Positions 1 to 64,000 of a DNA stretch of 64,000 bases are shown here, in pieces. Below the pieces are notes generated by a model. It was not told the DNA's origin. It made no database searches and saw nothing but the letters and a program-made list of their open reading frames with translations. The position numbers and the translations under genes are program-made. How positions within the stretch are numbered: position 1 is the first letter of the stretch; each line of letters begins with the position of its first letter. The stretch comes from Alphaproteobacteria bacterium (GTDB lineage: Bacteria; Pseudomonadota; Alphaproteobacteria; MPNO01; UBA830): NCBI GenBank assembly GCA_022822405.1, contig JAJEBT010000007.1, positions 1-64,000 of the forward strand, written 5' to 3'.

Positions 1-231
1 CTGTACCCGCCCCCGACAGACCGCAATAGATGCAACGCAGGGCAAAAAATGACGCCCGGAACCCCAAAGATCGCCGCAACATCACTCCAGCAGACAATTT
101 CAGAGCTCACCACCCCCGTGGTGATTTTTGCGGGCTAGGCCTCTTGAAGTCCGCGCGGCAGCTCTTAAGCTGCCGACATGGAGCCGCGGACGCATCACTG
201 CGCCGCAAGCGCAACCGGGGAGTTTGCGCCT

Positions 232-923
232 TGATCCGGAAGGAACCTGCGACCGGCCGTCCTCCGCGTCATGACCGCCACATTCCGGGCTTGCGGGTCC
301 TGCGCCTCACCGCATCGGCTCTTTTCCTCGGCTTCGCCGCGCTTGCAACCGGCTGCGCCACGCCGCCGCCGACGAATCAGGGCGACGTCTGCGAGGTCTT
401 TGAGCAGTACCCCGACTGGTACGACTACGCGCGCGCCTCGGCATCCAGGTGGGGCACCCCGATTCATGTCCAGATGGCCTTCGTGCGCCACGAATCGAGC
501 TATCGGAGCCACGCGCGGCCGCCGAGGAGGTGGTTTCTCTACATCATCCCGCTCGGCCGGCCGTCCTCGGCCAAGGGCTATGCGCAGGCCCAGGATCCGG
601 TCTGGGGCGAATATGAGAGGGAGCGTGGAAGCTGGTTCAGGAGCCGCTCCGACATGGAGGACGCGCTCGATTTCATCGGTTGGTACAACTACAAGACATA
701 TCGCCAGCTGGGCATCCCGCGCACCGACGCGCGGCGGCTCTATCTCGCCTATCACGAGGGGCGGGGCGGATACAAGCGCGGCAGCTGGAAGAGAAAGCCC
801 GGCGTCCAGCGCACCGCCAGCCGGGTCGCCAGCACCGCCAGCCGCTACCGGTCCCAGCTGGCGAGATGCGCATCCCGGTTCCGCTGCGATTCCTGGTACC
901 AGATCTGGCCCTTCTGCAGTTGA
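232..923 (+). CDS. Lysozyme-like/lytic transglycosylase family lipoprotein (start uncertain, TTG or upstream)
   Basis: ORF 30..923; hydrophobic signal followed by lipobox-like LATGC; 'VRHESSY...YAQAQDPVWGEYERERG...DFIGWYN...YLAYHEG' resembles SLT-type glycosidase segments. Confidence 0.65.
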
Positions 924-1157
924 TCGCTCCGGCGGAAGCCCTGGCCCGCGCCTGGCTAACCGCATCGTTGAGCGAACGGTTGACCCACCGGTCGGCTTGG
1001 GAAAGTTCAAGCGTCCCGCTGGGATTCTGGTGCGCGATGTAAAACGTGCGGACGCCAGGTATCTGCGCGAGTGCGCCGAGCATCATTGGCGCGTCGATCA
1101 TGGTGCTGGACGCCGAGCCGATGGAGTGGCGGCGGGGCACCCGATGCGGGCGCCGCC

Positions 1158-2474
1158 TCAGGACCGCGCGCGGATGATCCGGGCGCGGTTGCCGTCAAGC
1201 CACGCGCTGGCCTCGCCGTGGACGGCGCGGTCGGCGAAGACGTAGTCGGTCGCCGCTACCGGAATGTGATTGAGCACGTCGGAACGGGCGAGCGACGAGA
1301 CGACCCGCCCGTCGCGGAGCCGCACCGGGAAGTCGGCCGCGGCGTCATGCTGGCGGTAGCGGTCGTGGCGGAAATGCTCGGGCCCGAAGCGGCCGCAGAG
1401 CGCCTCGAAGACGAGCTGTCCGGCTTCCGGAGTGAGCTCGCTGCCGTCCGGGTTGCGCCCGTAGATGAGCTTGAAATGCTCGCGCCGGAACACGCGCCGT
1501 GCATGGACGTGCCCGGGTGCACTCTCGTCATGGGCGGCGCGGAACAGCGCCGCCGTGACCTCGTTGTCGGTCAGTCCGAGATGGCGCTCGACATCGGTCG
1601 GGAACATCCCGTCCTCGAGCCATTCGCGGAGGAACTCGGTCAGGTGGATGTCGTAGATTCTCTGGACCGGATGAAAATACACCTGCGTGTACATGAAATA
1701 CCGCGCCAGCATCAGCGCCACCGAGGATTGCAGGCCACCCTCCTCGACGCCGAGCGCCGGCGGCCCGGGCGTTCCGCCGCGTGCGGCCGGCGGCGTGCGC
1801 AGTATGCGCAGCGTGTCGATCAGCCGGTGATGGTCGAAACCTCCATAGGCGGCGCCGGCATGGTGCGAGTCCCTCAGGAGGTAGTCCATCCGGTCCATGC
1901 CGAAGGCCTCGCCGACGATGATCTGCGAGAGGATGGTCTCCCAGTCGGTGAAAGGAAGATCGGGCGCCTTGCCCGGACCGACCGCCAGCCTCGCGATGTC
2001 CTCGTGGCTAAGCGGCGGGTCGGCGCGCTCCCAGATCGACCTCAGTTCACCGCTGGCGATGATCTCGCGCGTCAATTTCTCGTGATCCCAGCCTTCAGGC
2101 AGGAGCGCCCGCTCCGCCGAATGCGAGAACGGCAGATGCCCGATGTCGTGGCAGAGCGCCGCCATGCGCAGCGCCCGGCGCCAGTAGGCGAGCTCGCCGG
2201 GCCGCCCGAGCGGCTCCAGCAGGTCGCGGATCTCGGCGGTCAGGTTGGCGGCATCGGTAACCGTGTCGAAGGCCCGCCCGGCAAGCTCCAACACGCCGAG
2301 GGAATGCTCGAACCGCTTGTGAGTCGCTCCCGGATACACCAGATAGGTCAGCGCCAGCTGGTGGATGTGGCGCAGCCGCTGGAAAGGTCGCGAATTCAGG
2401 ACCTCGCGTTCGCAATCGTCCAGCCGGACGAAGGCGTGGACCGGATCCCTGATCTCGTGAAGCGCTGCCGTCAC
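1158..2474 (-). CDS. HD-domain (dGTPase-like) phosphohydrolase
   Basis: EIRDPVHAFVRLDDCEREVLNSRPFQRLRHIHQLALTYLVYPGATHKRFEHSLGVLELA...ALCHDIGHLPFSHSAE; GTG start at 2474. Confidence 0.9.
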   Translation of the reverse strand: MTAALHEIRDPVHAFVRLDDCEREVLNSRPFQRLRHIHQLALTYLVYPGATHKRFEHSLGVLELAGRAFDTVTDAANLTAEIRDLLEPLGRPGELAYWRRALRMAALCHDIGHLPFSHSAERALLPEGWDHEKLTREIIASGELRSIWERADPPLSHEDIARLAVGPGKAPDLPFTDWETILSQIIVGEAFGMDRMDYLLRDSHHAGAAYGGFDHHRLIDTLRILRTPPAARGGTPGPPALGVEEGGLQSSVALMLARYFMYTQVYFHPVQRIYDIHLTEFLREWLEDGMFPTDVERHLGLTDNEVTAALFRAAHDESAPGHVHARRVFRREHFKLIYGRNPDGSELTPEAGQLVFEALCGRFGPEHFRHDRYRQHDAAADFPVRLRDGRVVSSLARSDVLNHIPVAATDYVFADRAVHGEASAWLDGNRARIIRARS

Positions 2475-2791
2475 CCTTGCCTCCCGCGCCCTTCCGCCGC
2501 CGATCCGTGCCGACGGCCACCTTCGATGCCGCCCTCTATCGTGCGCCGCTCCCCATTGCGGGCAGCCGAAGAGCGACAGCCAAACACAACCCACGGGACC
2601 GCAAAACGCAACCCCGCGCAGACACCCCTCGGGAACCGCGCCACTTCAGCCCCGGGTTCGCGCCGGGCGCAGGAAACCCGCGTCCTAAACCGCGTGCGTT
2701 CCGGATGCGGGTTCGGATAGCGTGCAGGACATGCCCGCCGACACCACCGACAGCGCCTGCCGTCCCTGCCACCCGCCGGAGGCGGCCTGAG

Positions 2792-5700
2792 ATGGTCGCC
2801 ACGCACGGCAGGCCGGCCCCGGCCGCATACTATCTCGACAGCCAGCAGACGCTCCACGGCCCGCTTCACGGCGCCGGGGGCCGGCGCGAGGCCAGCGGCG
2901 AGTGGTGGAACCCGGCCGGACTGTTCGGCCTTCCCGACCGCGGCCCGGTCGAAGGTGCCGCGTTCGCCAGCCTCCATCGCGGCTTCTCCCCGGACGGCGG
3001 CACGGCGCTGGTGCGGAACGCCGGCCAACGCCGCCGCTGCGGCATAGACCTCGTGTTCCCGGCCGACAAGTCGGTCTCCGCGCTGTGGGCGATCTCCGAC
3101 CCGACCACGGGCCGACTGATCGAGGAGGCGCATGACGATGCCGTCCGCCTCGCGCTCATGGAGATCGTCGCAAGGCATGCGATGTCGAACACGAAGGTTC
3201 ATGCCGGCGCCCGGACCGGACTTGTTCCCGCCGACGTCATGGGGGCCACGTTCCGGCACGGATCGAGCCGGGCGCGCGATCCGCATCTTCACACCCACTG
3301 CGTGATCTTCAACCTCGCGCGGCTCCGCAACGGCGGCGGATGGCGCGCATCGTGGGAGGCGCCTCTCCATTTCTGGTTGAGGGCCGCGGGAGCGGCGTAC
3401 CAGCACGCGCTGGCCTGGAACCTCCGCGAGCGCATCGGCGTCCGCTGCGGACCCCATGGTCGTAACGGGGCGCTGATACGCGTCGCGGGCGTGCCTCCCG
3501 GGCTGATCCGCCAGTGGTCGAAGCGGAGACAGGCCATGGAAACCGCGATACGGGAGGCCGGAGTGCGGATGCGCAGCGTAACGGGCACCCAGACCGCGAT
3601 GTTCGCGCGGGCCACGCGCGACGAGGAGGACCGGCACCCGGACCTCGAGGAGCTCCGCCCCGTATGGGCGCGCGAACGGGAGTCCTGGGTCTCCAACCCC
3701 GCCCGCCTCATAGCCTCGCTGTCGAAGCCTGACGAGCTGTTCCCGCCACCGAGCCGCTCCGAGATTCTCCGCAAGCTGGAATGCGTGCCCGACGATCTCG
3801 CGGCGCGCGGCTCCCCGTTCTCCCATCCGGAGCTGGTCGAGCGCGTTTGCACCGTCTCCGCCGGCGCCATGGGCTGGCGCGATGCAAACGCGTGGATCAT
3901 GGCCGCCGTGACGCGCCCCGACGTCATCCGGGTCGACAATCCCGAGCGGTCGGCCGCGGCCCGCGCCGGCCAGATGCACTCGCGGTTTTATGCCCTCAGG
4001 GAAACCTCCGAATTCGGGAACGCCCTCAGGGAAACGGCGCGCGAACTGTTCCTGGACACCCGATTCGGCGTGCCCCAAGCCAGGGTCGAGGCACGGATCC
4101 GGAGCCTCACGGCGGCCGGCTATCCGCTCGCCGCCGCCGACATCGCGGCGATCCGCCACGCCACGGCGGCGCACCGCGTCGCCGTCATCGAGTTCGCCCC
4201 GGCGCTAGACCGCAGCCTTGCCCTGCGTCCGGCCGCAGACCTTTATCGCGAGGAGGGCTACCAGGTGATCGGGGCCGCCGCCACGCTCCGCGCGGCCGCC
4301 GAGCTCCGAAACGAGAGCGGTATCGCGTCGATGCAGATCAACAGGCTCCTGTCGATGAACGACAAGGGCGCGCTCGACGACAACCAGGCCGCGGTGTTCG
4401 TGGTTGCCGACGCCGGCATCCTCCTTGAGCGCCAGATTGCGGCGCTGTTTGCGCTCGCCGGGCGCTATACGGCGAAGATCGTCCTGGTTGCGGAAGCGGG
4501 CCAGCAGCCGCCACTTGCGGCGGCTCCGGGCCTCGGCTTCGTCACCGGCGTCACCGGCTGCCTGCGTTCCGGCGGCCGGCCGGCCGGCGACGCCGTGTCC
4601 GAGGCCTTTTCCAAGGATCTCGTCCAGCTCGGCAACGGGCTCGGGGAGACGCTGGAGCGGATGGCCGGGGACTGCGACCGGCTCAGGACCGGCCATCCCC
4701 GCGACTCGGTCGCGGTCGTCGCCCGCACCCGCAAGGAGGAAAGGGTCTTGACCCACCTCCTTCGCGCCCGCCTGCCCCGCTCTGCCGCCGAGGGCGGGCG
4801 CGCCTGCATCCAGATCCACCAGCACAGGGGGCAGATGGCGTACAGGATATCCGTGCCGATGGAGATCCGGGCCGGCGACCGGCTCAGGCTCGGCGCCACC
4901 CTGTGGGAGGCGCGCCTGTTCCGCGGCTCGGTGGTCACCGTCGAGGACATCGTCGCCACCGCGTCAGTCACCGAAGAAGAGCCGCGTTTCCTCATCCGCG
5001 CGGCGACGCGCGACGGGCGGCAGGTCGAGTTCTTCCACAACGATGTCCGCGACAGCCATGGCGGCGTCCGGCTCGAGCACGGATACGCCTGCACGGTCGA
5101 CGAGCTGGTCGGCAGGTTCGACCGCGTCCTGGTGCTCGCCGACGACGGCTGGCGGCGGGGGCAGCTGGAACGCGTTGCGGCCTGCTGCCGCGGCCAGCCC
5201 GAGATCCATGTCAACCGCAAGCAGCTGACGGTGGCGTTCGGGACCCCGGCCGGCGACGACGCGCTTCTCGATCGCCTGCGCCGATGCTGGTCGCTTGCCA
5301 ACGGACGCGGCCATCCCTGCGGAGACCGGAGGCTCCATCCCGACTACTACACCGAACCTAAAAGCTGGCTTGCGGCCAATGACGGCGGCGACGGAACGCT
5401 GCGGCGCCTCGGCCAGGACATCGCCCAGGCCACGCTCGACCTGCGCCACGGCAACACGATCGCCGCCTTCGCCGCCGGCAGGGCCGCGGTGCTCGAAGAA
5501 TGGGCGGCGTGCCGCGAGCGCATCGCCGTCGACGGTGATGCGGCACTGCTCGCGCCATCCGCCGCCGGGACCCTGCGCCGGCACAGGGCGCTCCTTCACT
5601 CCCTCGAGACCCTGCCGCGACGGTGGACACCCCCGGTGCAGCGGATGTTCGCGGCGCGCGGTGGCCTGTCGACGCAAGACATTCGGGAGTTCGTTGCGCT

Positions 5701-6166
5701 CTACCGGCAGCTGCGCGACCAGCGGAGGATCGCGGCGGTGCGCCAGCCACCGAAAGAGGCCGCCCACGCGGACACCGCCGCAATCAAGACCTGGCTGGCC
5801 GAGGTGGCGCGCCAGCGGCGGTTCCGCGCCTTTGTGCTCGATGCCGCGGAACGCCACGCCGGGCGCGCCCGCGAGATCCCGTCATGGCGGAACAGCCTGG
5901 CCGACGCCGAGCGGCTGATCGCCCGCGGCCGCGCGATCCTCGCCGCCGGCGGCGTGGCGCAGACGGGCGATGCGGGACGCGGCGCGGTGCAGGCCGCCGT
6001 GGCGGCGCTCGAGGCGGAACGGCGCGAGGACCTGTCGGTTCCCGACCGGAGGCTCGATCCGGCGCCCGACACGGCGCCGCGCCGGGGCTTGGCTGCCGAG
6101 GTGACACAGGCGCACCGGCAACCCGGGGACCATCGCCTGGCCCGGGGGAGGTCGATGTCCTACTGA
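2792..6166 (+). CDS. MobF/TrwC-type relaxase fused to a helicase-like region with degenerate motifs
   Basis: AAYYLDS...IDLVFPADKSVSALWA...FRHGSSRARDPHLHTHCVIFN (3H metal motif) as in TrwC/TraI; ATG at 2792; C-terminal half aligns by eye to the TraI/TrwC helicase. Confidence 0.85.
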   Translation: MVATHGRPAPAAYYLDSQQTLHGPLHGAGGRREASGEWWNPAGLFGLPDRGPVEGAAFASLHRGFSPDGGTALVRNAGQRRRCGIDLVFPADKSVSALWAISDPTTGRLIEEAHDDAVRLALMEIVARHAMSNTKVHAGARTGLVPADVMGATFRHGSSRARDPHLHTHCVIFNLARLRNGGGWRASWEAPLHFWLRAAGAAYQHALAWNLRERIGVRCGPHGRNGALIRVAGVPPGLIRQWSKRRQAMETAIREAGVRMRSVTGTQTAMFARATRDEEDRHPDLEELRPVWARERESWVSNPARLIASLSKPDELFPPPSRSEILRKLECVPDDLAARGSPFSHPELVERVCTVSAGAMGWRDANAWIMAAVTRPDVIRVDNPERSAAARAGQMHSRFYALRETSEFGNALRETARELFLDTRFGVPQARVEARIRSLTAAGYPLAAADIAAIRHATAAHRVAVIEFAPALDRSLALRPAADLYREEGYQVIGAAATLRAAAELRNESGIASMQINRLLSMNDKGALDDNQAAVFVVADAGILLERQIAALFALAGRYTAKIVLVAEAGQQPPLAAAPGLGFVTGVTGCLRSGGRPAGDAVSEAFSKDLVQLGNGLGETLERMAGDCDRLRTGHPRDSVAVVARTRKEERVLTHLLRARLPRSAAEGGRACIQIHQHRGQMAYRISVPMEIRAGDRLRLGATLWEARLFRGSVVTVEDIVATASVTEEEPRFLIRAATRDGRQVEFFHNDVRDSHGGVRLEHGYACTVDELVGRFDRVLVLADDGWRRGQLERVAACCRGQPEIHVNRKQLTVAFGTPAGDDALLDRLRRCWSLANGRGHPCGDRRLHPDYYTEPKSWLAANDGGDGTLRRLGQDIAQATLDLRHGNTIAAFAAGRAAVLEEWAACRERIAVDGDAALLAPSAAGTLRRHRALLHSLETLPRRWTPPVQRMFAARGGLSTQDIREFVALYRQLRDQRRIAAVRQPPKEAAHADTAAIKTWLAEVARQRRFRAFVLDAAERHAGRAREIPSWRNSLADAERLIARGRAILAAGGVAQTGDAGRGAVQAAVAALEAERREDLSVPDRRLDPAPDTAPRRGLAAEVTQAHRQPGDHRLARGRSMSY

Positions 6167-6312
6167 CGTCCGGCCGCGAACTTCGAGCGCGGGCGCGCTT
6201 GCGTCGAGCGCAGGCGGATGGCACATATTCCGGGTGGCGGACGGTTGCGCCGTGGCATGTTTCCCCTGAATTTCATGCACCAGGATCCGCGGCCGGGCAC
6301 GGAGCGCGAATC

Positions 6313-7212
6313 ATGGCCGGCAGGATACGAACAGCAGTCCTCCCCGTGGCGGGGCTCGGCACCCGTTTCCTGCCCGCAACCAAGGCGATCCCCAAGGAAA
6401 TGCTGCCGGTGGTCGACCGGCCGCTGATCCAGTACGCCGTCGACGAGGCGCTGGCCGCGGGGATCGAGAACATCGTCCTCGTCACCGGCCGCAACAAGGC
6501 GGCGATCGAGGACCATTTCGACCGCAGCCCGGAGCTCGACCGCGTGCTCGAAAGCCGCGGCAAGGAACGCGAACTCGAGGCCGTGAGCCGGATCGTGCCC
6601 GAGGCCGGCCGCATCTCCTACACGCGCCAGCCGGACGCGCTCGGCCTCGGCCACGCGGTCTGGTGCGCCCGCGAACTCGTCGGCAACGAGCCCTTCGCCG
6701 TTCTTCTCGCCGACGACCTCGTCCTCGCCGACGTGCCCTGCCTGAAACAGATGATCGAGGCCGCCGCGGATACCGGCGGCAGCATTGTCGCGGTCGAGGA
6801 TGTGCCGCGGGAGCACACCTCGCGCTACGGCATCCTCGATGTCGGCGCGGACGACGGGCGGCTCGTCGAGGTCCGGGGCCTCGTCGAGAAACCCGACCCC
6901 GCCGACGCGCCGTCGACGCTCAGCGTCATCGGCCGCTACGTGCTGATGCCGGAGATATTCGGGCATCTCGGCGCCATGGACCGCGGCGCCGGCGGCGAGA
7001 TCCAGCTCACGGACTCGATGGCCAAGATGATCGGACACTCGCCGTTTCACGGGCTGCGCTTTTCCGGGCGCCGGTTCGACTGCGGCAGCAAGGCCGGGTT
7101 CCTCGAAGCCAATATCGCGTTCGCGCTTGCCCGCGACGACATGCGCGATGCAGCCACCAAGCTCGTCCGCACCTACGCCGCCGGCGCGCCGCCCGCTGCC
7201 GGGAGCGCCTGA
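6313..7212 (+). CDS. galU: UTP--glucose-1-phosphate uridylyltransferase
   Basis: [41 protein letters not shown]; full-length. Confidence 0.97.
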
Positions 7213-8540
7213 TGCGCGTCGCCATGATCGGGGCCGGGTATGTGGGCCTGGTCTCGGCCGCCTGCATGTCCGAATTCGGGATCGATGTCGTCTGCGTCGA
7301 CAGCGACCGCGACCGGATCGCCGAACTCGAGACCGGCGCGGTTCCGCTCTACGAGCCCGGCCTCGAGGATCTCGTCGCCGGCAACATCGGCGCCCGGCGC
7401 CTGTCTTTCTCCGCCGATGCGGAGGCCGCCGTCGCGGCCGCCGACGCGGTGTTCATCGCCGTCGGCACGCCAAGCCGGCGCGGCGACGGTCACGCCGACC
7501 TCTCCTACGTCCACGCCGCCGCCGAAGAAGTCGCGCGGTTCCTCGACGGCTACACGGTGGTGGTCACCAAGTCCACCGTCCCGGTGGGGACGAGCCGCAG
7601 GATCGCGGAAATCATCGCCAAAGTGCGGCCCGACGCCGAGTTCGACGTCGCCTCCAACCCCGAATTCCTCCGCGAGGGCTCGGCGATCGAGGACTTCATG
7701 CGTCCCGACCGCATCGTCATCGGCGCCGAGACCGACCGGGCGCGCGAGCTTCTGCACCGACTCTACCGGCCCCTCTATCTCCTGGAGACGCCGATCCTGT
7801 TCACCACGCTGGAATCCGCGGAACTGATCAAGTACGCCGCCAACGGCTTTCTCGCGACCAAGATCACCTTCATCAACGAGATCGCGGATCTGTGCGAGAA
7901 GCTCGGCGCCGACGTGCAGACGGTGGCGCGCGGCATCGGCATCGACCGCAGGATCGGGGAAAAGTTCCTCCATGCCGGCCCGGGCTTCGGCGGATCCTGT
8001 TTTCCGAAGGACGCGCTGGCGCTGGCGAAGACGGCCCGCGACAGCGGCGCGCCGGTCCGGATCATCGAGACGGTCGTCGACGTCAACGACCGGCGCCGGA
8101 GCGGCATGGCGCAAAGGATCATCGGGATCTGCGGCGGCTCGGTGGCCGGCCGGACGATCGCCGTGCTGGGCCTGACCTTCAAGCCCAACACCGACGACAT
8201 CCGCGAAAGCCCCGGCATCGCGATCGCGGCCGCCCTCGGCGACGCTGGCGCCGCGGTCCGCGCCTACGATCCGGAAGGCATGGCCGAAGCCGGAAAGCGG
8301 CTGGCGCATGCCGAGTTCTGCAGCGACGCCTATGCCGCCATGACCGGCGCCGACGCGCTCGTGATCGTCACCGAATGGAACGAGTTTCGCCTCCTCGACC
8401 TCGCCCGCGCCAAGGCGCTGATGGCGCGCCCCCTCGTCATCGATCTCCGCAACATCTACGACCCCGACGAGATGCGGGCGGCGGCGTTCGACTATCACAG
8501 CATCGGGCGGGCGCCGGTGCTCGCCGGAGGCGGTTCGTGA
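7212..8540 (+). CDS. ugd: UDP-glucose 6-dehydrogenase
   Basis: [23 protein letters not shown]...[20 protein letters not shown]; start overlaps galU stop. Confidence 0.97.
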
Positions 8541-9925
8541 GCGGACCCGGCCCGCACCGGTTCGATCCGACCATTCTCCGGGAATACGACATCCGGGGCG
8601 TGGTCGGCGAGACTCTGGACGTCGCCGACGCCTACGCCGTGGGGCGGAGCTTCGGCACGGTGATCGTCCGCGAGGGCGGCGCCACGGCCTGCGTCGGCCG
8701 CGACGGCAGGCTGACCTCGCCGGAGCTCGAGTCCGAACTTGTCCGCGGCCTCACCGACTGCGGTATCGACGTCGTCCGCGTCGGGCTCGGCCCGACGCCG
8801 ATGCTCTACTTCGCCCGCCACATCACCGGCAGCGCCGGCGGGGTGATGGTCTCGGGATCGCACAACCCGCCCGAATATAACGGCTTCAAGATGGTGCTCG
8901 CGGCACGACCGTTCCATGGCGCCGACATCCTTGATCTCGGAACGATCGCCGGGGCCGGCGACTGGGCCTCGGGACGCGGCAGCGCCGGCGACGAGCCGAT
9001 GCTCGACCGCTACGTGGAGCGCCTCGCAGCGGATCATGGCGGCGAACGGCCACTCAGGGTGGTGTGGGACGCCGGGAACGGCTCCGCCGGCGAGGCGATG
9101 CAGAAGCTCGCGGCGCGGCTTCCGGGCGAGCACGTGCTGCTCAACGAGACCATTGACGGCACCTTTCCGGCGCATCACCCAGACCCCACGGTGGCGGAGA
9201 ATCTCGAACAGCTGCGGCGCGCGGTGCTCGGCGGGAAGGCCGATCTCGGAATCGGATTCGACGGCGACGGGGACCGCATCGGCGTCGTCGACGACGCCGG
9301 CGGCATCCTCTGGGGAGACCAGCTGATGGCCTTCCTCGCCGCCGACGTGCTCGAGGACCATCCGGGCGCAACGGTCATCGCTGACGTGAAGGCGAGCCAG
9401 GCGCTGTTCGACCGCATCGCGGCGATGGGCGGCCAGCCTATCATGTGGAAGACCGGGCATTCGCTGATCAAGGCCGCCATCCCCGAGACCGGTGCACTGC
9501 TCGCCGGCGAGATGAGCGGGCACATCTTCTTCGCCGACCGCTATTACGGCTATGACGACGCACTCTATGCCGCGGTGCGCCTGCTCGGATGGCTGTCGCG
9601 CCAGGATCGCGGCCTGGCCGAGCTTCGAAGCGCCATGCCGGAGCTCCTGAACACGCCCGAACTGCGCTTCCCCTGTGCCGAGGAGCAGAAGTTCGGCGTC
9701 GTCGAGCGGATCAGGAACCGACTCGCCGAATCGGGCGCCGAAGTCTGCGACATCGACGGCGTCCGCGTCTCGACCGACGACGGCTGGTGGCTGCTCCGCG
9801 CCTCCAATACCCAGGCAGTGCTGGTGGCGCGGTGCGAATCGGACAGCGAAGACGGGCTCGAGCGCCTCAAGCGGTCGCTTTCCGAGCAACTCCGGGGCGC
9901 CGGCGTCGAGCCTCCGGAGTTCTGA
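8537..9925 (+). CDS. Phosphomannomutase/phosphoglucomutase
   Basis: [15 protein letters not shown]...[16 protein letters not shown]...[18 protein letters not shown] start overlapping ugd stop. Confidence 0.95.
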
Positions 9926-9959
9926 ACAGCGCGCCGGCCTCCGTCCGCGCCGCCGCGCG

Positions 9960-11204
9960 TCAGGACCTGGAGCTCATCCACACCACCAGGCAGTCGATCT
10001 TGCGGCGCTTGAGCAGGCGGCACGAATCGCGGGCGCTCGACTTGGACGCCATCACCAGCCTTGCCTTGTAGATCCTGCCGCCACGGCGCGTCTTGCGCTT
10101 CTGGCTGACGATCTTGTACGGCCGCCCGGCCAGGCTCGGCACCTTCTGCACCGCCCGGCCGATCATCTTCCTGGCATCCGCGAGCCGCGTATACGCGCCG
10201 ACCTGGACGGTCCAGCCGCGCACCGCGCCAGCCTTGCGGTTGCGCACCGGCGCAACACCAGAACCGGGCCCGGTGGCCGCGGCGGGGGTCTTCGCCCCGG
10301 CCGGGCCGGCGCTTCCGGCGGCGGAAGGTTTCGGGGTCAGCGCAGCCCTCCGCGCCGAGGCGGCAACGCTGGCGCTCCGCGCGGCCTGGATCTTCGCCGC
10401 CTTCCGGGTCTCCGCGGGGCTGAACCCCCGGTTCAGGAGCCGCGCCACGATGCGATTCCGGGACTTCGATGTCCGCCCCCCGAAGACGACCGCGATCAGC
10501 CGCCTGCCGCCCCTCTCGGCCGAGGCGGCGAGATTGAATCCGGACGCCCTCGTGTATCCCGTCTTGATCCCGTCCATGCCCCGGTAATTTCGCATCAGAC
10601 GATTGTGATTCCGGTAGGTCCGGCCCCGCCAGGTCCATGTCTTGCGCGAGAATTGCCCGTACATCCGGGGGAAGGTCTCCAGCATCTTCCGGCTCAGGGT
10701 CGCCATGTCCCGCGCCGTGCTGAGCTGCGCGCGGCTCGGCAGTCCCGACGCGTTGGTGAAGGTGGTGTTACGCATGCCGAGCTGGCGCGCGCGGCGCGTC
10801 ATCTGTCTCGCGAACTTGCGTTCCGTGCCGCCAAGGGCTTCGGCCACCACAGTAGCGACGTCGTTCGCGGATTTGACCACCAGCGCGGAGATTGCGTCGC
10901 GCACGCTTATCCGCTCGCCAACCCTGAGGCCAAGCTTGGACGGTGGGCGGCTCTGCGCCCTGTGGGAAACCCGCAGTTTCTGCGACAGGCTGATCTTCTT
11001 CGCACGCAACGCCTCGAAGGTCATGAACAGCGTCATCATCTTCGTGAGCGAAGCGGGGTAGTTCCTGGTGTCGGCATTGACGGCATGGAGGACGCGGCCG
11101 GTGTCGGCCTCGATGACGATTGAGGCGTATTTTGCCGCCGCGGAGCCGGGCAAGCCGGCAAGGGGAAGGACTATCAGGCTGGACAGGAACAGGAACCGAA
11201 TCAC
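9960..11204 (-). CDS. D-alanyl-D-alanine carboxypeptidase (SxxK serine-type) with C-terminal SPOR domain
   Basis: YPASLTKMMTLFM (SxxK), SAND (SxN), GIKTGYT (KTG); C-terminal RGWTVQVGAYTRLADARKMI SPOR; GTG start at 11204. Confidence 0.92.
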   Translation of the reverse strand: MIRFLFLSSLIVLPLAGLPGSAAAKYASIVIEADTGRVLHAVNADTRNYPASLTKMMTLFMTFEALRAKKISLSQKLRVSHRAQSRPPSKLGLRVGERISVRDAISALVVKSANDVATVVAEALGGTERKFARQMTRRARQLGMRNTTFTNASGLPSRAQLSTARDMATLSRKMLETFPRMYGQFSRKTWTWRGRTYRNHNRLMRNYRGMDGIKTGYTRASGFNLAASAERGGRRLIAVVFGGRTSKSRNRIVARLLNRGFSPAETRKAAKIQAARSASVAASARRAALTPKPSAAGSAGPAGAKTPAAATGPGSGVAPVRNRKAGAVRGWTVQVGAYTRLADARKMIGRAVQKVPSLAGRPYKIVSQKRKTRRGGRIYKARLVMASKSSARDSCRLLKRRKIDCLVVWMSSRS

Positions 11205-11552
11205 GCGTGTCTCCCGCCTCCGGTGCCGGCTTTCCCGCGGCGGAGCATGCCGCCGACGGGCAACGGATGCACCCGGCTCCCACCCAAATGCTCCCTTCCA
11301 ACTCCGGCTCCACCGTACCCGAAATGGCGGCCGCTGTCCATGCCGGCAACGCACCGGCGGACCGACAGTCCGGAGCGGGAATGACGGCGCTTGCCTAAGC
11401 GCCGCGGTTCTGCCGTAGTAGGGGCGGCTTTCGCCGACAGAACCGCTTGCCGGCGATGGACGGAGTCTCCGGGGTGCAATCCGGGTCATCGTGCCGGCGG
11501 ACCAGGCTACACCGCACGCCACCGCCGCGTCTCGCAGGAACAGGAACAGGCC

Positions 11553-12065
11553 GTGGACAGGTTCTCCAGAATCTACAATTTCTTCGTGAACGGGATGGCG
11601 GTCCTCGCGGGCATCCTGATCTTTCTCAGTTTCGTGATGATCGTCGTCGACGTGACGATGCGCATCGTCGGGCTGACACCACCCCCGTTCACCATCGCCG
11701 TGGTCGAATACATCCTGCTCTGGTTCGCGATGCTTGCCGCGCCCTGGCTGGTGCGCATCAAGGGGCACGTCTTCATCGACGCCGTTACCCGGTTCTTCCC
11801 GGCAGCAGTCAGGACAGCTGTGGCGAAGATCGTGTATGCGGTCTGCATCGGTGCCGCAGCGATCTATGGCGTTCACGCCGCCGGCCTCCTCATGGCCGCG
11901 TGGGAAAACGACATGGTGGATGTCCGCAGCATCGACATGCCCCTGTGGGCGCTCTACGGCCCGATGCCGATCTGCTTTGCCTTTGTCGCCTTCGAATTCG
12001 CGCGCTACCTCATCGGGATCGACGACATGTACTCGAGGGCGGCCGACGGGCAGGAAGGCGTCTGA
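11553..12065 (+). CDS. TRAP transporter small permease (DctQ)
   Basis: Four hydrophobic segments, 'VEYILLWFAMLAAPWLVRIKGHVFID' DctQ signature; adjacent DctM. Confidence 0.9.
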   Translation: MDRFSRIYNFFVNGMAVLAGILIFLSFVMIVVDVTMRIVGLTPPPFTIAVVEYILLWFAMLAAPWLVRIKGHVFIDAVTRFFPAAVRTAVAKIVYAVCIGAAAIYGVHAAGLLMAAWENDMVDVRSIDMPLWALYGPMPICFAFVAFEFARYLIGIDDMYSRAADGQEGV

Positions 12066-12068
12066 CCC

Positions 12069-13385
12069 ATGGAGATGGAGTGGTACTGGGCTCTCCTGAC
12101 GCTTATCGGAATGGTGATGTTCCTCATGGCGATGGGGGTCCCGGTCGCCCTTACCTTCATCACGACCAACATTGTCGGCGTCCTGATCTTCATGGGCGAC
12201 ATGGCGGGATGGACGCAGATCGTCGACAACTCGACCTCGCTCATCACCCGCTTCACGCTGGGGCCGGTGCCCATGTTCATCATGATGGGCGCCCTGTTCT
12301 TCCACACCGGGCTCGCGATCCGCGTCTTCGACGGGCTTGACGTCCTGTTCGGCCGCCTGCCCGGCCGCCTCTGCTACCTGACGGTGGCGGGTGGCTCCAT
12401 GTTTTCGACGCTGACCGGCTCCAGCATGGCCAACACCGCGATGCTGGGCGCCCTGATGGTGCCCGAGATGCAGCGGCGCGGCTACAGCCGGCGCATGTCG
12501 ATGGGTCCGATTCTCGGCACCGGCGGACTCGCCATGATCATCCCGCCATCAGCCCTCGGCGTCCTGCTGGCTTCGGTCGCCAACATCGACGTCGGCCGCC
12601 TTCTGGTCGCCGGATTCCTGCCGGGCTTCGTGCTCGCCGCCCTGTATGCGGCCCTGATATTCCTGCAGATCAGATTGAAGCCCGACTCCGCCCCCGCCTA
12701 CGCCGTCGAAATGCCGCCGATAGGGGCGCGGATCAGGCTCGTCTGCACCAACATCCTTCCCATGAGCCTTGTCGTGTTCATGGTCATCGGCTTCATCATG
12801 CTCGGCTGGTCCACCCCCACCGAAGCCGCCGCGTTCGGCGTGCTGGGCGTGATCATCCTTGCCGCGGCTTTCCGGGCCCTGACCTTCACCGCACTGCGGA
12901 GCGCGGTCGAGGCGACCGTCAAGGTCGGCGCCATGGTGTTCTTCATCATCATGAGCTCGACCGTCTTCAGCCAGCTCCTAGCGTTTTCCGGGGCCAGCGC
13001 CGGCCTTCTCGAATGGGCCACCGAGTTCGAGATTTCCAAGTACTGGATCCTCCTCGTGATGTTCGTGATCCTCGTCGCGCTCGGCATGTTCATGGACCCG
13101 ACGTCGATGATGCTGATCACCGTGCCGATCTTCTTCCCGCTGGCGCAGCAGCTCGGCTTCGACCTGGTGTGGTTCGGGCTCTTCGTGCTCATGACCTTCG
13201 AGATGGCCGGAACGACACCGCCCTTCGGCCTCCTGCTCTACGTGATGCTCGGCGTCGCACCGAAAGACACGACGTTGTTCCAGGTGGCGAGCGCGGCATT
13301 TCCGTTCCTGGTCTGCGACGCGATCCTGATCGTGATCCTGATTTTCTTTCCGGGCCTCGCGCTCTGGCTGCCCAGTCTGATGTGA
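12069..13385 (+). CDS. TRAP transporter large permease (DctM)
   Basis: Multi-TM; GSSMANTAMLGALMVPEMQRRGYSRRMSMGPILGTGGLAMIIPPSALGVLL typical of DctM. Confidence 0.95.
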   Translation: MEMEWYWALLTLIGMVMFLMAMGVPVALTFITTNIVGVLIFMGDMAGWTQIVDNSTSLITRFTLGPVPMFIMMGALFFHTGLAIRVFDGLDVLFGRLPGRLCYLTVAGGSMFSTLTGSSMANTAMLGALMVPEMQRRGYSRRMSMGPILGTGGLAMIIPPSALGVLLASVANIDVGRLLVAGFLPGFVLAALYAALIFLQIRLKPDSAPAYAVEMPPIGARIRLVCTNILPMSLVVFMVIGFIMLGWSTPTEAAAFGVLGVIILAAAFRALTFTALRSAVEATVKVGAMVFFIIMSSTVFSQLLAFSGASAGLLEWATEFEISKYWILLVMFVILVALGMFMDPTSMMLITVPIFFPLAQQLGFDLVWFGLFVLMTFEMAGTTPPFGLLLYVMLGVAPKDTTLFQVASAAFPFLVCDAILIVILIFFPGLALWLPSLM

Positions 13386-13545
13386 CCCTCCCGGGCCACC
13401 GTCCGCGCCCGCCCGCCTGTGTTGTGCGAACATGGCCCGGCCACTATCCTTCCGTTCATCCGGCCTCGCCGGGCGGCGTGAGGCATGGCCCGACGGCTTG
13501 CAGAAGGAGTACGGCCGGACACGGACAACCAGATGGAGAAGAGCC

Positions 13546-14532
13546 ATGATACGGAAGTCGCTTTCGGTACTGACGATCAGCGCGGCCGTCCTCGCGTTGT
13601 CGCTGCCTTCCCAGGCTTCGACGATAAAGGTCTCGACATGCCAGATTCGCACCCATGACCATGTCATCGTCTTCCTCGAGGAATTCCTGAAACCCGCTCA
13701 GGCCAACGAGGTCGGCCTCAAGCTCCGCTACATGGGCGGGCCGGAAATCACCCCCTTCCGCAAGCAGGGCGGACTGCTCAAGCGCGGCCTCATCGACCTG
13801 ATCTTCTGCCCGACGCCCTACTACGGCGCCGACCTGCCGGAAGCCCGCCTCCTAGGCGCCCACAACAAGTCGCTGGAGGAGATGCGGTCGAACGGTGCCT
13901 ACGACATGCTCCGGGAGGCATGGGACAAGGGCCTGAACGCCCATATCCTTGCCTGGCCGGCCTTCAACGTCTCGACCTTCTACGTCTACACCACCTTCAA
14001 GCCCAAGCTGAGCAAGACGACCGGCATCGACCTGAAAGGCATCAAGATGCGCTCGACGGGCCTGTACAAGCCGTTCCTTGCCGCAATGGAGGCAATCCCC
14101 GTCGGCATGGCGCCGGGCGACGTCTATACCGGCCTCGAACGCGGCGTCGTGCAGGGCATGGCATGGCCCAAGGGATCGATCACCAAGTACGGCTGGGAGA
14201 AGTTCCTCAAGTACAAGATCACGCCGAACTTCTACGGCGCGACCTTCATGACCATCATCAACAAGAAGAAATGGGAAAGCCTCACGCAGGCGGAAAGGGA
14301 CTTCCTCACCAAGCTCAGCGCGACCTACGAGAAGAAAAGTGACGAGGTCGTGGCCAGGAATCTCGCGGCCGACGAGGCCCGCCTCGAAAAGGCCGGTGTT
14401 CAGACCTTCGCGCTCGAAGGCGAGTATGCGAAGGCCTATCTCAAGACCATCTACGGTGCCAAGTGGGCGGTGAACGACAAGTACAAGTACACGGTCGACT
14501 ACAAGAAGCTGAAGCCGCTGATGTACCAGTAG
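13546..14532 (+). CDS. TRAP transporter solute-binding protein (DctP family)
   Basis: Signal peptide; 'LKGIKMRSTGLYKPFLAAMEAIPVGMAPGDVYTGLERGVVQG' DctP signature. Confidence 0.92.
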   Translation: MIRKSLSVLTISAAVLALSLPSQASTIKVSTCQIRTHDHVIVFLEEFLKPAQANEVGLKLRYMGGPEITPFRKQGGLLKRGLIDLIFCPTPYYGADLPEARLLGAHNKSLEEMRSNGAYDMLREAWDKGLNAHILAWPAFNVSTFYVYTTFKPKLSKTTGIDLKGIKMRSTGLYKPFLAAMEAIPVGMAPGDVYTGLERGVVQGMAWPKGSITKYGWEKFLKYKITPNFYGATFMTIINKKKWESLTQAERDFLTKLSATYEKKSDEVVARNLAADEARLEKAGVQTFALEGEYAKAYLKTIYGAKWAVNDKYKYTVDYKKLKPLMYQ

Positions 14533-14553
14533 GCGCCCGACCGGCAGCCGGCC

Positions 14554-14580
14554 GGAGCGGCAGGCACCCCCTGCCGCTCC
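14554..14580 (+). terminator. Perfect 11-bp GC stem hairpin downstream of the TRAP operon (no T-tract)
   Basis: GGAGCGGCAGG-caccc-CCTGCCGCTCC just after the DctP stop, between convergent genes. Confidence 0.6.
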
Positions 14581-14672
14581 GTAACGGCCGCCCTGCCGGC
14601 GTCCCGGCACTGAACGCATCGCGGGCTGCGGCGTCCCTGTTTCGCGACCGGTGACGCTGGCGCCGGCGCGGA

Positions 14673-16082
14673 TCAGGCGTCCGGCAGGAACTCGTCGAGA
14701 TCGACGCTCTCGAAATTGCGCGGGATCGCGCGCATGAACCGTGCCCGCTCCTCGGCCTGGGTCACCGCCGGCATGGTCGCGTCGACCATCCACTTGGTGC
14801 CGAGGCGGTGGAAGCTGTTCTGTCCCGGCACCACCGGCGAGACGTTGTCGAGCGCGAACACCCTGGTGTTCGGAATCATGATCATGTCGCGTTCCGCATG
14901 CACCCGGGTCGTCATCGACCACATCACCTGCCGGAGGTCGCCGGCATCGATGTCCTCGTCGACCGCAACCGCCATCTTCGGGTGCAGGTACGGTCCCGAC
15001 AGCGCCGCCATCAGGGCCGTCTTGGCCTGGCCCTCGACGCGGGGCCGGAGCTTGACGACCAGCATCATCATGCCGGCGGCCGGATGACAGCGGACGTCGA
15101 GGAGATCGAGCCCGCCCTCGACGTTGCGGAGATGGTCCCTGGTCGCGACCTCGACGCCGAGCGCCATCGTGCCCTGGGTGTCGGTCGTCGGATATCCGCA
15201 ATGCACGGCATAGAAGATCGGGTCGCGCCGACGCGTCATGCAGTTGACGCGCAGCACCTGCGACGTGGTGGCTTCCGCATAGGTGCCCGGAATCTCGCCG
15301 AACGGCCCCTCCGGCACCTCGACGTCGCGGAGCACCTCGCCCTCTAGCACGAGCTCGGCTTCCGCCGGCACCTCGAGATCCACCGTCCTGCACTTCACCA
15401 TGCGCACCCCCTCGCCGATCAGGGCGCCCGCAACCTCGAGCTCGTCGCGGTCGAAACCGGTGGTGAAACCGGCCCCGTAGAAGAGCGCCGGATGGCCGCC
15501 ATAGACCATCGCCACCGGCATGTTGAGCCCCCGGGCGACGTACTTGTCGTAGATGCGCCTGGCCTGCCGCGGGACCATGATGAAGCCGGTCTCGCGTTCG
15601 TTGAGGATCATCTGGCGGTGCACCGAAACGTTCCGGACTCCCGTGTCCGGATCCCTGATGACCGCCATCCCCGAGGCGAGATAGCGCCCGCCGTCATGTT
15701 CCGAGGTCATCATCGACGGGATCTCGTGGATGTTCACCGCCTCGCCCTCGGCCACCACCTCCTGGACCGGGGCGTCGCCAGCCGGGACGTCGACCGTCGG
15801 GACGCCGCGGGCGATGCGTCGCGCGACCTCGTCGAGGATATCCTCCTCGTCGATGCCGAGGCCGATGGACCACTTCCGGCGGTCGGCCAGGATCTGGCTC
15901 ACGGCGCGCCAGCCGCCATGCCCCTTCAGCGAGGTGAACAGGCTGGCCTTGCCGAGCTCGTTGAAGGTCTTCCACTCGATCGCCGCCATGTTGGCCGCGG
16001 GATCGACCTCGCCGGAGAAACGGATCAACTCTCCGCGCTGTTCGAGATTGGCGAGAAAGGTACGCAGGGACTGGTCAGGCAT
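14673..16082 (-). CDS. UbiD-family (prFMN-dependent) decarboxylase
   Basis: SLRTFLANLEQRGELIRFSGEVDP...IHEIPSMMTSEHDGGRYLASGMAVIRDPDTGVRNVSVHRQMI...EGPFGEIPGTYAEATTSQVLRVNCMTRRRDPIFYA. Confidence 0.93.
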   Translation of the reverse strand: MPDQSLRTFLANLEQRGELIRFSGEVDPAANMAAIEWKTFNELGKASLFTSLKGHGGWRAVSQILADRRKWSIGLGIDEEDILDEVARRIARGVPTVDVPAGDAPVQEVVAEGEAVNIHEIPSMMTSEHDGGRYLASGMAVIRDPDTGVRNVSVHRQMILNERETGFIMVPRQARRIYDKYVARGLNMPVAMVYGGHPALFYGAGFTTGFDRDELEVAGALIGEGVRMVKCRTVDLEVPAEAELVLEGEVLRDVEVPEGPFGEIPGTYAEATTSQVLRVNCMTRRRDPIFYAVHCGYPTTDTQGTMALGVEVATRDHLRNVEGGLDLLDVRCHPAAGMMMLVVKLRPRVEGQAKTALMAALSGPYLHPKMAVAVDEDIDAGDLRQVMWSMTTRVHAERDMIMIPNTRVFALDNVSPVVPGQNSFHRLGTKWMVDATMPAVTQAEERARFMRAIPRNFESVDLDEFLPDA

Positions 16083-16115
16083 GGTTCTGTCGAATCCAAG
16101 GTTGAGGAGGGTGGC

Positions 16116-17231
16116 TCAGACGGCCCTTCGGGCGGGCGCCGCCGCCTCGCCGCCGGACTCCGAGGCTTCAAGGTAATGCCGGCGATGCGCCGCGGCGATG
16201 CCCCAGCGCGCCGCCAGCGTCATCGCGCGCTTGAGATGGTAACCGATCTCGTGCTCGTCGGTAAATCCGATGGCGCCATGCATCTGGACCGCCGACTTGC
16301 ACACCCCGAGCGCGCCATCCGCCGCATGGGCCAGCACCGCCGACGGCAGGCCGGGCGCGGCGGCGCCGGCGTCGATCGCCCGCGCCGCCTGGTGGACCAG
16401 CGAGCGGCCGGCCTCGACCGCGGCGAGATTGTCGACGGCGCGGTGCTGCAGCGCCTGGAACGACCCGATGGGGCGGTCGAACTGGCGGCGGACCTTGAGA
16501 TAGTCGAGCGTGATCTCGTGCGCCCGTTCCATCACCCCGAGGAGCTCGGCAGCGGTTGCGAGATGCGCGGCCGCGAGAAGCGCATCGAGCAACCCATGGG
16601 CGTCGGAGCCGGCCGCGAGTTCCTCCGCCGGCGCCCTCGAAAGACGAATTTGTCCCACAGCGGTGCTGTCCGCCGCCGTGCCCGCGTCCAGCCGGACCTC
16701 GTCCCCCGGGACGCAGACCAGGACGAGACCCTCGGGCGACGACGCCGAGACCAGGTAGGCGTCGGCGTCGCCGGCGCCCGCGACGCCGATCTTGGCGCCG
16801 CTCACGCGGATGCGGCCGCCATCGCGCACCGCCTCGGTACGGGGCCGGTCATGGCCGAGGCCGCGCGGCGTCTCGATGAGCGCGGGAAGGATCACCTGGT
16901 CCCCGGCGATCAACGGCCCGGCCGGCGCCTCCGGGACGCCGCAGCGGGCGATGGCGTCGGCGATGATGATGCCGGTGGCGATCGGCTCGGGCACCAGATG
17001 CCGGCCGCATTCTCCGGCGACGAGGCAGAGCTCGGCGAGGCCGAGCCCGAGGCCGCCGCAACTCTCGGGCGCCAGCGCGCCGAAGAAGAACGCCTCCGCG
17101 GCTTCCGACCAGACGTCGCGCCGGATCGCGCAATCGCCGGCACGGAACCTCCCGGCGCCGCCATGGCGGGCCGCAAAGGCCGCCGCGCTCTCGCGCAGCA
17201 TCTGCTGCTCATCCGAAAGCTGCAGTTCCAT
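16116..17231 (-). CDS. Acyl-CoA dehydrogenase family protein
   Basis: QLSDEQQMLRESAAAFAARHGG...CGGLGLGLAELCLVAGECGRHLVPEP...VQMHGAIGFTDEHEIGYHLKRAM. Confidence 0.92.
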   Translation of the reverse strand: MELQLSDEQQMLRESAAAFAARHGGAGRFRAGDCAIRRDVWSEAAEAFFFGALAPESCGGLGLGLAELCLVAGECGRHLVPEPIATGIIIADAIARCGVPEAPAGPLIAGDQVILPALIETPRGLGHDRPRTEAVRDGGRIRVSGAKIGVAGAGDADAYLVSASSPEGLVLVCVPGDEVRLDAGTAADSTAVGQIRLSRAPAEELAAGSDAHGLLDALLAAAHLATAAELLGVMERAHEITLDYLKVRRQFDRPIGSFQALQHRAVDNLAAVEAGRSLVHQAARAIDAGAAAPGLPSAVLAHAADGALGVCKSAVQMHGAIGFTDEHEIGYHLKRAMTLAARWGIAAAHRRHYLEASESGGEAAAPARRAV

Positions 17232-18765
17232 CGGAAGCCTTCAGTTCCGCGGCGGCGCGCGCGCGCAGTTCCGCCTTGACGATCTTGCCGGTGCTGTTGC
17301 GCGGAAAACCGTCGACCGCGAGCACGTGCTTCGGCTTCTTGTAGCTCGCGATCAGGGACCGGCAGTGCGCGATCAGCGCGTCCTCGGCCGCGCTCATGCG
17401 GTCCTCGAACCTGACGAACGCGACCACGCATTCGCCGAACTCCGGATCGGGGGCCGGCACAACCACGGCCTCCCTCACGGCGGGATGGCGTTCGAGCGCG
17501 TCCTCGACCTCGCGCGAATAGATGTTGAGCCCGCCGGACACGATCATGTCCTTGGCACGGTCGGCGAAATAGAGATAGCCCTCTTCGTCGAGCCGCCCCA
17601 GATCGCCGGTGACGAGCCAGCCGTGGTGAAAGGCCGCCGCCGTGGCCTCGGGATTGCGCCAGTACTCGCGCATCGTCATGGTCCCGGGCGGGCCGCACCG
17701 CACCAGGATCTCGCCGGTTTCGCCCGCGGGCAGGTCGTTGCGGTCGCCGTCGACGATCCTGATCTCGACCCCGGGCACAGCGCGCCCGCAGGAGGTCGGG
17801 TGGGCCTGCTGTTCTTCGGGCCGCAGGCAGGCGACGAAGCCGGCCTCGGTCTGGGCATAGAAGCTGTAGAGGCCGAGACCGGGAAGCGCCGCGGCGAGGC
17901 GTTCCTTCAGCTCCACCGGAAATACCTCGCCGGTCGCGACCATGACCCTCAGCGTGCGACAGGCGTCGGGCCGTTTCTCGATCTCGGGAATCAGCATGCG
18001 GGCAATGGTGGGAACCAGCCCGATGACGGTGATCCTCTCGCGTTCGATCATGTCGACGCAGGCCACCGGATCGAAGCGCGGCATGACCACCACCGCGCAA
18101 CCCGCGGCAATGGCGTTGGTGATGCGCCCGACACCGGTGCGGTGCGCCATCGGCGTCGTTGTCAGGATGCGGTCGTCGGATCCGAGTCCGAACTCCCGGA
18201 CATTGACGAAGGCGCCGACCAGCACGAAACCGAGATGCGTGGTCACCGCGCCCTTGGGCCGCCCCGTGGTGCCGGACGTGTAGCCGATCAGGAGGTCGTC
18301 CATCTCCGTGGGCACGGGCGCCGGCGGCGACGGGTCGCCCCCGGCGACGAGGTCGTCATAGGCAGTCTCGCCGTCGCGGGCCGCGCCGGCGACGATGAGC
18401 AGCGGACCATCCCGCCCCGCCGCGGCCGTGGCGGCGTCGCGGTATTCGGGCGGAAACAGGATTGCCGAGGGCGCGCAGTCCTCGAGAATGTAGTCGACCT
18501 CGGCCGGCGCAAGCCGTGTCGCGATGGGCACGATCACGCCACCACACTTGGCGGCGCCAAGCATCGCGAGGATGAGCTCGGCGCTGTTCGGCATGTACAT
18601 GGCGATGCGGTCGCCGGGCCGCAGGCCACGCGCCGCGAGGCCATTGGCTATCCGGTTGGCTGTCTCGTCGAGATCGCGGAAGGTGAACCGCCTGCCGTCG
18701 CACACGAGCGCCTCGCGGCCGGGGAAACGCGCCGCGCTCCCGGCCAGCATCGCTCCGAGTTTCAT
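17209..18765 (-). CDS. AMP-dependent acyl-CoA synthetase/ligase
   Basis: GYTSGTTGRPKGAVTTHLG; GWLVTGDLGRLDEEGYLYFADRAKDMIVSGGLNIYSREVE; FPRNSTGKIVKAELR. Confidence 0.95.
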   Translation of the reverse strand: MKLGAMLAGSAARFPGREALVCDGRRFTFRDLDETANRIANGLAARGLRPGDRIAMYMPNSAELILAMLGAAKCGGVIVPIATRLAPAEVDYILEDCAPSAILFPPEYRDAATAAAGRDGPLLIVAGAARDGETAYDDLVAGGDPSPPAPVPTEMDDLLIGYTSGTTGRPKGAVTTHLGFVLVGAFVNVREFGLGSDDRILTTTPMAHRTGVGRITNAIAAGCAVVVMPRFDPVACVDMIERERITVIGLVPTIARMLIPEIEKRPDACRTLRVMVATGEVFPVELKERLAAALPGLGLYSFYAQTEAGFVACLRPEEQQAHPTSCGRAVPGVEIRIVDGDRNDLPAGETGEILVRCGPPGTMTMREYWRNPEATAAAFHHGWLVTGDLGRLDEEGYLYFADRAKDMIVSGGLNIYSREVEDALERHPAVREAVVVPAPDPEFGECVVAFVRFEDRMSAAEDALIAHCRSLIASYKKPKHVLAVDGFPRNSTGKIVKAELRARAAAELKASDGTAAFG

Positions 18766-18786
18766 CGCCGGCGGCCCCGCGCCGGA

Positions 18787-19215
18787 TCAGCCATCCGCGC
18801 CGGTATCGGGAACGAACGCGTAATAGGGCGAACCGTCGCCGAGTTCCTCCCAGTCGACCCTGACCCGCATGCCGATCTCGACATCGTCCTCGCCGACCCC
18901 GTTGAGATTGGCAATGATGCGAACCCCCTCGTCGAGCTCGACCAGCCCGACGAGGTAGGGCGTCCGGTGCTCGAAACCCGCGGTCGGCACATGGGTGACG
19001 GTATAGGAATGGAGCGTGCCGCGACCCGACGCTTCCTTCCAGCGCAGGTTCCTCCTGCCCGTATGCACGCTGTTGGCGCGCGGCCAGAACTGGTACTTGC
19101 GCGCCGCCAGGTCGTACTGCAGCATCAGCCGGCCGTCGCGGGCGCCGTCCCAAAAGGGCTGCGTCACAGGCGTCGGCTTGGGCACCGGGCGCGGCTTCGC
19201 GGTTGGTTTTGCCAT
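18787..19215 (-). CDS. DUF35 / OB-fold acyl-CoA-associated protein
   Basis: PFWDGARDGRLMLQYDLAARKYQFWPR...GRGTLHSYTVTH...PYLVGLVELDEGVRIIANL; DUF35 arrangement next to a thiolase. Confidence 0.88.
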   Translation of the reverse strand: MAKPTAKPRPVPKPTPVTQPFWDGARDGRLMLQYDLAARKYQFWPRANSVHTGRRNLRWKEASGRGTLHSYTVTHVPTAGFEHRTPYLVGLVELDEGVRIIANLNGVGEDDVEIGMRVRVDWEELGDGSPYYAFVPDTGADG

Positions 19216-19251
19216 TGTCGTTCTCCTCTGCCGGACCGCCGGGCGGCGCCG

Positions 19252-20433
19252 TCAGTTCACCAGGACCATGGCGTTGGAAACGCCCCAGTTGCGGCCGTAG
19301 GGGATCACGCCGATTCCGGTGACCATGGCGTTCCGCGCGTCGGGAACCTGACGCCGGCCGGCCTTGCCCATGAGCTGGCGCACCGCCTCGACGAGGTTGA
19401 CGCCGCCGCCCGCGAGCCCCGGCTGGCCGCAGCTGATCTGGCCGCCGCCGGTGTTGATGGGGAACTCGCCCTTCGGCCCGAGATCGGTATCGCGGAGGAA
19501 CTGCGAGCCGCGGCCCTTCCTCGCGAACCCGATCTGCTCGCACTTGAGCATCACAGCGAACAGGAAATCGTCATAGGGGTGGAACATGTCGATGTCCCGG
19601 GGCTTCAGCTTCGCCCTGGCGAGGGCTTCGCGGCCGACGACCGAGTGCCCGGTCTGCGTGATGTCGGGGGTCTGGTTGGCGCAGTCGAAGTTCGAGACCT
19701 CGGAATAGGAGACGGGGTAGACGCGGTCGCCGAGGCCGAGCCGGCGCGCGCGGCGCGTCTTCATCATGATCAGCCCGTTGCCGCCGTCGCAATACATGAC
19801 CGAGTCGAGAAGCCGCAGCGGCGACGAGACCTGGCGGGAATTCAGGTAGTCGTCGATGGTGATCTTCTTGCGGAGGTTCTTGTAGGCGTTGGAGTTGAGC
19901 ACGGCGCCGTTGCGCTGGGCAACGGCGAGCGCACCGAGGCCGCGAAGGTCGAGATGGTGCTCGTGGGCGTACCGGTTCATCAGCAGGCCGAAGGCGCCCG
20001 GCGGTCCCTGGATTCCGACCGGCTCCCAGAACTCGTTGCGGTAGCTGCCCCAGTTCACGCGCCACTGCGTCGACGGCGCGTCGGCGCCGATCAGCATCAC
20101 CGTGTCGCAGAAACCGGTCCGGATGGCGGCAGCGGCGCGGGCGACGTTGCCAATGGCCGAGCCGCCGCCAAGATCGCTGGTCTGGAGCCAGCGCGCCGAG
20201 ATGCCGAGATACTCGGTGGCGTAGTTCGACCAGAAGGGATTCGAGGCCTCGCTTATCGGCACGTTGAAGGTCACGCCGTCGATGTCCGACGGCCCAAGGC
20301 CGGTCTGGCGGTAAAGCTGCTCGGCAACCTCGGAGGCGAATTCGTAGGCCGAACGTCCGCTGCGGCGCTCTATCTTCGTCTCGGCGAAGGCAACGATGCA
20401 GATGTCCTTGTCGGCAAGAAACTCCACGGCCAT
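19252..20433 (-). CDS. Thiolase-fold (SCPx/Ltp2-like) protein
   Basis: DICIVAFAETKIERRSG...ASEVAEQLYRQTGLGPSDIDGVTF...TGGGQISCGQPGLAGGGVNLVEAVRQL. Confidence 0.9.
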   Translation of the reverse strand: MAVEFLADKDICIVAFAETKIERRSGRSAYEFASEVAEQLYRQTGLGPSDIDGVTFNVPISEASNPFWSNYATEYLGISARWLQTSDLGGGSAIGNVARAAAAIRTGFCDTVMLIGADAPSTQWRVNWGSYRNEFWEPVGIQGPPGAFGLLMNRYAHEHHLDLRGLGALAVAQRNGAVLNSNAYKNLRKKITIDDYLNSRQVSSPLRLLDSVMYCDGGNGLIMMKTRRARRLGLGDRVYPVSYSEVSNFDCANQTPDITQTGHSVVGREALARAKLKPRDIDMFHPYDDFLFAVMLKCEQIGFARKGRGSQFLRDTDLGPKGEFPINTGGGQISCGQPGLAGGGVNLVEAVRQLMGKAGRRQVPDARNAMVTGIGVIPYGRNWGVSNAMVLVN

Positions 20434-20443
20434 CCGGCTTCTC

Positions 20444-21289
20444 CTATTGTCCCCTGAAGTCCGGCTTGCGGCGCTCGGAGAACGCCTTGAGCCCCTCGGC
20501 CCGGTCGTCGGACCACGACAGCATGTAGGCGAGATCCGACTCCTGCTGGAAGCCGAGATGAAGCGGCAGGTCGCGGCCGCGATTGATCGCCTGCTTCGAC
20601 ATCATCGTCGCGAGCGGCCCCACCCCGTGCATCTCGGCGATGATCTCGCGCGTCTTGGCAAGCGCGTCCCCCTTCGCCACGACGTGATTGACGATGCGGT
20701 ATTCCTTAGCCTCCGAGGCCCGGATACGGCGCCCGGTCCAGACCAGCTCCTTGGCCAGCGGCGCCCCGATGAGCCGCGGCAGGTTCTGGGTGCCACCAGC
20801 ACCCGGAATCAGGCCGTGACGCCCTTCCGGGAGGCCAAAGCTGGCGCCCTCGCCGGCGACGATGAAGTCGCTGAGCATTGCAAGCTCGAACCCGCCGCCG
20901 AGGCAGTATCCCTCGACGACGGCGATGACCGGCTTGGTGTAGTTCATCATGAAGCGGTAGAGCAGCCGGTTGCGGCGCTGGTTGTAGCGCGCCCGGTAGT
21001 TGTCGTAGCGGTCCTCGGGAAGGTCCTTGAAACCGCCGAGATCGGCGCCGGCGCAGAACGCACGCTCGTCGCCGGAGAGCACGACGGCGATGGTCCTGCG
21101 GTCGAGCTCGACGGCGTCCATGGCATGCATGATGTCGTCGGCCATCTCTTCGTTGATCGTGTTCAGCCGCTCCGGGCGGTTGAACTGGATCTCGAGGGCG
21201 CCCTTGCGCCTCCTGGCGATGATCGTGTCATAGGACTTGCTGAGCGCGCCGCCCCGGGGGCGGCGGAACGAGGTCAGTTTTCTCGCCAT
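20444..21289 (-). CDS. Enoyl-CoA hydratase/isomerase family protein
   Basis: ALEIQFNRPERLNTINEEM...FCAGADLGGF...VIAVVEGYCLGGGFELAMLSDFIVAGEGASFGLPE. Confidence 0.94.
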   Translation of the reverse strand: MARKLTSFRRPRGGALSKSYDTIIARRRKGALEIQFNRPERLNTINEEMADDIMHAMDAVELDRRTIAVVLSGDERAFCAGADLGGFKDLPEDRYDNYRARYNQRRNRLLYRFMMNYTKPVIAVVEGYCLGGGFELAMLSDFIVAGEGASFGLPEGRHGLIPGAGGTQNLPRLIGAPLAKELVWTGRRIRASEAKEYRIVNHVVAKGDALAKTREIIAEMHGVGPLATMMSKQAINRGRDLPLHLGFQQESDLAYMLSWSDDRAEGLKAFSERRKPDFRGQ

Positions 21290-21850
21290 GTCGGTATCCG
21301 GCTGTGATTTTCGGGTCGAGGCGTCCGGGAGGGTGAGGGCGATTCGCCGCCATCGAGTGTGCCCCGGGCGGAAAACGGAGTCAAAGACTCCCGGTGCGGG
21401 GGTGACGTGAGAGTTTATGCATCAGGGGAGAGGGGCTACGCCCCGTGGCGATGATCAAACAGCCACGAGCAGGAGCACCCGATGCCACAGCGAGCCGCGA
21501 CGATTGAGAGTTTACCGATGGCCCTTGAGGTGGTGAAGGAGATGCAGGTGGACGACCCTCTATCCGAACCACCATGAATTTTTAGCGGTTGCATCCGCCT
21601 CCAGCACCCCAGAAGCAAAGGCCTGCGCAAATGCATCAGCACACTCACGAGGATGGCGTCGAATACCTGCGCCATCTCCCGCTTGAGGCGAACGTCGACC
21701 CGGATCTCGCCGTCGTCGATCCCGCGGCCCTGATTCGGTTTCCGATATTTCGTTGCTGGCCTCACTCCGCGGCACGTGAGCGGCCCGGCTGCGGCCCGTC
21801 GCCAGACGTGCCGCAGCCGCTGTCGCGTTCAGCCGCGACGCCGATCGCAG

Positions 21851-22123
21851 TCAGTTCAACGCGTCCTTCAGCGCCTTGCCTGCCTTGAACGACACCCCGA
21901 CTGACGGGCCGATGGCGATACGCTCGCCGGTACGCGGGTTGCGGCCTTCGCGCGCCGCCCGCTGGGTCCGCGTGAACCTGCCGAACCCCGCGATGGCGAC
22001 GTCATCGCCGCGTGCGAGCGACTCGGCGATCGACGCGGTCACAGCCCCGACCGCGGCTTCCGCTGCCTGCTTCGTAATGCCTGCGTCACCGGCGACGCGA
22101 TCGATGATTTCCCGTTTGTTCAT
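21851..22123 (-). CDS. hup: HU-family DNA-binding protein
   Basis: MNKREIIDRVAGDAGITKQAAEAAV...VAIAGFGRFTRTQRAAREGRNPRTGERIAIG...VSFKAGKALKDALN. Confidence 0.95.
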   Translation of the reverse strand: MNKREIIDRVAGDAGITKQAAEAAVGAVTASIAESLARGDDVAIAGFGRFTRTQRAAREGRNPRTGERIAIGPSVGVSFKAGKALKDALN

Positions 22124-22748
22124 TCCTTCGACTCCTCTGTTTCGCAAGGCGCGGCTCGCGACACGTTCGCCACCGCTGAAACCTGTGCCCGATCCTTAAA
22201 AGGTTGTTCCTAAAGTCGCGGGTGGCCCCATGTCATGGTATTCCATCAGATACGCAACCCCATGACGGAGGGCACCATGGTTTCGACCGAGGCCATCCGA
22301 GCAAAGTATAGACGTAGCACCGATTCCCTCAAAACGACGCGAGCGACAAGGGACGGGCTCCCGTTGCGCCGCTGATCCCGGCCTGCGCCAAGGTGAAGCT
22401 GCCGACGCCCGCAAAGCGGAGATTCTTGTACAACACCGCGGCATCCGCCTGGTCGGGGCTGACCCGGTCGAGCGCCTCGGCAAGGCCCGCTTCGAACACC
22501 CCGCGTTCCGCGTCCTCAGGCAGCGCCTCCGAATACTGCATTTTGTGCCAACCAGTCTCGGAGGCATTTCTCCAGATTGGTCTCTTCGCTGAGAATTCCC
22601 AACGGGTGTCCTCTTTCGCTACTTGCCAAAGACGGACCTGTTGTGTCTTGGCGCCCTCCGACAGCTGTGCCGTACGTCGTGTTTTCGCCACAGACCGTTG
22701 CGAGCAGCCGAATGCCGGCGCTCAGGAGAGCTGAAGTGGCCATTGAGT

Positions 22749-23039
22749 TTACGCAGGGCTGAACACGAACCAGTATACCGCCGCTACTACCGCAACAACG
22801 AGTCCCCAATTGAAGGTCCTCCAGGCTGCGCTTGACCCGGCGATTGTCCATACGCCGACCCATACTGCCTCGGCACCGAGTACGAACGGAAGCGCCGGTT
22901 CCCACGCCAACCACGATATGGCGGGAAGGACTGCAAGAGCCCCGACGCCCGCCGGGGTTGCGCTGCGGGCAGCCCGGTCCTGCCCCACCCCGGATGGACC
23001 AAGGAGCTTCTCCAGTCGGTTGCGGAGCCACGCATCCAC
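22749..23039 (-). CDS. Small putative membrane protein
   Basis: 96 aa ORF with two hydrophobic segments (ALAVLPAISWLAWEPALPFVLGAEAVWVGVW; WGLVVAVVAAVYWFVF); no family recognised. Confidence 0.35.
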   Translation of the reverse strand: MDAWLRNRLEKLLGPSGVGQDRAARSATPAGVGALAVLPAISWLAWEPALPFVLGAEAVWVGVWTIAGSSAAWRTFNWGLVVAVVAAVYWFVFSPA

Positions 23040-23154
23040 GGACTATTGCATCCTCAGGTTGTGTACAGAAGGTTCTGCAAAGGGTTATCAAGCCTGGTTG
23101 GCCATGACTTGCCGGTGATTGATGAATCACTTCGTGCAACGAAGGAGGCACACC

Positions 23155-23400
23155 ATGACCGAGAGCAAGCCTAAGGCGGGGATCGCCGCGATCAAGGAGA
23201 TTCTGGGTGGGGACGAGGATTTTCTTCGCGAGAATCTTCAGGTACCGCAGGATCGCTGCGGTTTTTCTCGACCTCGGTGTTTGAGCGCTACCAGCGTTCG
23301 GAGAAGGCTTTGGTATTCGGCGCCTGTCGAGATGTATGTGCAGGGTGTCTCGACGCGGGAGGATCGACCCATGCTGCGCGCCGCCGTCATATGTACCTGC
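23155..23400 (+). pseudogene. IS256-family (mutator-type) transposase remnant, internally deleted and frameshifted
   Basis: Frame pieces 'IKEILGGDEDFLRENLQ', 'VPQDRCGFFST', 'FERYQRSEKALVF' and '(E)MYVQGVSTR' match the IS256 segment '...VPQDRxGxFSTxxFERYQRSEKALVxALxEMYVQGVSTR...' across frames. Confidence 0.8.
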
Positions 23401-23626
23401 CGATCCGAGGCGAAGCTTTCCGCGCGACAGGTCTTGTGGCGGGCACTTCCGTCATCCGTCAAGCCCGGACGTTCACACCATTCTTCGATCCTTCCTGTTC
23501 GTAACAGTCCGGTGTCTGCTTCAATCCGGGTCCATATGCGTCCGAAATCGCGTCCCCTGTCTCCGATTGCGGAACTGAAGAGCCTCGTTGCATCTCGTGT
23601 TCGACCGGCACCCTGGTGCACGATCC

Positions 23627-23662
23627 TTGACAAGCTCAAAATGTGTCATATATATGACACAT
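23627..23662 (+). promoter_or_regulatory. Predicted sigma70-type promoter plus 22-bp perfect palindrome overlapping the XRE start codon
   Basis: TTGACA (23627-23632), 16-nt spacer, TATATA (23649-23654); palindrome ATGTGTCATATATATGACACAT at 23641-23662; ATG at 23661. Confidence 0.75.
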
Positions 23663-24014
23663 GACGCACTTTGGATCGACCATTCGCAGCAAGCGCGAGC
23701 GCCTCCGCCAGGACGACCGGCGCTACTCGGTCCGCCAGGTCGCGCAACGGGTCGGCATCGAGCCGGCCTATCTGAGCAAGATCGAGCGCGGCGAGGTGGC
23801 GCCGCCGTCCGAGGCCACAACGGTCCGCTTGGCGCGGGAACTGGGCGAGGATCCCGATGTCATGCTGGCATTGGCGGGCAAGGTATCCGCTGACCTTCAG
23901 GCGATCATCCGCAGACGGCCAAGACTGTTCGCGGACCTGATACGGCAATTGAAGGAAGCGCCCGACGAAGCCGTTCTGCGCGTGGTGCGGGAAGTACGCG
24001 ACGGCAACTGGTGA
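23661..24014 (+). CDS. XRE-family helix-turn-helix transcriptional regulator
   Basis: YSVRQVAQRVGIEPAYLSKIERGEVAPPSEATTVRLARELGEDPDVML; 117 aa. Confidence 0.92.
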   Translation: MTHFGSTIRSKRERLRQDDRRYSVRQVAQRVGIEPAYLSKIERGEVAPPSEATTVRLARELGEDPDVMLALAGKVSADLQAIIRRRPRLFADLIRQLKEAPDEAVLRVVREVRDGNW

Positions 24015-24026
24015 GGAGAAGACGCC

Positions 24027-25019
24027 ATCATTGTACTTGATGACGACCGTCTGGAATTCCATTTCCCCGAAGTTCACGCGGCGGCACGCTGTAGGATCGA
24101 GTTCCAGCGCACCCTGCGCATTCCCGACGACGGCAAGGACTACCCGTTGCCGCCGGGCTTCGGTGCTTTCCCGCTACGCCACCTCGACGATTACGCCACC
24201 GGATTGCCAGAGTCTTGGCGCGAACGCGGCGGCGTGATTGCGCCGATGCATCAGGCCGAGGCTTTATGGATCAACTTTGCCTCGGATTATCCGTTCGCCA
24301 TCAAGGTGGCAACCGGCAAGATCTGCGCGCTCACCGGCGAAGTATGGGTCGATCATCTGAACTGCGATCCGCAGGACTATGCGGTGCTGCCCGACCAGCC
24401 CTGGCTCGATGGCTACTGCGTGGAAAAGGGAACCGTTCGTCAGTTTGTCGCCATGCCGCTTGGCGAAGGCTATACGGTGGAGGAACAGCTTACCGGCACG
24501 GCAGTCCACGGCGGCCTGCAGCTGGTCGCCTACCCCATGAAGGCCGCGCGCTACGAGGCACTCATGGCAGAGCAAGCTCTGCGGGGCGATACCCTCTACT
24601 GCTATTCTCCATGTAACATGGAGACTTCCATGGGCCTCGCGCCCGGCGGCAGGATGAAGCAGGAGATCTACGACGATCCATATGGGCTCGAGGCCTGGGA
24701 CCAACGGCATGGCAGCCGCTGCTTCGTTTCGCTGGTCAATACCGTCCAGTGGATGGCGATCACCGGCGAGCGGCCGCCGACCGAGCCGCCGACCGCGCAG
24801 GCTTATTCCGCAAGCGGCCTGCCCTGGTTCGACTACTATGGCGGGGATTCGCAGGCCGTGGCAGGCAGCGAGAAACTCCGGGAGCTCACCAGCGTTACCG
24901 AACATGCCAAGGCAACAGGCAAGGCACCTCTCCCTGACAACGGGACAATCGGCATCCCGCATGTCGTCGCACTGGGAAAACGGCGCGGACGGCAGGTGCG
25001 GGAGAGCATCTCCGACTGA
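24027..25019 (+). CDS. Conserved-looking protein of unknown function, likely translated from a non-AUG start (ATC 24027 or ATT 24030)
   Basis: Frame open from after the XRE TGA: IIVLDDDRLEFHFPEVHAAARCRIEFQRTLRIPDDGKDYPLPPGFGAFPLRHLDDYATGLPESW...; the supplied ORF starts at TTG 24147, inside this coding-like sequence. Confidence 0.6.
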   Translation: MIVLDDDRLEFHFPEVHAAARCRIEFQRTLRIPDDGKDYPLPPGFGAFPLRHLDDYATGLPESWRERGGVIAPMHQAEALWINFASDYPFAIKVATGKICALTGEVWVDHLNCDPQDYAVLPDQPWLDGYCVEKGTVRQFVAMPLGEGYTVEEQLTGTAVHGGLQLVAYPMKAARYEALMAEQALRGDTLYCYSPCNMETSMGLAPGGRMKQEIYDDPYGLEAWDQRHGSRCFVSLVNTVQWMAITGERPPTEPPTAQAYSASGLPWFDYYGGDSQAVAGSEKLRELTSVTEHAKATGKAPLPDNGTIGIPHVVALGKRRGRQVRESISD

Positions 25020-25587
25020 GGTCTGAGCTGAGGCTCTGGATTCGCGCGTTCGGCATGTCTGGATCGATTCCGCTTCGCCGAAAGCGACATGACGACGCAA
25101 AGCCGGCCCGCAGCGAGAACCATCCAGGAGCCACTGGATTTCCCTGCGGGTTCGGCCGTCCGGCTCATGACGGGAGAACGGACTTGCGACAGATGGGGAC
25201 GGTACCGGCGATCTCGCGGAAGTCATCGGGTTGGCGATCAAGGGCGACAGCATGACTGGGATCCTGCCGGCTGAGAACGCCGCCACCCAGGTCCGAGAGA
25301 GCGATCCTGCGCTGCTCCGGTTTCGGCGCCGCAGGAGGGTCGGCCCGTATCGTGGAAAACTCGCACCTGCACCAGCGGACCGCTGGAAGGGGCAGCCGCA
25401 CATTTCTGGAAGAAATCGCAAACCGGAGCATCACGGCTCGCATCGGACCGAACCAGACCGGCTCGGAGAGGCCTTGATTTTGTTCGCGATCCCGGCTTGC
25501 GCCAGATATACGCATGAACTAGGTTGGCCGACAGGAGCAATCACGCTGTTCAGAAAAACCCAAAGAAACACGGAAAGTGATCGGACA

Positions 25588-25923
25588 ATGAGACTTGAAG
25601 AAGAGACCGCCGGGTCCGTTACCGTCGTCGGGATTGCGGGGCGGCTTGACGGCTTCAGCGCGCCGGACCTTGAGAGCAGGGTCAAGGAAATCATCGAACG
25701 CGGGGACGTGCAACTGGTCCTCGACTGCGAGAAGATGGAATATATCAGCAGCGCCGGCCTCCGCGCCGTCATAGTCGGCGCCAAGAGCTGCCAACAGCGC
25801 AACGGCAAGCTGACCCTCTGCTCGCTGCAGCCCGAGTGCAAGTCGGTGTTCGAGATCAGCGGCTTCATGCAGATTCTCGATTGCTACGACACGCGCGATT
25901 CCGCGCTGGCCGCGGCTTCCTGA
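25588..25923 (+). CDS. STAS-domain anti-sigma factor antagonist
   Basis: VTVVGIAGRLDGFSAPDLESRVKEIIERGDVQLVLDCEKMEYISSAGLRAVIVGAK. Confidence 0.9.
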   Translation: MRLEEETAGSVTVVGIAGRLDGFSAPDLESRVKEIIERGDVQLVLDCEKMEYISSAGLRAVIVGAKSCQQRNGKLTLCSLQPECKSVFEISGFMQILDCYDTRDSALAAAS

Positions 25924-25938
25924 CCGACTGGAACTGCC

Positions 25939-26595
25939 ATGCTGACAATCACCGAAGAAATCCTCCTCCTCATGCTCGACGACGAGGACGGCTCGTTCCT
26001 TCCGCTCCGCGAGAGCACCGTGGAGTACATCGTCGCCGGCTCGACCTTGATGGACCTCGCGTTCGAGAATCGGATCGATACCGATCCCGAACGTCTGATC
26101 GTCCTGAACCGCACCCCGACGGGAAATGCGATTCTCGACCGCACCCTCGACCGCATCACAGGCAGCGAGGAGGTCAGGGACACCGCGGGCTGGATAGAAC
26201 TGCTGGCGCGACGGGACGCGTCGGACCTTCGCGACCTGGCGCTCGCCAGCCTCGTCGAACACGGCGTCCTCGAAGCACACGATCAGAAATTCCTCTGGGT
26301 GTTCAGGGAACGCAAGTATCCAACCATTGACGGCCGCGCCCAGCGCGAGGCAAAGCTGCGCCTGACCGATGTGCTCCTGTCGGACGACATACCGGATCCG
26401 AGGGACGCCGCCATGATCTGCCTGGCGGATGCCTGCGACATTCTCGGCGACATCTTCGCCACCCGGGAACTCGAGCGGTCCGCCACCCGGATCGCGCAGT
26501 TGCGCCAGATGGACCTGATTGGCCGCGAGGTCGGAAGTGCCATCGTCGAGATCGAACGCTCGATCGTCATGGCGCTGACGCAGACGCCGCACTGA
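25939..26595 (+). CDS. GPP34/GOLPH3-like family phosphoprotein
   Basis: MLTITEEILLLMLDDEDGSFLPL...VAGSTLMDLAFENRIDTDPERLIVLNRTPTGNAILDRTLDRI typical of PF05719 (GPP34). Confidence 0.85.
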   Translation: MLTITEEILLLMLDDEDGSFLPLRESTVEYIVAGSTLMDLAFENRIDTDPERLIVLNRTPTGNAILDRTLDRITGSEEVRDTAGWIELLARRDASDLRDLALASLVEHGVLEAHDQKFLWVFRERKYPTIDGRAQREAKLRLTDVLLSDDIPDPRDAAMICLADACDILGDIFATRELERSATRIAQLRQMDLIGREVGSAIVEIERSIVMALTQTPH

Positions 26596-26603
26596 ACGGC
26601 GGG

Positions 26604-26628
26604 GGCGGCGGGACCCGCACCCGCCGCC
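26604..26628 (+). terminator. GC-rich hairpin after GPP34 gene
   Basis: GGCGGCGGG-acccgca-CCCGCCGCC, 9 nt past the stop; no T-tract. Confidence 0.5.
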
Positions 26629-26775
26629 ATCACGCCTGACGCCACGGGATACGTTCCCGGCGCGCCGTTACGCATCCCTTCGAAACCCGCCCTGCGCGGT
26701 GACACCCGGATCAGGGGCATCACCCCGAGCAGCGCCCGATGCTGGCGCCTGCAGGTTCCGCGGTAGCGGCGTCAG

Positions 26776-26794
26776 GCCCGGGCCTTGCCCGGGC
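26776..26794 (-). terminator. Hairpin directly after M24 peptidase stop
   Basis: GCCCGGG-ccttg-CCCGGGC adjacent to the stop codon of the minus-strand gene; no T-tract assessed. Confidence 0.45.
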
Positions 26795-26795
26795 G

Positions 26796-27929
26796 TCACC
26801 GGATCAGCAGCAGGCTGTCCGTGTCGGCCCGGTCCGAAAGCAGTTCGCATCCGTTCTCTGTGACCAGGACCATGTCCTTGTTCTGCATCCCGAATCCGTG
26901 CCCGGTGCGGTAGCAGAGCGGCTCGACCCCGAAAACCATTCCCGCCTCGAGGAACGCGTCCTCCGTCGAACCGATGACCGGCGTGTCGCCGATATAGGGA
27001 TCTTCGTGCAGGAACAGTCCGATCCCGTGCCCGGCGAACGAGATCGGCGGCAGGTTCTCGCGGGCCAGCCGCGAGGCGAACGCGCGATAGATATCGCGAC
27101 AGCTCGCCCCCGGGCGGATTCGGTCGAGAAGAAGGTGCTTGCACTCGACCAGCACCTGCCAGATGTCCACAGCATGAGGCGGCGGCGCGTCGACGCACGC
27201 CGTGCGGCAGACGCCGGCGTGATAGCCGTCGATGATGGCGAAGATCTCGACCCTGCAGACGTCTCCGCTCTCGAGGCGGCGCATGCTGGGACCGACATTG
27301 GGAAGCTGGCTGCGCTCTCCGGTGGCGACGATCATCAGCCTGAAATCGTCCGCGCCAAGTTCGTAGATGCCGCGGGTCAGGTGGCCGGCAATGTCCATCT
27401 CGCTGTCGCCGCGCCGCACCGATCCGAGCGCGCCGACGATCGCCTCGTCGGCAATCCGCGACAGCCGGCGCAACAGCGCGATCTCGTCCGCTGTCTTGAT
27501 CTGGCGCAGCCGCGCGAGAACGTCATCGTTGGCCACAAAACGGGTGCCGGGCAATTGCCGTTCCAGCCGCCCGAAGTCCGCCGCCGGAAGATACCCCGTC
27601 TCGATGCCGACCGGCGATCCGGCGAGCCCGAGATCGGACAGCATAGAACCCAGGACCTCCATCGGATCGTCGCTGAACTCGGCCCAGACCCTGAGCGGCG
27701 CGTCGGGGGCACGGGCGCCGATCGTCGTCGCCTCCATGTCGACCCCGCACAACGACACCTCGCCGTCGACGGTGACCACGGCCATGGCATGGCGGTGGCG
27801 CAGCAGCGGCTGCGACGGAACCACGAAACCGGTGACGTAGGCGAAGTTCTCCGGCGAGCACATGATCTCGGCGTCATGGCCCCGGGCGCGCATTTCCCGG
27901 ACCAGGCGGTCCGTCACCTCGGCGCGCAA
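26796..27929 (-). CDS. M24-family metallopeptidase (Xaa-Pro dipeptidase/creatinase-like)
   Basis: Pita-bread layout: RLRQIKTADEIALLRRLSRIADEA...GHGIGLFLHEDPYIG...GMVFGVEPLCY. Confidence 0.9.
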   Translation of the reverse strand: MRAEVTDRLVREMRARGHDAEIMCSPENFAYVTGFVVPSQPLLRHRHAMAVVTVDGEVSLCGVDMEATTIGARAPDAPLRVWAEFSDDPMEVLGSMLSDLGLAGSPVGIETGYLPAADFGRLERQLPGTRFVANDDVLARLRQIKTADEIALLRRLSRIADEAIVGALGSVRRGDSEMDIAGHLTRGIYELGADDFRLMIVATGERSQLPNVGPSMRRLESGDVCRVEIFAIIDGYHAGVCRTACVDAPPPHAVDIWQVLVECKHLLLDRIRPGASCRDIYRAFASRLARENLPPISFAGHGIGLFLHEDPYIGDTPVIGSTEDAFLEAGMVFGVEPLCYRTGHGFGMQNKDMVLVTENGCELLSDRADTDSLLLIR

Positions 27930-27941
27930 CGCCGCTCTCCC

Positions 27942-29111
27942 TCAGCCACCACCGGTATCCAGCCGATAGGCAGCGACCTTCTCCGGATCGACGTCGATGC
28001 CCATGCCCGGCCCGTCCGGAAGCCGTATCGCACCGTCGACGAGCTGCATCGGCTCGGCCAGGAAATCGTCGCGGTAGTAGATTCCCGCGATCCGGTCTCC
28101 GCGCGCTTCCGCCGGCGTCGAGACCGGCACCACGCAGGACAACTCCGCCGCCGGTGCCGCCGCCGCGAGTTGCAGGTTGGCGAGATTGCCGACCCCGGTC
28201 TCGACCGAGCCATTGACGTTGCAGACGATGCCAGCGGCCCGGCACACCGCCGCGGTCTCCATCGCCTTGAGCAGGCCGCCGGGCTTGGTCGTGTAGAGCG
28301 ACACGATGTCCGCCGCCTGCGTCTCGATGATGCGAAGCACGTCATGGGCGTTCCAGGCGGACTCGTCGAGCATGACCGGCGCGTCAATGGCGCGTGCGAC
28401 CTCGGCCGTGCGCTCGATTCCCTCGACCGGCTGCTCGACATAGATCAGACCGTAGGGCTCCATCCTGCGAATGATCTGCACTGCGGTTCCAGGGGTTCGG
28501 TATCCCTCGTTGGCGTCGACACACAGGTTGATCTCCGGCCCCACCGCCTCGCGGATGCGGCGCACCATCTCGACATCGCGTTCCGGATCCACCCCGACCT
28601 TGATCTTGATGGTGCGGATGCCCTCGGCGACCACCCTGACGCATTCCCGCTCCGCCTCGGCAAAATCGAGGAGCCCGATCGAATGGGTTACCGGAATCCT
28701 GTCCCGAACGCGGCCTCCGAGGAGCATGTGCACCGGAACCCCGAGCGTGCGCGCGGCAACGTCGAACAGTGCAAGCTCGACCGCCGCCTTGGCATAGGGA
28801 TAGCCCTTGATGACCGCATCCATGCGGGCATGCGCCTCGGCGATGTTGCCGACCTCCATCCCGGCGACAGCCGGCGCCAGATAGTTGGCAATGACGACAT
28901 CCGTGATTGCCGGCGACTCGCCGAAATAACGCCCGAACTCGCCGCCCCAGTCCTTGAGCGCGGGCGCTTCGCCCCACCCCTCGACGCCTTCGTCCGAGAT
29001 CGCATGGACCAGCACGTAGCGGCCGATCGGCTCGGTCAGCCCCGTCCACTTGTGTTCGCGCCGCGTCGGAAGCTCGACCGGCACGGTTTCGATGGATGCG
29101 ATCTCGGCCAT
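27942..29111 (-). CDS. Mandelate racemase/muconate lactonizing enzyme family protein (enolase superfamily)
   Basis: TIKIKVGVDPERDVEMVRRIREAVGPEINLCVDANEGY...YVEQPV...MLDESAW; ATG at 29111. Confidence 0.92.
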   Translation of the reverse strand: MAEIASIETVPVELPTRREHKWTGLTEPIGRYVLVHAISDEGVEGWGEAPALKDWGGEFGRYFGESPAITDVVIANYLAPAVAGMEVGNIAEAHARMDAVIKGYPYAKAAVELALFDVAARTLGVPVHMLLGGRVRDRIPVTHSIGLLDFAEAERECVRVVAEGIRTIKIKVGVDPERDVEMVRRIREAVGPEINLCVDANEGYRTPGTAVQIIRRMEPYGLIYVEQPVEGIERTAEVARAIDAPVMLDESAWNAHDVLRIIETQAADIVSLYTTKPGGLLKAMETAAVCRAAGIVCNVNGSVETGVGNLANLQLAAAAPAAELSCVVPVSTPAEARGDRIAGIYYRDDFLAEPMQLVDGAIRLPDGPGMGIDVDPEKVAAYRLDTGGG

Positions 29112-29285
29112 GGGGGCTCCTGCGGCAGATTCCGGGAAAGCGGCGACGCGTATCCCGCCCGTCAACCGGCTATCGCGGCAACCCTCACCGCCGGGAGCAG
29201 GAAGGCCGCTCCGTTGCCGTCGCGTTGCCTGCCGGCAGGGCTCTGAAACCGGGCGGCGCCGAGACCGGCCCGCCGTGCGGGACGG

Positions 29286-29606
29286 TCAGATCGAAGACTG
29301 GATCCACTCGACGATCTTGCCCTTGGGCAATGCGCCGACCTTGGTTGCCGCCAGGCCTCCGTCCTTGAACAGCATCAGGGTCGGAATGCCCCTGACGCCA
29401 TATTTCGAGGGGGTCATTGGATTGTCGTCGATATTCACCTTCACGACAGTGATCTTGTCCGCCATCTCCTCCGAAATCTCCTCGAGCGACGGTCCGATCT
29501 GCTTGCAGGGTCCGCACCACTCGGCCCAGAAATCGACCAGAACCGCGCCGTCTGCGCCAAGTACCTCGTTTTCGAATGAGTCGTCGGAAACGGATTTGCT
29601 CGCCAT
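29286..29606 (-). CDS. trxA: Thioredoxin
   Basis: [24 protein letters not shown]...[19 protein letters not shown] active site. Confidence 0.97.
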
Positions 29607-29701
29607 GTTCGCCCCTTCGTGCGGGGCCGCAATGACTGCGGCCTGTATGGTTCATCCGCCGTTCGCGGACATCTGCAAACTATAATCCCCCTCGGCGCGG
29701 G

Positions 29702-32700
29702 TCAAGGTGCAGCCGCATCGAGCGCGTCGGCCGGGAGCGTCATCAGGTGTGGACCGTCGGTCCAGAGCAGACTGCATTCGATCTCGCGGCCCGGATACAC
29801 ATCCGATATCAGGGCCCGGTACGCGGCCATCTGGCGGACGTAGCCCCGCGGCACGTCCCCGGGCTGCACGGGCGGCGGGCGGTTGGTCTTGAAGTCGAGG
29901 ATGCGGACCCGGTCCGGCTCGACGACCAGCCGGTCGATCCGGCCCGAGACCGCAGTGTCGCCGACCACTCCGACCACGGGAACCTCGGGCCGCGACCCCG
30001 GCCCGAAGACGGACGCGTATTCGGAATTGTCGAGAACGCGGAAGGTCTCTTCGACGAGTTCCGCGATCCGGTCATCGTCGAGGCCATGTGCCGGACTCTC
30101 CAGAAAACGCCACGCCGCCGGGCGCCGCGCGCCCGCCTCAAGGTCGGGCAGCAGCTGCAGCAGGCGGTGGATCAGCAGCCCGCGCCGGAACATCGTGCCG
30201 CCATCGCCGCCCGTTGGAGACCGGGCCGGGGGTTCGGCGCCGTCCGGGCGCGACGGCGCCAGCGGTCGCGGCGGCGCGGGTTCCTGCGGCGCATCCTCGC
30301 CCGCCCATCCGGGCAGCGCCTCGTTGCCGGCCGTCGCCGGCGCCTCCGCGCTGCCCCGGTCCGGAGGCCCGGACTGCGGATTCGACAATCTCAGCCCGGT
30401 CCCCGACCAGCCCGAATCGCCAGCGCTTCCACCCCGGCAATCGAATTCGAACTCCGCCACCGTGCCTTCGAGACCGGAAGATATCAGCCGGTGCCAGCAG
30501 CTTTCCGGCGGGCTCTTTCGCGTTCCGTAGCCACAGACATAGAGGCGGTCCTCGGCCCGCGTCATCGCGACATAGAGGAGCCGCCGATGCTCCTCGTCCT
30601 GGCGCCGCGCGGCGTCGTCCGCAAACCGGCGGGCCAGTTCCGGCCGGTCGGCGGCGCGCGGAGGCCAGAGCATCATATCGCCGTCGTCGTCGTCCGTCCC
30701 CCACAGCAGCCCGCGCCCGGCCTGAGGCGTCTGCATCGTGTCGGCAAGAAACACGATCGGCGCCTCGAGCCCCTTGGCGCCGTGCACGGTGAGGATCCGG
30801 ACCTCGTCGCGAATTCCCTGATCCATGTCGCGCTTGATCTCGGCCTGGCCCTGCCAGAACCAGTGCAGGAATCCTTGCAGCGACTGCGGATGCGCCCGCT
30901 CGTAGGCAAGCGCCATGGCGAGCATCTCGTCGACGGGATCGTTGGCCTGCTCGCCAAGCCGCGCGACGATGCGCGCCCGCCCCTCGAGGAGCCCGAGAAC
31001 ATGCGCGAAGAACTCGAAGGGCGGGGTCGCATCGGCGCGCCCGCGAACGTCCTCCAGGAGCTCGACCGCGCGCCGCGCGGCGGCATCCGAGCCCGCACGC
31101 TCGCGAAGCGCGCGCCACAGCGGCATCCTCTCGCGGCCATGGCACGCCTCGAAGAGCTGCTCCTCGCTGAATCCGATCAGCGGCCCCTTGAGCACGGCGG
31201 CGAGATTGAGGTCGTCCTCGGGCAGAAGCGCGAATGCCGCCAGCGCCATCAGGTCCTGCACGGCAAGCTGGTCGGCGACCACCATGCGGTCGGCGCCCGC
31301 GACCTCGACGCCGGCGGCTTTGAGCGCCTTGGAGAGATACTCGACGATCGCGGTCCGGCGGCGGACAAGGATCATGATGTCGCCCGCGCGGATCGCCCGT
31401 CCGGTGCTGGAGAGGGCCTCGCCGCCCCGGATCCAGGACGAGATCCGGTCGGCGATCGCCAGCGCCAGACGCTCCGGCGGCGGCGCATCTTCCGCATCCG
31501 CTCCGGCGGCGAACTGCCACGGCGGCATCTCCGCGCGCTCGGCCGGCATGACCGGGGGCCAGACCTCGACGAGGCCGGCCTGCTGTTCACGATTGGGGCT
31601 GTGGCTCACGGGACCGATCGAGACCCCTGCACGCACGGCGTCATCGGCGAAGACTGTATCGACCGCGCGGAGCACGGCAGGCGTGGAGCGGAACGACTTG
31701 TCGAGCGGCACCGCTTCCCACTGCAGCCGGGCCGCGGCGACGCGCGCTTCGAAATACCCCTTCATGCGCGCGAACTCGTCCGGCGCCGCCCCCTGGAACC
31801 CGAAGATCGACTGCTTCTCGTCGCCGACGGCGAACACCGTCCGCTGCGCGTCGCGCGCCGCAGCGCCGGCAAAGAACTCGTCGGTGAGCGCGCGCACGAT
31901 CTCCCACTGGTCAGCGTTACTGTCCTGGGCCTCGTCGATCAGGACGTGATCGATCCCGCCGTCGAGCTTGAACAGCACCCAGGGCGCGGCCTCGTCGACG
32001 AGTCTGCGCGTCTTCAGTATCAGGTCGTCGTAATCGAGAAGCGCCTGGCGGTCCTTGTGCCGCTCGTAATGCCCGAGCACGGCCCCGGCGATGACGAGAA
32101 TCGCCTCAGTGGCGTCCGCGGTGCGGATCGCGCAGCGGCGTTCGATGACATCCAGCACAGCATACGCTTCCCTGACCAGGATGCCCTCGATCTCCGGCAT
32201 CGCATCGCGGACCGCCTTGGTCGCGAGCCGCTCGCGCACCGTACCGGCGTTGGTGAGGAAGGCTCCGGCATAGTCGTCAAAGGCGGGTTCCGACGGCTCC
32301 GGCGCCTCCAACCAGTCGAAGATCCTGACCGCCCGCTCGCTGTCGGTCTTGAGGCCTCCGGCCAGTGCTTCAGCGGCCTCGCGAAGGGTCTCCACGCTTT
32401 CTCCGCCGCGGCCGTGGAAGGCGGCAATCACGGAAGCGACCGTCTCGCCGTCCGCGATCTCCATCGTCCTGCGCAGCCATGCGGCCGTGGCCGCGACGCC
32501 GCCGCGGCGATCGATCATCCGCCGTATGCGGCTCCGGGCCGCCGTGATCTGACCGAGAAGCTGGATGAACTCTTCCTCGCCGACCAGCGCGGTGACGGTC
32601 TCGACGGCCGCGAACAGATCGTCGCCGCCGTCGCCATGGGCCAGGCTCAACACACTGTCGCGGGCCGCCGCGAGCGCGTCGGCGGTCGCGCGTTCGTCCA

Positions 32701-33151
32701 TGACCTCGAAGTGAGGCGCAATCCCGGCCTCGAGCGGAAAGCGGCCGAGAAGCGACTGGCAGAACGCGTGTATGGTGAGGATGCCGAGGCCGCCCGGCGC
32801 GTCGAGCACGTCGGCGAACAGCCCGCGTGCGCGCGCCATCATCCGCTCGTCCGGAGCCTCGCCTGTCAGGCCGCGCAGGTTCTCCGACAGCGCGCCGTCA
32901 TCGTCGACCGCCCACTGCCCCAGCAGGAGGCGGATGCGGTTGTGCATCTCCGCCGCGGCGGCACGCGTGAAGGTGAGGCAGAGAATCCGTTCCGGCCGCG
33001 TACCGGCGAGCAGGAGGCGCAGGACGCGGTCGGCCAGAACCTTGGTCTTGCCGGACCCGGCCGACGCGGAGACCCAGACGCTTGCTTCGGGCCGCGCCGC
33101 GGTGGTCTGGTTCGCATACGGCACCGCGCCCGCCGGCGCCGTGCCGGTCAT
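29702..33151 (-). CDS. addA: Double-strand break repair helicase AddA
   Basis: SVWVSASAGSGKTKVLADRVLRLLLAG (Walker A), IDEAQDSNADQWEI, GDEKQSIFGFQGA, GLEAPIVFLADTM; C-terminal nuclease segment ILDFKT. Confidence 0.97.
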   Translation of the reverse strand: MTGTAPAGAVPYANQTTAARPEASVWVSASAGSGKTKVLADRVLRLLLAGTRPERILCLTFTRAAAAEMHNRIRLLLGQWAVDDDGALSENLRGLTGEAPDERMMARARGLFADVLDAPGGLGILTIHAFCQSLLGRFPLEAGIAPHFEVMDERATADALAAARDSVLSLAHGDGGDDLFAAVETVTALVGEEEFIQLLGQITAARSRIRRMIDRRGGVAATAAWLRRTMEIADGETVASVIAAFHGRGGESVETLREAAEALAGGLKTDSERAVRIFDWLEAPEPSEPAFDDYAGAFLTNAGTVRERLATKAVRDAMPEIEGILVREAYAVLDVIERRCAIRTADATEAILVIAGAVLGHYERHKDRQALLDYDDLILKTRRLVDEAAPWVLFKLDGGIDHVLIDEAQDSNADQWEIVRALTDEFFAGAAARDAQRTVFAVGDEKQSIFGFQGAAPDEFARMKGYFEARVAAARLQWEAVPLDKSFRSTPAVLRAVDTVFADDAVRAGVSIGPVSHSPNREQQAGLVEVWPPVMPAERAEMPPWQFAAGADAEDAPPPERLALAIADRISSWIRGGEALSSTGRAIRAGDIMILVRRRTAIVEYLSKALKAAGVEVAGADRMVVADQLAVQDLMALAAFALLPEDDLNLAAVLKGPLIGFSEEQLFEACHGRERMPLWRALRERAGSDAAARRAVELLEDVRGRADATPPFEFFAHVLGLLEGRARIVARLGEQANDPVDEMLAMALAYERAHPQSLQGFLHWFWQGQAEIKRDMDQGIRDEVRILTVHGAKGLEAPIVFLADTMQTPQAGRGLLWGTDDDDGDMMLWPPRAADRPELARRFADDAARRQDEEHRRLLYVAMTRAEDRLYVCGYGTRKSPPESCWHRLISSGLEGTVAEFEFDCRGGSAGDSGWSGTGLRLSNPQSGPPDRGSAEAPATAGNEALPGWAGEDAPQEPAPPRPLAPSRPDGAEPPARSPTGGDGGTMFRRGLLIHRLLQLLPDLEAGARRPAAWRFLESPAHGLDDDRIAELVEETFRVLDNSEYASVFGPGSRPEVPVVGVVGDTAVSGRIDRLVVEPDRVRILDFKTNRPPPVQPGDVPRGYVRQMAAYRALISDVYPGREIECSLLWTDGPHLMTLPADALDAAAP

Positions 33152-36123
33152 TCCGCCTCTCCCGAAGCCGACCATTCCTGCACCCGTTCGAGATGCTCAT
33201 AGTCCGAGCGCCGGGGCGCAAGGTCAGGGTCGGGTTGCGCGCGGTAGGGAAATCCGGGATCGTCATAGCGTTCGAGGAGTTTCCGGAGTCCGTCGTACGC
33301 GATCCGGGCGAGCACCCGGGGATCGTCCCCGGCGTCGCGGATCTCGCCGGCCGGATCGCCGCCCGACAGCCTCCAGTAGGACAGTTCCGAAACCTCGCCT
33401 GCCGGAATGCCGGCGAAGGCGCCGTCCGCGATCATCGCCGCCTCGAGCGGCAGCTGCGGCGCAAGCCCGGAATTCACCTCGCGCTTCGACGGCAGGGCGC
33501 CTGTCTTGTAGTCGATGATCGCGTAGCCGCCGCCGGCGAACGCATCGATGCGATCGGCCCGGCCGGTAAGCAGGAAGGAACCCGTGCGGCGGGGGATCGT
33601 CATCTCGCCCTTGAGCTCGACATGGCTGGCGGCAATCAGCAGCCCCCGTTCGCGCTCCTGTTCGACTATCCAGGCGGCGATGCGCCCGAAGCGCGGCCAC
33701 CAGAACGCCCGCACCGCGGGCCGGTCGAGGAACTCCTCGAACTCCTCCCGGCCGATCTCGATCAGGAGCGCCAGCGGATCCTCCGGCGGCGCCTCTGCGG
33801 CAGTCCTCAGGAAACGCTCGATCGCGGCATGGACGATGGTGCCGCGATCGGCGGCGCCCGGCGCCGCGTCGAGCGGATCAAGGGCGCGCAACCCGAGCAC
33901 GTGCCTGGCATAGACCGCGTAGGGGTCCCGTATGAGGGTCTCGATCTCGGTGACCGAGAGGCGGCCCGGGCGCGCGGCCACGGGCGGGCGGGGCGCCGGC
34001 GCCGGTCTCGCGTCGTGCGGCAGGCGGCCGTCGAGGTCGGCCTGCCAGCGCAGCCATTTCCCTTCTTCGGCCTGCCAGCCGTCAAGGATTGCGGTCCCCG
34101 CTTCCGTCGACGACAACAGCGTCTCGAGACGCGCCAGCCAGCGCGCCGGGACGGTCGGCGAGCCGTCGACGCGCGTCGACCGGGTGAGCACGACCTCGCG
34201 CGCGCCGAATCCCTGCACGAAGTCGTGCGCGGTGAGGCCGATATGGCGCTCCGGCGGCTGCAGCCCGAAATCGGCGCGCATCGGCCGGCTCATCCACGGA
34301 TCCGCCGCCGGGCTCGGCGGCCAGGCGCCCTCGTTGAGCCCGCCCATGATCACGAGGTCGGCGTGCTGGAGCCGCGCCTCCAGAAGCCCCCAGATATTGA
34401 GCCGGGGGTGCAGGCCGTAGGGCAGGCGGACGACCGCGCGGTCGATAGCCGAATCGAGCACCGCCGGCCACTCCGCGCCCGCCATCGCCGGGAAATCGGC
34501 CGCCGCCGCGCGGAGCTCGGCGACCAGAAGCGACGCCTGCTCGCCCGCCGGCTGCGCCCACAGGCGCTCGGCCCCGCCCAGGCGATCGGTCGCCGCCAGC
34601 GCCTCGGCGAAGCCGACATGGGCGTCGAGCAGATCGCCGACCGCGGCCTCCGGCGCCGCCAGCGCCTCGGCAAAGGGTTCCGCCATGGCGCCGAGGCGGC
34701 CCACCAGCGCGGCGAGCTCGGACCTGAGGCCGTCGTCGCCGATGGCCGGCGATTCCGCTATCGCGTCGCGGAGGCCGGCAAAGCCGGGCTCCGGGCGCGG
34801 GCCACGCAGCACCGCGCGTTCGATGAGGCGCACATGGCGCCGGAACCTTGCCGGATCGTCTCCCGCCGCCGCGAGCGGATGCTTGAGCGCGGCCAGCAGC
34901 GGCACCGGCGCGGCGTCGGAGGCCACGGCCTCCGCCGTGACCCTGAGAAAGGCGCCGGGGAACGTTGAGGCAAGCGGCGCGCCGCCCGAATCGTCAATCT
35001 CGATACGCCATCGGCCGAGCTCGGCGGCAACGCGCCGCGCGAGCCCGCGGTCAGGCGTGATCAGGGCCGCCGTCCGGTCGGGAACCTCAAGGGCCTCGCG
35101 CATCATCAGCGCGATGACGCGCGCCTCCTGCTGGAGGCCCGGACAGGCGATCCGCCGCACCCCGGCAAGAGCCTTCGCAGCGTCGGCGGGAAGGGACGCC
35201 CCGGCAGCGGTCGCCGGCGGCCGGAGCGCGGCGCCGATCAGCGCCTGGCGGCGCTCCGGCCCGGGCTCCCCGGCGCACCAGTCCGGGATGTCGGCGATTT
35301 CGAGTTCCAGCCGTTCGCGCACCAGGCGGGTCATCCCGAATTGCGGGTGCGCCGGACCCAGCGCCTCGACACTCGCGGGATCGAGCGTCCGGTCGAGGCC
35401 CGGCAACACGACCGCGCCGCCCTCCATGGCGGCGACGCAGGCAAGCAGATCGGCGGTCGCCGGTATCGTCCCGGTGGACCCCGCGGCGATCACCGGGGCG
35501 CCGGGCGGACGCTCCCGCCACTCGGCAACGCGGGCCGCGGTCAGCCGGTTTCTGCGGTCGACGGGGTCCATGCATCCGCGATCGGCGAGGATCCGGGGCC
35601 AGTTTTCGGTCACGATCTCGAGGAACCGGAGCGTGTCCTGCCAGTGCTCGGCGAGATCCTCCGGCACCAGGTCCGCGAGCGCGGAAAAGTCCAGCCTCTC
35701 GGTCTGCGCCTCGTTGATCAGGCGGGCAAGCCCGTCGGCAAGCCGGAGCGCATGAGCCGGACGAAGGCCGCGGTCGCGCGCCATGACCATCTGGGCAAGC
35801 AGAAGCCTCCGCCGCAACGGCGGGATTGCCGGCGGAAGCTCCGCCGGCCCGCCGGGGGCCGGATCCTCCTCGCCGAGGAAATCGCTGTCGTCGATCTCGC
35901 CGATCGGAGAGATCTCCGGCAGCAGCGTGGGCCTGCCCGACAGCTCGCGCAGGAAGGCGTCGCCGAGGGCGGCGCAGGCGCGCCGGTTGGGCAGCAGGAC
36001 GCGGATGCCGGCAAGGACATCTGGATCGCTCCCGTGACGCTCCAGAATGCCGCGAGCCAGCCGGTGCAGGAAGTCCACGCCGCCCGTAATGGTGAATACC
36101 GAGTGCCGTCCTGGTGCGGTCAT
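33148..36123 (-). CDS. addB: Double-strand break repair protein AddB
   Basis: Overlaps addA start; RVLLPNRRACAALGDAFL...MGGLNEGAWPPSPAADPWMSRPMRADFGLQPPERHIGLTAHDF...IDYKTG. Confidence 0.96.
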   Translation of the reverse strand: MTAPGRHSVFTITGGVDFLHRLARGILERHGSDPDVLAGIRVLLPNRRACAALGDAFLRELSGRPTLLPEISPIGEIDDSDFLGEEDPAPGGPAELPPAIPPLRRRLLLAQMVMARDRGLRPAHALRLADGLARLINEAQTERLDFSALADLVPEDLAEHWQDTLRFLEIVTENWPRILADRGCMDPVDRRNRLTAARVAEWRERPPGAPVIAAGSTGTIPATADLLACVAAMEGGAVVLPGLDRTLDPASVEALGPAHPQFGMTRLVRERLELEIADIPDWCAGEPGPERRQALIGAALRPPATAAGASLPADAAKALAGVRRIACPGLQQEARVIALMMREALEVPDRTAALITPDRGLARRVAAELGRWRIEIDDSGGAPLASTFPGAFLRVTAEAVASDAAPVPLLAALKHPLAAAGDDPARFRRHVRLIERAVLRGPRPEPGFAGLRDAIAESPAIGDDGLRSELAALVGRLGAMAEPFAEALAAPEAAVGDLLDAHVGFAEALAATDRLGGAERLWAQPAGEQASLLVAELRAAAADFPAMAGAEWPAVLDSAIDRAVVRLPYGLHPRLNIWGLLEARLQHADLVIMGGLNEGAWPPSPAADPWMSRPMRADFGLQPPERHIGLTAHDFVQGFGAREVVLTRSTRVDGSPTVPARWLARLETLLSSTEAGTAILDGWQAEEGKWLRWQADLDGRLPHDARPAPAPRPPVAARPGRLSVTEIETLIRDPYAVYARHVLGLRALDPLDAAPGAADRGTIVHAAIERFLRTAAEAPPEDPLALLIEIGREEFEEFLDRPAVRAFWWPRFGRIAAWIVEQERERGLLIAASHVELKGEMTIPRRTGSFLLTGRADRIDAFAGGGYAIIDYKTGALPSKREVNSGLAPQLPLEAAMIADGAFAGIPAGEVSELSYWRLSGGDPAGEIRDAGDDPRVLARIAYDGLRKLLERYDDPGFPYRAQPDPDLAPRRSDYEHLERVQEWSASGEAE

Positions 36124-36854
36124 CCGGGTGACGCTTCCCCTTGCCTGTCGAACGCGGCGCGGGCCACGGCGAGCGCCGGCGGCGTCCCGACATGATACCA
36201 CGCGCCATCATGGACGAGCCCGAACAGGCGCCCGGCCGCGGCGGCCCGGCGGTAGAGGACGTTGAGCGAGAACGCCCCTCCGGGCGCATCCGCAAACAGC
36301 CGCGGGTGCAGGATCTGCACGCCGGTAAAGACCAGAGGCGCGGCCCCGGCCGCGCCGCGTGGAGCCAGCCGCCCCGACGCGTCCATGTCGAAATCCCCGG
36401 CGCCGTCATAACCGACAGCGCCGGAGACCGGATGCACGAGGAGCAGCGCATCCATCGCCGCGTCGCGCCACGCCGCGGCCAACCGTCCGAGAGCAGGCGC
36501 CGGCCCGTCGGTCCAGACGACGTCGGCATTGGCGACGAAGAATGCGCCGGCGCCGAGGTTCGGGAGCGCGTTGACGACGCCGCCGCCGGTCTCGAGCAGG
36601 TCCACCTCGCGGGACACCATGATGCGCGGCACGAGGCGCGCGGCCAGCCGCTCCTCCACCTGGTCGGCGAGCCAGTGGGTATTGACCACCGCGGTTCCGA
36701 CTCCGGCGGCGGCGAGATGATCGAGAACCCGCTCGAGCATGGCCACGCCGCCGACCGCGATCAGCGGTTTCGGTACGCGGTCGGTCAGCGGGCGCATGCG
36801 GAGGCCGCGCCCGGCGGCAAGCACCATGGCGCGGGCGGGCGCCGGGGCCGTCAT
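36120..36854 (-). CDS. Nucleotidyltransferase, MurU-like (N-acetylmuramate-1-P uridylyltransferase type)
   Basis: MVLAAGRGLRMRPLTDRVPKPLIAVGGVAMLERVLDHL; paired with an AmgK-like kinase. Confidence 0.88.
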   Translation of the reverse strand: MTAPAPARAMVLAAGRGLRMRPLTDRVPKPLIAVGGVAMLERVLDHLAAAGVGTAVVNTHWLADQVEERLAARLVPRIMVSREVDLLETGGGVVNALPNLGAGAFFVANADVVWTDGPAPALGRLAAAWRDAAMDALLLVHPVSGAVGYDGAGDFDMDASGRLAPRGAAGAAPLVFTGVQILHPRLFADAPGGAFSLNVLYRRAAAAGRLFGLVHDGAWYHVGTPPALAVARAAFDRQGEASPG

Positions 36855-37852
36855 CCCGCCTCGCGCGCCGGCGGCGCGGTCCTGCGATCGCGGGGAATCC
36901 GGTCGTCGAGCCATTCGCGGAGCGCGCCGAGCGCCGGATCCGCCAGCGCCCCGTCCAGGAGCCGCCACAGCCTTGGTACATGGACGAAATAGCCGGACTT
37001 GCCGTCGCGGTCGCGGAGGCGCGTGAAGATGCCGAGGACCTTGCAGTGGCGCTGGGCACCGAGAATCAGGCAGGACCTGTCGAATTCTTCCGCATCGACC
37101 CGGGGAAAGGCATCGAGATACCTCCGCCGCATCGCCGCGGCGATGCCGGGGTCGACGTCACGCCGGGCATCCTCGACAAGGGATACGAAGTCGTAGCTCG
37201 CCGGCCCGATGACCGCGTCCTGGAAATCGAGGAGCCCGCAGCGCGCGACACCGTCGCGGTCTTCGAGTTCCATCAGGTTGTCGACATGGAAATCGCGCAG
37301 CACCAGCGTCTCGGGGACGCCGCGCGCGCCGGCCAGGAGCCCGCGCCAGATGTCGGAATAGTCCCGCGCGGCGTCGCCGTCGACCCGCTCCCCGGTTACC
37401 GCCGGCAAGTACCAGCGGACCAGCAGCTCGGCCTCTTCGAGGAACAGCCGCTCGCTGTAGGGGCCGGGTGCGCGGTGCGCCGCGGCCGGGTCGAACCGGC
37501 GATGGAGATCGATCAGCAGATCGGTCGCAAGCGCGTAGAGACCTTCGGGATCGGTACCGGCGTCGAGAAGGCGCGAGAAGGTCCGGTCGCCGAGATCCTC
37601 GAGGAGCGCGAACCCGGCGCCGGCATCGGCGGCGAGGACCCGGGGGGCGCTCAGCCCGAGGCCGCCGAGCAGGCGCGCGACATCGAGGAACGCCGGGACG
37701 TTCTCGCGATCGGGATCGGCTTCCATGCAGACTGCACGGCGCCCGCCGAGCCGGACCCGGTGGTAGCGCCGGAACGAGGCGTCCTCGGCCAGGAGCGCGC
37801 GCTCCGCTCCGGCCCACCCGGCGCCGGCAAGGAAGGCCTCGAGCGCCGTCAC
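36851..37852 (-). CDS. amgK: Aminoglycoside phosphotransferase-fold kinase, AmgK-like (cell-wall sugar kinase)
   Basis: LLAEDASFRRYHRVR...LVLRDFHVDNLMEL...GLLDFQDAVIGPASYDFVSLVEDARRDV; GTG start 37852. Confidence 0.88.
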   Translation of the reverse strand: MTALEAFLAGAGWAGAERALLAEDASFRRYHRVRLGGRRAVCMEADPDRENVPAFLDVARLLGGLGLSAPRVLAADAGAGFALLEDLGDRTFSRLLDAGTDPEGLYALATDLLIDLHRRFDPAAAHRAPGPYSERLFLEEAELLVRWYLPAVTGERVDGDAARDYSDIWRGLLAGARGVPETLVLRDFHVDNLMELEDRDGVARCGLLDFQDAVIGPASYDFVSLVEDARRDVDPGIAAAMRRRYLDAFPRVDAEEFDRSCLILGAQRHCKVLGIFTRLRDRDGKSGYFVHVPRLWRLLDGALADPALGALREWLDDRIPRDRRTAPPAREAG

Positions 37853-38313
37853 GCGCCGCTTCCGCGGCGCCCGTCGCGTATGTGCGCGATGCGCGCATCC
37901 GCGCGAATCCCCGCCTCGAGACGGATGCGCACGCTTGCGGGAGGCAGGATTTCGTCGATCCTCTCGGCCCATTCGATCACCGAAACGCCGTCCGCAAAGG
38001 CGTCCTCGATGGCGAGCTCCCAGGCGTCGTCGACGGACGCGATCCGGTAGAGATCGAAGTGCCAGACCGTGAAGTCCGGAAACTCGTAGGGCTGGACCAG
38101 CGTGTAGGTCGGGCTCGGAACCTCGTCGATTTCGGTGCCGGAGGCCGCCGCGACTGCGCGGATCAGCCCGCGCGCGAACACGGTCTTGCCGCTGCCCAGA
38201 TCTCCGGTGAGCGCGAGCACGTCCCCGGGGCGCAGACCGGCGGCGAAACCGGACGCCAGCGCCTCGGTGGCGCCAGGGCCGTCGAGCTCGATGCGCTCGA
38301 TGTCCGCCGCCAT
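37849..38313 (-). CDS. tsaE: tRNA (N6-threonylcarbamoyladenosine37) biosynthesis ATPase TsaE
   Basis: LALTGDLGSGKTVFARGLIRA...VPSPTYTLVQPYE...VWHFDLYRI. Confidence 0.95.
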   Translation of the reverse strand: MAADIERIELDGPGATEALASGFAAGLRPGDVLALTGDLGSGKTVFARGLIRAVAAASGTEIDEVPSPTYTLVQPYEFPDFTVWHFDLYRIASVDDAWELAIEDAFADGVSVIEWAERIDEILPPASVRIRLEAGIRADARIAHIRDGRRGSGA

Positions 38314-38338
38314 CGTCCGCCCGGCTGCAGTCCCGGGT

Positions 38339-39634
38339 TCAGTACCTGTAATAATCGGGCTTGAACGGCCCCGCCGCTTCAAGACCGAGATAGGCCGCCT
38401 GCTCCTCGCTCAGCTTCGTGAGGTCGGCACCGAGCTTTCCGAGATGCAGCGCCGCAACCTTCTCGTCGAGATGCTTGGGCAGCACGTACACCTTCCGGTC
38501 GTAGCTGCCGCTGCGCTCCCAAAGCTCGATCTGGGCCAGCACCTGGTTGGTGAAGGACGCGCTCATGACGAAGCTCGGATGGCCTGTCGCGCAGCCGAGA
38601 TTGACGAGGCGCCCCTCGGCGAGAACCAGCAGCCGTTTGCCGTCCGGGAACACGACTTCGTCGACCTGCGGCTTGACGTTTTCCCACTTGAGGTTGCGCA
38701 ACGCGTCGATCTGGATCTCGTTGTCGAAGTGACCGATGTTGCAGACGATCGCGCGATCCTTCATCTGGCGCATGTGATCGATGGTGATGACGTCGATGTT
38801 CCCGGTGGCCGTGACGAAGATGTCGCCAATGGCGGCGGCGCTGTCCATGGTCACCACTTCGTAGCCTTCCATGGCGGCCTGGAGCGCACAGATCGGATCG
38901 ATCTCGGTCACCATGACGCGCGCGCCCTGGTTGCGCAGGCTGGCGGCCGAGCCCTTGCCGACATCGCCATACCCCGCAACGACGGCGATCTTGCCGGCGA
39001 CCATGACGTCGGTGGCGCGCTTGATGCCGTCGACGAGGCTTTCGCGGCATCCGTAGAGATTGTCGAACTTCGACTTGGTGACGGAATCGTTGACGTTGAT
39101 GGCGGGAACCAGAAGCTCGCCGCTCTTCTCCATTTCATAGAGCCGGTGCACGCCGGTTGTGGTCTCCTCCGACAGGCCCCTGACGTCGCCGAGGAGTTCG
39201 GGATACTTCTCGTGCATGAGCTTGGTGAGGTCGCCGCCGTCGTCGAGCACCAGGTTGGGCGCCCAGCCGCCGGGGCCGCGCACGGTCTGCTCTATGCACC
39301 ACCAGAACTCCTCCTCGGTCTCGCCCTTCCAGGCGAAGACCGGAACGCCGGCGGCAGCGACTGCGGCGGCGGCATGGTCCTGGGTCGAGAAGATGTTGCA
39401 GGAACTCCAGCGCACGGTCGCGCCGAGCGCGGTAAGGGTCTCGATGAGGACGGCCGTCTGGATGGTCATGTGCAGGCAGCCCGCGATCCGCGCGCCCTCG
39501 AGCGGCCTGGCGCCGCCGAACTCCTCGCGGAGCGCCATGAGGCCGGGCATCTCGGTTTCGGCAATGGAGATCTCCTTCCGGCCCCACTCGGCGAGCGAAA
39601 GGTCTGCAACTTTGTGATCGTCTGTCGTGCTCAT
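38339..39634 (-). CDS. ahcY: Adenosylhomocysteinase
   Basis: [37 protein letters not shown]...[16 protein letters not shown]...[20 protein letters not shown]...PFKPDYYRY. Confidence 0.98.
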
Positions 39635-39833
39635 TTACGGGCTCCGGGAAGAAGAAAGGGGTTCGGGCGCTTGGCCGGGGCGCCGGGCCGTGCGGCAGCG
39701 CGCCACAGCGCCTGCCCCCAGATCAGCCAATGGCGGAAGGTGGCCGTATAGCAACATTCGGGGCGGGTTATCAAGGCAGCGGCGCGGCACCGGCCGCGCC
39801 GCCGGGGATGACAGGGATGCTGCCGGCCCCAGA

Positions 39834-40886
39834 TCATTTTCCGACGCGCTCTCCGACGACATCTTCCAGGGCCGTTTTCGCGTCTGAAGGCAGGCGCCGG
39901 GCGCCACTGTCCACAGCCTTCTGCCATGAGGGTCCGCGCGCGCGTGCTTCGACGTACGCATCCTCAAGTTCATCGGGACGATCCTCCGCCAGCACATGAA
40001 TCAGCGCAGCCGATTGCTCGATGTCCTTTCTCGCCTTGGTTTCAGCCGACAAGACCCTCCGGGTTGCAACGATCAGCTTGTGAATCGCGTAGCGGCCCGG
40101 CCGGGGAACGTTGACCAGAATTCCAGACCGGTAGAGCACCGAGGCCTGTGTCGGCTCATGGATCAGATAGTCCAGAAAACGGAGCGGGACGGCGTAGGCT
40201 CCCAATGCCAGAAGTTCCACCGGTTCGTCGCGGTCCGGCCCCTCGTTGGGGGCGAGCAGCTCCACGAGCACGCCGCTCTCGTGGTCACGCCATGCCGTGG
40301 GCTGTTGACGAAATCCGGGCCGGGCGATGAGCGGGCCGATCATTTTCAGCGCCTCCGCCAACGCCGGATCGAGGCGATCGTCAAGCGCAACCGAGATCGA
40401 ACGGAACGCTGCGATATCGATATCGTCGGTGACGGCAAGGGCTCCCGGAAGCTCGACGCCCAGAAGGCTCGGGTAGCACCGAAACGCATGGGTACCAATG
40501 AGAACGCCGCGGAGCTGAAACATCCCGGCCTTCGAAAGCGCGAGCAGCACCTTCCCGGCCTGGGCATCGACCCGTATCAGCCCTCCCTCACTGCACATAC
40601 GGACGAGGCGGCCGCGCCGCTTCTCGCGGTGCCTCAGGTCCTCATTCACGTTCCGGACGCGCTCGACCCTGGTCCGGACTTCTTCCGTGTCCGGCCCAAG
40701 ATAACGTTCGACAGTGTGATCGGCGAGCCGCTGAACCGAATACCAGTATTTGCGCCCGTCCCGCTCGCGAAGAACCGGCGTGCCTCCGAGTTCCAGAACA
40801 GCATCTTCCTGAAGGCGCGTGATCAGGTCCGCACAGACCACCTGGACCGTTGAGGGCAGCCTTCGAAAATGCGTGTCGTCAACCAT
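39834..40886 (-). CDS. GSU2403-type nucleotidyltransferase-fold protein (NTP_transf_8-like)
   Basis: LIGTHAFRCYPSLLGVELPGALAVTDDIDIAAF with DDIDI NTase motif; long C-terminal helical region. Confidence 0.82.
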   Translation of the reverse strand: MVDDTHFRRLPSTVQVVCADLITRLQEDAVLELGGTPVLRERDGRKYWYSVQRLADHTVERYLGPDTEEVRTRVERVRNVNEDLRHREKRRGRLVRMCSEGGLIRVDAQAGKVLLALSKAGMFQLRGVLIGTHAFRCYPSLLGVELPGALAVTDDIDIAAFRSISVALDDRLDPALAEALKMIGPLIARPGFRQQPTAWRDHESGVLVELLAPNEGPDRDEPVELLALGAYAVPLRFLDYLIHEPTQASVLYRSGILVNVPRPGRYAIHKLIVATRRVLSAETKARKDIEQSAALIHVLAEDRPDELEDAYVEARARGPSWQKAVDSGARRLPSDAKTALEDVVGERVGK

Positions 40887-40890
40887 TTGC

Positions 40891-40923
40891 CTTGCCCAAC
40901 AAAATTAATTTTTGCTTGGCAAG
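40891..40923. promoter_or_regulatory. AT-rich imperfect palindrome (putative operator) immediately upstream of the NTase start
   Basis: CTTGCCCAACAAAATTAATTTTTGCTTGGCAAG, near-perfect inverted repeat. Confidence 0.65.
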
Positions 40924-40983
40924 CGTGCTCTGCAAAGCCCCTCAAAGCAACCAGGGCGGCGCATGACCCCCCGAAATCCATTA

Positions 40984-41014
40984 CTGCCCAACAAAAATAT
41001 TTTTTGATAGGCAG
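40984..41014. promoter_or_regulatory. Second copy of the AT-rich palindrome
   Basis: CTGCCCAACAAAAATATTTTTTGATAGGCAG; shares TGCCCAACAAAA with the first copy, 92 bp apart. Confidence 0.65.
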
Positions 41015-41342
41015 GCCTGCCCAGTCCCTGAGCAGCCGCAAATCGGACCCTTTTCATCCCGCCTGGTTATCGGGATGGTGATCGGCCGACATAAAGCTGT
41101 TGTTGAAATAGTCGGCCCCTGATGACGATAGGGTAGGCGATATGGGCCAGCGAGCTCGCGAGAGATGGGCAAGCCTCGACAGGGTCCGCAATCCTGCACG
41201 GAAGGCGCAAAGGAAACAGAGAAGCAACCGGAAGCGAAGAGCGTCGACCACGATTTCAGGCTGTGAGGCAAGACCGTCAATCGAGGCGGACTCCGCATGG
41301 AATACGATATAACTTGTATAATGTGACGAATTACGCTACTTT

Positions 41343-42152
41343 GTGAGTGTCATGTATGCATCTGCTGCACCGCGCGTCCGCAACGTCATCGCCGATCTTG
41401 CTGCCAGCGGCCGCTATCACTTTACCTCGTCCGAACTCCGTTCTGCTCTTGGGGTCTCCGAGGCGGCGGCGCGCCAGGCGCTGAGCCGCCTTGCGGCCAA
41501 GGGGGAGATCGCCAGCCCCGCGCGCGGGTTCTACGTCATCGTGCCGCCCGAGTACAGGCGGCTGGGCTGCCTGCCGGCTGATCAGTTCATCCCGGCGCTC
41601 ATGGAACAACGGAATGCCCCGTACTACGTGGGACTCCTCTCGGCTGCGCAATATCACGGCGCGGCCCATCATCGCCCGCAGGAACTCCAAGTAGTGGTGG
41701 AGAAGAACCGGCCCGTAATCGTTTGCGGCGCCGTCCGGGTCGCATTCGTCGCGCGCCGCAACCTCACTGCCGTGCCGGTCGAAAGCTACAACAATCCGCG
41801 TGGCACGGTCGTGGTCTCGACCGTGGAGGCGACGGCAGTCGATCTTGTCGGGTACATGCATCGCGCCGGAGGCGTTGACCGGGTCGCAGGCGTGCTTTCG
41901 GAACTCGGCGAAGACATGGACCCGAAGCGTCTCGTCGAGGCTTCGCAGACCGCATCGGTGCTCTGGGCGCAACGTCTCGGCTATCTCCTGGAGCAGGTCG
42001 GAGCCGGAGACAGGGTGGTGTTGCTCAAGGAACATGTGCGACAACGTGCGCGCAACTACACGAAGCTCCTGCCTGGCGCGAATGCCGTGGGTGCACTGCA
42101 GTCGAAGGGCTGGCGGCTGTTGGTGAACGCAAGCATCGAGGCGGACGCGTGA
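41343..42152 (+). CDS. AbiEi-type antitoxin / transcriptional regulator
   Basis: FTSSELRSALGVSEAAARQALSRLAAKGEIASPARGFYVIVPPEYR...PYYVGLLSAAQYHGAAHHRPQELQVV; TATAAT at 41317-41322. Confidence 0.92.
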   Translation: MSVMYASAAPRVRNVIADLAASGRYHFTSSELRSALGVSEAAARQALSRLAAKGEIASPARGFYVIVPPEYRRLGCLPADQFIPALMEQRNAPYYVGLLSAAQYHGAAHHRPQELQVVVEKNRPVIVCGAVRVAFVARRNLTAVPVESYNNPRGTVVVSTVEATAVDLVGYMHRAGGVDRVAGVLSELGEDMDPKRLVEASQTASVLWAQRLGYLLEQVGAGDRVVLLKEHVRQRARNYTKLLPGANAVGALQSKGWRLLVNASIEADA

Positions 42153-42970
42153 TCCCGCGCGACTACATCACCCAGTGGCGGGAGCGGGCGCCGTGGAGCG
42201 AGGACTTCCAGGTCGAGCAGGACCTAGTCATCAGCCGCGCCCTGGTCGAGATATTCTCTGATCCTGTGCTTGCCGGAGCGCTGGCCTTCCGGGGAGGCAC
42301 CGCGCTCTACAAGCTCTACCTGACGCCGCCCGCACGGTATTCCGAGGATATCGATCTGGTCCAGGTAGAGCCTGAGCCAGCCGGCCCGATGATGGACGCC
42401 TTGCGAAATGCGCTCGATCCTTGGCTTGGCCGCGCACAATGGAAGCAGTCGCAGGGCCGGGTGACGTTCGCCTACCGGTTCCTGTCGGAGGGCGTGCCGA
42501 CGATCCGGTTGCGCCTAAAGGTCGAGATCAATACCCGCGAGCATCTTGCAGTGCTGGGTTTCAGCAAACGCCCGTTCTCGGTCGAATCGCGGTGGTATTC
42601 CGGGCAGGCCGATATCGCGACCTTCGAGCTCGACGAACTTCTGGCGACCAAGATGCGAGCGCTCTATCAGCGCCGAAAGGGCCGGGACCTGTTTGATCTG
42701 GCGATTGGGTTGGCGGACGGAGGGAGCGATGCGAGACATATCGCGGCGGCATTCCAAAAATACATGGACCGTGAGGGCGGTCCGATCACTCGCGCGATGT
42801 TCGAGCGGAACCTGGCGGGAAAGATCGGCGACGCCCAGTTCAATGCCGACATGGGCGCCCTGCTCAGGCCAGGGTTCACGTGGCATCCAGAAGAAGCTGC
42901 GCGAACGGTATCCGAGCAGCTGATCTCGCTCCTTCCGGGCGAGCCGTGGAAGAGGGAGACGGATGGCTGA
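42149..42970 (+). CDS. AbiEii-type nucleotidyltransferase toxin
   Basis: LAFRGGTALYKLYLTPPARYSEDIDLVQ; LLATKMRALYQRRKGRDLFDLAIGL; start overlaps AbiEi stop. Confidence 0.94.
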   Translation: MIPRDYITQWRERAPWSEDFQVEQDLVISRALVEIFSDPVLAGALAFRGGTALYKLYLTPPARYSEDIDLVQVEPEPAGPMMDALRNALDPWLGRAQWKQSQGRVTFAYRFLSEGVPTIRLRLKVEINTREHLAVLGFSKRPFSVESRWYSGQADIATFELDELLATKMRALYQRRKGRDLFDLAIGLADGGSDARHIAAAFQKYMDREGGPITRAMFERNLAGKIGDAQFNADMGALLRPGFTWHPEEAARTVSEQLISLLPGEPWKRETDG

Positions 42971-43132
42971 CAAGACAATGCGGTGACGCAGCGTCAGGGT
43001 TTCTGCTCTTCCGAGCCAGAGACCCGGTCCCTTCGTCCGGGCACCGGATTCAATTGTCGCGTTGATCCATGGACGGTGTAGGGAACCGTACCGAAACCAT
43101 TCCACAGCCCCGGGCTGCCTGCTCCTCCCGGA

Positions 43133-46888
<3,756 letters not shown>

Positions 46889-47436
46889 GCCCTGCCTCCA
46901 TTGCCCGCCACACGAAAATACCCGCCGCAGCTTGCGCCGGACGGGCCTGACGCTTTAGCCGCATTTGTAGAGCGCCCAGCAAGCTGTCGCTCAAATCGGC
47001 GCTATGGGGTGCATAGTGGATCAGACCCGGAAAGCGGTCAAGAACAGGGACGTCGGTTGGAGACGCCGGCCAGGGCCGATCGGGCGGCATGCCATTCGCC
47101 CCCGTGGCAATGCCGATCCACGCGAGGGTGCAGCGCTCGAAACCACCTTCCGGATTGACGTACTCGCGTTCCATTGGCGCTCTGCCCGACGGCAGGCACG
47201 ATCACCGCAGCGGACAGCCGGCGGACGACGAGCCGCGGAACCGGCCGGGCAGGCGGGTCGGGCAGCAGTGAAACCCCGAAGCGATGCCGGAAAGGATCAT
47301 CGATCGGACCGATACAGGAGCCGTGGCGCAGCGGCAGACCTGCCTGAATTTCCTCGCGAAAATCAGGTTGCTGAATTGCCCCAAACCCGATCCCGAACGG
47401 AACCGGCGCCGCGCGGGGCGGCGTGGGCGTCTCCGT

Positions 47437-47634
47437 TCAGGCCTCCGGGGAGAAGAGCAGACCCGTCAGACCGGGTTCCGACGTCTCCTGCATCTCCCGC
47501 CATTGCCCGATCGGCAGGAGCACGGCCGTCTCCACGCCGTGCCTGGTCACGATCTGCGGCCCGTCCCTGACGCACGCGTCAAGGAACTCGCCGAACCGGG
47601 CGCCCGCCTCATGCGCCTGCCATATCCCGCCCAT
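47437..47634 (-). CDS. Phd/YefM-type antitoxin without recognisable adjacent toxin
   Basis: MGGIWQAHEAGARFGEFLDACVRDGPQIVTRHGVETAVLLPIGQWREMQ. Confidence 0.82.
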   Translation of the reverse strand: MGGIWQAHEAGARFGEFLDACVRDGPQIVTRHGVETAVLLPIGQWREMQETSEPGLTGLLFSPEA

Positions 47635-47803
47635 CTTTCCTCCATGCCGATGTTCCGGCCATCCATATGACGGTCGGCCGCCAGTGGCAAGTCCGGCACT
47701 GCGCTCCTGTCCGTGCTTTCCGTTGATGCGGGGCGGAAGCCGGGCCACGTGGACGCAACCGGTGAATTTGCCCGGCTCTCGCGACCTGTGCTATGAGCCG
47801 CCG

Positions 47804-49135
47804 ATGATCGGGGAACCTTCATCTCCCGAGGGGTCGCGTGCGGCGCGCGTCGCCTGGTGCCTCTATGACTGGGCCAACTCGGCTTTTCCCACCGTCATCG
47901 TCACCTTTGTGTTTCCCCATTATTTCGTGCAGAGCATCGTCGGAGACAAGATCTCCGGGACGGCGCAGTGGGGCTACGCGGTTTCGATCTCTGGGGTCCT
48001 GATCGCGCTTCTCGCGCCGATCCTGGGATCGATCGCCGACAGTTCAGGGCGCCGCAAGCCGTGGCTCGCGGCATTCACCGTCGTGACCGTGGCCTCTGCC
48101 GGCCTCCTCTGGTTCGCCTTTCCGGACCCCTCCTTCGCACTGATCGCACTGATCCTGTTCGTCATCGGCAATGTCGCCTTCGAACTGGGGCAGGCCTTCT
48201 ACAACGCGATCCTGCCGGACATCACGCCCAAGGACCGGATCGGGCGTGTCTCGGGATGGGGTTGGGGGCTCGGCTATGCCGGAGGTCTCTGCTCCCTGGT
48301 GGTCCTGCTGTTCGGCTTCGTCCTACCGGGCACGGGTGCCGCCGAATTCATCTCGAAGACCCCGCTGTCCTTCATCCTGCCCGACGCCCCGCTGTTCGGT
48401 CTCACCACGGAGTCCCTGGAAACGCAGCGGGTGATGGGACCGTTCGTCGCGGTCTGGTTCGCCGTCTTCTGCCTGCCGCTGTTCCTGTTCGTCCCCGACG
48501 GGCAGGCAAGCGCGCGCGGCTGGTGGCTGACGGTGCGCGACGGCATTTCGACTCTCGTGTCCACGATCCGGCGGGTCCGCGAATATCGCAACGTGGCCTG
48601 GTTCCTCCTCTCGCGCCTGTTCTATGTCGACGGCATGAACACGCTCTTCGCTTTCGGCGGGGTCTATGCCGGCCAGGCTTTCGGCATGTCGGCGCTGGAT
48701 ATCCTGCTGTTCGGGATCGCGATCAACGTCACGGCCGGCCTCGGCGCCGCCGGCTTCGCCTGGATAGACGATTACCTCGGCTCGAAAACCACGATCGCGC
48801 TCGCGCTGGCCGGGCTGATGGTCTTCGGGATTCCGGCGCTGATGGCCGATTCGCTGCTCTGGTTCCTGATCTTCGCCGTGCCGCTCGGCCTGTTCGTCGG
48901 ACCGGCGCAAGCAGCAAGCCGGTCGCTGATGGCCCACCTGGCGCCGCGCGAGTACGGTACCGAGATGTTCGGCCTGTTCGCGTTCTCCGGCCGGGCCACC
49001 GCCTATGTGGGACCGTTCGTGCTTGCAACCGTCACCGCGCTCACGCAGTCGCAGAGCATCGGCATGTCGACGATCTTCGTGTTCCTCACGATCGGCCTCG
49101 TGATCCTGGTCTGGAAGGTCCGGCCGTCCGGCTGA
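47804..49135 (+). CDS. UMF1-family MFS transporter
   Basis: WCLYDWANSAFPTVIVTFVFPHYF...AFYNAILPDITPKDRIGRVSGWGWGLGYAGG typical of UMF1/Atg22-like. Confidence 0.93.
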   Translation: MIGEPSSPEGSRAARVAWCLYDWANSAFPTVIVTFVFPHYFVQSIVGDKISGTAQWGYAVSISGVLIALLAPILGSIADSSGRRKPWLAAFTVVTVASAGLLWFAFPDPSFALIALILFVIGNVAFELGQAFYNAILPDITPKDRIGRVSGWGWGLGYAGGLCSLVVLLFGFVLPGTGAAEFISKTPLSFILPDAPLFGLTTESLETQRVMGPFVAVWFAVFCLPLFLFVPDGQASARGWWLTVRDGISTLVSTIRRVREYRNVAWFLLSRLFYVDGMNTLFAFGGVYAGQAFGMSALDILLFGIAINVTAGLGAAGFAWIDDYLGSKTTIALALAGLMVFGIPALMADSLLWFLIFAVPLGLFVGPAQAASRSLMAHLAPREYGTEMFGLFAFSGRATAYVGPFVLATVTALTQSQSIGMSTIFVFLTIGLVILVWKVRPSG

Positions 49136-49156
49136 GCCTCCCTCCGGCGTCTCCGC

Positions 49157-50728
49157 TCAGTGCCGGAAATGCCGCTGGCCGGTGAACACCATTGCCAGAT
49201 CGCGCGCGTCGGCGGCGGCGATGACCTCCTCGTCGCGTATCGACCCTCCGGGCTGGATGACCGCGCTGACGCCGGCCGCCGCCGCCGAGACCAGCCCGTC
49301 GGCAAACGGAAAGAAGGCGTCTGACGCAACCACCGGAGGCGCGTCCGCGCCAGCCTCGGCAAGGCCGGCCTGTTCGTATTTCCAGGCAGCAATACGGGCC
49401 GAATCGACCCGGCTCATCTGGCCGGCGCCTATGCCCACGGTCGCGCCGCCCCGCGCATAGACGATCGCGTTCGACTGCACGTGCTTGGCCACCGTGAAGG
49501 CGAACAACAGGTCGGCGATCTCGCGATCCGTCGGCGCCCGCCGCGTCACCACCTGGAGATCCTCGGCGCGAACGCGTCCGGTGTCGCGGTCCTGCAGCAG
49601 AAAACCGCCCGACAGCGCCTTGACCCTGCGCCCGGGAGCGCGCGGATCGGGCATCCCGCCGGTCTCGAGAAGACGCAGGTTCTTCTTCGCCGCCAGGACC
49701 GACACGGCGCCAGGCTCGACCGCGGGCGCGATGACGACTTCGAGAAACAGGTCGGCCAGCGCTGCGGCGATCCCGGCATCGAGAGGGCGATTGACGGCAA
49801 CGATGCCGCCGAAGGCGCTGACCGGATCGCATTTGAGCGCCGCGTCCCAGGCGTCGGCGAGCGTGTCGTCGACCGCCACGCCGCAGGGATTGGCATGCTT
49901 GATTATGGCGACGGCGGGCCGGTCGAATTCGGCCGCCAGCGCGAGCGCGGCGTCGGTGTCGTTGAGGTTGTTGTAGGACAATTCCCGGCCCTGGAGCTGG
50001 CGCGCCGTGGCAAGCCCGGGAGAGGTCTCTCCCATCGCATAGAATGCGGCTTCCTGGTGCGGATTTTCGCCATAGCGCAACGTCTGGCGGCGGGTGCCGG
50101 CAACGACATGGCGGCGGGGGAACGCCGCACCGTCCTGCCGCGCCAGCCACTGCGCGATGGCGGCGTCATAGGCCGCCGTGCGGGCATAGGCGATGGCGGC
50201 GAGGCGGCGGCGGAGTTCGTCGCCGGCGCCGCCGTGCGCGCGGAGATCGTCCATCACGGCCGCGTAGTCGTCGGGATCGGTCACCACCGCAACGCTGTCA
50301 TGGTTCTTGGCGGCAGCCCGGATCAGGGCCGGGCCACCGATATCGATGTTTTCGACGCAGTCGGCAAATTCTCCGCCGGCGTTCACGGTTTCCTCGAACG
50401 GGTAGAGATTGACCGCAACGAGATCGATCGGCGCGATGCCGTGATCCTCCATCGCGCCGACATGGGCGGCATCGTCACGGCGCGCGAGAATGCCGCCATG
50501 AATGGTCGGATGCAGAGTCTTGACGCGGCCGTCCATGATTTCGGGGAATCCGGTGTGATCGCTGACCTCGACCACGTCGACGCCCGCTTCGCGAAGCGCC
50601 TGCGCGGTGCCGCCGGTCGAGAGAATCTCGACGCCGGACTGGTCGAGAAACCTCGCGAACTCCAGGAGTCCGGTCTTGTCGGACACCGATATGAGCGCCC
50701 GCCGCACGGCGCGGTACTGCTCGGTCAT
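49157..50728 (-). CDS. purH: Bifunctional AICAR formyltransferase/IMP cyclohydrolase
   Basis: [73 protein letters not shown]. Confidence 0.98.
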
Positions 50729-50903
50729 TGCACTTTCTCCGGGATCCGGTTCCGTGAACAGGCCAGAAGGCCGGGCCGGAACCGCAGGGCCTTATCCGGG
50801 GGCGCGGCTACCGTACAGGGAAGCTCGTGTGCGGGAAAGAGTCGCCCACCGCACCGTTCCGATCCGGTTTCACCGGTTCCGGGCGCGGCCGATGTGCAGC
50901 CGT

Positions 50904-52589
50904 TCACCGCACCAGTTCGGCGAGGGACCATTTCACGACAGCACTGCCGTTCCGGGTCGTGCCGCTGATGACGACCTGCTCGGACCGCCGGGCGTTTCCA
51001 GGGCTGCCGAGATAGATGCTCTCCTCAAGGCTCGCAGTTCCGCCGTTACAGAGCAGTCGCCAGCCGACGCGGTTCGGAAGCTGCAGAAGCACCGAGGTTC
51101 CGTTGCGAAGAATTGATGCGCGGACCAACGGATGGAGATGGAACCTGATGTCGAACCCGTGGTCGCCGGTGCCGGTAAGCTTGTCCTCTCCGCGAAGCTC
51201 GGTTCCGTGTGCCGTCATGTAAAGGCGACGGTGATGCGTGAGCCCATACGTCCGCACGTAGCCGTCGTGGCTCATCTCGATCCAAGTCTCGCCATCCCCT
51301 TCATGGCGCTTGCAGATCACCGCGCTCGGAACGTCTCCCAAGGTTCCATCGCTCCGGATCACCGAGGAATTGGTGTTCTCGACGACGAGCGTGGAATGCG
51401 CGGCGGTCGTTCTCAGGAATTGCTCCCAGCTGTAGTCGGCGCGGTCGGCGCCACCGCAATTGACGACGATGCGCTGTCTGGCAGTGCTGAACTCGAAGGC
51501 GAACGTGCCGGCGACGCCGCTGGCCGGCGGTCCGCAATCGACGATGAGCCGGTTCCGGTCCGCCCGGATCCGTTCGAATCCCGTGCTCCGCGCCGACAGG
51601 AATTTCGGTGCCCGGGCGCCAGCGCGCTTGAGAAGCCGCGCGAGCGCGAGCGGATCGCCCTCGCTCGCCCCGTTGAACAACGCCAGGCCGCCGTCGCCAT
51701 GCCGAAAGAATGCCGCCATGGCGGCAACCCGCCGGATCAGGTCCCGCAACTCGTCGGGCACCGCAAGCTCGGCGTCCCGCACCGCGTCACGGATCTCGAC
51801 CAGCACCTGCAGCGCCTCGAACTGGGTTTCGGGATTCCGGCGGACATGGCCGCCGTCGGGAAGGAACTGCATTTCGCAGGTCCTGATGATCTGCTGCAGA
51901 AGTCCCGGGATTTCGCGGATGCCGCCCGGGAGGCAGAGCGCCCCGTAGAGCAGCGCCTTGAGGACGAGGAGACGGTCCAGATCATGCAGGAGAAAGGGGC
52001 GGGCGCGGCGCAGATGGCGAACCTGCCGGGCGAGGCTGTCGAGAAACAGCGATGGAAAGCGATCGTCCCGGTCTGCCGCAACGAAATCGGCGTGCATCAG
52101 CCAGTTGCAGATACGCCGCGACAGGATGTCGGGACGCCAGGAGACCGGATGCCATCTGGAGTTCCAGCGTATCCACGTCTCGATCAGCGCCCCGGCGCTG
52201 TTGCGGGCTGCCGGCGTGCCAACGGCGTGAAGGTCCCGGAGCCAGTCGAAGCCATGATACTCGACGAACAGCGCCCGGTTGCGGCCCACCCCTGTCCCGT
52301 GGACGCGGGGTTTCCCGTTGACGATGTCCAGAAACCGGGCGCGGCCGCCGAGAATAGCCTGCCCGTTTCGCGGGTTCCCGGCCCTGTCGTCATGCGGAAT
52401 GAAGAGAATCCTGCGGGGTATCGCCCCTCTGAGCGAGTATCCGTAGAACAGTCCGCGGAACCAGACCCGGGCAACCCAGTAGGCAAAACCGCGCGCGGTG
52501 TCGTGCAGGGGACTTGATGTTGCGAAAGCGCGCGGGCCGCGGCGGCGCGCGGGGACTCGGAGTTTCCGGACCTTGGCGCCCTCGCTCAT
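50904..52589 (-). CDS. Heparinase II/III family protein
   Basis: Downstream of rpe; [33 protein letters not shown]...[34 protein letters not shown] at 52589. Confidence 0.9.
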
Positions 52590-53260
52590 CCGCGACCGCG
52601 AAGCTCGCGAATGTTGTCTGCGTACCTCTCCGGGCCGCCACCGAATACCGCAGTGCCGGCGACCAGGACATCGGCGCCGGCCTCCAGCGCAAGGGATGCC
52701 GTGCGGCCGTTGATGCCGCCGTCGACCTCGAGGTCGATCTGCCGGCCGGATCCGTCGATCGCGTCCCGCAGGGCACGAATCTTGGCGAGCACGCCGGAAA
52801 TGAACGCCTGGCCGCCGAAGCCCGGATTGACGCTCATCACCAGCACCAGATCCACCTCGTCGAGTACCTCGATGGCCGCGGCAACCGGTGTTGCCGGATT
52901 GATCGAGACGCCGGCCTTCTTGCCGCACGCCTTGATGCTCTGGATGGTCCGGTGCAGGTGGGGCCCGGCCTCGGGGTGGACGGTGATGATGTCAGCACCC
53001 GCTTCGGCGAAGGCCTCGATATGGGGGTCAACCGGCGAAATCATCAGGTGGACGTCGAAGGTGAGGTCGCTGCAGGGCCGAAGCGCACCTATCACGGCGG
53101 GGCCTATCGTGAGGTTGGGCACGAAATGCCCGTCCATGACGTCGATATGGATGTAGTCGGCGCCGGCGGCCGTCACCGCGCGCACCTCCTCGCCCAGCGC
53201 GGCGAAATCGGCTGCAAGGATGGACGGTGCGATGCGGGGCGGCTGTTTCACGGTCTTCAC
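52586..53260 (-). CDS. rpe: Ribulose-phosphate 3-epimerase
   Basis: [45 protein letters not shown]. Confidence 0.97.
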
Positions 53261-53522
53261 GATCGATCCGGATGGCTTGGTGGTCGCCGTTTCGCATCGG
53301 CAGGAGGCCGGACGAAGCGGCCCAAAGAGTTTTTAGGTATCAGCTTGCCGCCGCGCCGGCAAGCTCGGGGAAAAGACCCTCCCGAATCTTGGACATTCCC
53401 GTGCCCGGCGCCTGAAGGCGCTCCCCGCTGCGCGGGCATACCGAAACGCCGTACCGAAAAACCCTTCGCGAGCTCGTTCTGCATCGACAACGGATGCCGG
53501 GAAACTGCACTCGGGGGACGGG

Positions 53523-54818
53523 CTACGCCGCCTTCCTGAGCCGGCTGACGAAGAAACCGTCCATCCCCCCGCGATCCGCGATGTCGCTCGGCAGGGTCCG
53601 GACGTCCCCGGCATCCGAGATCCGGACCGGGAGCCCTTCAAGCTCGGCGCGACCGACCGGATCGCGCCCGAGGCCGGCGCCCTCGCCAAAGGCCGCCTCC
53701 ACGATCCTGCTGCCCTCCTCCACCTCGAGCGAACAGACGCTGTAGACGACGATGCCGCCCGGCGCGGCAAGCGCCGATGCCGCCCCGAGAAGGCGCGCCT
53801 GGATTCGGGCAAGGCGTTCGACCTCCGCGCGCGTCCGGACAAGCGGTATGTCGGGATGGCGCCGGATGGTCCCGGTCGCGCTGCAGGGCGCATCGACGAG
53901 CACGGCGTCGAACGGGTGCGGCACCGTCCAGTCGGTGGCGTCCGCCGCCACGAGCTGCGCCGACAGCCCGAGCCTTGCAAGGTTCTCCGCGACAAGCTGC
54001 AGCCGCTCTGGCGACATGTCGACCGCCGTCACGTCGAAACCGGCGGCAGCCAGTTGTGCCGTCTTTCCGCCGGGCGCCGCGCACATGTCCAGAACCCGCG
54101 CGCCCGGGGCGACGTTTCGCGCCAGCAGCCGCGCGGGCAGCGTGGCAGCGACATCCTGGACCCACCAGGCGCCGTCCGCGTAACCGTCCAGTTCCGAAAC
54201 CGTTCCGCCGCTCCGGATCCGGACAGAATCCGCCCAGAGATGCTCGCCCCCGAGCCGCTCTGCCCAGACCGCCGGATCCCTCCTGACCGTCAGATCGAGT
54301 GGAGGGGGTGCCAGGTGGGCGGCCGCGATCTCCGCCGCGGCGTCGTCCCCGTAGGCTGCCGTCCACGACCGGCGCAGCCAGTCCGGCACGTTGAGCGACG
54401 GTGGATGGCGGGCGAGCAGCCGGTCGCGATCCCCGCGCGCTATACGCCGCAGGACGGCATTCACGACCCCGGAGAACTTCTCCGGGCCGTGGCGGCGCGC
54501 CAGCGCTACCGAGGTGTCGACGGCGGCATGCGTCCGGGTGTCGAGAAACAGGAGCTGGCAGAGGCCGAGGCGCAACGCCATGCGGGCGCCCTCCCCGGAT
54601 CGCGGCAGCGGCCGGTCGAGGCAGGACCCGATGATCGAATCGATCTGCCCGAGCCGGCGCAGCACGGTCGCCGCCAGATTGCGCGCGAAGGCGCGGTCGC
54701 GGGCGTCGAGCCGGGCGAGCCGCGATTCCGTCCGCAACACGTCATCGAGGATGCTGCCGCCGGAAAGCACCTGTCCCAGCACGGCCGCCGCTGCCTCCCG
54801 AGGCGCAAGGCCGGTCAT
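53523..54818 (-). CDS. rsmB: 16S rRNA m5C methyltransferase (RsmB/NOL1-NOP2-Sun family)
   Basis: NusB-like N-terminus; VLDMCAAPGGKTAQLAA...VLVDAPCSATGTIRRHPDI. Confidence 0.93.
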   Translation of the reverse strand: MTGLAPREAAAAVLGQVLSGGSILDDVLRTESRLARLDARDRAFARNLAATVLRRLGQIDSIIGSCLDRPLPRSGEGARMALRLGLCQLLFLDTRTHAAVDTSVALARRHGPEKFSGVVNAVLRRIARGDRDRLLARHPPSLNVPDWLRRSWTAAYGDDAAAEIAAAHLAPPPLDLTVRRDPAVWAERLGGEHLWADSVRIRSGGTVSELDGYADGAWWVQDVAATLPARLLARNVAPGARVLDMCAAPGGKTAQLAAAGFDVTAVDMSPERLQLVAENLARLGLSAQLVAADATDWTVPHPFDAVLVDAPCSATGTIRRHPDIPLVRTRAEVERLARIQARLLGAASALAAPGGIVVYSVCSLEVEEGSRIVEAAFGEGAGLGRDPVGRAELEGLPVRISDAGDVRTLPSDIADRGGMDGFFVSRLRKAA

Positions 54819-54931
54819 CGGCCGGCCCGGCCGGACATGGCCGCCGCGGCATCGGGGAGCGTCATGCGGGCGGTCGCTTCATCGCGGGAGGGGTGCACCA
54901 CCGGCGGGCGGCCGTGGCGCGGCGGGATCCG

Positions 54932-57310
54932 TCACCGCGCCTCTTCCACCAGCCTGAAAATGCGCTCCGGCGTTGCAGGGACCGTCGTGATTTCGATGCC
55001 GAGCGGAGCCAGCGCATCCGACACGGCGTTCGCGATGCAGGCCGGCGCGCCGATGGTTCCGCCTTCCCCGAGGCCGCGGAATCCGCCGATCGTGCCTGGC
55101 AGTTCAGCCTCGACATGCACGACATCGATGTCCGGGACCTCGACCGCGGACGGTACGACGTAATCGACGAGGCTGGCGGTCAGAAGCTGGCCGTCGCCGT
55201 CATGGACCACCTCCTCCATGAGCGCCACGCCCAGGCCCTGCGCCACGCCGCCATGGGCCTGGCCATCCGCGATCAGGGGATTGATGACGCGGCCGCAATC
55301 CTCGACGACGACGTAACGCCTGACGGTCACGGCATAGGTCCCGGGGTCGATTTCGACGAGGCACATGTGGGTCGCCGAGGTCGTGGTGCCGAAGAACGGA
55401 TCGTAGACGCGGGTCGCCTCGAGATTGTCGATCTCGTCGCGCATCTCCTTGGGCACGCGGCCCATCTCGGAATAGAGGGCGCGCGCGAGGTCACTGATCT
55501 TCATCGACCGGTCGGTGCCCTTGACCCAGACATTGCCATCCCCGGTCTCGATGTCCTCCTCGCTGGCCTCGAGGAGATGGCCGGCGACGCGTATGATCTT
55601 CTCGCGCACGGTCTGGGCCGCCAGCGTCCCCGCCCCGGCCCCGAACACCGCCGCGCGGCTCGCATAGGTACCCGTGGTGTGGCTCACGGCAGCGGTGTCG
55701 CCGAGCACGACATCGACGTCCTCGACCCTGACGCCCAGCGTCTCGGCAATGACCTGCGCAAGCGTCGTTTCCATGCCCTGGCCCTGGCTCGTGAGCCCGA
55801 AGCTCGCGGTCACCGCCCCCGTCGAATCCACGGCGACCGTCGCGGTCTCCGTGCCGGTATTGATCGGCATCCCGGGCGCGACCGCAATGCGCGAGCCGAC
55901 ACCCGTGAGCTCGGCATAGCAGGCAACGCCTATGCCCATCCATCGGCCGGCGGCGCGCGCCTCGTCGCACTCCCGGCGCAGCGCATCGTAGCCGATATCG
56001 TCCGACGCCCGCTGCAGGCAGGCCTGGAACGCTGCCCGGTCCCACACCAGCCCGGATGGCGCCTTGTAGGGAAACTCGTCGTCGTTGACGAGATTGCGCC
56101 GGCGGATCTCCACCGCATCCATGCCGGCCTTGCGCGCGGCCATGTCGATCAGCCGCTCCATCACGAAGGCCGAGATCGGACGGCCGACGCCGCGAAAGGC
56201 GGCGCCCAGAGTCTTGTTCGTGGCGACCGAACGCACGCGCGCGGCATAATTGGCTATCCGGTACGGCCCGGGCAGGAAGCTGACGACCTGCACCGGCTCC
56301 ATCGACGCCGTCCAGGGATAGATCGAATAGGCGCCGATATCCCCGACGACATCCGCTTTCAGGCCGAGGATCGCCCCGTCGGCGTCGAGCGCGATTTCCG
56401 CCCTGACGATCTCGTCGAAGGCGTGGCCCGTCGTCATCAGGTCCTCCATGCGGTCGCTCACCCACTTGACCGGGCGGCCGAGGTCGCGGGCGGCCGCGCA
56501 GACGACGATTTCCTCGGAATAGAGCGACGTCTTGGCCCCGAACCCGCCGCCGACATCGGGAGCGATGACGCGGACGCGCGGCCCCGGAAGATCGAAGAGC
56601 TCGCAGAGCTTGTCGCGGACGATGCCTGGAATCTGGGTCGTGCAGTGAAGCGTCAGCGCCCGCGTTCCGCGCTCGACCTCGGCGACCGCGGCCCGAGCCT
56701 CGATCGTCATCGGCGTCGTCCGCGTGAAATGGAACCGCGCCCCGGCCACCGTATGCGCGGACGCGAATGCCGCCTCGACGTCGCCGCGGTCGAAGCCGCG
56801 TTCGGCAAGGACGTTGGACTCGAGGTCGTCGTGGATCTTCAACGCCCCTTCCGCAGCCGACCGTTCGGGATCGACGAGCGCGGGCAGCGGCTCGAAATCG
56901 ATCTCCACCAGCGCCGCCGCATCCTCCGCGAGGTAACGACTCTCGGCGACGACGGCGACCACCGCCTCGCCGACATAGCGCACCTTGCCGACGGCGACAG
57001 GCGGGATGAACGTCGCCTGGTAGTTCTTCATCCGCGATGTCGCGCGGTAGGGCCGGACGAGCCGGCCGATGTCCTCGCCCGTGTAGACGGCGACCACGCC
57101 GGGACTCGCCGCGGCCGCGGAAACGTCGATGCCGCGGATCCTGGCATGAGCGTGATCGCTCCGCCGGAAGGCGACATGCAGCATGCCGTGGCGCTTGATG
57201 TCGGCAACGTAGTTGCCTACGCCGGCAAGGAGGCGCGGATCCTCCTTCCGCGCCACCCGCGCGCCGACGAACTGGGGCCGGGACAGCGCCAGCGCATCGG
57301 GACCGGTCAT
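54932..57310 (-). CDS. Xanthine dehydrogenase / CO dehydrogenase-like molybdopterin large subunit (AFRGVGRP motif)
   Basis: FVGARVARKEDPRLLAGVGNYVADI...DVGGGFGAKTSLYSEEIVVCAAARDLGRPVKW...GAAFRGVGRPISAFVMERLID. Confidence 0.94.
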   Translation of the reverse strand: MTGPDALALSRPQFVGARVARKEDPRLLAGVGNYVADIKRHGMLHVAFRRSDHAHARIRGIDVSAAAASPGVVAVYTGEDIGRLVRPYRATSRMKNYQATFIPPVAVGKVRYVGEAVVAVVAESRYLAEDAAALVEIDFEPLPALVDPERSAAEGALKIHDDLESNVLAERGFDRGDVEAAFASAHTVAGARFHFTRTTPMTIEARAAVAEVERGTRALTLHCTTQIPGIVRDKLCELFDLPGPRVRVIAPDVGGGFGAKTSLYSEEIVVCAAARDLGRPVKWVSDRMEDLMTTGHAFDEIVRAEIALDADGAILGLKADVVGDIGAYSIYPWTASMEPVQVVSFLPGPYRIANYAARVRSVATNKTLGAAFRGVGRPISAFVMERLIDMAARKAGMDAVEIRRRNLVNDDEFPYKAPSGLVWDRAAFQACLQRASDDIGYDALRRECDEARAAGRWMGIGVACYAELTGVGSRIAVAPGMPINTGTETATVAVDSTGAVTASFGLTSQGQGMETTLAQVIAETLGVRVEDVDVVLGDTAAVSHTTGTYASRAAVFGAGAGTLAAQTVREKIIRVAGHLLEASEEDIETGDGNVWVKGTDRSMKISDLARALYSEMGRVPKEMRDEIDNLEATRVYDPFFGTTTSATHMCLVEIDPGTYAVTVRRYVVVEDCGRVINPLIADGQAHGGVAQGLGVALMEEVVHDGDGQLLTASLVDYVVPSAVEVPDIDVVHVEAELPGTIGGFRGLGEGGTIGAPACIANAVSDALAPLGIEITTVPATPERIFRLVEEAR

Positions 57311-57789
57311 TGTCCGTTCCTCCGGTCGGCGACCTCGCGGATCGCGGCGACGATGTTCTGGTAGCCGGTGCAGCGGCAAATGTTGCCCGAGATACCGTCG
57401 CGGATCTCGTCGTCGGTAGCCAGCGGATACTTGCGCAGAAGATCGGTCGCGGTCATGAGCATGCCCGGCGTGCAGTAGCCGCACTGGAGCGCGTGATGGG
57501 CACGGAACGCCTGCTGGAGATCGTTGAGCGAATCGACGCTGCCCAGGCTCTCCACGGTCTCGACCTCGGCGCCATCGGCCTGTACGGCAAGGGTCAGGCA
57601 GGATCGCGCGCTGTCGCCGTCCATCAGCACCGTGCAGGCACCGCAGACGCCGTGTTCGCAGCCGACATGGGTTCCCGTGAGGTCGATATCCTCGCGGAGG
57701 AAGTCGACCAGGAGCAGGCGCGGCTCGATCTCGCGGACATGGCGGGCGCCGTTGACGGTTATCGTGACCGGAACCTTGTCGACCATCAC
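57307..57789 (-). CDS. (2Fe-2S)-binding small subunit of molybdenum hydroxylase
   Basis: GCEHGVCGACTVLMDGDSARSCL...HALQCGYCTPGMLMTATDLL...GNICRCTGYQNIVAAI. Confidence 0.96.
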   Translation of the reverse strand: MMVDKVPVTITVNGARHVREIEPRLLLVDFLREDIDLTGTHVGCEHGVCGACTVLMDGDSARSCLTLAVQADGAEVETVESLGSVDSLNDLQQAFRAHHALQCGYCTPGMLMTATDLLRKYPLATDDEIRDGISGNICRCTGYQNIVAAIREVADRRNGQ

Positions 57790-58661
57790 CGGGCCTCCTC
57801 CCGCGCCCGCGCGACGGCGGCATCCAGGGTGCGGCGCACCACGACCCCGGCCAGGTGGCGTCTGTAATCCGCGGAACCGTGAAGATCGTTCATCGGCTCC
57901 ACGGCATCCCGGGCCGCGGCCGCGGCCGCGTCGAGGGCGTCCGCATCGGGACTGTTCCCGACGAGCAGCGCCTCCGCCACGGTCGCGCGAAGCGGCGTGT
58001 CATGAACCCCCATCAGCGCGATCCGCGCCTCGGACACCGCACCGTTCTCGAGCGCGAGCACGCAACCGGCGCCGGCGATCGCGAAGTCGCCGCGGCGCCG
58101 GGCCACTTCGTCGAACCCCCAGCCCGCACCCGGCGGCAGGCCGGGAAGGACGACCGACGTGACCATCTCGCTGTCCTCGAGGGCGTTCACGAGGGGGGCG
58201 ACGAAGAAATCGCGCGCCGTCAGCGCCCGTCCGCCCGACGGGCCCGCGATCTCGATCGTCGCGTCGAGGAGAAGCGACATCGCCGGAAGCTCGGCTGCGG
58301 GATCGGCGTGCGACAGGCTGCCGCCGATGGTGCCGCGGTTGCGGATCGCGAGATGGGCGACATGCTGCATCGCGGCGGCGAGCACCGGAAAGCGCCCGCG
58401 GACCGCGTCCGCCGTCTCGATTCTGTGATGGCGTGTGAGTGCGCCGATGCGGAGGCCGTCCCCGGACTCCTCGATGCCGTCGAGGCCGCCGACCTGGTTG
58501 ATGTCGACGAACAGGTCGGCGTCGACCAGCCGGAAATTGAGCATCGGAATGAGACTCTGGCCGCCGGCGAGGATCTTCGCCCTGCCGCCGGCGCTCGCGA
58601 GAGCCGCCGTCGCGTCATCGATCCCGGTGGCGCGGACGTAGTTGAAGGGCGCAGGTTTCAT
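57786..58661 (-). CDS. FAD-binding medium subunit of molybdenum hydroxylase (CoxM-like)
   Basis: PAPFNYVRATGIDDATAALASAGGRAKILAGGQSLIPMLNFRL...IRNRGTIGGSLSHADPAAELPA. Confidence 0.95.
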   Translation of the reverse strand: MKPAPFNYVRATGIDDATAALASAGGRAKILAGGQSLIPMLNFRLVDADLFVDINQVGGLDGIEESGDGLRIGALTRHHRIETADAVRGRFPVLAAAMQHVAHLAIRNRGTIGGSLSHADPAAELPAMSLLLDATIEIAGPSGGRALTARDFFVAPLVNALEDSEMVTSVVLPGLPPGAGWGFDEVARRRGDFAIAGAGCVLALENGAVSEARIALMGVHDTPLRATVAEALLVGNSPDADALDAAAAAARDAVEPMNDLHGSADYRRHLAGVVVRRTLDAAVARAREEAR

Positions 58662-58688
58662 GTCGGACGGAAGCTGTAGGTCTCGGTG

Positions 58689-59627
58689 TCAGCCGCGCTG
58701 GATGCCGTCATAGAGGAGCGCTTCGCCCATGCCTTCGGCAAGGCACCATTCGGCGAAGTTCTCGGGCTTCGATTCCCAGGTCGCGGCCTCCCAGTCGTCG
58801 TCAACCACGTCGGAATCGAAATCGTACTCCGCCGCGCCCCCCGAAGGGTTGTGGAAATACCAGAAATAGCACGACGAGATCGGGTGACGGCCCGGGCCGA
58901 GCATGGTCTTCCAGCCCTGCCGGGTCATGTTGTTGCCGCCACCGAACAGATCGTGGATCGTGCCGACCTCGAAGGCGACATGGTGGAAGCCGCGCTTGCC
59001 GCCCCCGGGATTGAGCAGAAACAGGTTGTGGTGGTGGTGCGCCGCACTGCACCGCGTGAAATAGCCGCGCCCGGGATACATGTCGGTGACCCTGAAGCCG
59101 AGGCGGTCGACATAGAACTCCTTGTGGGCCTCGAGCTCGTCGGTCACATAGACGACGTGCGAGACCTCGAGTGGCCGCGCACGGTCGACTCTCGGCGCGC
59201 GCCGGTTCACGCGCGTCGCCCGGCCGGGCACGTTGACGTCCTGCTCGGGCGCCGCGACCGGCCGATTCCTGGTGACGCGGAAGGCGAGGCCGAAGCCTAG
59301 CGGATCGGTAGTCCGGATGCCGCCTTCGGCGTCACGCCGCACCTCGTGATCCGGAGACAGGGCGTCCTCCAGCGCATCGATATCTGCGGCGGCTTGCACC
59401 CCGAACGTGACCTCGCGCAGGGTGGCGTCGACATCGGCGCCGACGGGCGGAGGAAGATCGGGATCATCGGCCGAACGCAGTTCTATCGTGGCGCCGTTGG
59501 CGGCGCACCAAGCGGCATGGCCGCTCCCGCCACCGTCAGGCTCCAGCCCGAAATCGGTCCAGAAACGGGACGCCGCGTCACGATCGCGCACACCATAGAT
59601 CAGCTTGTCCACGCCCGTGTGATTCAT
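58689..59627 (-). CDS. VOC-family (glyoxalase/extradiol dioxygenase-like) protein
   Basis: DKLIYGVRDRDAASRFWTDFGLEP...SHVVYVTDELEAHKEFYVDRLGFRVTD...KRGFHHVAFEVG. Confidence 0.88.
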   Translation of the reverse strand: MNHTGVDKLIYGVRDRDAASRFWTDFGLEPDGGGSGHAAWCAANGATIELRSADDPDLPPPVGADVDATLREVTFGVQAAADIDALEDALSPDHEVRRDAEGGIRTTDPLGFGLAFRVTRNRPVAAPEQDVNVPGRATRVNRRAPRVDRARPLEVSHVVYVTDELEAHKEFYVDRLGFRVTDMYPGRGYFTRCSAAHHHHNLFLLNPGGGKRGFHHVAFEVGTIHDLFGGGNNMTRQGWKTMLGPGRHPISSCYFWYFHNPSGGAAEYDFDSDVVDDDWEAATWESKPENFAEWCLAEGMGEALLYDGIQRG

Positions 59628-59705
59628 TGCGCCCCTCCCAGCAATTCCGACGCCGCAGACTAGCGCTTCGGAGCGTGATGTAAAGGTGGCGGCGTCCGCC
59701 GCTCC

Positions 59706-61262
59706 CTAGCCGAGCGCAGCGACGGCGGCGAGCACCAGGATCGCGACCACAACCCGGGCAGGCCACGCGCGTCCCGGCGCAGTCCGGTTCGCAGCCGGCT
59801 CCACGGGCGCGCTACCCTCCTGCCTGCGCGCGGCGGCGTCCGCCGCCGATCTCTCGAGCTCCTTCAGGACCTGCGGAAACCGCTCGAGAGCATCGAGCAA
59901 CCCGTCCGCGGCCTCGCGCAGGCGGGCTTCGGCCCCGTCACCCGAGCGCACCCACGATTCGACGAGCGGCCGCGCCAGCTCCCACATGTTGAGGCCCGGG
60001 CAGAGGCCGCGCCCGACGCCTTCGGCGACCAGCATGGTCTTCTGGAGAAGCAGGAGTTGGGGCTGGGTCTGCATGTCGAAACGCCGCGTCACCGCGAACA
60101 GCTGGGCGAGCAGGCGGGCCAGCGAGATCTCGCCGAGCGGCAGGCCAAGAATGGGCTCCGCGATCGAGCGCGCCGCCTGTGCGAATTCCGCCGGCGAGTG
60201 GTGCGGCGGCACGTAGCCGGCGCGCAGGTGCGCGCGCGCCACCCGGTCGTAGTCGCCGGTCAGGAAACCGTGCAGCATGTCGGCAAGATACCGGCGCGAC
60301 GCGAGGTCGAGGCGGCCCATGATGCCGAAATCCACGGCATGAACGACGCCGTCTTCGTCGACGAACAGGTTGCCCGGGTGCAGATCGGCGTGGAAGAAGC
60401 CGTCTCGGAACACCTGCAGGAAGAAGACCCGGGCAAGGCTGGCCACGACCTCCCCGGGGTCGACGCCGTTGCCGTCCTCTCCGCCGATGCGGTCGATCGG
60501 GATCCCGTCCACCCAGCGCATCGTGAGCACGCGGCGGCCCGTGCGCTGCCAGTCGACCTCCGGCACGGAAAAATACGCCTCGTCGGCGAAGTTGACGCGG
60601 AGCTCGTCGGCCGCCGCCCCCTCGAGCCGGAGGTCCATCTCCATCTCGACCGAGCGCGCGATCGTCTCCACGGCGTCGGCGGGCCGCAGGCGCCGGAACC
60701 GCGGCAGGCGCCGCTCGATCAGGCGGGCGGCCCATCGCGCAAGGCCGAGGTCGCGCGCGAACGCATCCTCGATCTCCGGGCGCAGCACCTTCACCGCGAC
60801 CTCCACGCCCTCCGTGGTGGTTGCGCGATGGACCTGGGCGATGGACGCGGCGGCAACCGCCTCGTCCTCGAATTCGGAAAACAGCTCGTCGAGCGGCTGT
60901 TCGAACTCGCGCTCGATGGCGGTCCGGACCTCGCCGCCGCCGATCGACGGCATGTCGTCCTGGAGCGTCGCGAGGTCGTCGGCCATCTCCTCGCCGACCA
61001 GGTCGGGACGAACCGAGAGGGCCTGGCCGATCTTGACGAAGGCGGGCCCTAGCGCGATCAGCGCCGTCCGCAGCCGCTCGCCGCGGCGCATGCCGGCGAC
61101 CGCGCGGCTCGGCGGCGCCAGCAGCAGCCAGCCGGCGGCGCGGACGGGAAGGCGCGGGGCGCCGAAGCGTTCGAGAACGAAGGCCGCATCGTGCCGCGCA
61201 AGCACGCGGAACACGGTCACGGCCCGCCTAAGGTGTCGCATGCCCTGCAATGCCGCCGTCAT
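59706..61262 (-). CDS. ubiB: Ubiquinone biosynthesis atypical kinase/ATPase UbiB
   Basis: LGPAFVKIGQALSVRPDLVGEEMADDLATLQDDMP...AAASIAQVHRATT...FHADLHPGNLFVDEDGVVHAVDFGIMG. Confidence 0.96.
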   Translation of the reverse strand: MTAALQGMRHLRRAVTVFRVLARHDAAFVLERFGAPRLPVRAAGWLLLAPPSRAVAGMRRGERLRTALIALGPAFVKIGQALSVRPDLVGEEMADDLATLQDDMPSIGGGEVRTAIEREFEQPLDELFSEFEDEAVAAASIAQVHRATTTEGVEVAVKVLRPEIEDAFARDLGLARWAARLIERRLPRFRRLRPADAVETIARSVEMEMDLRLEGAAADELRVNFADEAYFSVPEVDWQRTGRRVLTMRWVDGIPIDRIGGEDGNGVDPGEVVASLARVFFLQVFRDGFFHADLHPGNLFVDEDGVVHAVDFGIMGRLDLASRRYLADMLHGFLTGDYDRVARAHLRAGYVPPHHSPAEFAQAARSIAEPILGLPLGEISLARLLAQLFAVTRRFDMQTQPQLLLLQKTMLVAEGVGRGLCPGLNMWELARPLVESWVRSGDGAEARLREAADGLLDALERFPQVLKELERSAADAAARRQEGSAPVEPAANRTAPGRAWPARVVVAILVLAAVAALG

Positions 61263-61287
61263 GCCGAACCGCCATGCTCCGGCCGGC

Positions 61288-62049
61288 CTAGTCGACGCGC
61301 CAGGCGGAGTGGATGCGGACGATCCCGCCGCTCAGCGAAAGGTGGGTGACATTGCCGAAGCCCGCCTCGCCGATCTCGGCGGCCAGCTGGTCGGGGCCCG
61401 GAAACGCCCGGATGCTCTCCGCAAGATAGCGGTAGGCGTCGCTGTCTCCGGCGATCAGGCCGCCGAGCCGCGGAAGCGCGTGGAAGGACCAAGCGTCATA
61501 GAAAGGCCGGAGCAGCGGCAGCACGGCGGGGCTGAACTCGAGGCACAGGAAATGGCCGCCGGGGACGAGAACGCGCCGCATCTCCGCCAGCGCCGCCGGC
61601 CGCCGCGCGACATTGCGCAGTCCGAACGCGATCGTGCAGACATCGGCGCAGGAGTCGCGGACGGGCAGGGCCTGCGCATCCCCGCAGATCTGGGGCAGAG
61701 GTTCGAGGATGCCGCGGTCGAGGCGGCGGTCGAGACCGGCCTGCAGCATCTTCTCGTTGACGTCGCAGACGATCGCCTCACCGCCGCCGCGGGCGAGAAA
61801 GGCTGCAGCGATGTCGCCGGTGCCGCCCGCCACGTCGACGAGGCGCATGCCGGGGCGCGGGGCGATCCGGGCGACCAGGGTCGACTTCCACAGCCGGTGG
61901 AGGCCGCCCGACATCAGGTCGTTCATCAGATCGTAACGACCCGCAACGCTGTCGAAGACGCGGCCGACGAGGCCGCCATGCTCGGACTCCGCCACCCGCC
62001 GGAACCCGAAAGCAACGCCATCGTCGTCGCGATCGGTGGAAAGGCTCAT
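61288..62049 (-). CDS. ubiE: Bifunctional demethylmenaquinone/ubiquinone methyltransferase UbiE
   Basis: VFDSVAGRYDLMNDLMSGGLHRLWKSTLV...LVDVAGGTGDIAAAFL...FGLRNVARRPAALAEMRRVLVPGGHFLCLEFS. Confidence 0.97.
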   Translation of the reverse strand: MSLSTDRDDDGVAFGFRRVAESEHGGLVGRVFDSVAGRYDLMNDLMSGGLHRLWKSTLVARIAPRPGMRLVDVAGGTGDIAAAFLARGGGEAIVCDVNEKMLQAGLDRRLDRGILEPLPQICGDAQALPVRDSCADVCTIAFGLRNVARRPAALAEMRRVLVPGGHFLCLEFSPAVLPLLRPFYDAWSFHALPRLGGLIAGDSDAYRYLAESIRAFPGPDQLAAEIGEAGFGNVTHLSLSGGIVRIHSAWRVD

Positions 62050-62095
62050 GGCGCGGAAGATAGCGCAGAGCCGCCGTTGCGGCTAGGCTGGCGCC

Positions 62096-62956
62096 ATGCC
62101 CGAGCTTCCCGAAGTAGAGACCGTCCGGCGCGGACTGGCGGTGGCCATGGAAGGGCGCCGCATCGAAGGCGTCGAGGTGCGCCGGCGCGACCTGCGCATC
62201 CCGGTTCCCGCCGGCTTCGCCGAGCGGCTCCAAGGGCGCACCCTGCTGCACCTCGGGCGCCGCGCGAAATACCTGGTCGGGCAGTTCGACGACGGCACGG
62301 TGCTGCTGGCCCATCTCGGCATGTCGGGCCGGATCCTGATCGACCCCGCCGGCGGCGAGGCGGCGGGCGCCGGGAACGTAGATCCGGGGCGCCACCGCGA
62401 CCACGAGCACATCGTGTTCCGGGTCGGCAACGGCACCACGGTGCGGTTTTCCGATCCCCGGCGTTTCGGCCTGATGACGCTCACCGACGAGGACGGTTTC
62501 CCGGATCACCCGCTGATCCGGAACCTCGGGCCGGAGCCGCTCTCCGCCGACTTCACCGGCCCCGCCCTCGCCGCGCGCCTCGAGGGCCGCAGGACGTCCG
62601 TCAAGGCGGCCCTGCTCGACCAGCGGGTAGTGGCCGGCGTCGGCAACATCTATGCCTGCGAGGCGCTGCATGTCGCCCGGCTGTCGCCGCGCCGGACGGC
62701 AGCCACCATACGCGGCGTCCGCGCCGCCCGCCTCGCCGACGCCGTCCGCGGGGTTCTCCGCGACGCGATCGAGGCCGGCGGCTCGTCGCTGCGCGACCAT
62801 GTGGCGCCGAGCGGCGAGCTCGGCTACTTTCAGCACAATTTCAAGGTTTATGGCCGCGATGGAAAACCCTGCCCCGATTGCGAGTGCGCCGCCGGCATCC
62901 GGCGCATCGTGCAGGCCGGCCGTTCGACATTCTACTGTGCCGCGCGCCAGAGATAG
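62096..62956 (+). CDS. mutM: Formamidopyrimidine-DNA glycosylase
   Basis: MPELPEVETVRRGLA...KAALLDQRVVAGVGNIYACEAL...C-terminal zinc finger CPDCECA...TFYCAARQR. Confidence 0.98.
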   Translation: MPELPEVETVRRGLAVAMEGRRIEGVEVRRRDLRIPVPAGFAERLQGRTLLHLGRRAKYLVGQFDDGTVLLAHLGMSGRILIDPAGGEAAGAGNVDPGRHRDHEHIVFRVGNGTTVRFSDPRRFGLMTLTDEDGFPDHPLIRNLGPEPLSADFTGPALAARLEGRRTSVKAALLDQRVVAGVGNIYACEALHVARLSPRRTAATIRGVRAARLADAVRGVLRDAIEAGGSSLRDHVAPSGELGYFQHNFKVYGRDGKPCPDCECAAGIRRIVQAGRSTFYCAARQR

Positions 62957-63329
62957 GCTTCCCGCGCGGTTGGCCCGCCGGGCGGGTGCGGCCGTCGCCG
63001 CGCTCCTGCTGTCGCTCTCTCCGCTGGCGGCCGAGCCCGCCTATCTCTCCCGGATCGACGACATGCCGATTGCCGACGGGCTGGAGGAGGTTCCCGGCGA
63101 GGGCATGGTGTTCGACAGCGCTTACGGCCGCGTGGTGACCGCCGTCGCGCGCGGGCAAGCCGACATCGACGCGGTCCGGGCCTTTTACCGGCGCGTCCTC
63201 CCGGCGCTCGGCTGGGAACCGGAGACCGGGGACAGCTACCGCCGCAACGGCGAGCGCCTGACGATCCGGCTCCGGCACCACGAGGGAACGGTGACCGCAA
63301 GCTTCCGCCTTGCGGGCGGGTCGACGTGA
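62937..63329 (+). CDS. Small exported protein of unknown function
   Basis: GTG start overlapping mutM end; hydrophobic leader AGAAVAALLLSLSPLAAEPAYLSRIDDMPIADGLEEVPGEGMVFDS... Confidence 0.7.
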   Translation: MPRARDRLPARLARRAGAAVAALLLSLSPLAAEPAYLSRIDDMPIADGLEEVPGEGMVFDSAYGRVVTAVARGQADIDAVRAFYRRVLPALGWEPETGDSYRRNGERLTIRLRHHEGTVTASFRLAGGST

Positions 63330-64000
63330 CAGACGCGGCAGCACGGATGACCGGCGGCGAGGCGATCGTCGACGCGCTGGCGCGTCACGGCGTCGACACC
63401 GTGTTCGGGATTCCAGGCGTCCAGCTCGATCCGCTGTTCGCCGCGCTTCACGATGCGCGGAACCGCATCCGGGTCATCCACACGCGTCACGAGCAGGGAG
63501 CCGGCTACATGGCGCTGGGCTACGCCATGGCGACGGGCCGGCCAGGCACCGCGATCGTCGTTCCCGGGCCGGGGCTGCTCAACGCGTCGTCCGCGATCGC
63601 AACCGCGTACGCCGTGAATGCGCCGCTCCTGTGCGTCGCCGGCCAGATCCCCTCCCGACTGATCGGCAAGGGGACCGGACAACTCCACGAGATTCCCGAC
63701 CAGCTGGGACTAGCGCGCGGACTCACGAAATGGGCGGCGCGCATGGACACGCCCAGCGACGCGCCGAAGGTCGTCGAGGAAGCCTTTCGCCGGCTCATGA
63801 GCGGCCGCAAGCGACCGGTGGCGATAGAGATGGCGATGGACGTCATGCGCGCGGAAGCCGACTTGCAGCCGGTCGACCCCGGACCGGACAGCACCGCCGC
63901 CGCCCCCGACCCCGATGACGTCGAAGCCGCGGCGCGACTCCTCGGCGGCGCGCAGAGGCCGCTCATCATCGCCGGCGGCGGTGCCGCCGATGCCGGTGCC
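63326..64000 (+). CDS. Thiamine pyrophosphate-dependent enzyme (acetolactate synthase-like), truncated by window end
   Basis: GTG at 63326; TGGEAIVDALARHGVDTVFGIPGVQLDPLFAALHDARNRIRVIHTRHEQGAGYMALGYAMATGRPGTAIVVPGPGLLNA. Confidence 0.93.
   Translation, partial: MTDAAARMTGGEAIVDALARHGVDTVFGIPGVQLDPLFAALHDARNRIRVIHTRHEQGAGYMALGYAMATGRPGTAIVVPGPGLLNASSAIATAYAVNAPLLCVAGQIPSRLIGKGTGQLHEIPDQLGLARGLTKWAARMDTPSDAPKVVEEAFRRLMSGRKRPVAIEMAMDVMRAEADLQPVDPGPDSTAAAPDPDDVEAAARLLGGAQRPLIIAGGGAADAGA

Follow-up and report, generated by a model that had tools for sequence, protein, structure and literature searches.

The window analysed here, a 64,000-nucleotide stretch of alphaproteobacterial DNA, encodes a full-length MobF relaxase, which has kept the residues of the HUH nuclease but has lost every helicase motif together with the second catalytic tyrosine pair. 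A second full-length copy (79% amino acid identity) with the same dead motifs is present on another contig, C118, of the same genome. The coordinated loss of ATPase motifs, claimed in the original prediction from the single gene, is thus real and common to two copies at unrelated chromosomal loci. We read the protein as a repurposed chromosomal single-tyrosine HUH nickase or ssDNA-binding protein with a vestigial helicase, acting locally at a hairpin, likely the one in its own 65-bp upstream element. We hold this reading as tentative: plausible, but short of probable.

Relaxase domain and helicase motifs of the window protein

The gene is a frame of 1124 codons without interruption, along which the profile matches are distributed, in agreement with the claim of a full-length, unshifted gene. 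The ATG at 2792 is its likely start, since the same alignment position is the start in the second copy and in the intact relatives. Residues 31-296 match the TrwC relaxase family (PF08751, 2.5e-51; 175.4 bits with a cut-off of 25), and the NCBIfam MobF model NF041492 scores 156.7 (cut-off 100). The solved relatives detected by sequence are the relaxase domains of TrwC and TraI. Tyr13/Tyr14, Asp86, His156, His167 and His169 are present as in intact members, and the HUH residues are kept in both dead copies; the proposed N-terminal TrwC/TraI pattern is borne out by these matches and residues. The helicase region is also recognized by a profile (AAA_30, PF13604, residues 452-577, 1.7e-14). A chance open frame in GC-rich DNA was ruled out by the profile matches, by the divergence of the two copies by codon position and by their omega value.

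The AlphaFold2 model of the window protein, built on 26 sequences, had a mean pLDDT of 77.4 and a pTM of 0.55; this pTM is modest, therefore the domain arrangement is uncertain. Foldseek matched the relaxase half to TrwC with a TMt of 0.77-0.86, and gave looser matches to F TraI (5n8o) and RecD2 (3gp8) along the helicase region. In the model the TrwC and RecD-like folds are kept. A C-terminal half unlike helicases would have spoken against the original prediction; by profile and by predicted fold this half is helicase-like.

The motifs were placed by alignment to an intact paralogue encoded on contig C148 of the same genome. The alignment has no gaps around motifs I-III, which rules out misplaced motifs. 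Walker A changed from EGAAGSGKTTTL in the intact paralogue to EFAPALDRSLAL in the window protein, and the arginine of motif VI is now a cysteine. Each of the quoted changes (Walker A, DEAG, GDxxQ, TAHxxQG and the arginine finger) was confirmed and located by this alignment, and the deletion of motif IV (RRQ) can be added to them. The second tyrosine pair, which had been described as not apparent, is truly lost: NSYY of the intact copy corresponds to LHGA in the window copy (C130) and to LDGA in the C118 copy. Coordinates of all features are listed in the table.

Table. Features of the helicase-dead relaxase locus (window coordinates)
Feature	Position	Strand	Remarks
65-bp upstream element with inverted repeat	2663..2727	+	89% identical in second copy
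Inverted repeat AACCCGCGTCC ... GGATGCGGGTT, followed by CGGATAGCGTGCAG tail	2675..2713	+	tail identical in both copies
Helicase-dead MobF relaxase CDS	2792..6166	+	1124 aa plus stop; 79%-aa-identical second copy at G000:C118:68916-72299
HUH relaxase domain	2792..3679	+	aa 1-296; PF08751; model vs TrwC TMt 0.77-0.86; alignment
Lost second tyrosine pair	2870..2875	+	YY in intact relatives, GA here; alignment, motif survey
Vestigial RecD/TraI-like helicase region	4112..5221	+	aa 441-810; PF13604; Foldseek to TraI 5n8o, RecD2 3gp8; 46/106 family-conserved columns kept
Dead Walker A (EFAPALDRSLAL)	4190..4225	+	alignment, motif survey
Dead Walker B (ADAG)	4406..4417	+	DEAG in intact paralogue
Dead motif III (AEAGQ)	4490..4504	+	GDTQQ in intact paralogue
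Deletion region, motif IV site	4565..4609	+	intact relatives: VRVDxIRRQ plus roughly 60-90 more residues
Dead motif V (TVDELVG)	5093..5113	+	SAQG in intact paralogue, DELVG here
Dead motif VI (AACCR)	5177..5191	+	TRHR in intact paralogue, ACCR here
C-terminal helical region, reduced relative to intact members	5222..6163	+	

TrwC of R388 and the TraI proteins of F, R1 and pKM101 likewise consist of an HUH domain, with three histidines, an aspartate and the first tyrosine pair, and a RecD-like region. The window protein differs from them in having neither the second tyrosine pair nor any intact helicase motif. In MobF relaxases two tyrosines are needed for efficient transfer (PMC12857230), and transfer also requires the helicase (PMC4853378); a protein without both should therefore not support standard conjugation alone. 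The vestigial helicase domain of F TraI, which has no Walker A or B, serves as an ssDNA-binding domain (PMC5422253). This domain of F and R1 TraI has the same RecD-like fold, but in those proteins an active second helicase comes after it, whereas the dead helicase of the window protein is its only one. A further difference from F and R1 TraI is that the losses in the window protein arose in a lineage with intact relatives. The literature searched contained no description of a domesticated or helicase-dead MobF relaxase.

Genomic loci and relatives of the two copies

The genome (G000) is a draft in 222 contigs, with 93.6% completeness and 6.2% contamination. The two dead copies, which differ by 15% in DNA sequence, are both flanked by housekeeping genes, as far as flanking genes were scanned. 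In the window, the relaxase gene has an HD-domain gene on one side and galU/ugd on the other. The C118 copy lies between RidA and acs, downstream of dnaA, gyrB and a TetR gene; judged by position and sequence starts, the genes between dnaA and gyrB are probably dnaN and recF. At both loci the upstream neighbour is divergently oriented. A mixed MAG as the source of the second copy is countered by gyrB, which is single-copy apart from a 44% relative, probably parE, and by galU of the window contig and acs of the C118 contig, whose best scored matches are in the same family; at a contamination of 6.2%, such a mixture is improbable rather than refuted.

Around the window gene, where the scanned flanks are housekeeping, we found no T4CP, T4SS or integrase gene. 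The only T4CP gene found in the genome is on contig C78 (PF02534; L125:9468-11450). No recognised T4SS gene was seen among the few scanned neighbours of that gene. PF03135, the only T4SS family searched, did not detect a VirB4-type ATPase in this incomplete genome. The label "stand-alone relaxase" is thus right for the window, which has no T4CP or T4SS gene, and has to be qualified for the genome, which has one T4CP gene elsewhere.

The intact relative at C148:77922 is 38% identical to residues 1-593 of the window protein. It is a protein of 1670 residues with GAAGSGKTT, DEAG, GDTQQ, RRQ, SAQG, TRHR and the second tyrosine pair. Its gene adjoins repC, parA, parB, serine-recombinase and tyrosine-recombinase genes, and therefore probably sits on an integrated plasmid-like element. 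The genome also contains another MobF relaxase fragment (L008, C84:1905-2366), matching residues 30-186 of the window protein with 38% identity.

Further relatives were collected from GTDB contigs, mainly MAGs labelled Rhodospirillales, Defluviicoccus or Alphaproteobacteria. The proteins of this intact clade are direct relatives with about 28-40% identity and the same N-terminus, and they are longer (open frames mostly of 1345-2214 residues where uncut by a contig end). Unlike the dead pair, those which cover a helicase motif retain Walker A/B, III, IV, SAQG/SSQG and TRHR with minor variants only, and many have a putative oriT upstream. The second tyrosine pair is present in all intact relatives covering the site with one exception (L056). 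In this motif survey, which had been proposed as a check, the helicase-dead state was confined to the two copies of G000. No further helicase-dead member was found in the 97 genomes of relatives or the 27 genomes of the order, its own genome aside, nor in viral contigs; the state is thus known from one MAG, with no third member in the genomes searched. The plasmid and phage matches listed (up to 5000 records for plasmids) were all below 60% identity and none covered 80% of the query, and the window gene had no plasmid DNA match.

Several other relaxases of the collection deserve mention. Two MAGs labelled Defluviicoccus have, immediately upstream of an intact MobF relaxase, a relaxase-only MobF paralogue (L055:3572-4771 and L048:6001-7218) in which HxHTH reads HxHTR and the second tyrosine pair is altered. 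These paralogues group in a single clade (100/99) and represent a second, independent degenerate lineage. In L072 (G091:C105) a relaxase of the intact clade is broken over several frames, apparently as a frameshift pseudogene. Some MAGs carry several MobF relaxases of the clade (L044-L074); jk18x1bzbins.75 accounts for at least seven of the returned loci.

The loss of conserved positions was uneven. A column was counted as family-conserved if at least 95% of 29 intact members agreed in it. Of such columns the window copy has kept 58 of 84 in the relaxase region versus 46 of 106 in the helicase region (Fisher p=0.0004). Most losses are common to both dead copies, with the same residue; in the relaxase region 23 of the 84 columns are lost in both. 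Losses confined to one copy are few: 3 in each copy for the relaxase region, and 6 and 3 for the helicase region. The dead copies group as a single clade (100/100) with a long stem branch (1.43), and their own branch rates are similar (0.23 and 0.17). The same dead motifs in both copies, together with the single clade on a long branch, therefore place the losses before the duplication. One functional and one dead copy is a disfavoured arrangement, with the rates similar and the unique losses balanced.

Selection on the two copies

Between the dead copies the NG86 omega was 0.44 overall, 0.40 in the relaxase and 0.49 in the helicase region. Of the regions compared, the C-terminal one (residues 871-1124) had the lowest value, 0.336. 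In neutral simulations covering several transition biases and GC targets, omega never fell below 0.81, the mean number of stops was 3-8, and 0-9% of the runs were free of stops. The copies themselves contain no stops and differ in length at three places, all by whole codons. In eleven intact pairs, used as control, omega ranged from 0.09 to 0.23 for the relaxase and from 0.10 to 0.25 for the helicase region. Both halves are thus constrained, about threefold more weakly than in the intact relatives. The pattern favours retention, without proving a strong function: with 0.44 as against at least 0.81 under neutrality, the proposed dN/dS comparison indicates retention under selection, though relaxed.

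These values bear on the alternative of slow decay, according to which both copies are remnants of a mobile element becoming pseudogenes, open in part because GC-rich DNA yields few stops. The omega about threefold above that of intact relatives, the long stem branch shared by the copies, the rarity of stops expected in such a sequence (3-8) and the restriction to one MAG with 6.2% contamination are all compatible with decay. It is opposed by an omega lower than in every neutral simulation, also in the helicase region (0.49), by the lack of stops and the whole-codon length differences, by the similar divergence rates of the copies and by the fairly confident predicted fold. We consider slow decay rather unlikely. 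Intact homologues on integrated conjugative elements, combined with signs of decay here, had been named as evidence against domestication: an intact homologue does exist on a probable mobile element (the C148 copy), but the frame shows no decay. Of the domesticated nicking protein, the shared loss and the retention under selection are supported; the nicking itself we infer, and the constraint is about threefold weaker than in the relatives.

The upstream element and the possible role of the protein

In a blastn comparison of the two loci, the shared DNA consisted of only the gene (2778-6172, 85% identity) and the 65-bp block upstream of it. The block has changed less than synonymous sites have (p=0.009), and a genome search located it solely upstream of the two dead copies. 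Even with up to 3 mismatches allowed, the 27-base core of its hairpin had no other genomic site. Folded as a single strand, the region was no stabler than shuffled sequences (z=0.61), and neither Rfam nor promoter scans of the upstream sequence were informative. Each dead gene is oriented away from its upstream neighbour, therefore the block may be an operator or promoter; it may also be a nic-like site or an element end.

An element end would fit a solo rolling-circle element of about 3.5 kb, encoding an IS91/ISCR-like single-tyrosine transposase and bordered by the hairpin on one side. Transposases of the IS91/ISCR type are HUH proteins that lack a helicase, and the HUH tyrosine nuclease, the gene-sized unit and the hairpin near one border are shared features. 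The similarity between the copies begins about 13 bp before the hairpin and ends shortly after the stop codon, the flanks being unrelated, and genomes of the same family have no relaxase within 1.5 kb upstream of galU. However, the window sequence is MobF with the dead helicase still attached, and there are two old copies only, with 15% DNA divergence and no near-identical copy. Nor did we recognise a right end, a defined ori end or solo ends in the genome. No clean empty site was found; in genomes of the same family that lack the relaxase, the galU-ugd synteny is conserved, and so is acs together with the genes upstream of it. We regard the solo element as distinctly unlikely.

Several intact members have a different upstream sequence, CACACCTNTGC followed by a short hairpin and GCTTG, which is the putative oriT of the clade. 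An example of this putative oriT is at L007:11609-11632, in the gap that separates a small divergent ORF from the relaxase. The genome has one site of this putative oriT, 0.3 kb upstream of the intact C148 copy; in the window CACACCTNTGC is absent even at one mismatch, and the putative oriT does not occur at the dead copies. This absence speaks against a trans-acting helper or interfering protein, which would bind the DNA of incoming related elements or relaxosome partners without unwinding, and so block or redirect transfer. The intact relative on a mobile element of the same genome would suit such a role, as would the other degenerate lineage, the relaxase-only paralogues with HxHTR that immediately precede intact relaxases in two related MAGs. 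With identity to the intact copy of 38% and no PADLOC model matching the window protein, we think this role very improbable.

For the reading that we favour, the repurposed chromosomal nickase, we infer the nicking activity, the nicking target and the biological role from the features described. A MobF relaxase would have left a mobile element and become a chromosomal gene. It lost helicase motifs I-VI as well as the tyrosine pair that serves to terminate conjugative transfer; the duplication came later, with both dead copies retained. By analogy with the vestigial domain of F TraI, the RecD-like module most likely kept its ssDNA binding. The HUH domain may cleave or rejoin DNA with a single tyrosine at a hairpin site, the best candidate being the private 65-bp element. 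With its site just ahead of the gene itself, the protein would act locally, in autoregulation or in the processing of the hairpin, rather than in DNA transfer. In a broader sense, a conjugative relaxase-helicase may have turned into a single-tyrosine HUH enzyme with a private hairpin site, which spreads or works inside the chromosome independently of conjugation, as an intermediate between MobF and a rolling-circle transposase or a domesticated nickase; this we consider unlikely.

If the favoured reading is true, the nuclease and the ssDNA-binding fold of a MobF relaxase can serve something besides conjugation. The dead pair would then be a natural separation-of-function protein, and the paired hairpin element would offer a directly testable substrate.
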